A stretch of DNA of 46,804 nucleotides from Thermus igniterrae ATCC 700962 (GTDB lineage: Bacteria; Deinococcota; Deinococci; Deinococcales; Thermaceae), in contig NZ_AQWU01000058.1 of NCBI RefSeq assembly GCF_000376265.1, forward strand, positions 1 to 46,804, read 5' to 3'. This document shows positions 1 to 46,804 of the stretch, in pieces (within the stretch, counting starts at the first letter, position 1; every line of letters begins with the position of its first letter). The position numbers and the translations under genes were made by a program. Under the pieces are notes generated by a model. That model saw only the letters and a program-made list of their open reading frames with translations, was not told where the DNA came from and ran no database searches.

Positions 1-28
1 TCTTACGCACACCACCCCCTCATGTCAA
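1..28 (-). promoter_or_regulatory. Strong minus-strand promoter cut by the left window edge
   Basis: On the minus strand a perfect -35 box TTGACA lies at 28-23. It is followed by 17 bp and then TAAGA at 5-1, the first five bases of a -10 hexamer cut by the window edge. It should drive a gene or RNA to the left that is not visible. Positions 29-153 hold no gene that I can support. Confidence 0.6.
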
Positions 29-154
29 GCCTGGCCGAGCGTAGCTTAAGGCCCTCTTTCGCTTCTTTTTTCCACGGCATTTCCACAAGCCTTCACCCCC
101 TTTGCCAGGGTGCCGCGCCCCCTTCAGGGCAGGGTCAGGGTAGCACGGGGGGCC

Positions 155-187
155 TGAACGGGGCATGAACGGGGTATAGTGGGGGGC
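155..187 (+). promoter_or_regulatory. thrS promoter with tandem direct repeat, leaderless type
   Basis: The -10 box TATAGT is at 175-180, seven bases before the thrS ATG at 188, so the transcript would start at or next to the start codon. No good -35 box is seen. Instead a direct repeat TGAACGGGG occurs at 155-163 and 166-174, an 11-bp period on one helical face, abutting the -10 box. It could be an activator or repressor site. Confidence 0.6.
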
Positions 188-2167
188 ATGACCGTGTACC
201 TGCCGGATGGGAAGGCCCTGGACCTGCCCGAGGGGGCCACGGCCAAGGACGTGGCCCGGGCTCTAGGGCCCGCCTGGGAGCGGGAGGCGGTGGGGGCCAT
301 TGTGGATGGGGAGCTCTACGACCTCCTGAAGCCCCTCCCGGAGGGGGCGAAGGTGCGCCTCCTCACGGAGAAGGACCCCGAGTACCAGCTCCTCTTCCGC
401 CACACCCTGGCCCACGTCCTGGCCCAGGCGGTGAAGGAGTTCTTCGCCGAAAAGGGCTACGACCCGGAAAGCGTGAAGCTCGGGGTGGGTCCGGTGATCG
501 AAAAGGGCTTCTACTACGACATCGATGCCCCCGAGCCCATCTCCGATGAGGACCTGCCCGCCATAGAGGAAAAAATGCGGGCCATCATCGCCAAAGACCT
601 TCCCCTGCGCCGCTTCGTGCTGCCCCGGGAGGTGGCCCTTTCCCGCTACCAGGGCAAGGACCCCTACAAGACCGAGCTCATCCTGGACCTGCCCGAGGAC
701 GAGGAAATCAGCTTTTACCAGCAAGGGGACGAGGCCTACGGCTTCACCGACCTCTGCCGCGGGCCCCATGTGCCCTCCACGGGCCGCATTCCCCCCCACT
801 TCAAGCTCACCCACGTGGCCGGAGCCTACTGGCGGGGGGATGAGAAAAGGCCCATGCTTCAGCGGGTCTACGGGGTAGCCTTCCGCACCGCTGAGGAGCT
901 AAAGGAATACCTCTGGCAGCTGGAGGAGGCCAAGAAGCGGGACCACCGCCGCCTGGGGCGGGAGCTGGAGCTATTCCTGATCGATCCCATGGTGGGGAAG
1001 GGGCTGGTGCTTTGGCTTCCCAAGGGGAACGTGATCCGGGAGGAGCTCATGGCCTTCATGCGGGAGGAGCAGATCAAGCGGGGCTACCAGCTGGTCACCA
1101 CCCCCCATATCGGGAGCCTCGAGCTTTACCGCACCAGCGGCCACTACCCCTACTATGCGGAAAGTCAGTTCCCCCCCATCAGCTTCAAGGAAAGGGGCGA
1201 GGAGGAGGAGTACCTCTTAAAGCCCATGAACTGCCCCCACCACATCCGCATCTACGCCTTTAAGAAGCGCTCCTACCGGGAGCTTCCCTTGAGGCTTGCC
1301 GAGTTCGGCACCGTCTACCGCTACGAGAAGGCGGGGGAGCTTCTGGGCTTGACCCGGGTACGGGGCTTCACCCAGGACGACGCCCACCTCTTCTGTACCC
1401 CCGAGCAGGTGAAGGAGGAGTTTTTGGGGGTCTTGGACCTGGTTCTGAAGGTGCTTTCCACCCTGGGCCTTAAGGACTATAGGGCCCGCATCGGCACCCG
1501 GGACCCCAAAAGCGACAAGTACGTGGGGGACGAGGCCAAATGGTCCCTGGCGGAAAGACAGATTGAGGAGGCAGCCCTGGAAGCTGGTCTCCACTACACG
1601 GTGGAGGAAGGGGATGCCGCCTTCTACGGCCCCAAGCTGGACTTCGTGGTGAAGGACGCCCTGGGAAGGGAGTGGCAGCTCGGCACCATCCAGGTGGACT
1701 ACAACCTCCCTGAGCGCTTCGGCCTCACCTATGTGGGGCCGGATGGGGCCGAACACCGCCCTGTCATGATCCACCGCGCCCCCTTTGGCTCATTGGAGCG
1801 CTTCATCGGCATCCTCATCGAGCACTTCGCCGGGGACTTTCCCCTCTGGCTCTCCCCGGAGCAGGTGGCGGTGATCCCCGTCTCCGAGAAGCAGGAGGAC
1901 TACGCCAGGGAGGTGGCCGCCAGGCTGAGGGCGGCGGGCCTCAGGGCCGAGGCCGACCTCCGCCCCGAGCGCATGCAGGCCCGTATCCGCGACGCCGAGG
2001 TGCAGAAGGTGCCCTATGTCCTGGTGGTGGGGGACAGGGAAAAGGCCGAGGGCACGGTGAGCGTCCGCAGACGGCACCGGGGGAACCTGGGAAGCATGCC
2101 CCTGGCGGCTTTCCTCGAGGGCGTCCTTAGGGAATACCGGGAGCGCCGTCTGGAGCCAGTATTCTGA
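188..2167 (+). CDS. thrS: Threonyl-tRNA synthetase
   Basis: This cytoplasmic class II synthetase charges tRNA-Thr with threonine. The 659-residue product has an N-terminal TGS domain (about 1-60) beginning MTVYLPDGKALDLPEG, an editing-domain region, the catalytic core with the zinc-ligand motif KPMNCPHH, QDDAHLF and the motif 3 segment PVMIHRAPFGSLERF, and a C-terminal anticodon-binding domain (about 560-659). The length fits bacterial ThrRS. I chose ATG 188 over the in-frame GTG at 179 because GTG 179 overlaps the -10 box TATAGT. The stop overlaps the next start by one base (TGATG), so the downstream regulator is probably translationally coupled. No T-box leader is possible with so short a leader. 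Confidence 0.97.
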   Translation: MTVYLPDGKALDLPEGATAKDVARALGPAWEREAVGAIVDGELYDLLKPLPEGAKVRLLTEKDPEYQLLFRHTLAHVLAQAVKEFFAEKGYDPESVKLGVGPVIEKGFYYDIDAPEPISDEDLPAIEEKMRAIIAKDLPLRRFVLPREVALSRYQGKDPYKTELILDLPEDEEISFYQQGDEAYGFTDLCRGPHVPSTGRIPPHFKLTHVAGAYWRGDEKRPMLQRVYGVAFRTAEELKEYLWQLEEAKKRDHRRLGRELELFLIDPMVGKGLVLWLPKGNVIREELMAFMREEQIKRGYQLVTTPHIGSLELYRTSGHYPYYAESQFPPISFKERGEEEEYLLKPMNCPHHIRIYAFKKRSYRELPLRLAEFGTVYRYEKAGELLGLTRVRGFTQDDAHLFCTPEQVKEEFLGVLDLVLKVLSTLGLKDYRARIGTRDPKSDKYVGDEAKWSLAERQIEEAALEAGLHYTVEEGDAAFYGPKLDFVVKDALGREWQLGTIQVDYNLPERFGLTYVGPDGAEHRPVMIHRAPFGSLERFIGILIEHFAGDFPLWLSPEQVAVIPVSEKQEDYAREVAARLRAAGLRAEADLRPERMQARIRDAEVQKVPYVLVVGDREKAEGTVSVRRRHRGNLGSMPLAAFLEGVLREYRERRLEPVF

Positions 2168-2955
2168 TGCGGGCCAGGTCCACCCTTTTCACCCTGTTTC
2201 TGGAATATGTCTACCCGGAAAGGCGGGCCCCGGTCCGCGACCTCATCGCCATGATGGAGGTCCTGGGCTTCTCCGAGGCAGCGGTGAGGGCGGCCCTCTC
2301 CCGGAGCGCCAAAAGGGGCTGGGTAGTGCCGGAGCGGCGGGGGCGCATCGCCTACTACGCCCTTTCCAACCGGGTCTACTGGCAGGTGCGCCAGGTTCGG
2401 CAGCGCCTCTACGAGGCCAGGACCTCCTGGGACGGGCGTTTCCTCCTGGTCCTGCCGGAAGGCCCCAAGGAGAGAGGGGAGAGGGAGCGCTTCCGGCGGG
2501 AGATGGCCCTTTTGGGCTACGGCAGCCTGCAAAGCGGGGTCTACCTGGGGGCGGGGGTGGACCTCGCCGCCACCCAGGAGCTCCTCGCCTTTTACGGGCT
2601 TTCCGCCACCCTCTTCCGGGCGGAACACCTCGGGCCGAAGGAGGAAGTGCTCCGCGCCTTTTCCCTTAAGGAGGCCTCGGCCCATTACCAAACCCTCTTC
2701 TCCAGCGTGCCCCCGGTGCTCGAGGACCCCCTTTTGGCCTTCCGGACCTTGACCCGTCTGGTGCACGAGATGCGCAAGCTCCTTTTCCTGGACCCTCTTC
2801 TTCCCCCCGAGCTCCTTCCCCCAGGCTTCCCAGGCCCCTCCGCCCGGGAGCGCTTCCTCACCCTTCGGGAAACCCTTTACCGGCAGGCCGAACCCTTCCT
2901 TAAAAGGCTCTCTCTCAGCCCTCTCACCCCGGGCGGGATAACCTTTAGGGGATGA
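2167..2955 (+). CDS. PaaX-like transcriptional regulator
   Basis: The 262-residue protein resembles the PaaX family of GntR-like winged-helix repressors, which in other bacteria control phenylacetate degradation genes. The N-terminal segment (about 1-75) with ARSTLFTLFLEYVYPE and LGFSEAAVRAALSRSAKRGW is the typical PaaX helix-turn-helix. The C-terminal part is an effector and dimerisation region. It starts one base inside thrS and ends in an ATGA overlap with the first sugar-binding protein gene, so these are likely cotranslated. No phenylacetate genes are nearby. A role in controlling the following transport and isomerase genes is inference from position only. Confidence 0.8.
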   Translation: MRARSTLFTLFLEYVYPERRAPVRDLIAMMEVLGFSEAAVRAALSRSAKRGWVVPERRGRIAYYALSNRVYWQVRQVRQRLYEARTSWDGRFLLVLPEGPKERGERERFRREMALLGYGSLQSGVYLGAGVDLAATQELLAFYGLSATLFRAEHLGPKEEVLRAFSLKEASAHYQTLFSSVPPVLEDPLLAFRTLTRLVHEMRKLLFLDPLLPPELLPPGFPGPSARERFLTLRETLYRQAEPFLKRLSLSPLTPGGITFRG

Positions 2956-4142
2956 GGCGGTTTCTATCCCTCTCCCTGATCGTCGCCACCCTGGCCCAGG
3001 GCCAGGTGGTCATCCCCTTCTGGCACACGGCAGGCCCCCCAGGGAATACCGTCCTGGAGGAGGCCATAAAAAGCTTCAACGAGTCCCAGCGCACCTACCG
3101 GATTGAGGCCCGCTACGTGGGGGACTACCGGGAGGCGGGGGTAAAGCTCCTGGCCGCCTTGCGCTCAGGGGGTGCCCCGGTCCTTTTCCACGGGGAGCTT
3201 TCCTTCCTCCCCCGCCTGGCCCAGGAAGGGGTGGCCTTGGCCCTGAACCCCTACCTCCAGAACCTGCCCAAGGACCTGTATCCGGAGATGATGCGAACCA
3301 CCCAGGTCCGGGGGCAGACCTATGGCCTTCCCTTGGGGCTATCCGTGCCCGTCCTCTACTACAACAAGGATGCCTTCCGCGCCCGGGGCCTTAAGCCCCC
3401 CAGGACCTGGGCCGAGGTGGAGGAGGCCGCCAGCAGGCTCACCAGCCGCACCGCCAAGGGGCTGGTGGTGGCCAGCGACATCTGGAGCTTCAACGCCCTG
3501 GTGATGAGCCTGGGGGGGAGCCTGGTCAAGGATGGCCTCCCCGCCTTCACCTCCAAGGAGGTGGTGGAGGCCCTGGAAATGCTCCACCGTATGGTGCAGA
3601 AGGGGCACGCCCAGGCCCGCAACCTGGCCGAGGTCCAGTTCGCCGTGGCCGACTTCCTGCGCACCAAGGCCTTTATGGGCCTGGGCCCCACCACCGCCCT
3701 ACCCGTGGTCCTCACCCAGACCTCCTTGCCCTTCGCCGTGGGCATGGCCCCCGTGCCCCGGGCCGAGGGGGGAACAGTGCCCCTATCGGGGGCGGTGCTG
3801 GCGGTGCTCCGGGGCGCAAGCCCGGAGCAGGCCCGGGGGGCGGTGGCCTTCTGGCGGCACTTCCTGGAGCCCAAGCGGCAAGCGGACTGGGTGCGGGCCA
3901 CCTGGTACCTGCCCCTGCGCAAGGAGGCCGAACGGGAGCTTGCGGACTTCCTCAAGGACCCCGAGCGCCAGGCGGTCTTCGCCCAGGCGGAGGTGGGCCG
4001 CCCCTGGAGCCAGGACCCGGAGCTGGTGGTCTGGTACAGCTACCTGGAGGAAGCCCTGGAACGAAGCCTGAAGCAGGGGGTGAAGCCCCAGATGGCCCTC
4101 GAGGAGGCCCAGAGGAAGGCCATGGGGGTGGAGAGGCGCTAA
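2952..4142 (+). CDS. UgpB-like ABC transporter substrate-binding protein (first of a tandem pair)
   Basis: This 396-residue exported protein starts with a hydrophobic signal peptide (about 1-18, ending LAQG). It belongs to the family 1 extracellular solute-binding proteins close to UgpB: FWHTAGPPGN near the N-terminus, then GDYREAGVKLLAALRSG and GLPLGLSVPVLYYNKDAF. Family members bind glycerol-3-phosphate or oligosaccharides outside the membrane for an ABC permease. It overlaps the PaaX-like gene by 4 bases and has no separate promoter that I can see. It is clearly paralogous to the next gene, which shares the GDYR and AALR motifs. No permease or ATPase gene is present here. The substrate is unknown. 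Confidence 0.85.
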   Translation: MRRFLSLSLIVATLAQGQVVIPFWHTAGPPGNTVLEEAIKSFNESQRTYRIEARYVGDYREAGVKLLAALRSGGAPVLFHGELSFLPRLAQEGVALALNPYLQNLPKDLYPEMMRTTQVRGQTYGLPLGLSVPVLYYNKDAFRARGLKPPRTWAEVEEAASRLTSRTAKGLVVASDIWSFNALVMSLGGSLVKDGLPAFTSKEVVEALEMLHRMVQKGHAQARNLAEVQFAVADFLRTKAFMGLGPTTALPVVLTQTSLPFAVGMAPVPRAEGGTVPLSGAVLAVLRGASPEQARGAVAFWRHFLEPKRQADWVRATWYLPLRKEAERELADFLKDPERQAVFAQAEVGRPWSQDPELVVWYSYLEEALERSLKQGVKPQMALEEAQRKAMGVERR

Positions 4143-4177
4143 AGAAGCCCCTGACCCAGGCTTGACTTTTGGGATGG

Positions 4178-4190
4178 TAAAATCCCCCCC
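4178..4190 (+). promoter_or_regulatory. Leaderless-type promoter of second UgpB-like gene
   Basis: TAAAAT at 4178-4183 is followed by seven bases and ATG 4191. A TTGACT at 4162-4167 is only 10 bp upstream of the -10 box, too close to be its -35 element. No Shine-Dalgarno sequence is present, which agrees with a leaderless message. Confidence 0.6.
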
Positions 4191-5408
4191 ATGAAACAGC
4201 CCTTAGCTCTGGCCCTAGGGTTTCTCCTCCTTCCCCTGGCCTTGGCCCAGGCCGGCACCCGCACGGAGGTTTCCTTCTGGCACTCCATGGATGGCCCCGC
4301 GGGGAGGCTTCTTTCCACCTTCGCCCAGGAGTTCAACGCCCGCCAGGGGCTCTACCGGGTGGTACCCCAGTATGCAGGGGACTACCGGGATGCCGAAACC
4401 AAGCTGGTGGCCGCCCTACGCACGGGAAGCCAGCCCGTGCTCTTCCAGGCGGAAATCAGCTTCTTCCCCCGGCTAGTGGGGGAAGGCCGGGCCTTGGCCC
4501 TGGATGCCTACTTGAACTTAGACCGGGCCTTTCTGGAGGATCTCTTTGAACCCGCCTGGAACTACGGGGTGATGGACGGTAAGCGCTACGGCCTTCCCTT
4601 AAACACCTCCACCCCCGTTCTCTTCTACAACCTGGACGTCTTCCAGGCCAAGGGGCTTAAAGCCCCGAGGAACTGGAAGGAGTTTGAGGAGGTGGCCAAG
4701 GCCCTCACCTCCCGCCAGGCCAGGGGCTTCATCTTCGTCACCGACCCCCAGGCCTGGCTCTTTGAGGCCATGGTCACCAGCCGCGGGGGAAGCCTGGTGA
4801 GGGAAGGGCGGCCCAACTTCACCGCCAAGGAGGCCCTCGAGGCCCTGGAGATGCTCCAGCGCATGAACCGGGCCGGGCTCCTCTCCGTGCGTAGCATGGC
4901 GGAGGCCACCTTCGCCCAGCTGGACTTCGTGCGCACCAAGGGGATGATGGTCATGGCCTCCATCGCCAACTGGCCTGCCGCCGAGAACTTCTCCTTCGCC
5001 TTCACCCTGGGGGTGGCCCCCGTGCCCCGGGAGCCTGGGGGCAGGGTGCCCATGGGGGGCGCCCAGCTGGTGGTGCTCCGGGGGGCCTCGGAGGCCCAGG
5101 TGCGGGGGGCCTTGGAGTTCTGGAAGTACCTGATGGAACCCGCCAACGTGGCCCGCTGGGTCCAGGCCAGCTACTACGTGCCGGTGCGCAAGTCCGCCAT
5201 CCCCCTCCTGGAGGGCTTTTACCGGGAAAACCCCTTCCGCAAGGTGGCCTTTGAGCAGATCAGCGTGGCCCAGGAACGCCCCCGCCTGCCCCAGTTCTCC
5301 GCCTGGGCCAGCCTCTTGGCCGAGGCCCTGGAGAAGGCCCTAAAAGGAGGGGTACCTGCCCAGCAGGCCCTGGAGGAGGCCCAGCGCAAGGCGGAGGCCC
5401 TGCGCTAA
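4191..5408 (+). CDS. UgpB-like ABC transporter substrate-binding protein (second of a tandem pair)
   Basis: This 405-residue exported protein has a signal peptide (about 1-20, ending ALAQA) and the solute-binding family 1 pattern FWHSMDGPAGRLL, GDYRDAETKLVAALRTG, GLPLNTSTPVLFYNLDVF. It is a paralogue of the preceding gene along its length, including the C-terminal QALEEAQRKA. The pair arose by tandem duplication and probably differs in ligand or expression, since this copy has its own leaderless promoter. The likely ligand class is glycerol-3-phosphate, its diesters or a sugar. The cognate membrane components are not in the window. The stop codon TAA lies inside the -10 box of the next gene. 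Confidence 0.87.
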   Translation: MKQPLALALGFLLLPLALAQAGTRTEVSFWHSMDGPAGRLLSTFAQEFNARQGLYRVVPQYAGDYRDAETKLVAALRTGSQPVLFQAEISFFPRLVGEGRALALDAYLNLDRAFLEDLFEPAWNYGVMDGKRYGLPLNTSTPVLFYNLDVFQAKGLKAPRNWKEFEEVAKALTSRQARGFIFVTDPQAWLFEAMVTSRGGSLVREGRPNFTAKEALEALEMLQRMNRAGLLSVRSMAEATFAQLDFVRTKGMMVMASIANWPAAENFSFAFTLGVAPVPREPGGRVPMGGAQLVVLRGASEAQVRGALEFWKYLMEPANVARWVQASYYVPVRKSAIPLLEGFYRENPFRKVAFEQISVAQERPRLPQFSAWASLLAEALEKALKGGVPAQQALEEAQRKAEALR

Positions 5409-5418
5409 AATGCCCGGG
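5406..5418 (+). promoter_or_regulatory. Leaderless-type promoter of TIM-barrel gene
   Basis: TAAAAT at 5406-5411 includes the stop codon of the preceding gene and is followed by seven bases and ATG 5419. This spacing favours ATG 5419 over ATG 5410 as the real start. Confidence 0.5.
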
Positions 5419-6186
5419 ATGCGCCTAGGCTTCAGCCCCTTCAACGCGGAGATGGGCTACGAGGAGGCCTTCCGCCTGGCGGCCGAGCTGGGGGTGGACC
5501 TCGAGGTGGCCTACGACCTGCACGAGGTCCTCCCCCTCCCTGACCCCAAGGCCCTTAAAGGCACCGGGGACGCCCTAGGGGTGGGCTTCACCCTCCACCT
5601 CCCCTTCGTGGAGATGAACCCGGCAAGCCTCATCCAAAGCGTCCGGCAACTCTCCCGGGAGCGCCTCCTGCGGGCCCTGGAGTTTGGCCAGGCCCTGGGG
5701 GCCAGGGTGGGGGTCCTGCACACGGGGCAGGTGCCCGTGCGCCACCCCATGGCCCTGGACCTGGCCCGGGAGGCCCTGGAGGAGACCCTTTCGGCCCTCC
5801 TCCCCCTTCCCTTCCCCGTGGCCCTGGAAAACCTGGCCCTGGCCCCCGAGGACCTCCTCCGGGGCCCAGAGGAGCTCAAGGCCCTCCTGGACCGCTTCCC
5901 CCAGTACGGCTTCTGCCTGGACGTGGGCCACGCCCTGGTGGAGCTGGGCCCCAGGGGGCCCCTCCTCTACCTGGAGGCTTTGGGGGAGAGGCTCATCCAC
6001 CTCCACCTCCACGACAACCACGGCCAGGGGGACGACCACCTGCCCGTGGGCGCCGGCTCCGTCCCCTGGGAGCGCCTGGCCCCCCACCTGCGGGGCTTTG
6101 GGGGCACGGTAGCCCTGGAGGTGGGGGGCGGGGGCGAGGGGGTGCGGCGGAGCGTGCTTCGCCTTCGGACCCTCTGGGGTTTGTAG
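5419..6186 (+). CDS. Sugar phosphate isomerase/epimerase-like TIM-barrel protein
   Basis: The roughly 255-residue product belongs to the xylose-isomerase-like / AP-endonuclease-2 TIM-barrel superfamily. Typical segments are FTLHLPFVEMNP, VLHTGQVPVRHP, VALENL, FCLDVGHAL, HLHLHDNHGQGDDHLPVGAG and VALEVGG, which supply the usual His, Glu and Asp metal ligands. Members isomerise or epimerise sugars or cleave AP sites, and the exact reaction cannot be read here. Context with two sugar-binding proteins suggests sugar metabolism. ATG 5410 is an alternative start, but it lies inside the -10 box TAAAAT, so ATG 5419 is preferred. Confidence 0.75.
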   Translation: MRLGFSPFNAEMGYEEAFRLAAELGVDLEVAYDLHEVLPLPDPKALKGTGDALGVGFTLHLPFVEMNPASLIQSVRQLSRERLLRALEFGQALGARVGVLHTGQVPVRHPMALDLAREALEETLSALLPLPFPVALENLALAPEDLLRGPEELKALLDRFPQYGFCLDVGHALVELGPRGPLLYLEALGERLIHLHLHDNHGQGDDHLPVGAGSVPWERLAPHLRGFGGTVALEVGGGGEGVRRSVLRLRTLWGL

Positions 6187-6224
6187 CCCCTTTTCGGGGA
6201 CATCTGTCCTTGCCCGGGTACCCT

Positions 6225-6273
6225 TATAGTGGTGGGGTGGGGGTTTGCACCCCCATTCACAAAGGGAGGCAGA
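6225..6273 (+). promoter_or_regulatory. fbc operon promoter and 5' leader hairpin
   Basis: TATAGT at 6225-6230 is a good -10 box. No convincing -35 box is seen. The expected start near 6237 is immediately followed by a hairpin, TGGGGG (6238-6243), a six-base loop and CCCCCA (6250-6255). A hairpin at the extreme 5' end may stabilise the message. The Shine-Dalgarno AAGGGAGG lies just before ATG 6274. Confidence 0.55.
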
Positions 6274-7002
6274 ATGGTCGTAGACCGGATTGAGGTGTAC
6301 CTGGACGGGTCGGCGGAGCCCCTCAAGGTCCTGAGAGAACCGCCCTATCGCTTCCAGCTGGATACCAAGGGCATCCCCGACGGGGAACACGTCCTACGGG
6401 TGGTCACCCACTTCCGCGGCGGAGGCCAGGAGGTCCGGGAAATCCCCTTCACCGTGAACAACTACCCCGAGGTCCTGGTCCTGGGCCTGGACGAGGGGGG
6501 TGAGGTGGCGGGTACCGTGGAGCTCCGCCTGGCGGTGGGCGAGCCCGAGCTTCCCGTGGAACCCGTGCGCTTCAACCCCATCTGGTATGCCGTGGCCTCG
6601 GTGATCGTCCTGGGGGGCATCTGGGCCTACTTCGCCCTCTCCCCCACCAGCGAGAAGATCGTGGCCGAGGTGGCCCCTCCCGCCCAGGAGGCCCAGGCCC
6701 ACGGGGAAGGGAGTGTGCAGCCCGCGGCCAACGTGGACCCCGCCCTCCTGGAAAAGGGCAAAGGGATCTACGAGGCCAACTGCGTGGCCTGCCATGGGGC
6801 AGAGGGCCAGGGCATGCCCCCCGTGATGCCGGCCCTGGCCGGGAATGCCAACCTCAAGGACGCGCAGATGATCCTGAACATCGTCAAGAACGGGCGTGGG
6901 GCCATGCCGGCCGTGGGCGCGGCCTTCTCCGAGGAGGACCTCAAGGCGGTGGCCACCTACATCCGCAACAGCTTCGGCAACAGCTTCGGCCCGGTGGAGT
7001 AA
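6274..7002 (+). CDS. fbcC: Cytochrome c subunit of the bc complex
   Basis: The 242-residue protein is the c-type cytochrome of the four-subunit Thermus bc complex, passing electrons from the Rieske protein to downstream carriers. It has an N-terminal beta-rich Ig-like domain (about 1-95), one membrane segment (about 103-122), a linker, and a C-terminal haem domain with CVACH (C170, C173, H174) and the likely sixth ligand M211 in GRGAMPAVG. There is no cleavable signal peptide, so the internal helix must act as the export signal and the N-terminal domain would stay in the cytoplasm. The start has a good Shine-Dalgarno. It is the first gene of fbcCXFB. Confidence 0.92.
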   Translation: MVVDRIEVYLDGSAEPLKVLREPPYRFQLDTKGIPDGEHVLRVVTHFRGGGQEVREIPFTVNNYPEVLVLGLDEGGEVAGTVELRLAVGEPELPVEPVRFNPIWYAVASVIVLGGIWAYFALSPTSEKIVAEVAPPAQEAQAHGEGSVQPAANVDPALLEKGKGIYEANCVACHGAEGQGMPPVMPALAGNANLKDAQMILNIVKNGRGAMPAVGAAFSEEDLKAVATYIRNSFGNSFGPVE

Positions 7003-7011
7003 GGGGGTAGC

Positions 7012-7494
7012 ATGTACCGCAACGACCCCGTCATCCCCACCTTCGCCCTGATCCTGGCCCTAGGCCTCTTCTACGCGGCCTACCTGGACGGCCTGCACAT
7101 CGCCAGGCTCCTGGGCCACACCCCTGAGGAACTCTCCGTGGGGCAGATCGGCCTCATGGCCTTCGGGGCCGTGCTCCTCCTCTATGGCCTCATGGGCCTA
7201 ATCTCCTACTGGCTGGAAGGGATTGAGCTCCGCCCCGGGCGCCACTTCCCCACCCCCTCCACCGCCCCCGTGGCCGCGGGGGTCATCCTGGTCCTCCTCC
7301 TCACCGCCCTTTCCGGCTTCTTCGTGCGCCTCATCGTCTACGCTGCCCAGACCGGGCACAACCCCACCTGGCTCCAGGGCCTCATCTTCGGGGCCATCAG
7401 CTTAGTGGTGGCGGCCCTCTTCGGCATCTACAAGAAGTTCTTCGGCCGGGAAGAGGTCATCACCGAGGAGGAGAAGAGCCAGTTCCCCTGGTAA
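7012..7494 (+). CDS. fbcX: Membrane subunit FbcX of the bc complex
   Basis: This 160-residue membrane protein has about three hydrophobic helices (around residues 7-25, 45-65 and 85-108) and a fourth possible segment near 120-140, ending in a charged tail (FFGREEVITEEEKSQFPW). It occupies the position of fbcX, the subunit of unassigned function in the Thermus bc operon, nine bases after fbcC and ten before the Rieske gene. It carries no haem or Fe-S motif. It probably helps assemble or stabilise the complex. Confidence 0.85.
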   Translation: MYRNDPVIPTFALILALGLFYAAYLDGLHIARLLGHTPEELSVGQIGLMAFGAVLLLYGLMGLISYWLEGIELRPGRHFPTPSTAPVAAGVILVLLLTALSGFFVRLIVYAAQTGHNPTWLQGLIFGAISLVVAALFGIYKKFFGREEVITEEEKSQFPW

Positions 7495-7504
7495 GAGGTG
7501 AAGC

Positions 7505-8134
7505 ATGGATGAACGCGAGATCCGCCTGCGCACGTCCCGGAGGCGGCTTTTCCTGAAGACGGCCATCGGCACCGGGATTGGGCTCTCCCTGGTCTCCGCC
7601 TTCTACGTGGGAGCTAGCCTGCGGCCCAAGGCCGAGGTGACCCCGGAGAAGGAGCCCCTGAAGCCCGGAGACCTCCTGGTCTACGCCCAGGGGGGAGGGG
7701 AGCCCAAGCCCATCCGCCTCGAGGACCTCAAGCCCGGAAATCCCTTCGTCCTGGCCTACCCCATGGACCCCAAGACCAAGGTGGTCAAGAGCGGAGAGGC
7801 CAAGAACACCGTCCTGGTGGCCCGCTACGCCCCCGAGGAGCTCGCCCCCGAGGTGGCCCAGCACGCGGTGGAAGGGGTGGTGGCCTACTCCGCCGTCTGC
7901 ACCCACCTGGGGTGCATCGTGAGCCAGTGGGTGGCAGAGAAGAAGGCCGCCCTCTGCCCCTGCCACGGGGGCACCTTTGACCTGGCCCAGGGGGCCAAGG
8001 TGGTGGCCGGCCCCCCGCCCCGCTCCATCCCCCAGCTTCCCCTCAAGGTGGAGGGGGGTGTGCTGGTGGCCGCAGGGGAGTTTTTGGGGGACGTAGGGGT
8101 CAAGGCCGACCGGGGCCACTGCCGCACGGTTTAG
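7505..8134 (+). CDS. fbcF: Rieske iron-sulfur protein
   Basis: The 209-residue Rieske protein carries a 2Fe-2S cluster that takes electrons from quinol to cytochrome c. The cluster ligands are visible: CTHLGC (C132, H134, C137) and CPCH (C151, C153, H154), where C132, H134, C151 and H154 bind the cluster and C137/C153 form the usual disulfide. The N-terminus has a twin-arginine-like segment SRRRLFLK followed by one membrane anchor (about 17-38), so export is likely by Tat without cleavage. These numbers match those I recall for the T. thermophilus Rieske protein. It is third in the operon. Confidence 0.95.
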
Positions 8135-8143
8135 GAGGGAAGC

Positions 8144-9406
8144 ATGTACAAGTGGCTGGACGAACGCCTAGACCTCTCGGGCCTCTACCACAAGGTCCTG
8201 CGCAAAGCCTTTCCCGTGCACCACTCCTTCTTCCTGGGGGAGATCACCCTCTTCGCCTTCGTGGTCCTGGTGCTCACGGGGATTTTCCTCACCCTCAACT
8301 ACGAGCCTTCCATCCGCGAGGTGAAGCTCCCCGACGGGCGTACGGTGCCCGCCGCCTACGCCAGCGTCCTCTACATTGACAGCCTCCCCTTCGGGGCGGT
8401 GATCCGGAGCCTGCACCACTGGTCGGCCCACGTGATGATCGCCGCCGCCTTTTTGCACATGCTGCGGATCCTCCTCTCGGGGGCTTACAAGAAGCCCCGG
8501 GAGCTCAACTACCTGGTGGGGCTTGGGCTTCTGGGCCTGGCGGTGGTGACCGCTTTTACCGGCTATGCCCTCCCCTACGACAACTACGCGGTCACCGCCA
8601 CCCGCATCGGCTACGGCATCGCCACCTCCATCCCCTGGATCGGCGGGGCCCTGGCCGACGTGATGTTCGGCGGGGAGTTCCCGGGGTCGGCCAAGTCCAT
8701 CCCCCGGCTCTTTAGCCTCCACGTCCTCTGGCTACCCCTCCTCCTCATGGGCCTCATCGGGCTCCACCTGGCCATCATGGTGAAGCAGAAGCACACCCAG
8801 CCCCGCTACGCGGAGCGGGTGGCCCCGGGGAAGATCCTGGGCGTGCCCATGTACCCCCAGCAGATGGTGATGATGGTCATCCTCTTCGCCCTTTACGTGG
8901 GCATCATGGCCATCATCGCCGGGGCCTTCCTGGCCCACCCCATTGAGGCCTTCGGGCCCCCCACCCCCCAGACCCCCGCGGTGAAGCCCGACTGGTACTT
9001 CCTCTGGCTCTATGGCCTCCTGCAGATCATCCCCTCTACCTGGGAGTTCCACCTCTTCGGCGCCACCATCGGGCCGGAGTTCATCGGCGGGGCGGTGGTG
9101 CCGGGGATTCTGGCCATTGTGGGCCTCCTCCTGCCCTTCGTGGACACCCGCAAGGACAAGATGCGCTACATGGAGCTCCCCTCGGAGCATCCCGTGCGCA
9201 CCAGCGTGATCCTGGCCCTCCTGGTCTTCTTCCTCATGAGCTCCCTGGCGGGCTACAAGATTGACTTCCAGCAGCAGGGCTCCATCCTGGGCAACAACGC
9301 CGTCCTCTGGACCCTGGTCCTGGGGGGCCCCCTGGTCACCTACCTGGTCTCCTACACCCTCCTGCGCATCTTCTACGGCAAGAAGCCCGAAAGGGAGGCC
9401 CTCTAG
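8144..9406 (+). CDS. fbcB: Cytochrome b of the bc complex
   Basis: The 420-residue polytopic cytochrome b is the quinol-oxidising core of the complex. The first haem-ligand helix reads RSLHHWSAHVMIAAAFLHML and the second LHVLWLPLLLMGLIGLHLAIM, giving two His pairs for the low- and high-potential haems. The Qo-site motif appears as PDWY (in KPDWYFLWLYGLLQI) in place of PEWY. The length covers the N-terminal b6-like part and the C-terminal subunit-IV-like part in one chain, plus extra C-terminal helices. It is the last gene of the operon and is followed by a strong terminator. Confidence 0.96.
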   Translation: MYKWLDERLDLSGLYHKVLRKAFPVHHSFFLGEITLFAFVVLVLTGIFLTLNYEPSIREVKLPDGRTVPAAYASVLYIDSLPFGAVIRSLHHWSAHVMIAAAFLHMLRILLSGAYKKPRELNYLVGLGLLGLAVVTAFTGYALPYDNYAVTATRIGYGIATSIPWIGGALADVMFGGEFPGSAKSIPRLFSLHVLWLPLLLMGLIGLHLAIMVKQKHTQPRYAERVAPGKILGVPMYPQQMVMMVILFALYVGIMAIIAGAFLAHPIEAFGPPTPQTPAVKPDWYFLWLYGLLQIIPSTWEFHLFGATIGPEFIGGAVVPGILAIVGLLLPFVDTRKDKMRYMELPSEHPVRTSVILALLVFFLMSSLAGYKIDFQQQGSILGNNAVLWTLVLGGPLVTYLVSYTLLRIFYGKKPEREAL

Positions 9407-9418
9407 CTCCAAAAGGTT

Positions 9419-9451
9419 CCGCCCCCGCCTTTAGGCGGGGGCGGGGCTTTT
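9419..9451 (+). terminator. Intrinsic terminator of the fbc operon
   Basis: A perfect 12-bp inverted repeat (9419-9430 with 9433-9444, two-base centre) is followed by GGCTTTT. It lies between convergent fbcB and rpsA. On the opposite strand the stem is followed by AACCTTTT, so it may also stop rpsA transcription. Confidence 0.85.
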
Positions 9452-9455
9452 AGGC

Positions 9456-11051
9456 TTACTTCTCCTCTTCCAGGCCCAGGCTTGCCAGGAGGTCGCCGTA
9501 GAGGTCGCCCAGCTTGACGCTGGTGCTGGCCGTGGGCACGGCGGAGGCGTCGTAGAGGTTGTACTCCGCCACAGCCCCGTACTCGTACTCCCGGCGCTCC
9601 TCACGGCGCGCCCCGGGCTTGCGCTTGCCGCGGGCCTCCTTGCCCTTGGCCCGGCGGGGACGCTCCTCTTCCGCCTTGGGAGGCGGCGGGGGAAGGAGGC
9701 GCTTGCGGGAGAGGGAGATGCGCTGCTCCACCGGGTCAATGTGGAGCACCACCACCTCCATCTCCTCTCCCTTCTTGAAGTGGGCCGCGGGGTTGTCCAC
9801 CCGCACGTGGTCCAGCTCGGAAACGTGGACCAGGCCCTCCATGCCGGGCTCCAGCTCCACGAAGACGCCGAACTCCGTCACCCCGGTGATGCGGCCCTTG
9901 ACCACGGTGCCCGGGGGGTACTTCTCCACCAGGAGCTGCCAGGGGTCGGGCTGGGTCTGCTTGAGGCCCAGGGAGAGGCGGCGCTCCGCGGGGTCCAACC
10001 GTAGGACCACGGCCTCCACCTCGTCCCCCTCCTTGACCACCTCGGAGGGATGCTTGGGCCGCTTGGTCCAGGAAAGCTCGGAGATGTGGATGAGCCCCTC
10101 GAGGCCGGGCTCCACCTCCACGAAGGCCCCGAAGGGGGTGAGGCCCACCACCCTCCCCCGGACCCGGGTGCCCACGGGGTACTTCTCCGCCACCGTGGTC
10201 CAGGGGTCGGGGATGAGGGCCTTGATGGAGAGGTTGACCCGCTCCTTGGCGGGGTCCACGGAAACCACCTGGGCCCGCACCTTCTGCCCCTTGTGGATGA
10301 CCTCCTTGGGGTGGCCGAAGCGGCCCCAGGTGATCTCGGAACGGTGCACCAGGCCGTCCACCGGGCCCAGGTTCACGAAGGCCCCGAACTCGGTGACGTC
10401 CACCACGGTGCCCTCCACCACCTGGCCGGGCTGTAGGCCTTGGAAGAAGGCCTCTTTGGCCCGCTTCTGCTCCTCCTCCAGCACCGCCCGGCGGGAGAGG
10501 AGGACCCGGGCCTTTTTGCGGTTAAATTCAATGATCTTGGCCAGGATCTGCCGGCCCACGTACTCGTCCAGGTTGGGGATGCGCCTGAGGTCCAGCTGCG
10601 AGGCGGGGATAAAGGCCTGGACGCCGTCCAGCTCCGCGACCACGCCCCCCTTGACCTTCTCCTTCACGGTGACGGTGACCGGCTCCCCCTTCTCGTAGAG
10701 CTCCTGGATGCGGTCCCAGTGCTCCGTGGCCTCCACCTTGCGGCGGGAGAGGAGGATCTGCCCGGTCTCCGGGTCCACCTTGAGGACCTGGACCCGCACC
10801 TCATCTCCCGGCTTGAGGAGGGCCTTGAGCTCCTCCTCGGAAAGGGGCTTCTCCGTGAGCTGGTTGAAGGGGATGATGCCTTCCGTCTTCGCGCCGATGT
10901 CTACCGCCACACCTTCGGAACCCACCAAGACCACTTTGCCCGTCAGGACCTGGCCGGGGCGCACGCGCTTCTCCAGGCGGGCCTCGGTCTCCTGCAGGGC
11001 CTCTTCCATGCTGAAGGTCTTTTCTGGGGTCTGGGTCGCCTTTTCTTCCAT
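9456..11051 (-). CDS. rpsA: 30S ribosomal protein S1
   Basis: The 531-residue protein binds mRNA and helps load it on the 30S subunit. Five S1 (OB-fold) domains can be counted, starting near residues 30 (RPGQVLTGKVV), 118 (GEPVTVTV), 200 (PGQVVEGTVVDV), 287 (GTRVRGRVV) and 372 (GTVVKGRITGV). They are followed by a basic Lys/Arg/Glu-rich stretch and an acidic C-terminus. Enterobacterial S1 has six domains. ATG 11051 is preceded by AAGGAGGAAAGAGG, a strong Shine-Dalgarno. The open frame continues upstream to 11243, but that part is leader. The gene stands alone, convergent with fbcB. Confidence 0.96.
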   Translation of the reverse strand: MEEKATQTPEKTFSMEEALQETEARLEKRVRPGQVLTGKVVLVGSEGVAVDIGAKTEGIIPFNQLTEKPLSEEELKALLKPGDEVRVQVLKVDPETGQILLSRRKVEATEHWDRIQELYEKGEPVTVTVKEKVKGGVVAELDGVQAFIPASQLDLRRIPNLDEYVGRQILAKIIEFNRKKARVLLSRRAVLEEEQKRAKEAFFQGLQPGQVVEGTVVDVTEFGAFVNLGPVDGLVHRSEITWGRFGHPKEVIHKGQKVRAQVVSVDPAKERVNLSIKALIPDPWTTVAEKYPVGTRVRGRVVGLTPFGAFVEVEPGLEGLIHISELSWTKRPKHPSEVVKEGDEVEAVVLRLDPAERRLSLGLKQTQPDPWQLLVEKYPPGTVVKGRITGVTEFGVFVELEPGMEGLVHVSELDHVRVDNPAAHFKKGEEMEVVVLHIDPVEQRISLSRKRLLPPPPPKAEEERPRRAKGKEARGKRKPGARREERREYEYGAVAEYNLYDASAVPTASTSVKLGDLYGDLLASLGLEEEK

Positions 11052-11213
11052 GCCGCCTCTTTCCTCCTTACACGCCTCCCTTGGGGGGGCGGGCGCCTTT
11101 GGCGCAGGGGTCCACACGAAAAGGAGGGGGAGAACCCTCACTCCCCGCTTCCGCGTGAACCGGCCCCGAAGGGCATACCCTTCCTTTATACCACGGGGGG
11201 TGCTCCTTGCCAA
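11052..11213 (-). promoter_or_regulatory. rpsA promoter and structured 5' leader
   Basis: On the minus strand TTGGCA (11213-11208), 17 bp, TATAAA (11190-11185) form a near-consensus promoter. The start near 11178 leaves a leader of about 125 nt. It contains GGGGAG/CTCCCC with an eight-base loop (about 11120-11145) and GGCGC/GCGCC with a three-base loop (11105-11093), before the Shine-Dalgarno. The leader could carry S1 autoregulation, as known for rpsA in E. coli. This is inference. Confidence 0.7.
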
Positions 11214-11240
11214 GGGGCACCGGGCCTCTGGAGGGCGGGG

Positions 11241-11252
11241 CATAATGGTCCC
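11241..11252 (+). promoter_or_regulatory. Leaderless-type promoter of M20 peptidase gene
   Basis: CATAAT at 11241-11246 is followed by six bases and ATG 11253. No Shine-Dalgarno is present. It lies back to back with the rpsA promoter, whose -35 box ends at 11213. Confidence 0.5.
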
Positions 11253-12368
11253 ATGGAAACCCTGGAGTGGGCCAAGAGCAGGTTGCCCGATTTCTTAAAG
11301 GACCTCGAGGCCTTTGTGCGCCGCGAGTCGCCCTCGGGGGACCAAAAGGGTCTGGAGGCGGCAGCCGCCTTCCTGGAAGAGGCCTTCGGTCCCCTCTCCG
11401 GCCGCCTCTCCCGCAAGGACACCCCCAGGGGGCCCGTGCTCCTCCTGAAGCGGGAGGGGGAAGGGGCCCCGATCCTCGTCCTCTGCCACTACGACACCGT
11501 GCACCCCAAGGGGAGCTTCCCCGAGCCCTTCCAGGTGGCCCGGGACCGGGCGGTGGGCCCCGGGGTCTACGACATGAAGGGGGGGATCATCGCCCTCCTC
11601 TACGCCCTGCGCCACGCGGAGGCCACGGGAAGGAGGCTTCCTCCTCTAGAGGTCCTCTTCACCCCCGACGAGGAGGTGGGCTCCCCGGAAAGCCGCCCCC
11701 TCATTGAGGCCGCGGCCAAGAAGGCCCGGGCGGCCTTGGTCCTCGAGCCCCCCACCGCCGAGGGGGACCTGAAGGTGGCCCGCAAAGGGGTGGGGCTCTA
11801 CCGCCTCAAGGCCCTGGGCAAGGCGGCCCACCAGGGGGTGGAGCCGGAGAAGGGGGTGAACGCCATCTTAGAGCTCGCCCACCAGCTCCTGCGGGTGGCG
11901 GCCCTGGAGGACCGGGAAAAGGGCACCACCCTGGGCCCCAACGTGGTGCGGGGCGGCACGGTGAGCAACGTGGTGGCCGAGGAGGCCTGGGTGGAGATAG
12001 ACCTCAGGGCCTGGACCCTGGAGGAGGCCCGGCGGGTGGAGGAGGCCCTGAAGGCCCTCACCCCCGTCCTCCCAGGAGCCCGGCTGGAGCTTTCCGGGGG
12101 GCTCAACCGCCCCCCCATGGAGCCCACCCCAGAAAGCCTGGCCCTTTTTGAAAAGGCCCGGACCATCGGCGAGGCCCTGGGGCTCACCCTGCGCCCGGGC
12201 CGGGTGGGCGGGGGTTCGGACGGCAACTTCACCGCCGCCTTAGGGGTGCCCACCCTGGACGGCCTGGGGCTTTTCGGGGGGGATGCCCACCAGCGCACGG
12301 AGTACGTGGTGGTCTCGGAGATCCCCCGGCGGGTGGCGCTCCTCGCCGAGCTCCTCCATGCCCTATGA
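11253..12368 (+). CDS. M20 family metallopeptidase (glutamate carboxypeptidase-like)
   Basis: The 371-residue zinc-dependent amidohydrolase resembles the carboxypeptidase G2 branch of family M20. Metal and catalytic residues are visible: HYDTVHPKG (His and Asp ligands), the bridging Asp in GVYDMKGG, the catalytic and ligand Glu pair in TPDEEVGSPES, Glu in LEPPTAEG, and the last His in GGDAHQRTEY. A dimerisation domain with KAAHQGVEPEKGVNA is inserted in the middle. There is no signal peptide, so it is cytoplasmic. It probably removes C-terminal or acyl-linked amino acids from peptides, and the natural substrate is unknown. The stop overlaps the next start (ATGA). Confidence 0.88.
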   Translation: METLEWAKSRLPDFLKDLEAFVRRESPSGDQKGLEAAAAFLEEAFGPLSGRLSRKDTPRGPVLLLKREGEGAPILVLCHYDTVHPKGSFPEPFQVARDRAVGPGVYDMKGGIIALLYALRHAEATGRRLPPLEVLFTPDEEVGSPESRPLIEAAAKKARAALVLEPPTAEGDLKVARKGVGLYRLKALGKAAHQGVEPEKGVNAILELAHQLLRVAALEDREKGTTLGPNVVRGGTVSNVVAEEAWVEIDLRAWTLEEARRVEEALKALTPVLPGARLELSGGLNRPPMEPTPESLALFEKARTIGEALGLTLRPGRVGGGSDGNFTAALGVPTLDGLGLFGGDAHQRTEYVVVSEIPRRVALLAELLHAL

Positions 12369-12841
12369 GCCTTTCCCCTTCTGCAGCCAAGGTGCAACGG
12401 GCCCTGGAGGCCCGGGGATACGGGCACCTGCGGGTGGTGGAGCTGGAGGCCTCCACCCGCACCGCCCCGGAAGCGGCCCGGGCCGTGGGGGCGGAGGTGG
12501 GCCAGATTGTGAAGAGCCTGGTGTTCGTGGGAGCCCGGGGGGCCTACCTCTTCCTGGTGAGCGGCAAGAACCGCCTGGACCTGGGCAAGGCGGAAGGCCT
12601 GGTGGGGGAGGCCCTGCGCCCGGCCACGCCCGAGGAGGTGCGGGCCCTCACCGGCTTCGCCATCGGCGGGGTGCCCCCCGTGGGCCACGCCACCCCCCTG
12701 CGGGCCTTCCTGGACGAGGACCTGCTGGCCTACCCCCGGCTGTTTGCGGCGGCGGGCACCCCGAGAGCCCTCTTCCCCCTGACCCCCGAAGAGCTCCTGG
12801 GCCTCACGGGGGCCCAGGTGGCAGACCTGAAGGAGGCCTAG
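12365..12841 (+). CDS. YbaK/ProX-type aminoacyl-tRNA deacylase
   Basis: The 158-residue protein belongs to the YbaK/EbsC family that hydrolyses mischarged tRNAs in trans (for example Cys- or Ala-tRNA-Pro). Family signs are the N-terminal STRTAPEAARAVGAEVGQIVKSL with the catalytic Lys, then YLFLVSGKNRLDL, and the C-terminal FAIGGVPPVGHATPLRAFLDEDLL. It overlaps the M20 gene by four bases, so it is translationally coupled. Whether it edits Cys-tRNA or another species cannot be told from sequence alone. Confidence 0.9.
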   Translation: MSLSPSAAKVQRALEARGYGHLRVVELEASTRTAPEAARAVGAEVGQIVKSLVFVGARGAYLFLVSGKNRLDLGKAEGLVGEALRPATPEEVRALTGFAIGGVPPVGHATPLRAFLDEDLLAYPRLFAAAGTPRALFPLTPEELLGLTGAQVADLKEA

Positions 12842-12842
12842 G

Positions 12843-13121
12843 GTGTGGCCCTTCCGCAAGGACCCCCACGTGAAGCCGGAAGGCCCCATGGCCTTCCGGG
12901 TGCGGGTACGCACGAAAAGCGGGGAGGTGGTGGAGCTCAGGCTTTCCAAAAGCATGGAGATCAGCCCCACGGAGGGGGGGTACTACGTGCGCAAGGAGAT
13001 CGTGGCCCCCAGGAGCCTGGACCGGGCGGTGCTGGAGATCTGGTTTGACCGTGGCTACCGCCCGGTGCGCAAGCAGGTGGAGGGCGGGGAGCTCGTCCCC
13101 ATCCGGGAGTGGACGGGCTAG
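12843..13121 (+). CDS. Small conserved-looking protein, unknown function
   Basis: This 92-residue protein starts at GTG 12843, one base after the preceding stop. It is soluble and beta-rich, with many Arg/Lys (MWPFRKDPHVKP, FRVRVRTKSGEVVELRLSKS, YYVRKEIVAPRSLDRAVLEIWFDRGYRPVRKQVEGGELVPI). No signal peptide or membrane segment is seen. The tight spacing places it in the same transcript as the deacylase. I do not recognise the family. Its stop codon lies in the -10 box of the next gene. Confidence 0.7.
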   Translation: MWPFRKDPHVKPEGPMAFRVRVRTKSGEVVELRLSKSMEISPTEGGYYVRKEIVAPRSLDRAVLEIWFDRGYRPVRKQVEGGELVPIREWTG

Positions 13122-13130
13122 AATGAGGCC
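13119..13130 (+). promoter_or_regulatory. Leaderless-type promoter inside the preceding stop codon
   Basis: TAGAAT at 13119-13124, whose first three bases are the upstream stop codon, is followed by six bases and ATG 13131. No Shine-Dalgarno is seen. Confidence 0.45.
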
Positions 13131-13415
13131 ATGGAAAAGGCGCTTCTCCTCTTGGGCCTCCTGCTCATGCTCTACAACGTCCTCTATGGCTTCCGGCTGA
13201 AGCGGGCCATCCCTGGCGGGGTCATGGGGGAAAGGGGCGGGCAGATGCTTTTCCTCATCGTCTTCTTCGCCCTGGGCTACCTGGGGGTGCTCCTCCTCAC
13301 CTGGCAGGAGCCTTCCAGCCTCCTCCTCCTGCTCCTGGCCCTCATCCTCCTCCTGGGCGCGGTCTTCGTCTACCTGGTCCTGCGCCTGGTGGACGCCATC
13401 GTGGCCTCCCTCTAG
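13131..13415 (+). CDS. Small integral membrane protein, unknown function
   Basis: The 94-residue protein has three likely membrane helices: about 4-20 (ALLLLGLLLMLYNVLYGF), 38-58 (MLFLIVFFALGYLGVLLLTW) and 61-84 (SSLLLLLLALILLLGAVFVYLVL). A short basic loop follows the first helix. No catalytic motif is visible. It has its own possible leaderless promoter and is followed three bases later by another small gene. The family is not recognised. Confidence 0.75.
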   Translation: MEKALLLLGLLLMLYNVLYGFRLKRAIPGGVMGERGGQMLFLIVFFALGYLGVLLLTWQEPSSLLLLLLALILLLGAVFVYLVLRLVDAIVASL

Positions 13416-13418
13416 CCT

Positions 13419-13817
13419 ATGGTCTTCCGCCGCAACCCCAACCCTCCCGAAGGCGACTGGAAGCCCTCCCCGGAGGAGTGGCGGGTCTACAGCCTCTGCG
13501 ATGGACGGCGCACCGAGGAGGAGGTGGTGCGGGAAAGCGGCCTGGGGGAGGAGGCCTACCGGATCCTGGCCAGCCTGCTCCGGCGGGGCCTGCTCCTGCC
13601 GGTGGAAGGGCCCAAGGAGCTCTGCCAGAGGCTGGCTGAACTCCTCAAGGCCCGGCTTGGCCCCCGGGCCGAGCCCTTCGTGCGGCGCCTCGAGGCCTGC
13701 GAAAGCCGGGAGAGCCTGGAGGAGGAGGCCCTGCGCGTGGCCCTCAAGGTCAAGCTCACCCTGGACCGCAAGACGGGGGAGGAGCTGGAACGCCGGGTGC
13801 GGGAGCTCTTCCGCTAA
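13419..13817 (+). CDS. Small winged-helix-like protein, unknown function
   Basis: The 132-residue soluble protein has an N-terminal segment (about 20-60: WRVYSLCDGRRTEEEVVRES, then AYRILASLLRRGLLLPVEG) that resembles the helix-turn-helix found after PATAN/DUF4388 domains, where DGRRT...EV precedes a short wing. The C-terminal half is helical and charged, ending LTLDRKTGEELERRVRELF. The PATAN-type protein encoded at 15182-15964 has a similar helix-turn-helix half (EGRRIAEVLL). Any common role is inference. It ends seven bases before the convergent symporter gene. Confidence 0.65.
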   Translation: MVFRRNPNPPEGDWKPSPEEWRVYSLCDGRRTEEEVVRESGLGEEAYRILASLLRRGLLLPVEGPKELCQRLAELLKARLGPRAEPFVRRLEACESRESLEEEALRVALKVKLTLDRKTGEELERRVRELFR

Positions 13818-13823
13818 GGGGCC

Positions 13824-15179
13824 CTAGCGGGGGGGCACCCAGGGCTCGCCGCGGAAGAAGCCGTAGGTGAGCCGGGCCACCACCGGCCCCAGGAGGACCA
13901 GCCCCAGGAGGTTGGGGATGGCCATGAGGCCGTTCAGGGTGTCCGAGATGGCCAAGAAGGCCTCGAGGCCCCCCAGGGGCCCCACGAAGGCCAAGACGGT
14001 GAAGGTGAGGCGGTAGGGCCAGCGCATCCCCTCCCCAAAGAGGAAGGCCGCGGCTTCCTCCCCGTAAAACCCCCAGGAGACCATGGTCCCAAGGGCGAAC
14101 ACGGCCACGGTGAGGGCCAGGACCACCGCCCCCAGGGGATGGGCCTGGAAGAGGGCCTGGGCGGCCTCGGCCGCGCTCCCCCCATCACGCCAAAGCCCGG
14201 AGGCGATGAAGGTGAGGGCGGTGAGGCTGGTGACCAGAAAGCTCACGAACATCTCCGTGACCCCCCAGAACCCCTGGCGCACCGGGTGGTCCACCTGGGC
14301 CTGGGCGTGGGCGATGGGGGCCGAGCCAAGCCCGGCCTCGTTGGCGAAGATGCCCCGGCCCAGGCCGGCGTTGATGGCCGCGTACAGGCTGTAGCCCGCG
14401 GCCCCGCCCAGGGCGGCCTCCGGGCTGAAGGCCGCCTGGAAGACCAGGAGGAGGGCCTCGGGGATTTTGGCCCCGTAGAGCACCAGAAGGGGCCCCACCG
14501 CCACCAGGAAGAGGAGGAGCTTAAGGGGCACCACCACCTGGGCAAACCGGGCCACCCGCACGATGCCCCCGCCCAGGACCACCCCCACCAGGAGGGCCAG
14601 GAAAAGCCCCACCAAAGCCGGGGGAGCCCCCAAGGGAGCCAAGGCCCCGCCCACCGCCCCGGCCTGGGCCAGGTTGCCGATGCCGAAGGCTGCCAGCGCG
14701 GCGAAGAAGGCGAAGAGGCAGGCCAGGAAGCGGAAACGGGGTAGCCCCCGGGCCAGGTAGTACATGGGCCCGCCGGACACAGAACCATCGGCGAAGCGGC
14801 GGCGGAAGTGGACCGCCAGGGTAGCCTCGGCGAACTTGCTCCCCGTGCCGAAGAAGTAGCCGAGCCACATCCAAAACACCGCCCCCGGCCCTCCCACCAG
14901 GACCGCCGCCAGCATGCCCAGGAGGTGGCCGGTGCCCACGGTGGCCGAGAGGGCCACCATGGTGGCCTGGAAGGGGGTAATCTGGCCGCCAAACCCGTAG
15001 GCCCGCTCCCGCAGGGCCCCGAAGGTCTCGCTGAAGGAGACCCTGAGCATGCGGAAGGGGGCGCTAAACCAGCGTATTTGGAAAATAACCAGATAAGCCC
15101 CCACCAGCAGGAAGACCAGCTTCATGGGGAAGCCGTAGACCACTTGGTTTAGATACTCGTTCAGGGTCAGGATATCCAT
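13824..15179 (-). CDS. Sodium/alanine symporter family protein (AGCS)
   Basis: The 451-residue polytopic membrane protein belongs to the alanine or glycine:cation symporter family, which imports small neutral amino acids with Na+. Features are about 10-11 hydrophobic helices, the N-terminal FRMLRVSFSETFGALRER, and the substrate-region motifs ALSATVGTGHLLGM and GGPMYYLARGLP. ATG 15179 is preceded by GGAGG about 15 bases upstream and lies two bases after the stop of the DUF4388 gene, so the two are an operon. AGCS proteins usually have VGTGN, and the His in VGTGH is a difference at a substrate-lining position. Confidence 0.9.
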   Translation of the reverse strand: MDILTLNEYLNQVVYGFPMKLVFLLVGAYLVIFQIRWFSAPFRMLRVSFSETFGALRERAYGFGGQITPFQATMVALSATVGTGHLLGMLAAVLVGGPGAVFWMWLGYFFGTGSKFAEATLAVHFRRRFADGSVSGGPMYYLARGLPRFRFLACLFAFFAALAAFGIGNLAQAGAVGGALAPLGAPPALVGLFLALLVGVVLGGGIVRVARFAQVVVPLKLLLFLVAVGPLLVLYGAKIPEALLLVFQAAFSPEAALGGAAGYSLYAAINAGLGRGIFANEAGLGSAPIAHAQAQVDHPVRQGFWGVTEMFVSFLVTSLTALTFIASGLWRDGGSAAEAAQALFQAHPLGAVVLALTVAVFALGTMVSWGFYGEEAAAFLFGEGMRWPYRLTFTVLAFVGPLGGLEAFLAISDTLNGLMAIPNLLGLVLLGPVVARLTYGFFRGEPWVPPR

Positions 15180-15181
15180 GG

Positions 15182-15964
15182 CTATACCTCCGGCACCACC
15201 TCCACTTTGTCGCCCCGCCTGAGGCGCAGGCGCCTGAGATCCTCCTCCAGAAGACCCAGCCGCCCCGGGATGTTGGGCCGGGGACGTACCTCCATCCGCG
15301 TCCCCGGAGGGGTGAGCCGCAGGCCAAACCCGTGGCGGATGGCCCGGGCCCACTCGGCGTAAAGGGCCTCGTCCACGTAGGCCACCCCAGAACCCGGTCC
15401 GTAGATGGGGAGGACCAGAAGGCTCACCGGAGGCACCTGCACCAGGGGAACCGCCTCCAGGGCCCCCACCTGGAGCAGGGTGTGCAGGATGCGGGCCAGG
15501 CGCAACACCCCCGGGGCCAGGAGCACCTCGGCGATGCGCCGGCCCTCCACCTGGGCCAAGACCCGGATGGCCTCGGGACCCAGCTCCACCTCTCCCCCCC
15601 CAGGGGGAAGGCGCAGGACATACCCCCAGTCCGTGGGCAGGGAGAGGCTTTGCCAGACCGCCTGGGCCTCGGCCAGGCGGGCGGGCACAGCCAACCCCCC
15701 GAGGAGGGTGGTGTGGGGCGGCAGGGTTTCGGGCTCAAAGGCGAAGGGGGCCCGCTTAAGCCCCGCCAGGAGGTCCAGGGCCTCCTCCCCCTCCAAGGCC
15801 CTGTCCCCCGCGTGCACCCGGGCGTGGACCACCTGGCCCCCCCGCAAAAAGACCTCCCCCTCCAGGTGGGGGGAGCGGATGGAAAGCCGCCCGGTGCGGC
15901 CCGCGCTCATCAGGGCGCCCACCAGGGCAGGAAAAGGGAACTCCGCAAGGTTGCCCTCCAGCAT
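15182..15964 (-). CDS. PATAN/DUF4388 domain protein
   Basis: The 260-residue cytoplasmic protein has an N-terminal PATAN (DUF4388) domain (about 1-95: GNLAEFPFPALVGALMSAGR, TGRLSIRSPHLEGEVFLRGG, QVVHARV). In other bacteria this domain is found in signalling and gliding or twitching regulators. A helix-turn-helix-like middle part follows (LAQVEGRRIAEVLLAPGVLRL), then a beta-rich C-terminus (RLRLRRGDKVEVVPEV). A TTG/ATG a few codons upstream is possible, but ATG 15964 sits eight bases after TAAAAC and fits a leaderless start. It is cotranscribed with the AGCS symporter. Confidence 0.75.
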   Translation of the reverse strand: MLEGNLAEFPFPALVGALMSAGRTGRLSIRSPHLEGEVFLRGGQVVHARVHAGDRALEGEEALDLLAGLKRAPFAFEPETLPPHTTLLGGLAVPARLAEAQAVWQSLSLPTDWGYVLRLPPGGGEVELGPEAIRVLAQVEGRRIAEVLLAPGVLRLARILHTLLQVGALEAVPLVQVPPVSLLVLPIYGPGSGVAYVDEALYAEWARAIRHGFGLRLTPPGTRMEVRPRPNIPGRLGLLEEDLRRLRLRRGDKVEVVPEV

Positions 15965-16019
15965 TCCCCCCCGTTTTACCATGCCGCCCTCCGGGCGTCC
16001 AGGCCGGGTATGCTGGGGC
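15965..16019. promoter_or_regulatory. Divergent pair of leaderless-type promoters
   Basis: Leftward: TAAAAC at 15978-15973, eight bases before ATG 15964. Rightward: TATGCT at 16009-16014, five bases before ATG 16020. The whole intergenic region is only 55 bp, so both messages would begin at or very near their start codons. Confidence 0.45.
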
Positions 16020-16712
16020 ATGCACCTCCTGTTGCTCCACGGCTTCACCTCCCACCCCATCCTCACCCTGGGGCCCCTGCCCGGGGTGCTGCGGGAGGCG
16101 GGGTTCTCCGTGCGCCAGCCCGCCCTGCCGGGGCACGGCACCCGGCCGGAAGACCTCCTGGGCGTGCGCTGGCAGGACTGGCTGGAAACCGCCAGAGAGG
16201 CCTACCGGGAACTCCCCGAGCCCCGGGGGGTGGTGGGGCTTTCCATGGGGGCCCTCCTGGCCGCCCACCTGGCCGCGGAAAGCCCCACGGCGGCCCTGGT
16301 GGCCTTGGCTCCGGCCATGGCCTTAAAAAGCCCCCTCGCCCCCCTGGCCCCCCTTCTTGCTCCCCTCATCCCCCGCTTCCCCGGTCCGGATTCCATCCGC
16401 GACCCCTCGCTCAAGCGGCAGAACCCTAACTACCCCTACTTCCCCACCCGGGCGGTGCTGGAGCTTTTGGCCCTCATGCGGCGTACCCCAGGGGTCCTTC
16501 CCCGGGTGCAGGCCCCCGCCCTGGTGGTGGCGGCGGGCCAGGACGGGGTGGTCAAGGGGGAAGAGCGCTACCACGCCCTCTTGGGAAGCACCAGGAAGGA
16601 CTACCTGGTCTTCCCCCAAAGCGGCCACGACCTCCTCCTGGACCGGGACCGCCAGGCGGTGGCTGAAGCCGTGCGCGACTGGCTTATTGATATCAGTAAT
16701 CACTTGCATTAA
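16020..16712 (+). CDS. Alpha/beta hydrolase, carboxylesterase-like
   Basis: The 230-residue cytoplasmic esterase resembles the Est30-type carboxylesterases. The oxyanion-hole region is LLLHGFTSHP, the nucleophile elbow is GLSMG, the acid is the Asp in AAGQDGVV, and the catalytic His is in PQSGHDLLLD. The length is usual for the family. Its last codons (DWLIDISNHLH) are unusually A/T-rich because they overlap the promoter of the downstream ZIP gene, so the C-terminus may be constrained by that promoter. The physiological substrate is unknown, likely short-chain esters or lipids. Confidence 0.87.
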   Translation: MHLLLLHGFTSHPILTLGPLPGVLREAGFSVRQPALPGHGTRPEDLLGVRWQDWLETAREAYRELPEPRGVVGLSMGALLAAHLAAESPTAALVALAPAMALKSPLAPLAPLLAPLIPRFPGPDSIRDPSLKRQNPNYPYFPTRAVLELLALMRRTPGVLPRVQAPALVVAAGQDGVVKGEERYHALLGSTRKDYLVFPQSGHDLLLDRDRQAVAEAVRDWLIDISNHLH

Positions 16713-16722
16713 GATGGCACCC
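16687..16722 (+). promoter_or_regulatory. Near-consensus leaderless promoter of the ZIP transporter gene
   Basis: TTGATA at 16687-16692, exactly 17 bp, TAAGAT at 16710-16715, then seven bases to ATG 16723. The -35 box lies inside the esterase coding sequence and the -10 box overlaps its stop codon. It implies that translation begins at 16723 and not at the upstream ATG 16714, which lies inside the -10 box. Confidence 0.75.
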
Positions 16723-17469
16723 ATGGAGGCCCTCAGCCTATCCCCCTGGACGGTCTTCCTCTACGCCCTGCTCACCGCCATCGCCACGGGCCTGGGCGCT
16801 TTGCCCTTCCTCTTCACCCGCAACATCCTGGACCGGCACCTGGGCCTGGCCAACGCCGCCGCCGCCGGGCTCATGGTGGCCGCCAGTTTCGGCCTCATCT
16901 ACGAGGGGGTACAGGCCCACCTGGGCCGCACCCTGCTCGGGGTGGTCCTGGGGCTTTTCTTCATCCTCCTCTCCCACCGGTACCTGCAGGGGCGGGAGGT
17001 AAGCTTCGGCACCCTGAGCCGCCTGGACGCCCGCAAGGCCCTGATGATGGTGGGCATCATGACCCTGCACTCCTTTGCGGAAGGGGTGGGAGTGGGGGTG
17101 GCCTTCGGGGGTGGGGAGGCCTTGGGGGTATTCATCACCCTGGCCATCGCGGTACACAACATCCCCGAGGGGCTGGCCATCAGCCTGGTGCTCATCCCCC
17201 GGGGGGTGAGCCTGCTGGGGGCAGCCTTCTGGAGCGTCTTCTCCAGCCTGCCCCAGCCCCTCATGGCCGTGCCCGCCTTTCTCTTCGTGGAGGCCTTTAG
17301 GCCGGCCCTGCCCATCGGTCTGGGCTTCGCCGCCGGGGCCATGATCTGGATGGCGGTGGCGGAGATTCTGCCCGAGGCCCTGAAGGAGGCCGAGCCCGAG
17401 GGAGTGGCCACGGTCCTGACCCTGGCCGTGGCCTTCATGGTAGCCTTCCAGATCCTCCTGGGGGGGTGA
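16723..17469 (+). CDS. ZIP family divalent metal transporter
   Basis: The 248-residue membrane protein belongs to the ZIP (ZupT-like) family, which brings zinc and other divalent metals into the cytoplasm. About eight hydrophobic helices are seen. The metal-site motifs are HSFAEGVGVGVAFGGG and HNIPEGLAIS, the paired His/Glu helices of ZIP proteins. The start at 16723 is chosen because of the promoter geometry. The 3' end overlaps the convergent sfsA gene by 35 bases. No metal regulator gene is adjacent. Confidence 0.88.
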   Translation: MEALSLSPWTVFLYALLTAIATGLGALPFLFTRNILDRHLGLANAAAAGLMVAASFGLIYEGVQAHLGRTLLGVVLGLFFILLSHRYLQGREVSFGTLSRLDARKALMMVGIMTLHSFAEGVGVGVAFGGGEALGVFITLAIAVHNIPEGLAISLVLIPRGVSLLGAAFWSVFSSLPQPLMAVPAFLFVEAFRPALPIGLGFAAGAMIWMAVAEILPEALKEAEPEGVATVLTLAVAFMVAFQILLGG

Positions 17470-18133
17470 GCCAGACCCAGGGAAGAGGGGCCTCGAGGTG
17501 GAGGGCCTCGAGGCTAGGCCGCACCCGGTAGGCGAGAAGCCTCACCCCCGCCCTCTCCGCCTCCCGGGCCGCTTCCCAGAGAGGGAGGTCCTCTGGGTCC
17601 AAGGCAAAGGCCTGGGCCAGGGGGTGTTGCACCATCCAGACGGCATAGGCCAATACCCCTTGCCGGGCCAAGTCCGCCAGGAGCCTGAGGTGCCGCGCCC
17701 CCCGGAGGGTGGGGGCATCAGGGAAGAGGGCCAGGCCCTCCGCCACCCGGTTGCAGTTCTTGGCCTCCAGGAAGGCCTCCTCCTCACCGATCCGCGCCCA
17801 GAAGTCCAGCCTTTCCTCCCGGAGGCGCACCTCCTTCCTCAAGGCCCCCAAGGGGCCAAAGGCTCCCTGGCGGAGGAGGAGCTCCAGGAGGCGGCCCGCC
17901 AGGGCGGCGTCCACCCCCACCAGGACCCCTTCGGCCTCCACCAGGACCATCCGCCCCTGGGTCCTGGGGGTAGGCCGGGAGTGGTAGTGGCAGGGGGTGC
18001 CGGGGCGCAGAAGCTCGGCCATGCGCCCGCTATTGGCCAGGTGCAAAGGCCCCACGTCCGCCTCCACCAGGAAGCGGTTTTTCCGGCGCAGGAAGCGGCA
18101 GGGCTTTAAGGGGGGCAGGGGCAGGGCCAACAT
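17435..18133 (-). CDS. sfsA: SfsA family protein (sugar fermentation stimulation)
   Basis: The 232-residue protein belongs to the SfsA family, named from E. coli, where it was linked to maltose gene expression and DNA binding. Later structural work relates the fold to nucleases. Characteristic segments are FLRRKNRFLVEAD near the N-terminus, ANSGRMAELLRPG, and FLEAKNCNRVAEGLALFPDAPTLRGARHL with the conserved Glu/Lys. The C-terminus overlaps the convergent ZIP gene by 35 bp. It lies just downstream of two tRNA-Ser genes on the same strand, with a GC hairpin between. TATGTC five bases before the ATG could be a weak leaderless promoter. Confidence 0.88.
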   Translation of the reverse strand: MLALPLPPLKPCRFLRRKNRFLVEADVGPLHLANSGRMAELLRPGTPCHYHSRPTPRTQGRMVLVEAEGVLVGVDAALAGRLLELLLRQGAFGPLGALRKEVRLREERLDFWARIGEEEAFLEAKNCNRVAEGLALFPDAPTLRGARHLRLLADLARQGVLAYAVWMVQHPLAQAFALDPEDLPLWEAAREAERAGVRLLAYRVRPSLEALHLEAPLPWVWLTPPGGSGRLP

Positions 18134-18144
18134 AAAAGGACATA

Positions 18145-18162
18145 CCCGGCCTTCTGGCCGGG
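18145..18162 (-). terminator. GC hairpin after the tRNA-Ser pair
   Basis: On the minus strand CCCGGCC, a four-base loop and GGCCGGG form a perfect 7-bp stem. It is followed by TATGTCCTTTT, a poor U-tract. It probably terminates or processes the tRNA transcript before sfsA. Confidence 0.5.
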
Positions 18163-18165
18163 CCC

Positions 18166-18260
<95 letters not shown>

Positions 18261-18268
18261 AGGCGCTT

Positions 18269-18359
18269 TGGCGGAGGGTGAGGGATTCGAACCCCCGGTG
18301 GGCCCAAGGCCCACAGCGGTTTTCAAGACCGCCGCCTTCAACCGCTCGGCCAACCCTCC
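18269..18359 (-). tRNA. tRNA-Ser (anticodon TGA)
   Basis: The 91-nt gene has an acceptor stem GGAGGGT paired with ACCCTCC, discriminator G and an encoded CCA. The anticodon loop is CTTGAAA (anticodon TGA). A long GC-rich variable arm (TGTGGGCCTTGGGCCCACC) and a T-arm with GGTTCGAATCC complete it. It reads the UCN serine codons. It is first in the two-tRNA unit. Confidence 0.96.
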
Positions 18360-18378
18360 AAGGCAGGCCGCAAGCCTT

Positions 18379-18407
18379 ACTATGCGGCATCCCCTGGGGC
18401 CTGTCAA
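18379..18407 (-). promoter_or_regulatory. Promoter of the tRNA-Ser pair
   Basis: On the minus strand a perfect TTGACA (18407-18402), 17 bp and CATAGT (18384-18379) give a strong promoter. The expected start near 18372 is about 13 bases before the mature 5' end of tRNA-Ser(TGA). Confidence 0.8.
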
Positions 18408-18430
18408 GGTAGCGGCCAAGGTCCTGGCGT

Positions 18431-19849
18431 TCAAGGAGCCTCTTGCAAAAGGGAGTGGAGTTCCTCCCTCAGGGCCCGCCGCCTGGGATAGGCCCGCACC
18501 AGGTCCAAGGCCGCCTGGTGGGCGGCCTTCGGGTCCAGGTGGGCCGCCCGCGCCAGGAGCTGGGCGGCCTCCCGGTAGCGCGCCCTGCCCCCCATGTCCG
18601 CCTTCTGGCGGGCCGCCTCCAGGTAAAGCCTCAGGGCCTCCTGGGGGAGCCTTTCCTCCAGGGCCTCGGCCAGGGTGGGGTAGGCCTCGAGGGGGGCTCC
18701 CTTCAGGAGGCGGTCCAGGGCCTTCCAGTCCTCCTCCAGGAGGTGGATGCGGGCGAGGAGGGCCGGGTCCTTTACCTGGCGCAAAAGGGCCTTGCGGACC
18801 TCAGGGAAGCCCCGCCCCAGCTTGGCCTTGAGGGCCAGGTAGTCCTCCAGGTTGGGCCGCACCGCGAAGCGGGCCTGGTGGTCCTCCGGGCGGCCGCGGT
18901 GGGCCACCAGGAGGTCCAGGAGGGGAAGGAGCCTGGGGTCCTTGCCGAACCAGTCCCGGGCCTCCTCCGCGTACCGGAGGGCCTCCCCCACCCGGCCCAG
19001 GGCCAGGAGGCGGGCCACCAGGTGGAGGTAGTCCTCCACCCCCTCAAGCCCCTCCTTCAAGGCGGCCAGGGCCTCCTCCTCCCGCCCCAGCCGGAGGAGA
19101 AGCTCGGCCCTAAGCCCCCGCTTGAGGCCCGAGGGGTCTGGGCCCTGGAGGAGGGCTAAGGCCTTCTCCGGCTGCCTCTTCCCCTCCTGCAAAAAGGTCT
19201 CCTTTAAGGGCTCCGCCGGCTGGCGCAGGTAGAGGCGGAGGAGGAAGGCAGGCTCGGGCCCCAGCTCCCGGTAGCGCCCGAGGGCGGCCTTCAGGAGGGG
19301 CTCCGGGTCAAAGGGGGCCTCGAGGAGGGCCTCCAAAAAGGCCTCCACCTCCTTCCGCCCCGCCTGGCCCAGGCGCAGGACCAGGCCCTGGGCCTCCTCC
19401 CTCCCGCCCCCCAGGCGGAAGGCCTGGCGCATCTCCCGAACCCTCTCCAGGAAGGCTGCCCCCGGGGCCAGGGCCTCCGCCAGGAGGAAGGCCACCTCCG
19501 GCACCCCCGCCAGGGAGAGGAGAAGCCCTTTGGCCTCCTCGGGGGAAAGGGCCTCCAGAAGGGGCCCAAGGTCCAAGGCCCGCCGCCCGAGGTGGGCGTA
19601 GAGGAGGGCGGCCGCGTGCTTGCAGGGGAATGCGGGGTGGGGACAGGTGCACCCCCCCACCCCACCGGGCCCCACGGCCACCCGGTAGGGCTCAGGACGC
19701 GAACCCTGCACCTCCCCGAGGAGCCTTTCGCCCACCTGGAAGACCCGCCGCACCCGCCCCTCCCGGAAGTAGGCCAGGCCCCGGCGGAGGACCTCTTCAG
19801 GGAAGAAGGGAGCGAAGTCCTCCTCCCGCTCCGGCGGGAAAGCGCCCAC
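18431..19849 (-). CDS. SWIM zinc-finger protein with helical repeats
   Basis: The 472-residue protein has an N-terminal SWIM-type zinc finger (CTCPHPAFPCKHAAALLYAH, the CxCx(n)CxH pattern, residues about 65-85), preceded by the usual FREGRVRRVFQVG...LLGEVQGS strands. SWIM fingers bind DNA or proteins. The rest (about 100-472) is all-helical, rich in Leu/Ala/Glu, and looks like tetratricopeptide-type repeats. The start codon is GTG 19849, six bases after TAGACT, another leaderless arrangement. The gene is divergent from the radical-SAM gene. Its cellular role is unknown. Confidence 0.8.
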   Translation of the reverse strand: MGAFPPEREEDFAPFFPEEVLRRGLAYFREGRVRRVFQVGERLLGEVQGSRPEPYRVAVGPGGVGGCTCPHPAFPCKHAAALLYAHLGRRALDLGPLLEALSPEEAKGLLLSLAGVPEVAFLLAEALAPGAAFLERVREMRQAFRLGGGREEAQGLVLRLGQAGRKEVEAFLEALLEAPFDPEPLLKAALGRYRELGPEPAFLLRLYLRQPAEPLKETFLQEGKRQPEKALALLQGPDPSGLKRGLRAELLLRLGREEEALAALKEGLEGVEDYLHLVARLLALGRVGEALRYAEEARDWFGKDPRLLPLLDLLVAHRGRPEDHQARFAVRPNLEDYLALKAKLGRGFPEVRKALLRQVKDPALLARIHLLEEDWKALDRLLKGAPLEAYPTLAEALEERLPQEALRLYLEAARQKADMGGRARYREAAQLLARAAHLDPKAAHQAALDLVRAYPRRRALREELHSLLQEAP

Positions 19850-19891
19850 GCCCCAAGTCTACGCCCAGGGGCCTTGGGGACGTGGTATTCT
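19850..19891. promoter_or_regulatory. Divergent promoters of the SWIM and radical-SAM genes
   Basis: Leftward: TAGACT at 19861-19856, six bases before GTG 19849. Rightward: TATTCT at 19886-19891, predicting a start near 19898 and a leader of about 15 nt before ATG 19913. No clear -35 boxes are seen. Confidence 0.45.
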
Positions 19892-19912
19892 AAGGCTGGA
19901 CCCACCTATGAA

Positions 19913-20992
19913 ATGACCCTTACGGCCACCCTCAGGGAAGCCGATCTGGTCCGCCCCCTGCCCAAGGGCTACGTGCAGTGCCGGGCCTGCGCCCATTACT
20001 GCGCCATCCCCCAAGGGGGCGCGGGAAAGTGCGGGGTCCGGCGGAACCTGGGGGGGAGGCTATACCTGGTCACCTACGGCAAGGCGGCCGCGGTGCACCT
20101 GGACCCCGTGGAGAAAAAGCCCCTCTACCACTTCCACCCCGGGGAAGCCATCCTCTCCGTGGGCACGGTGGGGTGCAACCTCTTCTGCGCCTTCTGCCAG
20201 AACTGGACCATATCCCAGTTCCGCCAGTTCGGGGTGGCCCTGGAGGGCACGGGGGAAGGGAAAACCCTCAAGGGCCGCCTGGACAGGCCCATCGGGGAGG
20301 ACTGGCCGCCCGAGGCCCTGGTGGCGGAGGCCAGGGCCCTGGGGGTCAGGCTTCTCGCCTACACCTACAACGAGCCTGCGGTCTTCCTGGAGTACGCCCA
20401 CGACACCGCCCGGCTGGCCAAGGCGGCGGGCATGAAAAACGTCTTCGTCACCAGCGGCTTTGAGACGGAGGAGGCCTGGGACTACATCCGGCCCTATCTG
20501 GACGCGGCCAACGTGGACCTCAAGGGCTTCACGGAGAAGTTCTACCGGGAAATCTGCGGTGCCCGCTTGAAGCCCGTCTTGGAAAGCCTGGAGTACCTCC
20601 TTGCCGCCGGGGTGTGGCTGGAGGTGACCACCCTCCTCCTGGAGGGCTACAACGACTCCGAGGCGGAGCTTAGGGCCATGGCCCGCTTCCTCAAGGGGCT
20701 CTCCCCGGAGATCCCCTGGCACCTCACCGCCGCCCATCCCGACTACCGCATGCCCCACCTCACCCCCACCCGGCGGAGCACCCTGGAAAGGGCCTACGAG
20801 ATCGCCAAGGAGGAGGGGATGCGGTTCGTCTACCTGGGCAACGTGCGGGACGAGGAAAGGAGCTCCACCTTCTGCCCGGACTGCGGGCGGCTACTGGTCC
20901 GCCGGCTGGGCTACCGGGTGGAGGTCCTTTGGGAAACCCCCGGGGTCTGCCCGGGGTGCGGAAGGAGGATACCCGGGGTATGGAGCGGGTGA
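19913..20992 (+). CDS. AmmeMemoRadiSam system radical SAM enzyme
   Basis: The 359-residue radical-SAM protein has the 4Fe-4S motif CNLFCAFC (C88, C92, C95; CX3CX2C). An N-terminal Cys cluster (VQCRACAHYC...GKCGVRRN) and a C-terminal zinc ribbon (FCPDCGRLL...GVCPGCGRR) are typical of the family that co-occurs with AMMECR1 and Memo. The reaction is not established to my knowledge. ATG 19908 is followed by an immediate stop, so ATG 19913 is the start. The stop is 13 bases inside the next gene. No AMMECR1 gene is adjacent. Confidence 0.92.
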   Translation: MTLTATLREADLVRPLPKGYVQCRACAHYCAIPQGGAGKCGVRRNLGGRLYLVTYGKAAAVHLDPVEKKPLYHFHPGEAILSVGTVGCNLFCAFCQNWTISQFRQFGVALEGTGEGKTLKGRLDRPIGEDWPPEALVAEARALGVRLLAYTYNEPAVFLEYAHDTARLAKAAGMKNVFVTSGFETEEAWDYIRPYLDAANVDLKGFTEKFYREICGARLKPVLESLEYLLAAGVWLEVTTLLLEGYNDSEAELRAMARFLKGLSPEIPWHLTAAHPDYRMPHLTPTRRSTLERAYEIAKEEGMRFVYLGNVRDEERSSTFCPDCGRLLVRRLGYRVEVLWETPGVCPGCGRRIPGVWSG

Positions 20993-21771
20993 GGCCCCCG
21001 GCGGTGGCCGGCTACTTCTACCCCGCCGAGGCCCTGGGGGAGGAGGTGGAGCGCCTCCTCCGGGAGGCCCGCGCCGCCCCAGACCCCCGGGTCCGGGGGC
21101 TTCTCCTCCCCCACGCCGGCTACCGCTACGCGGGGCGGGTGATGGCCGAGGGCTTCCGGGCCCTCTCCGCCTGGCGGGGCCGGGCCCGGCGGGTCCTCCT
21201 CCTGGGGCCGAGCCACTTCGTCCCCTTCCTGGGGGTGGCCCTTTTCCCCTACCGGGCCTGGGCCACGCCCCTGGGGGCTGTGGCGGTGGACGGGGAAGGG
21301 CAGGGGCGGCTTTTGGCCCAGGGTCCGCCCTTCCTGGCCTACGAAGCGCCCTTCCTGGAGGAGCACAGCCTCGAGGTCCTCCTCCCCTTCCTCCAGGTGG
21401 CCCTGCCCCAAACCCCCATCCTCCCCCTCCTCTTCGGGGAGGTGGACCCCCTGGCCGTGGCCCGGGCCCTGGGGGCGGAGCTTGGGGAAGGCGACCTGGT
21501 GGTGGCCTCCAGCGACCTCTCCCACTACCATCCCGAGCCCGTGGCCCGGGAGCGGGACAGGGCAACCCTGGCCAAGGCCCTGGCCCTGGAGGCGGAAGGG
21601 GTGGCGGGGGCCGAGGCCTGCGGCCGCCTCCCCTGGGCCGCCCTCACCGCCCTGGCCCGGGCACGGGGCTGGCGGCCCAGGCTTCTGGCCTACGCCACCA
21701 GCGCCGAGGCCTCGGGGGAGACCCGGCGGGTGGTAGGGTATGCCGCCTTGGCCTACCTGCTAGAGCCGTAG
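20980..21771 (+). CDS. Memo family protein (AmmeMemoRadiSam system protein B)
   Basis: The 263-residue protein is a Memo homologue, related in fold to extradiol dioxygenases. Conserved segments are RPPAVAGYFYPAE at the N-terminus, LLPHAGYRYAG, LLGPSHF, LEEHSLEVLLPFLQ and SSDLSHYHP, which supply the metal-site His and Asp. The start ATG 20980 lies within the end of the radical-SAM gene and has GAAGGAGG upstream, so the two are translationally coupled. Its biochemical function in bacteria is unknown. It ends 12 bases inside the convergent membrane-protein gene. Confidence 0.92.
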   Translation: MERVRPPAVAGYFYPAEALGEEVERLLREARAAPDPRVRGLLLPHAGYRYAGRVMAEGFRALSAWRGRARRVLLLGPSHFVPFLGVALFPYRAWATPLGAVAVDGEGQGRLLAQGPPFLAYEAPFLEEHSLEVLLPFLQVALPQTPILPLLFGEVDPLAVARALGAELGEGDLVVASSDLSHYHPEPVARERDRATLAKALALEAEGVAGAEACGRLPWAALTALARARGWRPRLLAYATSAEASGETRRVVGYAALAYLLEP

Positions 21772-22149
21772 CAGGGGCCGGAACCAGGGGATGGAAAGGA
21801 GGAGAACCAGAAGGGCCAAGGCGAAGAGGAGCTGGGCCCGGGGCTTGCCCTTGCGTACCCGGGAGAGCCCGGCGTGGGCCAGGCCTAAGGCGATGAGCCC
21901 CCCCACCCAGTGCTCGGCCACGAAGTAACGGGCCTCGCCTGGGGTCTGCATCACCTGGTCCAAGGCGGCCAAGGCCCCCTGGAAGAGGGGGCTCACGAAG
22001 GCCAGGACCACCCCCAGGACCACCTGCAGGGTGAGGGTATGGGCGAAGAAGGCCCCCGAGCGGGGCTCGGGACGGAGGAGGGCCCAAAGGCCCGTGGCCA
22101 GTACCAGCCAGCGCACCAGGTTGTGGAGGAAGAGCAGCACCTCATGCAT
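21760..22149 (-). CDS. Four-helix membrane protein, cytochrome-b561-like in outline
   Basis: The 129-residue protein has four hydrophobic helices (about 5-22, 33-55, 72-92 and 105-122). Histidines in the first and third helices (LHNLVRWLVL, EHWVGGLIALGLAH) resemble paired haem ligands of small membrane cytochromes, but no established motif confirms haem binding. A basic loop (SRVRKGKPRAQ) fits a cytoplasmic side. It has its own leaderless-type promoter and overlaps the convergent Memo gene by 12 bases. Confidence 0.65.
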   Translation of the reverse strand: MHEVLLFLHNLVRWLVLATGLWALLRPEPRSGAFFAHTLTLQVVLGVVLAFVSPLFQGALAALDQVMQTPGEARYFVAEHWVGGLIALGLAHAGLSRVRKGKPRAQLLFALALLVLLLSIPWFRPLLRL

Positions 22150-22161
22150 GGCCTAAGGGTA
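22150..22161 (-). promoter_or_regulatory. Leaderless-type promoter of the four-helix membrane protein
   Basis: TACCCT at 22161-22156 is followed by six bases and ATG 22149 on the minus strand. Confidence 0.35.
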
Positions 22162-22205
22162 CCCCGAGAACCCCAAAGGCCCAGGAAAGAGGCCACAAAG
22201 CCGGC

Positions 22206-22955
22206 CTAACCCCCCAGGAGGGCCAGGGCCTGCCGCAGGTCGCGCACCGCCAGGTGGGGGGGGAAGCGGGGGTCGGGGGCACGGTGGCCCCGGTCCACCC
22301 AGACGGCCTTCAGGCCGGCCAGGAGGGCCCCCTGTACGTCCCGCTCGGGGTTGTCCCCCACCATCACCGCCTCCTCCGGGGCTACCCCAAAGGCGCAGAG
22401 GGCCATGCGGAAGAGCCTTGGGTCGGGCTTGCCGAGGCCCACCTCCCCGGAGACCAGGGTGAGGTCAAAGGCCCCTCCCAACCCCGCTCCAAAGAGCTTC
22501 TCCCGCTGAAGGTCGGGAACGCCGTTGGTGAGGAGGACCAGGTGGGCCCCCCGGGCCCGCAGGGCCTCCAGGAACTCGGGCACCTCGGGGAAGAGGGGGT
22601 AGCGGCGCCGCTCGCGGAAGAAGGCCTCGGCCAGGGCCCGGGCCTCCCCCACCGGCCCCCCCAGCTCCGCCAGGGCCTCGCGGAAGACCCGCTCCCGGAA
22701 GGGCCAGGCCCACTCCGCCAGGCCCTCGAGGCCCGGGGTGGTGTAGGCGGCCCAGAGGGCCTCGAGGGCGGAGTGGCCGATGCGCTCCGCCCAAGGGTAG
22801 AAGGGGGCTTCCCGAAAGAGGGCCTCGGCATGCCGCCGCACCGCCCCATAGAGCCCCTCCACCCCCACCCGCTCCCCCAGGTGGGCGAGGACCCCCTCGC
22901 TCACCCGGTGGTCCTCCAGCAGGGTATCGTCCAGGTCCAAAAGCCAAAGCTTCAT
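22206..22955 (-). CDS. HAD family hydrolase
   Basis: The 249-residue haloacid-dehalogenase-type phosphatase has motif I DLDDTLLED at the N-terminus, a helical cap (about 15-110), motif II LLTNGVP, the motif III Lys in GLGKPDPRLF and motif IV VGDNPERDVQGA. The YjjG/PGP-like arrangement suggests a small-molecule phosphatase, and the substrate is unknown. It is the last gene of the minus-strand uspA-LOG-VOC-HAD operon, with ATGA coupling to the VOC-like gene. Confidence 0.88.
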   Translation of the reverse strand: MKLWLLDLDDTLLEDHRVSEGVLAHLGERVGVEGLYGAVRRHAEALFREAPFYPWAERIGHSALEALWAAYTTPGLEGLAEWAWPFRERVFREALAELGGPVGEARALAEAFFRERRRYPLFPEVPEFLEALRARGAHLVLLTNGVPDLQREKLFGAGLGGAFDLTLVSGEVGLGKPDPRLFRMALCAFGVAPEEAVMVGDNPERDVQGALLAGLKAVWVDRGHRAPDPRFPPHLAVRDLRQALALLGG

Positions 22956-23320
22956 GGCCCTTCCCGCACCAAAACCGGGTTTTCCCCGGGGTCAAAGAGG
23001 AGGAGGTGGGTGCCCGCCTCCCGGAAGGGAAGCCCGTACTTGGCCAGGCGCAGCTTCTCGTGGGCCAGGTTTTCCACCAGGAAGACCAGGCGCCCCTCCT
23101 CCAGCCTGAGGCGGGCAAACCCCTGCCCCTCGGGCCGGGAGCGTCCCGGCCCCCGCTCCACCCCCCCGGGCCCGGGGCGGAGGAGGAGAAGGGGGCCCTC
23201 CAGGGGGGCCAAAAGGGCCTCCCGCTCAGGGACGAGCTCCTCCAGGGCCAGGCCCAGGGCCTGGTAGAAGCTCACCCCCTGGCCCAGGTCGGGCACGTAG
23301 ACCAAAAGGGTCTCGTTCAT
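22952..23320 (-). CDS. VOC (glyoxalase/bleomycin-resistance-like) domain protein
   Basis: The 122-residue protein has the paired beta-alpha-beta-beta-beta outline of the vicinal oxygen chelate fold: [20 protein letters not shown] at the N-terminus and [20 protein letters not shown] leading to [14 protein letters not shown]. The metal ligands of enzymatic members are not clearly conserved, so it may be a binding protein. It overlaps both neighbours by four bases, which makes it part of a tightly coupled operon. Confidence 0.65.
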
Positions 23321-23832
23321 AGGCTTCGGAGAAACCGCCTGAGGTCCTCCTCCCCCGCCACCACCTGCAGGAGGGCAAGGTCCTCAGGGGCGATCTCCCC
23401 CTGGGCCCTGAGGAAGTCCAGCCAGTAGGGGTCCACCGCCAGGGGCCGCCCCAGGCCCCGCCGCAGGTAGAGGAGGTTCCAGGCCAGGGTGAGCTCCGCC
23501 AGGGTGCCCACCCCCCCGGGCAGGGCCAGGTACCCCGCCCCCAGGTCCAGGAGGCGCCCGATGCGCTCGGGCAGGGTGGCGGCGGGTAGCTCCAGGTCCA
23601 CGTGGGGGTTGGGGCCCCGGCGCTCGGGGAAAAGGGCCGGGGCCGTGACCCCCACCACCACCCCGCCCCGGGCCTTCACCCCCCTGGCCAGGGCCTCCAT
23701 CCCCCCGCGGTACCCCCCGCAGGCCAGGCCGAACCCCTCCTCGGCCAGCACCTCCCCGTAGCGCACCAGCCTGGAGTAGAGGGGGCTTTCCGGGGTGAGC
23801 CGGGAGGAGACGAAGACCGAAAGGAGCCGCAT
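23317..23832 (-). CDS. LOG family protein (nucleotide phosphoribohydrolase-like)
   Basis: The 171-residue protein has the LOG (TIGR00730) signature [10 protein letters not shown] and an N-terminal Rossmann-like SVFVSSR with [12 protein letters not shown] proteins often act as cytokinin riboside 5'-monophosphate phosphoribohydrolases, and many bacterial members hydrolyse AMP-type nucleotides. The older name lysine decarboxylase is misleading. The gene lies six bases after the uspA-like gene and overlaps the VOC-like gene by four bases. Confidence 0.85.
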
Positions 23833-23838
23833 GGAGTC

Positions 23839-24273
23839 TTAGCGGCAGCGCACCACCAGCACCGGCACCCCCACGCGGTGGAGCACCCCCTCGGTCACCG
23901 AACCCAGAAGGAGCTTGTCCAGGCCGGTCCGCCCGTGGGTGCCCATGACGAGAAGGTCAAAGCCCTTGGCCGCCTCCACGATGGTGGGTATCGGCACCCC
24001 CTCTTTGACCTCCCCCGTGGCCTCCACCCCCCGTTCCTGGGCCAGGGCCAGGGCCTTGGCGATGGTCTCCTCCCCCGCCTTGCGCAGGTCCTCCAGGAGT
24101 TCCAGGCCGTAGGGCACGCTCTCGGGGGCAATCCAGATGGCCTGGGCGGGGTTTTCCAGCACGTAGAGGAAGTGCACCCTGGCCCCCAGGGCCTTGGCCA
24201 GGCCCAGGCCGTGCTCCAGGGCCTGGAAGCTGCAGGGGCTCCCGTCCGTGGGCATAAGGATGCTCTTGTACAT
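23839..24273 (-). CDS. Universal stress protein (UspA family)
   Basis: The 144-residue single-domain UspA protein starts MYKSILMPTDGSPCS and ends with the ATP-binding motif GTHGRTGLDKLLLGSVTE followed by VPVLVVRC. Such motif-bearing members usually bind ATP as dimers and respond to stress. ATG 24273 has GAAGGAGG upstream, and TATGAT at 24299-24294 is the likely -10 box, so this message has a short leader. It is the first gene of a four-gene operon. Confidence 0.93.
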   Translation of the reverse strand: MYKSILMPTDGSPCSFQALEHGLGLAKALGARVHFLYVLENPAQAIWIAPESVPYGLELLEDLRKAGEETIAKALALAQERGVEATGEVKEGVPIPTIVEAAKGFDLLVMGTHGRTGLDKLLLGSVTEGVLHRVGVPVLVVRCR

Positions 24274-24293
24274 AGGCGGCCTCCTTCGCCCTC

Positions 24294-24331
24294 ATCATAA
24301 GGGAAAGGCCCGCATCCCGTAGACTCGGGGC
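24294..24331. promoter_or_regulatory. Divergent promoters of uspA-like operon and rlmB
   Basis: Leftward: TATGAT at 24299-24294 (leadered, with Shine-Dalgarno). Rightward: TAGACT at 24320-24325, six bases before ATG 24332 (leaderless type). Neither has a clear -35 box. Confidence 0.5.
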
Positions 24332-25048
24332 ATGTGGATCTATGGGCGGAACCCGGTCCTCGAGGCCCTCAAGGAAGGCCGGGCGCGCCGGGTCCTGGTG
24401 GCCCGGGGGGTGGAGGGGTGGCTGCTGAAGGAACTCCAAAGGCTGGGGGCGGACTACACCCTGGTGCCCCGCATTGAGCTGGACACCCTTTTGCGCACCA
24501 CCCACCACCAGGGCCTGGCCGCGGAGGTGGAAGAACCCCGGTACGCGGCCTTGGAGGACGCCCTCCGCCTGGCAAAGGCCCGGGGAGAGATGCCCCTTCT
24601 GGTGGCCCTGGACGGGGTCACCGACCCCCGGAACTACGGGGCCATGATCCGGAGCGCCCTGGCCCTGGGGGCCCACGGGGTGGTCTCCGAGGAGCGGCGG
24701 AGCGCCCCCCTCTCCCCCCTGGCCCTGAAGGCCAGCGCCGGGGCGGCCCTGAAGCTCCCGGTGGTCCGGGTGAAGAACCTGCCCCGCACCCTGAAGGCCC
24801 TGAAGGAGGAGGGGCTTTGGGTCTACGGCCTGGACCCGGAAGGGGAGAAGACGCCTAAGGCCCTGGACTTCCGCCGCCCCCTGGTGCTGGTGGTGGGCTC
24901 CGAGGGGGAGGGGATGCGCCGGGTGGTGCGGGAGGCCTGCGACGAGCTCTTCCGCATCCCCATGCGGCAGGAGGCGGAGTCCCTGAACGCCTCCGTGGCC
25001 CTGGGCATCGCCCTCTACGCCGCCCTCGAGGCCCGGGGTGTAGGATAG
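24332..25048 (+). CDS. rlmB: TrmH/SpoU family 23S rRNA 2'-O-methyltransferase, RlmB-like
   Basis: The 238-residue enzyme has the RlmB layout: a short substrate-binding domain (MWIYGRNPVLEALKEGRARRVLVA to about 75) and a SPOUT knot domain with ALDGVTDPRNYGAMIRSALALGAHGV, LVVGSEGEGMRRVVREACDELFRIPM and AESLNASVALGIALY. RlmB methylates the 2'-O of a guanosine in the 23S rRNA peptidyl-transferase region using S-adenosylmethionine. A related TrmH-type target cannot be excluded from sequence alone. Confidence 0.87.
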   Translation: MWIYGRNPVLEALKEGRARRVLVARGVEGWLLKELQRLGADYTLVPRIELDTLLRTTHHQGLAAEVEEPRYAALEDALRLAKARGEMPLLVALDGVTDPRNYGAMIRSALALGAHGVVSEERRSAPLSPLALKASAGAALKLPVVRVKNLPRTLKALKEEGLWVYGLDPEGEKTPKALDFRRPLVLVVGSEGEGMRRVVREACDELFRIPMRQEAESLNASVALGIALYAALEARGVG

Positions 25049-25052
25049 GGGC
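25041..25052 (+). promoter_or_regulatory. Leaderless-type promoter of second M20 peptidase gene
   Basis: TAGGAT at 25041-25046 overlaps the end of rlmB and is followed by six bases and GTG 25053. Confidence 0.4.
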
Positions 25053-26126
25053 GTGGACTGGGTCAGGCTCCTTTCCCGGCTCCTGCAGGCGGAAAGCCTG
25101 CCGGGACAGGAAGGGGAGGCGGCGGGCCTCCTCCTGGAGGCCCTAAAAGGGCTTGGCCTCCCCGCCTGGCTGGACGAGGCGGGGAACGTGGAGGCCCTTC
25201 TGGGGGAAGGGGAGCCCGAGGTGGTGCTGGCTGGGCACCTGGACGTGGTGCCCGTGGGGGACCCCAGCCACTGGCCCCACCCCCAGGGGGCAGTGGCCGG
25301 GGGGGCGGTCTGGGGCCGGGGGGCGGTGGACATGAAAGGCCCCCTGGTGGCCATGCTCCTGGCCCTGGAAGCGCTTTCTAGGGGGCCGCTTAGGGGCCGG
25401 GTGCGCTTTCTGGCCACGGTGCAGGAGGAGGTGGGGGGCCTGGGGAGCCGTTATGCCGCCGCAAGGCTCTCCCCCCTGGCCTTCCTCCTGGGGGAGCCCT
25501 CGGGCCGGCGGCTCATGCGGGGGCACCGGGGCCGGGCGGAGGTTTGGGCAGACTTTGAGGGAGAGGAGACCCACGCGGCCATCGCCGGGCCGGAAAACCC
25601 CCTCTTTGACCTGGCGGAATACCTCCTGGCCCTGCGCCAGCTCCCTGCCATCCCCGGCATTAAGCCCACCCCCACCAGGGTGGACACCTACCCCGGGGCG
25701 CGGAACCAGACCCCGGGGGTGGTGCGCCTCTACCTGGACGTGCGCTACGAGCCCGAGGCCAGCCTGGATGGCTTCATGGAAACCCTGAAGACCCTGGGCC
25801 CTGCCTCGGTCTACCTCCCCGAGGAGGAGCGGGCCTCGGGGGAGGTGCGGATGCGCATCCCCGCCCTCTGGCCCCCCTACCGCCTGCCGGAGGGCCACCC
25901 CCTCCTGCGGGCCGCCCTAAAGGCCCTGGGGCAGGAAGAGGCCGGGCTTTGGCCCTTCACCACCGACGCCCCCTACCTGGGGGCCAAGGCCCCCGTCCTG
26001 GGCTTCGGCCCCGGGGACCCGGCCCTGGCCCACACCCCCAAGGAGCACATCCCCCTGGCCGAGGTGGAGGCCGCCGGCCGGGAGTACGCCCTTTTGGTGG
26101 AGGCTCTATGGAACGCCGCGTCCTAG
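25053..26126 (+). CDS. M20 family metallopeptidase (ArgE/DapE/LysK-like)
   Basis: The 357-residue zinc peptidase has AGHLDVVPVGD (His, Asp), the bridging Asp in WGRGAVDMKG, the Glu pair VQEEVGG, Glu in LLGEPSGRR, a central dimerisation domain with ETHAAIAGPENP, and the last His in LAHTPKEHIP. The branch includes acetylornithine deacetylase, succinyl-DAP desuccinylase and LysW-lysine hydrolase. GEPSG recalls LysK, but the case is not decisive. It starts at GTG 25053. Its end overlaps the next small gene by 19 bases. Confidence 0.83.
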   Translation: MDWVRLLSRLLQAESLPGQEGEAAGLLLEALKGLGLPAWLDEAGNVEALLGEGEPEVVLAGHLDVVPVGDPSHWPHPQGAVAGGAVWGRGAVDMKGPLVAMLLALEALSRGPLRGRVRFLATVQEEVGGLGSRYAAARLSPLAFLLGEPSGRRLMRGHRGRAEVWADFEGEETHAAIAGPENPLFDLAEYLLALRQLPAIPGIKPTPTRVDTYPGARNQTPGVVRLYLDVRYEPEASLDGFMETLKTLGPASVYLPEEERASGEVRMRIPALWPPYRLPEGHPLLRAALKALGQEEAGLWPFTTDAPYLGAKAPVLGFGPGDPALAHTPKEHIPLAEVEAAGREYALLVEALWNAAS

Positions 26127-26344
26127 CCGGAACCCCCTACGCCAAGCTCCTCACCGCCCCCCGTCCCGTGGCCGAGGGCATCAAGGCCCGCCTCGAGGCC
26201 CGGGGCCTGCCCGTGGTGTTGGAAACCCCCTTTGCCGGCCTGCCCGAGGCCGCCCTGGGCACCTACATGGGGGACGTCTCCCTCTGGGTGCCCGAGGCCC
26301 TTTTGGGGGAGGCCGAGGCCGTCCTGGAGGAGGAGATCCCATGA
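26108..26344 (+). CDS. DUF2007-like small protein
   Basis: The 78-residue protein begins MERRVLAGTPYAKLLTAPRP and has a single alpha/beta domain with helices (VAEGIKARLEARG) followed by strands (LPVVLETPFAG, GDVSLWVPE). This is the layout of small DUF2007-type proteins proposed to bind ligands or signal. It starts inside the M20 gene and ends with ATGA overlapping the glucokinase gene, so it sits in one coupled operon. No catalytic residues are apparent. Confidence 0.7.
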   Translation: MERRVLAGTPYAKLLTAPRPVAEGIKARLEARGLPVVLETPFAGLPEAALGTYMGDVSLWVPEALLGEAEAVLEEEIP

Positions 26345-27249
26345 CCGTGGTGGGCCTGGACCTGGGGGGCACCAAGATCGCCGCTGGGGTCTTTGATGGG
26401 GAAAGGCTTCTTTCCAAGGTGGTCCTCCCCACCCCCAAGGAGGGAGGGATGGCCGTGGTGGCGGCCCTGGCGGAGGCCACCCGGGAGGCGGAAAGGGCCG
26501 CGGGGGTGGCAGGGGTGGCCATCGGCCTCGGCACCCCCGGCCCTCTGGACTACAGGGAGGGGGTCATCCGCTTCACCCCCAACATCCGCGGCCTCGAGGC
26601 CTTCCCCATCCGCCGCCTCCTGGAGGAGGCCACGGGGAGGCCCGTCCACCTGGAGAACGACGCCAACGCCGCCGCCTTGGCCGAGCACCACCTGGGGGCC
26701 GCCAGGGGAGAGGCAAGCTCCCTCTTCCTCACCGTCTCCACGGGGATTGGCGGGGGGGTGGTCCTGGGGGGAAGGGTGCTGCGGGGGGAGCGGGGCCAGG
26801 GGGGGGAGCTCGGCCACCTCACCCTCCTCCCCGGGGGGCCGGCCTGCGGCTGCGGCCTTGAGGGCTGCCTCGAGGCCCTGGCCGCAGGCCGGGCCCTGGA
26901 GCGGGAGGCCAGCTACGCCTTCAACCGTCCCCTAAGCCCCCAGGAGCTCTTCCAGCTCTTTCGGGCAGGGGAGGCCAAGGCGGAAAGGATCCTCCTCCAG
27001 GCGGCCCGCTACGTGGGCCTGGGCCTGGCCAGCCTGGTGAAGGCCTTTGACCCCGGGGTGGTGGTGGTGGGAGGCGGCCTGGCCCTGAACGCCCCCGAGG
27101 CCTACTGGCAGGCCCTGGAGGAGAGCTACCGCCGCTACCTGGCGGGCTGGGAGGCCCCCCCCTTGCGCAAGGCCCTCCTGGGGGGGGAGGCAGGGCTTCT
27201 GGGCGCGGCCCTCACCGCCTATCTGGAGGTGCGGGATGGAGCTGGCTAA
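26341..27249 (+). CDS. ROK family glucokinase
   Basis: The 302-residue sugar kinase has the phosphate-1 motif GLDLGGTKIAAGVFDG, the catalytic Asp in HLENDANAAALAEH, the ROK signature around STGIGGGVVLGG...GGELGH, and the zinc-binding CGCGLEGCLEA. ROK kinases with this zinc motif phosphorylate glucose and related hexoses, and glucose is the most probable substrate here. It is coupled to the DUF2007-like gene upstream and overlaps the DUF2905 gene downstream by 14 bases. Confidence 0.9.
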   Translation: MTVVGLDLGGTKIAAGVFDGERLLSKVVLPTPKEGGMAVVAALAEATREAERAAGVAGVAIGLGTPGPLDYREGVIRFTPNIRGLEAFPIRRLLEEATGRPVHLENDANAAALAEHHLGAARGEASSLFLTVSTGIGGGVVLGGRVLRGERGQGGELGHLTLLPGGPACGCGLEGCLEALAAGRALEREASYAFNRPLSPQELFQLFRAGEAKAERILLQAARYVGLGLASLVKAFDPGVVVVGGGLALNAPEAYWQALEESYRRYLAGWEAPPLRKALLGGEAGLLGAALTAYLEVRDGAG

Positions 27250-27448
27250 GGTTCTGGTCTACCTGGGGCTTTTCTTCCTGGTCCTGGGCCTCCTTCTCCT
27301 CTACTTCCCCAAGCTCTTCGCCTGGTTCGGCCACCTGCCGGGGGACATCCGCATGGAACGGGGTGGGGTGCGCATCTACATCCCCCTCACCTCCGCCCTC
27401 CTCCTCTCCCTGCTCCTCACCCTAGTCCTGAACCTCTTCCGCCGCTAG
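27236..27448 (+). CDS. DUF2905 family membrane protein
   Basis: The 70-residue protein has two membrane helices (about 6-30 and 48-68) around a hydrophilic loop GHLPGDIRMERGGVRIYIPL, the hallmark of DUF2905. No function is known. The start is inside the glucokinase gene. The end overlaps the convergent SARP-like gene by 27 bases. Confidence 0.88.
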   Translation: MELAKVLVYLGLFFLVLGLLLLYFPKLFAWFGHLPGDIRMERGGVRIYIPLTSALLLSLLLTLVLNLFRR

Positions 27449-29038
27449 GTCCCAGGCAGCCATGGCCCCCGGCTTGGGCCGGTAGGCCCGCAGGGTGAAC
27501 TCCGCTAGGCCCAGCCCCTGGAAGCCCAGGCGCAGGGGCCCGGGGTGCAGGAACCAACGGTGCCGGAACTCGCCTTCCAGGCCCAGGCGCATCCCCCCAC
27601 CCGGGGCCCGGAGGGTTAGCCCCATGCCCTGGGTGTCTTCCAGGCCGTAGGCCCTCCCGGAAAGCTCCAGCACCACCTCCTCCTCGATTTCGCTCAGGGC
27701 CAAAAGGGCCGTCTCCTCGGGCTCCAGCAGGGCCACGCCAAACCCCTCCCGCAAGGCCAGGACCCCCTCCCGCTGGTGGGGCAGGAGGACCCGCTCCGGA
27801 CCCAGTCCCAGGTGCCGCACCCCCCTTCTTCCCTCCCCCGGGGCTAGGGCCTTCCCCCAAAGGCCTCCCAGGTCTTCCCCCAAAGCCCTGCGGTGGACCG
27901 CCTCCGCTTCCAGCTTTCCCGAAAGGGCCAAGGCGGTGGCCGCCCGCTCGTGGAGCTCGTGCCGCCGCCCCGGGGGCAAGGCGGCGTAGAGAAGGCGGCG
28001 CTCCGCCTCCTTGGCGAACCGGTACCCCCCTCGGTAGAGGAGCCAGCCCTTGCGCTCCAGCTCGTCCAGGTGGGGCAGGGCTCCCAGGGCGTCCAGCACC
28101 TCCTCGGGGATGGTCCCCATGGCCACGGAAAGGCGCTCCAGGGCCAGGCGGGCGGGCTCGCTGAGGAGCCTAGCCTGCAGGCGCAACTGGGCCAAAGGCC
28201 GCTGGGGGCCTTGGGGACAGGCCAGCCACTCGGGGATCCACTCCGGCTGCCCCCCCGCCCAGAAGTAGGCCCGGGCCGCCTCAAAGAAGTCCAGGCCTGC
28301 CAGAACCCCCTCCCGGGCCTCGGGCCAGGAGAGGGGGGGCAGGTCCAGAAGCCGGGTCTGGGCCACCGGGTAGTGGGCGCGCAGCTCCAGAAAGAAGCGG
28401 GGCTCCTCCCCTGGCCCGAGGCTGAGCACCAGAAGGCTTTGGGAACGGAGCAACTCCCGCACGGGCACCTGCGGGTAGGGGGGCTCCAGGTATACGAGGC
28501 CCTGGGGGCGGAGGGTTTGGTGAAAGGTAAGCCCCAAGGTCCGGGCCAGGGCCTGGGCAAAGGCCCGTTGCCCGGACCCTAGCCGCCCCCGGAGCACCAG
28601 GAGGAAGGGGGGGCGGAGGGCGGAGAACTCTTGGAGGAGCTCCCGCCGCTCCAAAAGCCCCGGCGTGGCCTCGTGGCGCTCCCGCACCTCGGCAATCCAG
28701 TCCCAGGGCTCCTCCAGCCCCTCCAGGGCCTGGCCCTGTCCGGTGGTGTCCAGGCGGATCCAGGAGGGGAGGACCAGGGGGTCCTGCCCCTGGGGAAACA
28801 CCCGCCGCCCCAGGGCCTGGCCGAGGCGGTAGAGCTCCACCCGCAGGTTCTGCAGGCCGGTGCCGTGGGCATAGAGGAGCTCCGCCAGCCTGGCCCTGGT
28901 GGTGGGGCCCTCGAGGGCCAGGTAGTAGAGGAGGACCAGCCCCTTCTTTGAAAGCCGCACCTCCTTTCCCTGGTGAAGGAGCCGGGCCCGCCCAAAAAGG
29001 GGCAAGGCGTAAAGCGGTTCGTTAAGGGGGCGTTTCAA
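27422..29038 (-). CDS. SARP-like transcriptional regulator with degenerate ATPase domain
   Basis: The 538-residue protein starts with a SARP/OmpR-type winged helix (about 8-98): FGRARLLHQGKEVRLSKKG, ALEGPTTRARLAELLY, then LQNLRVELYRLGQALG and VLPSWIRLD. A STAND/AAA-like region follows (LLVLRGRLGSGQRAFAQAL, 147-165), where the Walker A Lys is Gln157, so nucleotide binding is doubtful. The helical middle ends in a beta-rich C-terminus (about 430-538) of unknown kind. TTG 29038 is the best start, since no ATG precedes the winged helix. It faces the surface-protein operon across 154 bp and is its probable regulator (inference). Confidence 0.75.
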   Translation of the reverse strand: MKRPLNEPLYALPLFGRARLLHQGKEVRLSKKGLVLLYYLALEGPTTRARLAELLYAHGTGLQNLRVELYRLGQALGRRVFPQGQDPLVLPSWIRLDTTGQGQALEGLEEPWDWIAEVRERHEATPGLLERRELLQEFSALRPPFLLVLRGRLGSGQRAFAQALARTLGLTFHQTLRPQGLVYLEPPYPQVPVRELLRSQSLLVLSLGPGEEPRFFLELRAHYPVAQTRLLDLPPLSWPEAREGVLAGLDFFEAARAYFWAGGQPEWIPEWLACPQGPQRPLAQLRLQARLLSEPARLALERLSVAMGTIPEEVLDALGALPHLDELERKGWLLYRGGYRFAKEAERRLLYAALPPGRRHELHERAATALALSGKLEAEAVHRRALGEDLGGLWGKALAPGEGRRGVRHLGLGPERVLLPHQREGVLALREGFGVALLEPEETALLALSEIEEEVVLELSGRAYGLEDTQGMGLTLRAPGGGMRLGLEGEFRHRWFLHPGPLRLGFQGLGLAEFTLRAYRPKPGAMAAWDLAAEEVQD

Positions 29039-29192
29039 AGCGTTACCTACCTTAACCCCAGGCTAGCACAGGCGGGGCTTCCCCGCCAGGTCAGGCTGCT
29101 TTTGGCGGTAACGGCCGTGTAACGCCCCTTTCCGTAGGGTGAGGACGTCCTGAGAGGCCACCACCTCCCGGGGCGGATTTAAAGGAGGCATT
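29020..29192. promoter_or_regulatory. Control region between the SARP-like gene and the surface operon
   Basis: GTAACG direct repeats at 29108-29113 and 29119-29124 (11-bp period, each followed by N then CC) end 10 bp before a -10 box TAGGGT at 29135-29140. They replace the -35 region, as in SARP-activated promoters. On the minus strand related hexamers lie at 29046-29041 (GTAACG), 29036-29031 (GAAACG) and 29025-29020 (TTAACG), overlapping the regulator start. A 7-bp hairpin GGCGGGG/CCCCGCC is at 29071-29087. AAAGGAGG at 29181-29188 serves ATG 29193. Confidence 0.55.
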
Positions 29193-30026
29193 ATGCGCAA
29201 AGGCATTCTGGCGGCAGTACTGGTTTTAGTCCCCCTGGCGCTGGCCCAGGCGCCCACCGTGGCCCCCACCAAGGGCAACGGCCCCGACGCCTACGCCAAG
29301 GGCACGGACTCGGCCTCGGTGAACCAGACCATTGAGCTCATCCTGCCCAAGGCCACGGCCCTGCACCTGGACGTGACCACCCTGACCTTTGACCTCACCG
29401 GCCTGGATGGGGCCACCTGGCCCAACTCTACCCCGGACTTCGGCGGGAAGATGGTCTGCGTCTATGGGCTCACGGACGAAGACGTTAAGACCCAGCTAGG
29501 TGACAACTTCTACAACCAGATCCAGACCCTGCCCCTGGGCACCAGCTACGGCGTGAGCACCTGGCCCAACATCTACATCAACGGCGGCGGCCAGGTCACC
29601 GCCTATCCGCCCATCAAGCTGGACAAGAACGGGGAGCTGGTGCCGGGAAGCAAGAACTACTTCGTCTGCTACCGCACCTTCATCCTGCAGAAGTTCTCCA
29701 ATGGGAAGCAGTGGGACCTGACCGTGACCCGCAACGACCCCCAAGGGGCCCAGAGCATCCAGCACCTCTACATCCAGGACAACCCCTGCGACACCTTTGG
29801 CGCGGCCACCGGGCTTTACGAGCTCCCCAACGGGGCCATGCTCCACCTGGTGCCCAAGAACCTGCAGGCGGGGCCCACGGGCTCCCGGTCCAAGGCGAAC
29901 CCGGCCAACTGCGGCTACAAGAGCTGGTTGGATGACCTGGTGGTGGTGGCCATCAAGGTCAACGCCGACCTCTGGGGCAAGAGCACCGCGAACCTGACCT
30001 ACACCCTGGCCACGACCGCCTGGTAG
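29193..30026 (+). CDS. Exported protein, candidate major subunit of a surface fibre
   Basis: The 277-residue protein has a signal peptide (about 1-19, ending LALAQ) and an all-beta mature part with four Cys (KMVCVYG, YFVCYRT, DNPCDTFG, ANCGYKS) that could form two disulfides. There are no catalytic motifs. The C-terminus ends in alternating hydrophobic residues (ADLWGKSTANLTYTLATTAW), as in fibre subunits that complete a neighbour. It is the first gene of the operon and is followed by a strong hairpin at 30035-30061, which would raise its relative yield. I do not recognise the family. A pilin or coat-subunit role is inference from context. Confidence 0.7.
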   Translation: MRKGILAAVLVLVPLALAQAPTVAPTKGNGPDAYAKGTDSASVNQTIELILPKATALHLDVTTLTFDLTGLDGATWPNSTPDFGGKMVCVYGLTDEDVKTQLGDNFYNQIQTLPLGTSYGVSTWPNIYINGGGQVTAYPPIKLDKNGELVPGSKNYFVCYRTFILQKFSNGKQWDLTVTRNDPQGAQSIQHLYIQDNPCDTFGAATGLYELPNGAMLHLVPKNLQAGPTGSRSKANPANCGYKSWLDDLVVVAIKVNADLWGKSTANLTYTLATTAW

Positions 30027-30034
30027 CGGACCCC

Positions 30035-30061
30035 GGGGCCTGGCCCAGGGGGCCAGGCCCC
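30035..30061 (+). terminator. Intercistronic hairpin after the first subunit gene
   Basis: GGGGCCTGGCCC (30035-30046), three-base loop, GGGCCAGGCCCC (30050-30061): a perfect 12-bp stem without a U-tract. It probably acts as an attenuator or mRNA-stabilising end, so the upstream gene is made in excess over the downstream ones. Confidence 0.6.
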
Positions 30062-30077
30062 GCCCTTATGGAGGACC

Positions 30078-30914
30078 ATGAAGCGAATCTTCCCCTTTGC
30101 CCTAGCCCTAGCCCTCAGCGCCCTGGCGCAAAGCACCCTGGGCGTGGACCCCCCGGTCCTCCTCAAGGAGGCCAAACCGGGGGAGATCCTCACCCATACC
30201 CTCCGGGTATACAACGTGGGCACCCGCACGGTACGGGTACGGGTCAGCCTGGGGGACTGGACCTACGACCCCATGGGAAAGATTCAGTTTCTCCCGGTGG
30301 GCTCTCTGAAGGAAAGCGCCAGCCCCTGGGCCACCTTTGCTCCCCCCGAGTTCCTGCTGGAGGCCAAGCAAAACCGCGCCCTCACCTACACCCTGACGGT
30401 GCCGGCAAACGCCGCCCCGGGAACCCACTGGGGCATCCTCTTCCTGGAAGCCGAGGACCCCAACCCACCTCCCGGGGTGCCCCTGGCCACCTTCCGGGTG
30501 CGCATGGCCCACGTCTTCTACGTGAACGTTCCCCCCTTGCGGACCTCAGGGCGCATCACGGGCATCGTGCCCAGCGCCCCCCAAGGCCCCCAGGACCCCT
30601 ACCGCTTTGCCGTGCAGTACCAGAACACGGGCAACACCGCCCAAAAACTGGCCGGGCGCTTTGAGGTACGGGAGGCCTCCGGGCGCAAGGTGGCCGAGGT
30701 GGAGATTGAGGAGGTGGTGGTCCTGCCCGGCCAGGTGCGCATCCTGCCCATCACCCTGGTGGGCCCCCTGCCCGCGGGCACCTACACCGCCTTGGCCATC
30801 CTCAACTACGGGGACCCCGCCAAGGACGTGGCCGCGGACCTGCCCTTCGCCCTGCGCACCGCCTTGGCCCCTCCCCCTGCCCCACCCCAGGAAAACAAAG
30901 GAGGCAGCCCATGA
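30078..30914 (+). CDS. Periplasmic chaperone-like protein with two Ig-like domains
   Basis: The 278-residue exported protein has a signal peptide (about 1-17, ending LSALAQ). The first Ig-like domain (about 20-125: VDPPVLLKEAKPGEILTHTL, RVYNVGTRTVRVRVSLGDW, SASPWATFAPPEFLLEA) follows the pattern of PapD/FimC-type chaperones. A second Ig-like domain (about 145-255: FAVQYQNTGNTAQKLAGRFEV, ILPITLVGPLPAGTYTALAI) and a Pro-rich tail follow. Its place between a subunit gene and another subunit and usher-like gene supports a chaperone role. The classical Arg/Lys pair of chaperones cannot be assigned with confidence. The stop overlaps the next start by four bases. Confidence 0.65.
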   Translation: MKRIFPFALALALSALAQSTLGVDPPVLLKEAKPGEILTHTLRVYNVGTRTVRVRVSLGDWTYDPMGKIQFLPVGSLKESASPWATFAPPEFLLEAKQNRALTYTLTVPANAAPGTHWGILFLEAEDPNPPPGVPLATFRVRMAHVFYVNVPPLRTSGRITGIVPSAPQGPQDPYRFAVQYQNTGNTAQKLAGRFEVREASGRKVAEVEIEEVVVLPGQVRILPITLVGPLPAGTYTALAILNYGDPAKDVAADLPFALRTALAPPPAPPQENKGGSP

Positions 30915-31399
30915 GAACCCTGCTGGCCGCCCTGCTCCTCTTGGCCGGCATGGCCACAGCCCAGGCCACCTGGATCGTCCAGACCCTGATCCCGGAGACC
31001 GTGGCCCTGCGCACCCCCACCACCCAGATCGCCTTTGACCTCAAGGACTACCCCCCCAAGGCCTTCCCCGCCACCTACCCTGCCAGCAACCTGGAGGGGG
31101 GAATGCTTCCGGTCCAGGTCTTTTCCAACGCCCCCGGCACCTGGAGCCTCCTCCTACAGATCCCCGACCTGCGGGACACGAACGGGGTGCTCCTCCTCCC
31201 CGCCCGCCAGGTGCTCTACCGGGTGAACGGGGGGCTTTGGTTGCGGGCCGACGGCACGCCCCAGATCGTCTACACCCAGACCGGCCCTACCGGGGACTGG
31301 CTGGAGATCCGCCTGGAGTTCGCCCTGGAACTCCTGGGCAGCGAAAAGGCCGGCAACTACGTGGTCCAGGCCCTGGTCACCGCCTTGAGGCAGCCCTGA
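30911..31399 (+). CDS. Exported protein, candidate minor subunit
   Basis: The 162-residue protein has a signal peptide (about 1-18, ending MATAQA) followed by an all-beta domain: TWIVQTLIPETVALRTPTTQ, LPVQVFSNAPGTWSLLLQIP, RVNGGLWLRADGTPQIV, DWLEIRLEFALELLGSEKAG and a final NYVVQALVTALRQP. The layout resembles small pilin-like beta-sandwich subunits. It lacks Cys pairs. It is coupled to the chaperone-like gene by ATGA and lies one base before the usher-like gene. No family is recognised. Confidence 0.65.
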   Translation: MRTLLAALLLLAGMATAQATWIVQTLIPETVALRTPTTQIAFDLKDYPPKAFPATYPASNLEGGMLPVQVFSNAPGTWSLLLQIPDLRDTNGVLLLPARQVLYRVNGGLWLRADGTPQIVYTQTGPTGDWLEIRLEFALELLGSEKAGNYVVQALVTALRQP

Positions 31400-31400
31400 G

Positions 31401-34400
31401 ATGCGGCGTCTGCTGAGCCTCCTCCTCCTCCTCGGCCTGGCCTTGGCCCAGGTGCGCTTTCTCCCCTCGGCGCCCCTTTCCGGGGTCCCCGGAGAGTACC
31501 TCACCCTGAGCGTGAGGGTGGAAGGGAAGGGCTCGGTACGCTTCCGCATAGAACCGCCTGAGGGGTGGCAGGCCCTCTCCCAGGAGCGCGTGGCCCTGCT
31601 GGAGGACAAAACGGAAACCCTGAGCTTCACCCTACGGGTCCCCACCCTGCCCGCAGGCACCCGGGGCAAGGCCCGGGTTCTGGCCTACCTGGGGGCCGAG
31701 GAAGCCGCCCGAACCGAGGTGGAGCTTGAGGTGCTACCCCTGACCCAGATCGCCCTTTCCGCCCCGGCCACCCTCGAGGCCAGCCTGGGCGGGCCCTTTG
31801 AGTTTCCCGTGTACGTGAGCAACCGCTCCAACCAGAAGGAGGAGATTCTGCTGGAGGCCGAGGCCGCCATGTTCCAGGTCTTCCTGAACCCCCCAGGGCT
31901 CAGCCTGGCCCCCGGGGAGACAGGGGTGGTACGGGTCCTGGTCAGCCCCCAGGGGCAGATCTCCGCCGGCTACCGCTTCTACATGCGGCTGCGGGCCACC
32001 CCCAGGGGGCAGCCGGAGGCCCGGAAGGAGGCTGGGGTCATCGTCCTCTTCCAAGACCCCCTGCTCCAAGGGGGCCGCGGCAAGGACCCCGCGCTCACCC
32101 TGGGGCTGAACCTGGCCCTCACCCTGGGGGCCACCCTGGAACGGGGACAGCTCAGCGGCCAGGTGGGCTACACCCTGCTCCCCAGCCTGAGCGGGGCCTT
32201 ATCGGACTACGTGACGGCCACCGCCACCCCAGGCCCCTTGGCCGGGGACCTGCAAACCCCCTGGCGCCCCCCCCAGACCTTTACCCTTGGCCTCAAGGGA
32301 GATGGCTGGGAAGCCCGGGCCCAGGGCGGGCAGGGGGGCTACAGCCTGGCGGGCACCTTCCGCCTGGGGGAGGCCCGGATGGGGCTGGAAGGGACTTACC
32401 GCCCTCAGGCCCTGGGGTTTAAAACCTCCGCGGTAAGCCTGGACCGGAACCTGGACCTGCAGGGGGCCCTCAGCACCCAGACCACGCCCGCGGGCCGCCA
32501 GGACGCCCTGAGCCTGCGCTACCGGCTTCCCCTGGAGGCGGGCCTCACCCTAGGCCTGGGCACCGACCTCACCGGGCAGGCGGGGGAGGGGTACAGCCTG
32601 GCCTTCGGCCTCAGCCAAAGCCTCACCTGGCAGACCCAGGACCTGGACCTGGTGCAAAGCTATAGCGGCCTTCCCCTGGCCGGCCTCCACACCCTGGGTT
32701 TGGCCGGCGGGACCCGTTCCCTCTACCCCTTGGGGCTTCGGGGCAACACCAGCCTCCAGCTGGGCACCGGGCCCGGGCTTTGGCAGAACCAGCTCACCCT
32801 CTACCTCCAGCCGGTGGCAGGGGCCTTCTTGAGCCTCACGGGTAGCTACCGCCAGCAGGGGGAGAACCGGGGGTTTGGCCTGGCCCCGGGCCTGAGCGCT
32901 CACTTTGGCGAGCCCGGGAGCTACTCGGGCAGCCTAAGCCTGGGGTACGGGGTCCAGCGGCCCCTTACGGGATCCGCTCCCACCGGCGAGGCCTACTCGG
33001 GAGGCCTGGTGCTGGGAACCCGTGACCTCAGCCTCTCGGGGTTTTTCCGCTACCTGTCGCAAGAAAACCCCCTCCTGGAGGGAAGCCTCATCCTCCGCTT
33101 CGCCCTGGCGGGGGGGAGCCTCGAGGGCCAGTACCTGGTCAAGCAGACCCCGGAGCAGAACCTCACCCTCTACGGCGCCGCCTGGAACCAGCTCTGGCCA
33201 GGAAGCCTGCAAAGCCGCCTCTCCTACGAGTACCGGCTGGAGCAAAACCCCAGCCAGCGCTTCGGCCTCAGCCTCTTTCAGCGGAACTTCCTGGAGCCGG
33301 GTCTGGCCCTGGGGGCCTCCTACACCCTCATCCTCCAGGGGGGAGAGACCCGCCACAACTTCGGCCTCAGCCTGGCCTACGCCCAGACCCTCACCTTTCC
33401 CACCCCCAAGGAGGTGGTGGACCTCTTTGGGGGGCGCAAGGGGGGTGAGGTGGTGGGCCGGGCCTTCCGCGACCCCAACCTGAACGGACGCCTGGACCCC
33501 GGGGAGGAGCCCCTGCCGGGCCTTCGGGTATGTCTGGGCTCGGTCTGTGAGAGCACGGACGCCGAGGGGCGCTACCGCCTCCTGGCCCCCCCGGGGGAAG
33601 GGGTCCTCCTCTTCGGCAACCTCCCCGCCACCCTGGCCCTGGTGGGGGCGGAGCGGGTCCAGGTGGTCCTAAACGGCCGGCTGGAGAAGGACCTCCCCTT
33701 CGCCCCCGCCACCACCCTGGCGGTTCAGGTGCTGGAAGATGGGGGGGAAAAGGGCCTGGCCTTCGCCGGGGTCTGCGCCAGCGGGCCCGTGACCCGGTGC
33801 ACCCGGGCGGATGTTAATGGCCGCGCCCTCCTGGGGGGTCTCTTCCTGGGGGCCTACCAGGTCTACCCCGACCCCCAGTACCTGCCGGAGGGCTACCGCG
33901 GGGAAAAAAGCCTCCAGGTGCAGGTGGACCCCAGCACCCCCCCGAAGGAGGTCCAGGTGGTGGTCAGCCCCCCTAGGCGAGCGGTGGAGGTCACCTACAC
34001 CGCAGAACGCCTCAGCCTGGTAGCCACCGCCGACCCCAGCACCCCCATCGCCGGGGCGGAGGTGGAGGTCAGGGCCCTCCTGCAAGGGGAAGCCCAAGCG
34101 GTCTGGCTGGAGTTGCCCTCGGCCCGGGTGCCCCTGTTGCCCCAGGGGGGGAACCTGTACGCCGCCCGGGTGCGCCTGCCCTTGGGGCCAGGGTTCCACA
34201 CCCTACAGGTGCGGGCCCAGGGGCAGGAGGAGGTGGCAACCCCCCTCTTCCTCCAGGTGGTGCCGGGGACCCTCTACAGCCCCCGGGCCCTGGAAGGACC
34301 CAAGATCCGCCTGGTCCTCCGCTTCCGGGCCAGCCAGGTGACCCTGGGAGGCGGCGGGCAGAGCTTCGCCCTGAAGAGCGAGGACGGCTACACCTGGGCC

Positions 34401-34508
34401 GGGGAAGTTCCCCTGAACCCCGGCCAGTACACCCTGTGGGTGCTGGCCGACGGGGAGACGCTGGGGGCGGTGGACCTCAGCATCCCCTCGGAAAGCGCAG
34501 GTCACTAA
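31401..34508 (+). CDS. Large outer-membrane usher-like beta-barrel protein
   Basis: The 1035-residue protein has a signal peptide (about 1-16) and two N-terminal Ig/NEW3-like domains (about 18-215: GVPGEYLTLSVRVEGKGSVR, FEFPVYVSNRSNQKEEI). A long amphipathic beta region (about 227-668) alternates Gly, aromatic and polar residues as in a porin or usher barrel. Then come a CnaB/SdrD-like domain (about 678-745: FRDPNLNGRLDPGEEPLPGL, STDAEGRYRL) and two or three more beta-sandwich domains. The length and order suggest an usher-like pore, but the classical PapC motifs are not visible. It is the largest gene of the operon and follows both subunit genes. Confidence 0.6.
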   Translation: MRRLLSLLLLLGLALAQVRFLPSAPLSGVPGEYLTLSVRVEGKGSVRFRIEPPEGWQALSQERVALLEDKTETLSFTLRVPTLPAGTRGKARVLAYLGAEEAARTEVELEVLPLTQIALSAPATLEASLGGPFEFPVYVSNRSNQKEEILLEAEAAMFQVFLNPPGLSLAPGETGVVRVLVSPQGQISAGYRFYMRLRATPRGQPEARKEAGVIVLFQDPLLQGGRGKDPALTLGLNLALTLGATLERGQLSGQVGYTLLPSLSGALSDYVTATATPGPLAGDLQTPWRPPQTFTLGLKGDGWEARAQGGQGGYSLAGTFRLGEARMGLEGTYRPQALGFKTSAVSLDRNLDLQGALSTQTTPAGRQDALSLRYRLPLEAGLTLGLGTDLTGQAGEGYSLAFGLSQSLTWQTQDLDLVQSYSGLPLAGLHTLGLAGGTRSLYPLGLRGNTSLQLGTGPGLWQNQLTLYLQPVAGAFLSLTGSYRQQGENRGFGLAPGLSAHFGEPGSYSGSLSLGYGVQRPLTGSAPTGEAYSGGLVLGTRDLSLSGFFRYLSQENPLLEGSLILRFALAGGSLEGQYLVKQTPEQNLTLYGAAWNQLWPGSLQSRLSYEYRLEQNPSQRFGLSLFQRNFLEPGLALGASYTLILQGGETRHNFGLSLAYAQTLTFPTPKEVVDLFGGRKGGEVVGRAFRDPNLNGRLDPGEEPLPGLRVCLGSVCESTDAEGRYRLLAPPGEGVLLFGNLPATLALVGAERVQVVLNGRLEKDLPFAPATTLAVQVLEDGGEKGLAFAGVCASGPVTRCTRADVNGRALLGGLFLGAYQVYPDPQYLPEGYRGEKSLQVQVDPSTPPKEVQVVVSPPRRAVEVTYTAERLSLVATADPSTPIAGAEVEVRALLQGEAQAVWLELPSARVPLLPQGGNLYAARVRLPLGPGFHTLQVRAQGQEEVATPLFLQVVPGTLYSPRALEGPKIRLVLRFRASQVTLGGGGQSFALKSEDGYTWAGEVPLNPGQYTLWVLADGETLGAVDLSIPSESAGH

Positions 34509-34532
34509 GGATTCGGGAAGGAGGTATTCGGT

Positions 34533-35699
34533 ATGCGGCATTGGAAGAGCATTTTTCTTGTGGTGGGGCTTCTGGCGGCTTGTTCCCAGAGCCCGCAAGG
34601 GGTCACCCCCCAGGTGGTGGTCACCCCGGAGCCCTCGGTGGCGGTGGAGAAGACCGCGGTACCCAAGTTCAAGCGGGTCTACCACTGGACCATCCAGAAG
34701 GAGGTCACCGATCCGGCCAGCCAGCCCCTCACCCTCTCCGCCGGCCAGTCCTACACGGTGAAGTACAAGGTCAGCCTGGTGGGCACCCCCAAAGACCAGG
34801 ACTTCCAGGTAGAGGGCACCGTGGTCATCAAGAACACGGGTGCAGGCGCCGTGGTCCTCCAGGCCCCCACGGACACCCTTTCCACCGGGGAGAACGTGGC
34901 CCTGAGCTGCGGGGTGAGCTTCCCCTACACCCTGCCCGAGGGAGGGAGCCTGAGCTGTACCTACAGCCAGGCCCTGCCCAACGGCCAGAGCCGGACCAAC
35001 ACCGCCTCCGTGAGCTGGAGCGCAGGGGACAAAAGCGGCACCGCCTCCGGCCAGGCCAGCTTCAGCTTCACCACCCCCACCGAGGTGGTGGACGGAAGCG
35101 TGACCGTGGCCGACCCCTCGGCCACCCTGGTCAGCGCCATCAGCAGCATCAACCCCCAGGGGGTGATCTCCCAGGCCTATTTCTTTGAGCGGACGGTGCG
35201 CTTTGACGCCTGCGGGGACTACGAGGTGCAAAACACCGCCACCTTCACCACCAACACCACCGGCACCCAGGGGAGCGCCTCGGCCTCCCTCCAGGTGCGG
35301 GTACCCTGCGCAGGCGGGTGCACCCTGACCCAGGGCTACTGGAAGACCCACTCCAGGTACGGCCCGGCCCCCTACGACGACACCTGGGCCCTGATCGGGG
35401 AGGATACCGCCTTCTACCTCTCGGGCCAGACCTACTACCAGGTGCTCTGGACCCCGCCCGCAGGGGGGAACGCCTACTACATCCTGGCCCACCAGTTCAT
35501 CGCCGCCAGGCTGAACAAGCTGAACGGGGCCAGCACCACCTCTGCCGTGGACACCGCCATGAACTGGGCCCACACCTTCTTCAGCACCTATACCCCGGGC
35601 AACGTGCCCAAGGCCCAGGCCAGCCTGGCCAAGGCCTACGCTGCTACCCTGGACAGCTACAACAACGGCCTCATCGGCCCTGGCCACTGCTCAGAGTAA
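34533..35699 (+). CDS. Surface lipoprotein with GYWKTH-type domain
   Basis: The 388-residue protein has a lipoprotein signal (VVGLLAAC, Cys 17), a Pro-rich linker, Ig/DUF11-like beta domains (about 45-255) with several Cys, and a C-terminal CTLTQGYWKTHS domain (about 262-385) of a kind found at the ends of secreted surface proteins. It probably sits on the outer surface as tip, adhesin or anchor. AAGGAGGT at 34518-34525 is a strong Shine-Dalgarno. It is the fifth gene of the operon, 24 bases after the usher-like gene. Confidence 0.75.
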   Translation: MRHWKSIFLVVGLLAACSQSPQGVTPQVVVTPEPSVAVEKTAVPKFKRVYHWTIQKEVTDPASQPLTLSAGQSYTVKYKVSLVGTPKDQDFQVEGTVVIKNTGAGAVVLQAPTDTLSTGENVALSCGVSFPYTLPEGGSLSCTYSQALPNGQSRTNTASVSWSAGDKSGTASGQASFSFTTPTEVVDGSVTVADPSATLVSAISSINPQGVISQAYFFERTVRFDACGDYEVQNTATFTTNTTGTQGSASASLQVRVPCAGGCTLTQGYWKTHSRYGPAPYDDTWALIGEDTAFYLSGQTYYQVLWTPPAGGNAYYILAHQFIAARLNKLNGASTTSAVDTAMNWAHTFFSTYTPGNVPKAQASLAKAYAATLDSYNNGLIGPGHCSE

Positions 35700-35709
35700 G
35701 GAGGTAAGC

Positions 35710-36129
35710 GTGAGGCAAACCCTTTGGCTCCTCCTGCTGGTCCTTGCCGCCTGCACCGCCCCCCAGGGCATCAGGACCACGGGGAAGCTGCGCATCCAGT
35801 CGGTCCAGCCGGATGTGGTGGCGGGGTGCGTGGTGCGGGCCGGGGACTGGATGGCCCTCAAGGGCAACACCTTTGGCACCCAGGAGGCATGGGACAGCGG
35901 GGTGAACTACGCCCTCTTTCCCCCTGAGCTCCCTGCCGAGGCGCCGGAGATCACCCAGGCCCAGGATCCCGCCACCCTGATGTTCCGGGTGCCCCAAGGG
36001 GCGGAAAGCGGTATCCTCCGCCTCCACGTGGAGGGCGTGGGGGATGCGGAAATCCCGGTGAGGGTGCAGGGGATGGCGCCGCAGATGGCCATTCCCCAGT
36101 GTGAGGTACCCACCCCTCCCCCTGAGTGA
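35710..36129 (+). CDS. Small lipoprotein with IPT/TIG-like domain
   Basis: The 139-residue lipoprotein starts at GTG 35710, preceded by AAGGAGGT (35698-35705). It has the lipobox LVLAAC (Cys 15). The mature part reads LRIQSVQPDVVAGCVVRAGD, then WMALKGNTFG and the ending IPVRVQGMAPQM, which resembles an IPT/TIG immunoglobulin-like domain with extra Cys. It is the last gene of the surface operon and may be an anchor or accessory protein. A strong convergent terminator follows. Confidence 0.72.
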   Translation: MRQTLWLLLLVLAACTAPQGIRTTGKLRIQSVQPDVVAGCVVRAGDWMALKGNTFGTQEAWDSGVNYALFPPELPAEAPEITQAQDPATLMFRVPQGAESGILRLHVEGVGDAEIPVRVQGMAPQMAIPQCEVPTPPPE

Positions 36130-36141
36130 GGGCGGACAGCC

Positions 36142-36170
36142 ACCCCTCCCCCTACCCCAGGGGGAGGGGT
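36142..36170. terminator. Bidirectional terminator between the surface operon and folE
   Basis: ACCCCTCCCCCT (36142-36153), a five-base centre and AGGGGGAGGGGT (36159-36170) form a perfect 12-bp stem followed by TTACTT. A second copy of CCACCCCTCCCCCT starts near 36112 inside the upstream gene. The stem directly abuts the folE stop codon. Confidence 0.7.
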
Positions 36171-36779
36171 TTACTTGAGGTGGCTCAGGAACTCCTCCCG
36201 GGTCTTCTGGCTCTCCCGGAAGACTCCCAGCATGGCGCTGGTGATGGTGCGGGAGTGTTGCTTCTCCACCCCCCGCATCATCATGCACAGGTGGACGCCC
36301 TCCACCACCACGCCCACCCCCTGGGGCTCGAGGACCTCCTGGATGGCCTCGGCCACCTGCACCGCCAGGCGCTCCTGCACCTGGAGCCTTCGGGCGAACA
36401 TGTCCACGATGCGGGCGAACTTGGAAAGCCCGAGAATCTTTCGGCCCGGAATATAGCCGATGTGCACCTGGCCGAAGAAGGGCAGGAGGTGGTGCTCGCA
36501 CATGGAGTAGAACTCAATCCCCTTCACCACCACCATCTCGCTCCCCTCCGCGGGGAAGACGGCCCCGTTGACGATCTCCGCCAGGTCCTGGCGGTAGCCC
36601 CGGGTGAGGAAGGCCCAGGCCTTGGCCACCCGCTCCGGGGTCCTGAGGAGGCCTTCCCGTTCGGGGTTTTCCCCGATGAGGGTGAGCCACTCCGCCGCCA
36701 GGGCCTTGAGGCGGTCCAGGTCCACTTCGGTTTCAAAGGTCAGGCCGGTTTCTTCAACTTCTATCATCTTGCGTTCCAT
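36171..36779 (-). CDS. folE: GTP cyclohydrolase I
   Basis: The 202-residue enzyme makes 7,8-dihydroneopterin triphosphate from GTP, the first step of folate (and here possibly other pterin) synthesis. Zinc ligands are visible in [14 protein letters not shown] and in [12 protein letters not shown]. Other family segments are [30 protein letters not shown] and [12 protein letters not shown] 36779 follows AAGGGGG. The in-frame extension to 36821 lacks a ribosome site and is less likely. It may be cotranscribed with the gene upstream at 36818-37510. Confidence 0.96.
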
Positions 36780-36817
36780 GGTGCCCCCTTTTCCCAAGCC
36801 CCTGTGTGGCCCCGGGC

Positions 36818-38725
<1,908 letters not shown>

Positions 38726-38731
38726 GCCCTT

Positions 38732-38756
38732 ATCCTACGCGCCCACATGGTAGAGT
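38732..38756. promoter_or_regulatory. Divergent promoters of DUF1028 operon and typA
   Basis: Leftward: TAGGAT at 38737-38732, six bases before ATG 38725 (leaderless type). Rightward: TAGAGT at 38751-38756, predicting a leader of about 12 nt before ATG 38776. The two -10 boxes lie only 13 bp apart, so simultaneous initiation is unlikely. Confidence 0.5.
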
Positions 38757-38775
38757 GGGGGGATTGGGTGCGCCC

Positions 38776-40539
38776 ATGGAGATCAGAAACATTGCCATTA
38801 TCGCCCACGTGGACCACGGAAAGACCACCCTGGTGGACGCCATGCTCCGCCAGGCCAAGGCCCTGGCCAAGGAGGAGGGAGAGCGGATCCTGGACTCCCA
38901 CGAGCTGGAACGGGAGCGGGGCATCACCATCCTGGCCAAGAACACGGCCATCGCCTGGCAGGGGGTGAAGGTGAACATCGTGGACACCCCCGGCCACGCG
39001 GACTTCGGCGGCGAGGTGGAGCGGGCCCTCTCCCTGGTGGACGGGGTGCTCCTCCTGGTGGACGCGGCCGAAGGCCCCATGCCCCAGACCCGCTTCGTAC
39101 TCCGCAAGGCCCTCGAGGCCGGCCTCCGGCCCATCGTGGTGCTGAACAAGGTGGACAAGAAGGAGGCCCGCCCCGACGAGGTCCTGAGCCTCACCTTTGA
39201 CCTGATGGTGGAGCTGGGGGCCACGGAGGAACAGCTGGACTTCCCCTACCTCTACGCCATCGGCCGCGAGGGCCGGGCCTGGCGGGAAACCCCCCGGGAG
39301 GACCTCTCCGAGCTCTTCCAGACCATCCTGGCCCACGTGCCCCCGCCCCGCTGGCAGGAAGGCCCCTTCCAGCTCCTGGTGGCCAACCTGGACCACTCCC
39401 CCTACCTGGGCCGGGTGGCCATCGGCAAGGTGGCCCGGGGCCGGGTGCGCAAGGGGGAGACGGTGGCCATCGTGAAGGAGGGAAGGGTCCTGGAGGCCAA
39501 GGTGGCCGCGGTCTACACCCACCAGGGCCTGGAACGGGTGGAGGTGGAGGAGAGCCTCCCGGGGGACATCGTGGCCCTGGCCGGGGTGGAGGGGGCGGAG
39601 ATCGGGGACACCCTGGCGGCCAGGGAGGCCCCGGAAGCCCTCCCCCGCCTCAGCGTGGACGAGCCCACCGTGGCCCTTACCCTCACCCCCAACACCTCCC
39701 CCTTCGCCGGCCGGGAGGGGCGGTACGTGACGGGGCAGAAGCTCAAGGAGCGCCTGGAGAAGGAGCTCCGCACCAACGTGGCCCTGCAGGTGGCCGAGGT
39801 GGCCCCCGAGGTCTTTGAGCTCCGGGGCCGGGGGGAGCTCCACCTGGCCATCCTCCTGGAGACCATGCGCCGCGAGGGGTACGAGTTCAGCGTGGGCCAG
39901 CCCCGGGTGCTCCTCAAGGAGGGGCTGGAGCCCTACGAGCTCCTGGTGGTGGAGGTGCCCCAGGAGCGCTTTGGAGGGGTGATGGAGGCCCTGGGCACCC
40001 GGCGGGCGGAGATGGTGCACATGGAGGCGGGAGAAAGGGTGCGGGCGGAGTTCGTGGTCCCGGCGCGGGCCCTCTTTGGCTTCCGCAGCCTCTTCCTCTC
40101 CCTCACCGGCGGGGAAGGGGTCCTGAGCCACACCTTCCACGGCTACGGCCCCCAGGCCGGGCCCATCCCCACCCGCACCACGGGGAGCGCCGTGGCCATG
40201 GAGGCCGGGGTGGCCACCGCCTACAGCCTGAACCGCCTGCAGGAAAGGGTGCAGTTCTTCATTGAGCCGGGCACCGAGGTCTACGTGGGCATGATCGTGG
40301 GGGAGCACGTGCGGGAAAACGACCTGGAGGTGAACGTCACCACCGCCAAGAAGCTCACCAACATCCGCGCCGCCGGCTCCGACGAGAACATCCGCCTCAT
40401 CCCCCCCAGGCGGCTTTCCCTGGAGGAGGCCCTGGAGTTTCTGGCCGAGGACGAGCTTCTGGAGGTGACGCCCAAGAGCCTCCGCCTGCGCAAGAAGGTC
40501 CTGGACCCCTCCCAGCGCAAGCGGCTGGTGGGGAAGTAG
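38776..40539 (+). CDS. typA: Translational GTPase TypA/BipA
   Basis: The 587-residue ribosome-associated GTPase has G1 AHVDHGKTTL, the switch I region ERERGITI, G3 DTPGHADFGGEVERAL and G4 NKVDK near the N-terminus, followed by the EF-G-like domains II, III and V. The BipA-specific C-terminus includes VNVTTAKKLTNIRAAGSDEN and RLIPPRRLSLEEALEFLAED. It supports 50S assembly and growth under stress in other bacteria. ATG 38776 is chosen, because the GTG at 38755 overlaps the -10 box. Confidence 0.96.
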   Translation: MEIRNIAIIAHVDHGKTTLVDAMLRQAKALAKEEGERILDSHELERERGITILAKNTAIAWQGVKVNIVDTPGHADFGGEVERALSLVDGVLLLVDAAEGPMPQTRFVLRKALEAGLRPIVVLNKVDKKEARPDEVLSLTFDLMVELGATEEQLDFPYLYAIGREGRAWRETPREDLSELFQTILAHVPPPRWQEGPFQLLVANLDHSPYLGRVAIGKVARGRVRKGETVAIVKEGRVLEAKVAAVYTHQGLERVEVEESLPGDIVALAGVEGAEIGDTLAAREAPEALPRLSVDEPTVALTLTPNTSPFAGREGRYVTGQKLKERLEKELRTNVALQVAEVAPEVFELRGRGELHLAILLETMRREGYEFSVGQPRVLLKEGLEPYELLVVEVPQERFGGVMEALGTRRAEMVHMEAGERVRAEFVVPARALFGFRSLFLSLTGGEGVLSHTFHGYGPQAGPIPTRTTGSAVAMEAGVATAYSLNRLQERVQFFIEPGTEVYVGMIVGEHVRENDLEVNVTTAKKLTNIRAAGSDENIRLIPPRRLSLEEALEFLAEDELLEVTPKSLRLRKKVLDPSQRKRLVGK

Positions 40540-40546
40540 GCCCCCC

Positions 40547-40580
40547 TTGTGCCGAGGGTGGGGCGGTGTAAAATCCCCCC
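40547..40580 (+). promoter_or_regulatory. phnD promoter, leaderless type
   Basis: TTGTGC at 40547-40552, 16 bp, TAAAAT at 40569-40574, then six bases to GTG 40581. No Shine-Dalgarno is seen, so translation probably starts at a 5'-terminal GTG. Confidence 0.6.
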
Positions 40581-41456
40581 GTGAAGCGTTTCGCCGTTCT
40601 CCTAATGGCCCTTTTGGGCCTCGGCATGGGTCTGGCCCAAGCCCCAGTTAAGGTGCGGATCGGCTTCAACCCCACCCAGAACTCCGACCAGCTCAAGGCG
40701 GCGGCCCAGGCCATCGCTGACTACATTGAGAAGGAGTTCAAGGGTACGGTGGAGGTGGAGATCTTCGTTCCCACCGAGTACCGCGGCCTCATTGAGGCCA
40801 TGAAGGCGGGCAAGCTGGAGTTTGCCTTCTTCCCCCCGGACGGGTACGTGCTGGCCCACCGGGAAGCGGGGGCGGAGGTACTCCTGAAGTCGGTGCGCAA
40901 CGGGAACCCCTACTACTGGTCGGCCATCATTGTGCGCAAGGACTCGGGGATCCGGAGGGTGGAGGACCTCGAGGGCAAGACCATCGCCTGGGTAGACCCC
41001 CTCTCCGCCGCAGGCTACATCTTCCCCCGGGCCGCCCTGGTGAGCCGGGGCATCAACCCTGACACCTTCTTCGCCAAGCAGGTCTTCGCCGGCAAGCACG
41101 ACGCCGCCGTCCTGGCCGTCCTCAACAAGTCTGTGGACGCCGCCGCCACCTTCGCCAACGACGACCGGAACAAGTCGGGGGCCTGGACCCAGTTCCTGAA
41201 GCCGGAAGAGGCCCAGAAGCTCACTGCCATCTTCTACTCCCGGCCCATCCCCGGGGACACCTTCTCCGTGTCCAAGGACTTCTTGACCAAGCACCCCAAC
41301 CTGGCCAAGGGCATCGCCGCCGCCATTCAGCGCTGCAAGGCCCCCCAGTGCAAGCTTCTCCAGAACCTCTACCGCATCGACTACATGACCCCCGCCAAGG
41401 ACGCCGACTACGATGTGGTTCGGGAAGCCCGGCGCATCTCCGGTCAGGACAAGTGA
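40581..41456 (+). CDS. phnD: PhnD-type ABC transporter substrate-binding protein
   Basis: The 291-residue exported protein has a signal peptide (about 1-20, ending MGLAQA) and the PhnD-type periplasmic-binding pattern: KVRIGFNPTQNSDQLKAAAQ, AMKAGKLEFAFFPPDGYVLA, YYWSAIIVRKDSGIRRVEDL, EGKTIAWVDPLSAAGYIFPR. It captures phosphonate, phosphite or phosphate outside the membrane. A terminator between it and phnC should make it more abundant than the membrane parts. The start is a GTG. No C-P lyase or phosphite dehydrogenase genes are nearby, so the ligand is open. Confidence 0.9.
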   Translation: MKRFAVLLMALLGLGMGLAQAPVKVRIGFNPTQNSDQLKAAAQAIADYIEKEFKGTVEVEIFVPTEYRGLIEAMKAGKLEFAFFPPDGYVLAHREAGAEVLLKSVRNGNPYYWSAIIVRKDSGIRRVEDLEGKTIAWVDPLSAAGYIFPRAALVSRGINPDTFFAKQVFAGKHDAAVLAVLNKSVDAAATFANDDRNKSGAWTQFLKPEEAQKLTAIFYSRPIPGDTFSVSKDFLTKHPNLAKGIAAAIQRCKAPQCKLLQNLYRIDYMTPAKDADYDVVREARRISGQDK

Positions 41457-41470
41457 ACCCCTAGCCCTCG

Positions 41471-41501
41471 AGGCCCCCAGGACCCCCTGGGGGCCTTTTT
41501 T
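41471..41501 (+). terminator. Partial terminator between phnD and phnC
   Basis: AGGCCCCCAGG (41471-41481), four-base loop and CCTGGGGGCCT (41486-41496) form a perfect 11-bp stem running into TTTTTT. It is an intrinsic terminator in form, yet the transporter ATPase follows nine bases later, so readthrough must feed phnC and phnE. Confidence 0.85.
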
Positions 41502-41509
41502 GGGGAAGC

Positions 41510-42259
41510 ATGATTGAGGTCCGCAATCTCAGCAAGATTTTTCCAGATGGCACCCAGGCCCTCTCGGAGGTAAGCGTTTCCATCCCCGAGGGGGACTTCG
41601 TGGCCATCATCGGCCTTTCGGGGGCGGGAAAGAGCACCTTCTTGCGCACCCTGAACCGCCTCATTGAGCCCACCTCGGGCCAGGTAGTGGTGAAGGGTGT
41701 GGAGGTAACCCGCCTCTCCCGGCGCGAGCTCCAGGCCTTCCGCCGTAAGGTGGGCTTCATCTTCCAGCAGTTCAACCTGGTGCAGCGGCTCACCGTGCTG
41801 GAAAACGTCTTGCACGGCCGTCTTGGCTACCTGCCTGCCTGGAAGGGCCTTTTGGGCCTGTACCGGGAAGAGGACACCGCCATCGCCCTGGAGCAGATCC
41901 GCCGCGTGGGCCTCCAGGGAAAGGAAAAAGCTCGGGCCGACCAGCTTTCCGGCGGCCAGCAGCAGCGGGTGGCCATCGCCCGGGCCCTAGCCCAGGAGCC
42001 CGAGCTCATCCTGGCGGACGAGCCCATGGCTAGCCTGGACCCCCGGCTTTCCGACGTGATCCTGGGCATCCTCAAGGAATACAACGAGGAGCGTGGGGTA
42101 ACCGTCCTGGTCAACATCCACGTCCTGGAGTTGGCCCGGCGCTATGCCCGCCGCATCCTGGCCTTTAATCGGGGACGGTTGGTCTTTGACGGCCCGGTGG
42201 AGGCGCTTACCCCGGAGGTTGAACGCATGGTCTACGCGGGCAACTTGGAGGCCTTATGA
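41510..42259 (+). CDS. phnC: PhnC-type ABC transporter ATP-binding protein
   Basis: The 249-residue ATPase powers import. The Walker A motif is GLSGAGKST (residues 35-43), the Q-loop FQQFNL, the signature LSGGQQQRVAIARAL, Walker B LILADEPMASLD, and the switch His in VNIHVLEL. It is the phosphonate-type branch by length and context. It overlaps phnE by four bases (ATGA). A promoter of its own is not visible, so it depends on readthrough of the terminator upstream. Confidence 0.95.
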   Translation: MIEVRNLSKIFPDGTQALSEVSVSIPEGDFVAIIGLSGAGKSTFLRTLNRLIEPTSGQVVVKGVEVTRLSRRELQAFRRKVGFIFQQFNLVQRLTVLENVLHGRLGYLPAWKGLLGLYREEDTAIALEQIRRVGLQGKEKARADQLSGGQQQRVAIARALAQEPELILADEPMASLDPRLSDVILGILKEYNEERGVTVLVNIHVLELARRYARRILAFNRGRLVFDGPVEALTPEVERMVYAGNLEAL

Positions 42260-43881
42260 GCTGGGTGCTGTTTTTGAGCGGAATGCTCCTGGCGGGCATC
42301 CTCGGTCTAAGCCGGGGTTCGGTGCGCCGCTATGTGGTGGCCGGGGCCCTAGGCCTTCTGGGGGCCATCCCGGCCTTCCCCCTGGTGCACGCCGTGGGGT
42401 ACCTGTCCCGGGAGAGCCTGGGCCCCACCCTGCTTGCCCTCATCCCCTTTGCCCCCCATCTGGTCCTGGTCCCCCTGGGAGGGGTGCTGGCCTTGGGGCT
42501 GGCCCACTGGGGGGGGCGGGCCGCCGGGTTTGGGGGCGTACTGGGCGGAGGGATGGGCTTCCTAAGCCTCATGGCCTTCCTGCAGGGACCGGGACACCTG
42601 GTAGCGCTCAGGCCGCTACTGGGCCTCATGGAAGGCCTGGTGGGCCTAGCCCTCCTCCTGCCCTTCCTGGCCCTAGCCTGGCTCCGGAGGCGTCAGGCCT
42701 GGTTATGGCTACCCTTGGGGGTGGCTTTGGGTCTTGGCGCCTTTTCCTGGCTCAACAGCCCCCAAGGGCACACCTACTTCCCGCGGATGGCCGGATACTA
42801 CAAGCTGGTCCTCCCCGCGGAACCGGGGGCTGAGGAGGCCCTGGTGGCGCGTTTTAACCAGGGCCTCGAGGAGCTTAACCAGGTCCGCAAGGAGATTGGC
42901 CTACCACCCCTAAAGCCCATACAGAACCTTTCCGACCTAAAGGAAGGGCGGCTTCCCCAGGAGGTGGCCCAGGCCGGCTACCGGCTCCTTCGGCCCGAAG
43001 CCCTCTCCTATGGGGCGGTGGCCCTTCTCCTCTTCCTCGGGTTCATGGTGGGCTCCGGACTTTGGCTTCTGCGCCACCCGGACCTGGCCGAGGCCAGCGA
43101 CCTGCGCAGCGGCCTAGTGCTGGCGGGGGTAGCGCTCAGCGTCTTCCCCGCCTTTGACGCCACGGAGTTTGACCTGGGCAAGTTGGTGGAGGGCTGGCCC
43201 TTTTTGGTCAACTTCCTGGACCGGGCCTGGCCCCCCAACCTAGCCCAGCCCCAAAGCGGCATCTATCCCCTGCAAAGCGTGGCCAGCGAGATGCTCCTCA
43301 CGGTGGAGATCGCCCTGGTGGGCACCCTGCTGGCCGCCCTCTTTGCCCTGCCCACCAGCTTTCTGGCCGCCCGCAACCTCACCTTCCGAAACCCTGTGCT
43401 CCGGGTGTTCTTCTACCTGATGCGCACCTTCTACAACGTGGACCGGGGGGTGGACACCCTGATCCTGGCCCTGATCCTGGTAGCGGCGGTGGGGCTCGGC
43501 CCCTTTGCCGGGGTGCTGGCCATGGCCATCCACTCCATCGCCGATCTGGGCAAACTCTACTCCGAGGCCATAGAGAACGTGGACAAAGGCCCCATTGAAG
43601 CCCTGGAAAGCGTGGGAGCCAGCGGCAGCAACGTGCTGCGCTGGGCCATTCTGCCCCAGGTGTTGCCCCTTTTTGTCTCCTACACCCTGTACCGCTTTGA
43701 GATCAACTTCCGGGTGTCCATCGTACTGGGACTGGTGGGTGCCGGGGGCATCGGCTTCTTCATCAAGGGCGCCATGGACGCCGGCCACTACGACCAGATG
43801 GTGATCGGCATCATCGCCATCGTGCTGGTGGTCAACCTCATAGACTTCGCCTCCAGCTGGCTGCGAAGCCGTTTGGTGTGA
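42256..43881 (+). CDS. phnE: PhnE-type permease with long N-terminal membrane extension
   Basis: The 541-residue membrane protein is about twice the usual length of PhnE (250-300). The C-terminal half (about 325-541) is a normal permease with LQSVASEMLLTVEIALVGT, the EAA-type loop AIENVDKGPIEALESVGASG, and FEINFRVSIVLGLVGAGGIG. The N-terminal half adds some eight hydrophobic helices and a soluble segment (about 175-245) of unknown role. It may be a fusion of a non-catalytic membrane domain with the permease. The product closes the phn operon. Confidence 0.88.
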   Translation: MSWVLFLSGMLLAGILGLSRGSVRRYVVAGALGLLGAIPAFPLVHAVGYLSRESLGPTLLALIPFAPHLVLVPLGGVLALGLAHWGGRAAGFGGVLGGGMGFLSLMAFLQGPGHLVALRPLLGLMEGLVGLALLLPFLALAWLRRRQAWLWLPLGVALGLGAFSWLNSPQGHTYFPRMAGYYKLVLPAEPGAEEALVARFNQGLEELNQVRKEIGLPPLKPIQNLSDLKEGRLPQEVAQAGYRLLRPEALSYGAVALLLFLGFMVGSGLWLLRHPDLAEASDLRSGLVLAGVALSVFPAFDATEFDLGKLVEGWPFLVNFLDRAWPPNLAQPQSGIYPLQSVASEMLLTVEIALVGTLLAALFALPTSFLAARNLTFRNPVLRVFFYLMRTFYNVDRGVDTLILALILVAAVGLGPFAGVLAMAIHSIADLGKLYSEAIENVDKGPIEALESVGASGSNVLRWAILPQVLPLFVSYTLYRFEINFRVSIVLGLVGAGGIGFFIKGAMDAGHYDQMVIGIIAIVLVVNLIDFASSWLRSRLV

Positions 43882-43892
43882 GGCCAAACCAA

Positions 43893-43924
43893 GGGGGCCG
43901 GGCCCAAGGGCCCGGCCCCCCCTC
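43893..43924 (+). terminator. Terminator of the phn operon
   Basis: GGGGGCCGGGCCC (43893-43905), AA, GGGCCCGGCCCCC (43908-43920) form a perfect 13-bp stem followed by CCTCTT. The opposite strand is the end of a small ORF, so it may serve both directions. Confidence 0.75.
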
Positions 43925-43931
43925 TTCGCCT

Positions 43932-44006
43932 TTACTCCTCTTCCCGCTCCCCGTAGGTCTCCAGGGCCTCCTGCCACGCCCGGCTGATCTCCTTGGCCTG
44001 CTCCAT
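43932..44006 (-). CDS. Small 24-residue ORF with strong ribosome-binding site
   Basis: The 24-residue product begins MEQAKEISRAWQEAL and ends in a run of Glu (GEREEE). It should form one acidic amphipathic helix. AAGGAGGGAGACC lies directly before ATG 44006, a nearly perfect Shine-Dalgarno at good spacing, which is unusual for random sequence. No promoter stands out. It lies downstream of the GGDEF-like gene on the same strand and ends next to the phn terminator. Its function is unknown, and it could be a real small protein or a leader peptide. Confidence 0.5.
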   Translation of the reverse strand: MEQAKEISRAWQEALETYGEREEE

Positions 44007-44074
44007 GGTCTCCCTCCTTGTTTTCAAGGGTAGCGCCGGGGAAAAGGCCCTGGGGCAAGGTAGCCCCCGGTCTC

Positions 44075-44113
44075 CTACACCCTGAGGCGGTGTAGCCCCA
44101 AAGGACCTACACC
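44075..44113. repeat. CTACACC repeat and inverted repeat
   Basis: CTACACC (44075-44081), a seven-base centre and GGTGTAG (44089-44095) make a 7-bp inverted repeat. A further CTACACC lies at 44107-44113. The array is just after the stop codon of the GGDEF-like gene and about 70 bases before the 24-residue ORF on the minus strand. It could be an operator for the small ORF or an RNA hairpin. No U-tract follows. Confidence 0.4.
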
Positions 44114-44115
44114 AC

Positions 44116-44799
44116 CTAGGTCTGGAGCAGGGTCTCGGCCTCGAGGCGGGCCAGCACCCGCTCCAGGCTCCCCCCCCGCCAGCGCTCCACCGCGTAGGCG
44201 GAAAGGGGGAAACGCTCCCTAAGCCGTCGCAGGAGCCCCGCCGCGTCCTCGGGACGCCCCCCCTGCAGGACCAGGAGGTACCCCCCGTTGAGCTGGAAGG
44301 CCAGGTCCCCGCGGCGCAACTCCTCCGCCAGCCTCTCGGGGGGGACCCTGGCCTGCAGGTAGACCAGCACCAGGGGCCGCCTCAGGGCCAGGCCCTCGAG
44401 GGCCCCCGCCAGGCGGAAAAGCTCCTCCCGGCTTCCCACCCCTTCCCGGGCTGGGAGCAGGGGTGCCTCCCGCCCCGTGCCCAGGAAGAAGGCCACTCCC
44501 AGGGCCAAGGCCCCCAGAACCCCCCCAAAGACCGTGTAGGCCTGGGCCTCCGCCCCGGTGAGGGCCAAAGCCCCCTCCAGGGCCAGCTGGAAGGCCAGGA
44601 GGCCCAGGCCCAAAACCAGGGAGACCTGCACGGAAAAGGCCACGGGGAACCGGGAAAAGAGGCTACCCACCCCCGCCAGGAAAAGCCCCCCCAGAAGAAG
44701 CCCAAGCCCCCGCTCCCCCTGGCCCGTGGGCTCCGCGAGGGCCAGGGGGTAGAGCCCCAGGAGGAAGAGTCCCCAGGGAAGGAGGAAAAGGCCACGCAT
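44116..44799 (-). CDS. Membrane protein with degenerate GGDEF-like domain
   Basis: The 227-residue protein has four or five N-terminal membrane helices (about 1-110) and a C-terminal cytoplasmic domain (about 120-225) that follows the GGDEF layout: LVLVYLQARVPPERLAEELR, then RRGDLAFQLNGGYLLVLQGG where a real enzyme would have (R/Y)GGDEF. The catalytic acidic residues are replaced (GGYLL), so diguanylate cyclase activity is not expected. It may be a sensor that lost activity. AGGGGGAG precedes ATG 44799. Confidence 0.65.
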   Translation of the reverse strand: MRGLFLLPWGLFLLGLYPLALAEPTGQGERGLGLLLGGLFLAGVGSLFSRFPVAFSVQVSLVLGLGLLAFQLALEGALALTGAEAQAYTVFGGVLGALALGVAFFLGTGREAPLLPAREGVGSREELFRLAGALEGLALRRPLVLVYLQARVPPERLAEELRRGDLAFQLNGGYLLVLQGGRPEDAAGLLRRLRERFPLSAYAVERWRGGSLERVLARLEAETLLQT

Positions 44800-44839
44800 G
44801 CTCCCCCTAAGCCTACCACCCCTGGCCCTAACCGGGGCT

Positions 44840-44852
44840 TACCATGAGGGGG
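44840..44852 (+). promoter_or_regulatory. Possible leaderless promoter of rarA
   Basis: TACCAT at 44840-44845, which contains the upstream ATG 44844, is followed by seven bases and ATG 44853. No Shine-Dalgarno is seen. Confidence 0.35.
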
Positions 44853-46109
44853 ATGGAACCCCTGGCAGAGCGCCTCCGCCCTAGGAGCCTGGAGGAGGTG
44901 CTGGGCCAGCCCCACCTCACCGGCCCCCAGGGGCTTTTGCGGCGGATGCTGCAGGCCAAGCGGCTGGCCTCCATGGTCCTCTTCGGCCCCCCGGGCACAG
45001 GGAAGACCACCCTGGCCCGCCTGCTGGCCGAAGGGGTGGGAAGGCCTTTTCTCCACCTCTCCGCCGTGGAGGCCGGGCTCAAGGAGGTGCGCCAGGCGGT
45101 GGAACGGGCCCGGCAGGAGAGGGGGCTGGTGCTTTTCCTGGACGAGGTGCACCGCTTCAACCGCGCCCAGCAGGACGCCCTCCTGCCCCACCTGGAGACC
45201 GGCCTCCTCACCCTCATCGGGGCCACCGCGGAAAACCCCGCCTTTGAGCTCACCCCCGCCCTGCGCTCCCGCCTGCGCTTCCTCCCCGTCAAGCCCCTCT
45301 CGGAGGAGGACCTCTTTACCCTCCTGCGCAGGGCCCTCACCGACCCCCGGGGCCTCCCCGGCGTGCCCTTCGCGGAAGAGGCCCTGCGTCTCCTGGCCCA
45401 GGCGGCGGAAGGGGACGCCCGCTTCGCCCTGAACACCCTGGAGCTGGCCGCCTCCTTGGGGGAGGTGAGCCCCAAGACGGTGCGGGAAGCCCTGGGGGCC
45501 GAGCGGCTGGGCATGGACCGGGCAGGGGACCAGTTCTACGACCTGGTCTCCGCCCTGCACAAGAGCCTGCGGGGCAACCACGTGGACGCCGCCCTCTACT
45601 ACCTGGCCCGCCTCCTGGAGGGCGGGGCCGACCCCCGCTACCTGGCCCGCCGCCTCATCCGGGTGGCGGCGGAGGACGTGGGCCTGGCCGACCCCCTGGC
45701 CCTGCGGCTGGCCGTGGCCGCCAAGGAGGCCTACGAGGCCCTGGGGAGCCCCGAGGGGGAGCTGGCCCTGGTGGAGGCCACGGTCTACCTGGCCCTGGCG
45801 CCCAAGTCCAACAGCCTCTACGCCGCCTGGAAAAGGGCCCAGGAGGCGGCCAGGGCCCACCCCCAGGCCCCGGTGCCCCTCCACCTGCGCAACGCCCCCA
45901 CCGCCCTGCAAAAGGCCCTGGGCCACGGCAAGGGGTATGCCTACTACCACGAGGACAAGGCGGGAAGCTTCGCCCAGGCCTACCTGCCGGAGGGCCTCGA
46001 GGCCCTCACCCTCTTTGAGGCCACGGGGGAGGGCTGGGAGGAGCGGGTGCGGGAACGGCTCAAGGCCCTCAGGGAGCGCTTCCAAACCGCCAGGCGGCAG
46101 AAAGGCTGA
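44853..46109 (+). CDS. rarA: Replication-associated recombination protein RarA (MgsA)
   Basis: The 418-residue AAA+ ATPase resembles clamp loaders and acts at stalled replication forks. It starts [19 protein letters not shown], has Walker [19 protein letters not shown], Walker [21 protein letters not shown], sensor [18 protein letters not shown], and the family C-terminal tetramerisation part [21 protein letters not shown] with [15 protein letters not shown] 44844 is an alternative start three codons upstream. The 3' end overlaps the convergent lipoprotein gene by 41 bases. Confidence 0.94.
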
Positions 46110-46626
46110 AGAGGGGCCCCTGCATATCGGGAGCGTACAGGACCCCCACCTCCGCCACCCACCCGGGACCGTAGGCCCCGGCGGAAACCTGGTACGTGAG
46201 GCCCCAACCCTCCCCCGGCACCCCCAGGAGGTGGAGCCGGGGGGAGAAGTAGGCCCCTCCCCCACCCAGGATCAGCCCCGCGTCCAGGACCACGGGAACC
46301 CCCTGGCTCCAGTCCGCCCCTTGCCCCAGTGCCAGGGGAAGCGTCAGCCCCCCGTCCAGGCTGACCCCGGGCAGGAGGCCCGCCTTCACCCCGCCCCGGA
46401 GGCCCCACTGCAGGGAGAGATTGGCCTCGAGGCGCCCATCCCCCGAGGCCCAGGCCAGGTAGGGCAGAGGAAGCACCGGGTACTGGTCCCGGTTGGCAAA
46501 GGGGTTGGGCATCAGGGTGGCCCCCACGCTGAAAACCTCCCCCACCTGGGGCTCCGGAGGGCGGAGCATGGCCACGGGCAGGCATCCAGAGAGGAAAACC
46601 CACAGGGCAAGCCCCAGGGCCCGCAT
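46069..46626 (-). CDS. Small outer-membrane lipoprotein, beta-rich
   Basis: The 185-residue protein has a lipoprotein signal with lipobox FLSGC (Cys 15). The mature part is Gly-rich with alternating strands ([53 protein letters not shown]) and ends in an aromatic-plus-x pattern typical of outer-membrane barrels. GAGGAGGGTAAAGCCT precedes ATG 46626. It overlaps rarA by 41 bases. No family is recognised. Confidence 0.7.
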
Positions 46627-46683
46627 AGGCTTTACCCTCCTCTTAAACCACCCCCTTTTCGGATATTCACCTGCGTACTCACC

Positions 46684-46804
46684 TCACGCCACCGCCCGCA
46701 ACACCCGGGTGATGGGCAGACCCGCCTGCCCAAGAAGCTGGGCCACCACGCTCCAGGCCATCACCCAAGCTTCCACTTGCAGGGCCACCGCCTTCAGCCC
46801 CCGT
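46684..46804 (-). CDS. 3' end of an unidentified gene (partial, cut by right edge)
   Basis: The last 39 codons of a minus-strand frame reach the window edge and end in TGA at 46686-46684. The readable residues are hydrophobic and helical (GLKAVALQVEAWVMAWSVVA, then LPITRVLRAVA). The start lies outside. A transposase C-terminus is one possibility, but nothing confirms it. The 57 bases between this stop and the lipoprotein gene contain no other feature that I can support. Confidence 0.4.
   Translation of the reverse strand, partial: RGLKAVALQVEAWVMAWSVVAQLLGQAGLPITRVLRAVA

Follow-up and report, generated by a model that had tools for sequence, protein, structure and literature searches.

The stretch of DNA analysed here (the window) comprises 46,804 nucleotides of Thermus igniterrae ATCC 700962 and carries, at 29193–36129, six open reading frames whose coordinates and lengths (277, 278, 162, 1035, 388 and 139 aa), as given by a first-pass annotation, were confirmed. 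The genes and features of the locus, including a divergent regulator, are as follows.

27422..29038, minus strand: R, divergent regulator, in synteny with the operon at most loci
29108..29124, plus strand: candidate operator GTAACG-N5-GTAACG, a direct repeat with an 11-bp period, 85 bp 5' of A
29193..30026, plus strand: A, subunit-like secreted protein, 277 aa
30078..30914, plus strand: B, two-Ig periplasmic chaperone-like protein, 278 aa
30435..30530, plus strand: predicted F1-G1 hairpin of B, a low-pLDDT hairpin in the AF2 model
30911..31399, plus strand: C, small subunit-like secreted protein, 162 aa
31401..34508, plus strand: D, usher-like predicted outer-membrane barrel protein, 1035 aa
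31449..32087, plus strand: N-terminal periplasmic-type domains of D, two Ig-like (NEW3/CARDB-like) sandwiches, AF2 pLDDT ~80
32088..33401, plus strand: predicted barrel region of D, precursor residues 230–667, low confidence (AF2 pLDDT 30–90)
33402..34505, plus strand: C-terminal domains of D, two CnaB/SdrD-B-like, plus Ig-like domains (SdrD B domains, E 6e-21)
34533..35699, plus strand: E, lipoprotein, 388 aa, in Thermus-type loci only, lipobox by eye
35710..36129, plus strand: F, lipoprotein of 139 aa, its lipobox and IPT/TIG-like character both judged by eye

Genes A–F follow one another at spacings of +51, −4 (an ATGA overlap), +1, +24 and +10 nt. Inspection of the sequences by eye agreed with the earlier statement that all six products have signal peptides or lipoboxes: A–D begin with Sec signal peptides with ALAQ/ATAQ-type cleavage sites, and E and F carry LAAC lipoboxes. 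The proposed layout of one or more subunits, a chaperone and an usher-sized outer-membrane protein, all secreted, is indeed that of chaperone-usher operons. The six genes are also genuine and syntenic, as proposed, but the unit consists of seven, because the regulator at 27422–29038 travels with A–F.

The A–F reading frames are not due to chance; orthologues in the same order, at ~70–90% identity and with the divergent regulator upstream, are present in 12 other genomes of the genus Thermus and in one sister-genus genome. The conserved core of the operon is A-B-C-D, which recurs at 27–60% identity elsewhere in Deinococcota, including on three Deinococcus plasmids. C lies between B and D in type I and type II loci, and a D gene is found directly 3' of B, on the same strand, for 49 of the 49 B genes examined (8 of these loci were found via B alone). 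E is restricted to Thermus and the sister genus, with a distant relative in Deinococcus NW-56 that is encoded on the other strand, and F is distributed more broadly, occurring also in Marinithermaceae-like and Trueperaceae-like loci. Paralogous operons have two or three A-type subunit genes each, the one in the same T. igniterrae genome having three. Our genome searches for the operon were centred on Deinococcota. A search of genome contigs with a narrow D query yielded no loci beyond four in Thermus and one in a Deinococcota MAG, matches in the plasmid search were confined to Deinococcus, and the viral contigs searched held no relatives of the operon.

R combines a putative N-terminal winged-helix (SARP/OmpR-like) domain with a large C-terminal region. 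Pfam searches of the R protein in the window gave no BTAD or Trans_reg_C match; one orthologue matches Trans_reg_C weakly (E 0.0096), and the regulator near a Deinococcus locus matches both families. Of the 17 upstream regions of type I loci, ~12 keep the GTAACG repeat, and the 11-bp repeat period is strongly over-represented (100 versus a median of ~11 at other spacings). The full GTAACG-N5-GTAACG pattern occurs once in the window (0 in shuffles) and three times in the 2.2-Mb genome (0 for a backwards control). Direct repeats with 11-bp spacing are typical of SARP sites (PMC4393881), and the SARP-like R probably binds this repeat and thereby regulates the operon.

As a yardstick for the profile tests we used a genuine archaic operon, located in the only one of 111 sampled Deinococcota genomes in which the archaic pilin family SCPU (PF05229) is recognisable. 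In a whole-genome search, the B profile found the PF00345 chaperone of this operon (genome G029, locus L136; E 1.7e-7), and EcpB was the E. coli protein that it recognised best (E 1.3e-5). Against the PDB, its best match was an Enterococcus WxLIP (E 1.5e-10 across both domains), with hhalign of B and WxLIP giving E 2e-10, and EcpB was the sole pilus chaperone among the PDB matches listed (E 0.1). When the profile was compared with 146 control ORFs from which signal peptides had first been trimmed, the four best were three WxLIPs and EcpB, and all others had E >0.006. Weak PF06030 matches were seen in 13 of 25 B members, B itself scoring 15.3 bits, under the gathering score of 27.3. The NQIDKxxxYFDLK motif and a C-terminal TM helix are absent from all B sequences checked, and PF00345 (PapD_N) is not among the best 25 of 32 families for the B proteins at E ≤ 1. 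Judging from these profiles, B is a two-Ig protein homologous to non-classical (archaic, alternative) pilus chaperones, and both of its Ig domains are homologous to WxLIP. By sequence, it joins WxLIP and PapD-type chaperones, two reference families neither of which detects the other.

The AF2 model of B (pLDDT 78.7) retrieved WxLIP as the top Foldseek match, followed by CsuC, CfaA and FimC; in VIA, WxLIP reached Z 13.6 over 232 residues, and FimC, Caf1M and YadV Z ~12 over ~185 residues. The profile links to an archaic chaperone and EcpB, together with a fold like those of WxLIP, CsuC and FimC, bear out the first-pass annotation in calling B a two-Ig chaperone-like protein; its remark that classical PapC/PapD signatures are missing also held, PF00345 being unlisted for B and PF00577 for D. 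The nearest solved relative of B, which the first-pass annotation missed, is WxLIP, the partner of Gram-positive WxL domains, and not PapD. PapD-type chaperones lend a strand to the incomplete sandwich of their subunits. The predicted F1-G1 hairpin of B was aligned with EcpB ATASARIGTILVV and with the WxLIP hairpin, and its G1-like strand ATFRVRMAHVFYVNV (residues 137–151), in which R142, H145, Y148 and V149 are conserved, is proposed from the model as a candidate donor strand. For WxLIP, an AF2 prediction has the hairpin completing the WxL sandwich (PMC10599100).

The barrel span guessed for D at first pass (residues 227–668) agrees with that of the AF2 model (precursor residues 230–667), a low-confidence model (pLDDT 65, pTM 0.35, alignment of six sequences) with ~24–26 strands between sandwich domains and no plug-sized insert. 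Pfam NPCBM_assoc matches fall in the N-terminal domains of D family members, and the Ig/CnaB-like domains thought to be appended to the barrel were recovered at the C-terminus as SdrD B domains (E 6e-21), with SdrD_B matched in 13 of 13 members. The D families are homologous to one another (E 1e-94 to 2e-26). The barrel region of type III D spans only ~300 residues. From the model, D may with low confidence be regarded as a large outer-membrane barrel between periplasmic-type domains. D is not established as an usher: a large barrel is predicted and Foldseek places ushers first among barrels (E 2e-13), but no usher homology was found in the sequence, and VIA puts ushers level with other 22–26-strand barrels, namely TonB receptors, LptD and MtrB (Z ~16–19). 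The D barrel profile resembles VDAC barrels weakly (E 0.0017), one type III D matches CooC_C weakly (E 0.0021), and the first C-terminal domain of D is weakly like that of EcpC (E 2e-4), a likeness based on a prealbumin-like fold, which is common. PF00577 was found neither in the 111 Deinococcota genomes nor among the families listed for D proteins, an insensitive test in both cases because the usher-position protein of the genuine archaic operon fails it too. Direct profile comparisons of D with ushers and of subunits with pilins gave no significant match, and positive controls failed also; known ushers miss one another with the same small profiles.

A has four invariant Cys and a C-terminal ANLTYTL strand, and it shares with C an N-terminal strand motif (hhalign E 7e-8, over an aligned stretch that includes the signal peptide). 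Neither protein matched a Pfam family, pilin families (Fimbrial, SCPU) included. We rejected A and C as WxL domains, given hhalign E-values of 0.28 and 0.07 (A6/A7 versus the WxL alignment) and no Pfam WxL match. E ends in a TQGYWKTH-type domain, and no Pfam family was found for E or F. A lipoprotein resembling E, encoded close to another operator site, was discarded, its likeness to E being confined to the lipobox region.

We consider it likely that the A-B-C-D system is a divergent chaperone-usher-like assembly pathway. In such a pathway A and C would be Sec-exported subunits and B their periplasmic chaperone, whose F1-G1 hairpin would probably donate a strand to the incomplete subunit sandwich. 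D, the putative outer-membrane barrel, would receive the B-subunit complexes at its periplasmic Ig and CnaB domains and may let the subunits pass in polymer form, with the strand of B presumably being replaced by the N-terminal strand of the following subunit. F, plus E in Thermus, would be outer-membrane lipoproteins, probably stabilising or decorating the base. This reading draws on the relation of B to WxLIP and non-classical chaperones, the predicted fold of B, the strict B-D pairing, the multiplied subunit genes, the predicted D barrel, the Foldseek rank of ushers and the direct repeat with SARP-type spacing; it is weakened by the lack of usher similarity in D, the poor D model without a plug-sized insert, the VIA tie of ushers with other barrels, the short barrel region of type III D, the lack of a pilin family for A and C, and B scores below the PapD_N and WxLIP cut-offs. 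A stronger form of the same explanation, to which we give somewhat less than an even chance, holds that the system is a true non-classical chaperone-usher branch whose D, A and C are usher and pilin homologues drifted past sequence detection. The kinship of B to archaic and alternative chaperones, the escape of a genuine usher-position protein from PF00577, the failure of known ushers to detect each other, the EcpC and CooC_C similarities and the Foldseek ranking all argue for it, whereas no comparison gave a significant direct D-usher or subunit-pilin match, and the EcpC likeness involves a common fold.

Alternatively, B might stay on A or C at the peptidoglycan or outer membrane in a WxL-like static surface complex, with D as an adhesin or anchor barrel and with neither polymer nor secretion through D. 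WxLIP is the closest solved relative of B, WxL clusters are similarly ordered (a small WxL gene lies directly 5' of WxLIP), and adhesins commonly have CnaB domains. Such a complex is nevertheless unlikely, given that neither A nor C matches WxL domains, that B lacks the TM helix and NQIDK motif and is related to PapD-type chaperones too, and that a large D barrel, of which WxL clusters have none, is paired with every B. An improbable reading, in our view, makes D a TonB-type, porin-like or lipid-transport barrel accompanied by accessory surface proteins, the B-like proteins then being generic Ig proteins: the VIA tie with TonB receptors, the closeness of MtrB and LptD and the weak VDAC matches would fit, but the specific relation of B to donor-strand chaperones, the strict B-D pairing and the multiplied subunit genes would not, and D has two Ig domains at its N-terminus and no TonB plug domain.

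Deinococcota are a phylum with an unusual envelope. Within the chaperone-usher-like reading, we tentatively suggest that the B family could be a missing link, WxLIP and Gram-negative pilus chaperones both descending from one strand-donating two-Ig ancestor, and that A-B-C-D could represent a fourth chaperone-usher branch that has barrel and subunit families of its own. If true, this would add a branch of chaperone-usher pathways in a phylum in whose 111 sampled genomes no usher is recognisable, account for frequent 'hypothetical' surface genes of Thermus and Deinococcus, and make the origin of donor-strand chaperones testable with thermostable proteins that are likely to crystallise well. In the papers searched we found no earlier report of a link between WxLIP and pilus chaperones, PMC10599100 mentioning neither chaperones nor fimbriae.

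Compared with known systems, B resembles WxLIP (DUF916 PF06030 plus DUF3324; Enterococcus; PDB 9i25, 9i1y) in that both Ig domains align and in giving the best full-length structural match, but it differs in having neither a C-terminal TM helix nor an NQIDK motif, in falling below the Pfam cut-off and in having partners that are not WxL domains; WxL clusters, moreover, have no outer-membrane barrel, whereas one is predicted here. The alternative (alpha) pathway, represented by E. coli Ecp, has different subunits and no further detected homology beyond recognition of EcpB by B and the weak likeness of the EcpC C-terminal domain to the first of D. Unlike FimD and PapC, D has no usher sequence similarity and no plug insert, and its low-confidence model ties with other barrels; like them, it is predicted to form a large barrel with periplasmic sandwich domains on either side, and ushers top the barrels in Foldseek. 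The archaic (sigma) pathway, e.g. Csu, differs from the operon described here, which has no SCPU subunits and no PF00345 or PF00577 match and whose D carries additional Ig and CnaB domains and lacks an obvious plug, but it shares the order of subunit, chaperone and large outer-membrane protein, and B is related to the G029 chaperone and has a CsuC-like predicted fold.

The six-gene order proposed in the first-pass annotation was borne out: all six open reading frames (ORFs) were confirmed, tightly packed with almost no gaps between neighbours, and each product appears exported, judging by eye from its signal peptide or lipobox:

29193-30026, plus strand: A, subunit-like, signal peptide
30078-30914, plus strand: B, two-Ig chaperone-like, signal peptide
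30911-31399, plus strand: C, subunit-like, signal peptide
31401-34508, plus strand: D, usher-like barrel protein, signal peptide
34533-35699, plus strand: E, lipoprotein, lipobox
35710-36129, plus strand: F, lipoprotein, lipobox
27422-29038, minus strand: R, divergent regulator, order shared with the operon in relatives
85 bp upstream of A: candidate operator, direct repeat GTAACG-N5-GTAACG, 11-bp period

Relatives keep this order, divergent R included: it is seen in 12 other genomes of the genus Thermus and in one from a sister genus. A-B-C-D, usually with R, often with F and without E, is also present in other Deinococcota families and on three Deinococcus plasmids. Among 111 Deinococcota genomes, the B family was detected at E<=1e-20 in 56 (profile search, counted by hand) and the D protein was matched in 42, some via CnaB domains only. 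A D-family ORF lies directly 3' of B on the same strand in 49/49 B genes examined, eight of these loci having been found via B alone. In genome G008 (L064:8586-8595) one otherwise complete operon has its D gene broken into 865-aa and 175-aa frames with a 10-nt overlap, through either a frameshift or a sequencing error.

The subunit genes are more variable. A second operon in the same genome (contig C61) reads R/A-A-A-B-C-D, with three A-type subunit genes; its regulator occupies two frames (L079:13162-14826; 154 + 380 aa) and is intact in related genomes. At L071 and L100 an additional A-type gene separates B from C, B and D are immediately adjacent at L132 and in Deinococcus deserti (L121), and a third subtype (L131, L133, L134) comprises a C-like gene, B, a small gene and a D of about 810 aa. 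The D proteins of all subtypes are mutually homologous (hhalign 1e-94 to 2e-26). Multiplication of subunit genes around a constant chaperone-barrel pair is the usual appearance of chaperone-usher operons. The B-family protein of the D. deserti plasmid (L121:5899-6669) is labelled 'FimB/Mfa2 family fimbrial subunit', probably wrongly, because its profile match to B suggests a chaperone-like protein.

Searches of Pfam and PDB matched A and C to no known family, and direct comparison ruled them out as WxL domains. Their N-terminal parts share a V-x-Q-x-(V/I)-x-L-(I/L)-P...A-L...L-x-F-D-L-type motif (hhalign 7e-8, over a stretch running through the signal peptide), and both finish in a strand-like segment, LTYTL or FTL, consistent with one common fold used in polymerisation.

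The GTAACG repeat is kept in about 12/17 upstream regions of type I operons, and occurs once in the window versus 0 in shuffles and three times in the genome versus 0 for a backwards control. Most type II operons carry another repeat of equal period, CTTAACG-N4-CTTAACG; an 11-bp period is characteristic of SARP sites (PMC4393881). The winged-helix assignment of R is based on a weak match in one orthologue. R-type regulators may also act at the other two genomic copies of the GTAACG repeat, one of which (L144:5051-6378) is just 5' of a 417-aa lipoprotein gene, while the other (L143:4937-7567) separates a MalT-like regulator gene from a divergent block of genes.

No single B protein passed the PapD_N or WxLIP cut-offs. 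Profiles reached further. Against PDB, a 15-protein B profile matched WxLIP of Enterococcus faecium first (9i25, 9i1y; 2.9e-5), and a 25-protein profile matched WxLIP at 1.5e-10 across both Ig domains, EcpB (0.1) being the only pilus chaperone among the matches listed. Profile-profile comparison linked B to WxLIP (2e-10) and to an archaic chaperone (4e-9), while WxLIP and pilus chaperones did not detect each other in the same tests; B, which finds both, is therefore the bridge and a relative of both chaperone types. A whole-genome search with the B profile recovered that same archaic chaperone, from genome G029 (1.7e-7). Among 146 control ORFs, with signal peptides trimmed beforehand, E. coli EcpB and three WxLIPs took the first four places, and the next match scored 0.0065.

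The AF2 model of B (pLDDT 78.7) has two Ig domains, which together with the profile links upholds the two-Ig chaperone-like description. Foldseek ranked WxLIP first, then CsuC, CfaA and FimC, amid several other Ig proteins; VIA gave WxLIP Z 13.6 over 232 residues and FimC, Caf1M and YadV about 12 over about 185, with single Ig domains of glycosidases scoring alike over one domain only. Confidence in the model is low at the F1-G1 hairpin (residues 120-149), where the conserved run ATFRVRMAHVFYVN aligns with EcpB ATASARIGTILVV and with the matching WxLIP hairpin. Because G1 is the strand donated by PapD-type chaperones (PMC4654587), this alignment suggests that B could donate a strand through its hairpin.

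D had been described as a barrel with appended Ig/CnaB-like domains. Its AF2 model, built from six sequences only and weak (pLDDT 65, pTM 0.35), has two N-terminal Ig-like domains, about 437 strand-rich residues with 24-26 credible strands, and CnaB/SdrD-B-like (SdrD E 6e-21) and Ig-like domains on the C-terminal side. FimD and PapC were the top barrels in Foldseek (2e-13 to 1e-10), below one ciliary Ig-repeat chain, and VIA placed ushers level with TonB receptors, MtrB and LptD (Z about 16-19). In type III D proteins the barrel region, judged from domain positions, spans about 300 residues and could not hold 24 strands of ordinary length. An approximately 890-aa Thermus surface protein family with a TPAG-VI-NQA start (L126:3958-6654, L127, L128, L129), at times in tandem pairs and mostly without a B neighbour, matches D chiefly through its SdrD-like domain.

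No sequence method used linked D to ushers, PF00577 included. This is weak evidence, because the same methods missed known usher pairs, and PF00577 also missed the usher-position protein of a genuine chaperone-usher operon of the archaic type from this phylum (L136:805-4191, genome G029). That operon encodes an SCPU protein, a PapD_N chaperone (PF00345, 4.5e-14), a 735-aa usher-position protein and a second SCPU protein; since the 735-aa protein is recognised by neither PF00577 nor NCBIfam, PF00577-based family surveys may undercount ushers.

Taken together, the operon's system most likely works as a chaperone-usher pathway does. The proposed divergent surface-fibre secretion system is partly supported: the kinship of B with chaperones holds, and no sequence link between D and ushers was found. 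The system resembles chaperone-usher operons in its multiplied subunits and fixed chaperone-barrel pair, but it cannot be assigned to a known chaperone-usher family, because no single B protein passed the PF00345 cut-off and PF00577 and the pilin families gave no match. Similarly, B is homologous to WxLIP, but the absence of a WxL partner, TM helix and NQIDK motif keeps the system from being classed as a WxL cluster. The system is related to both through B.
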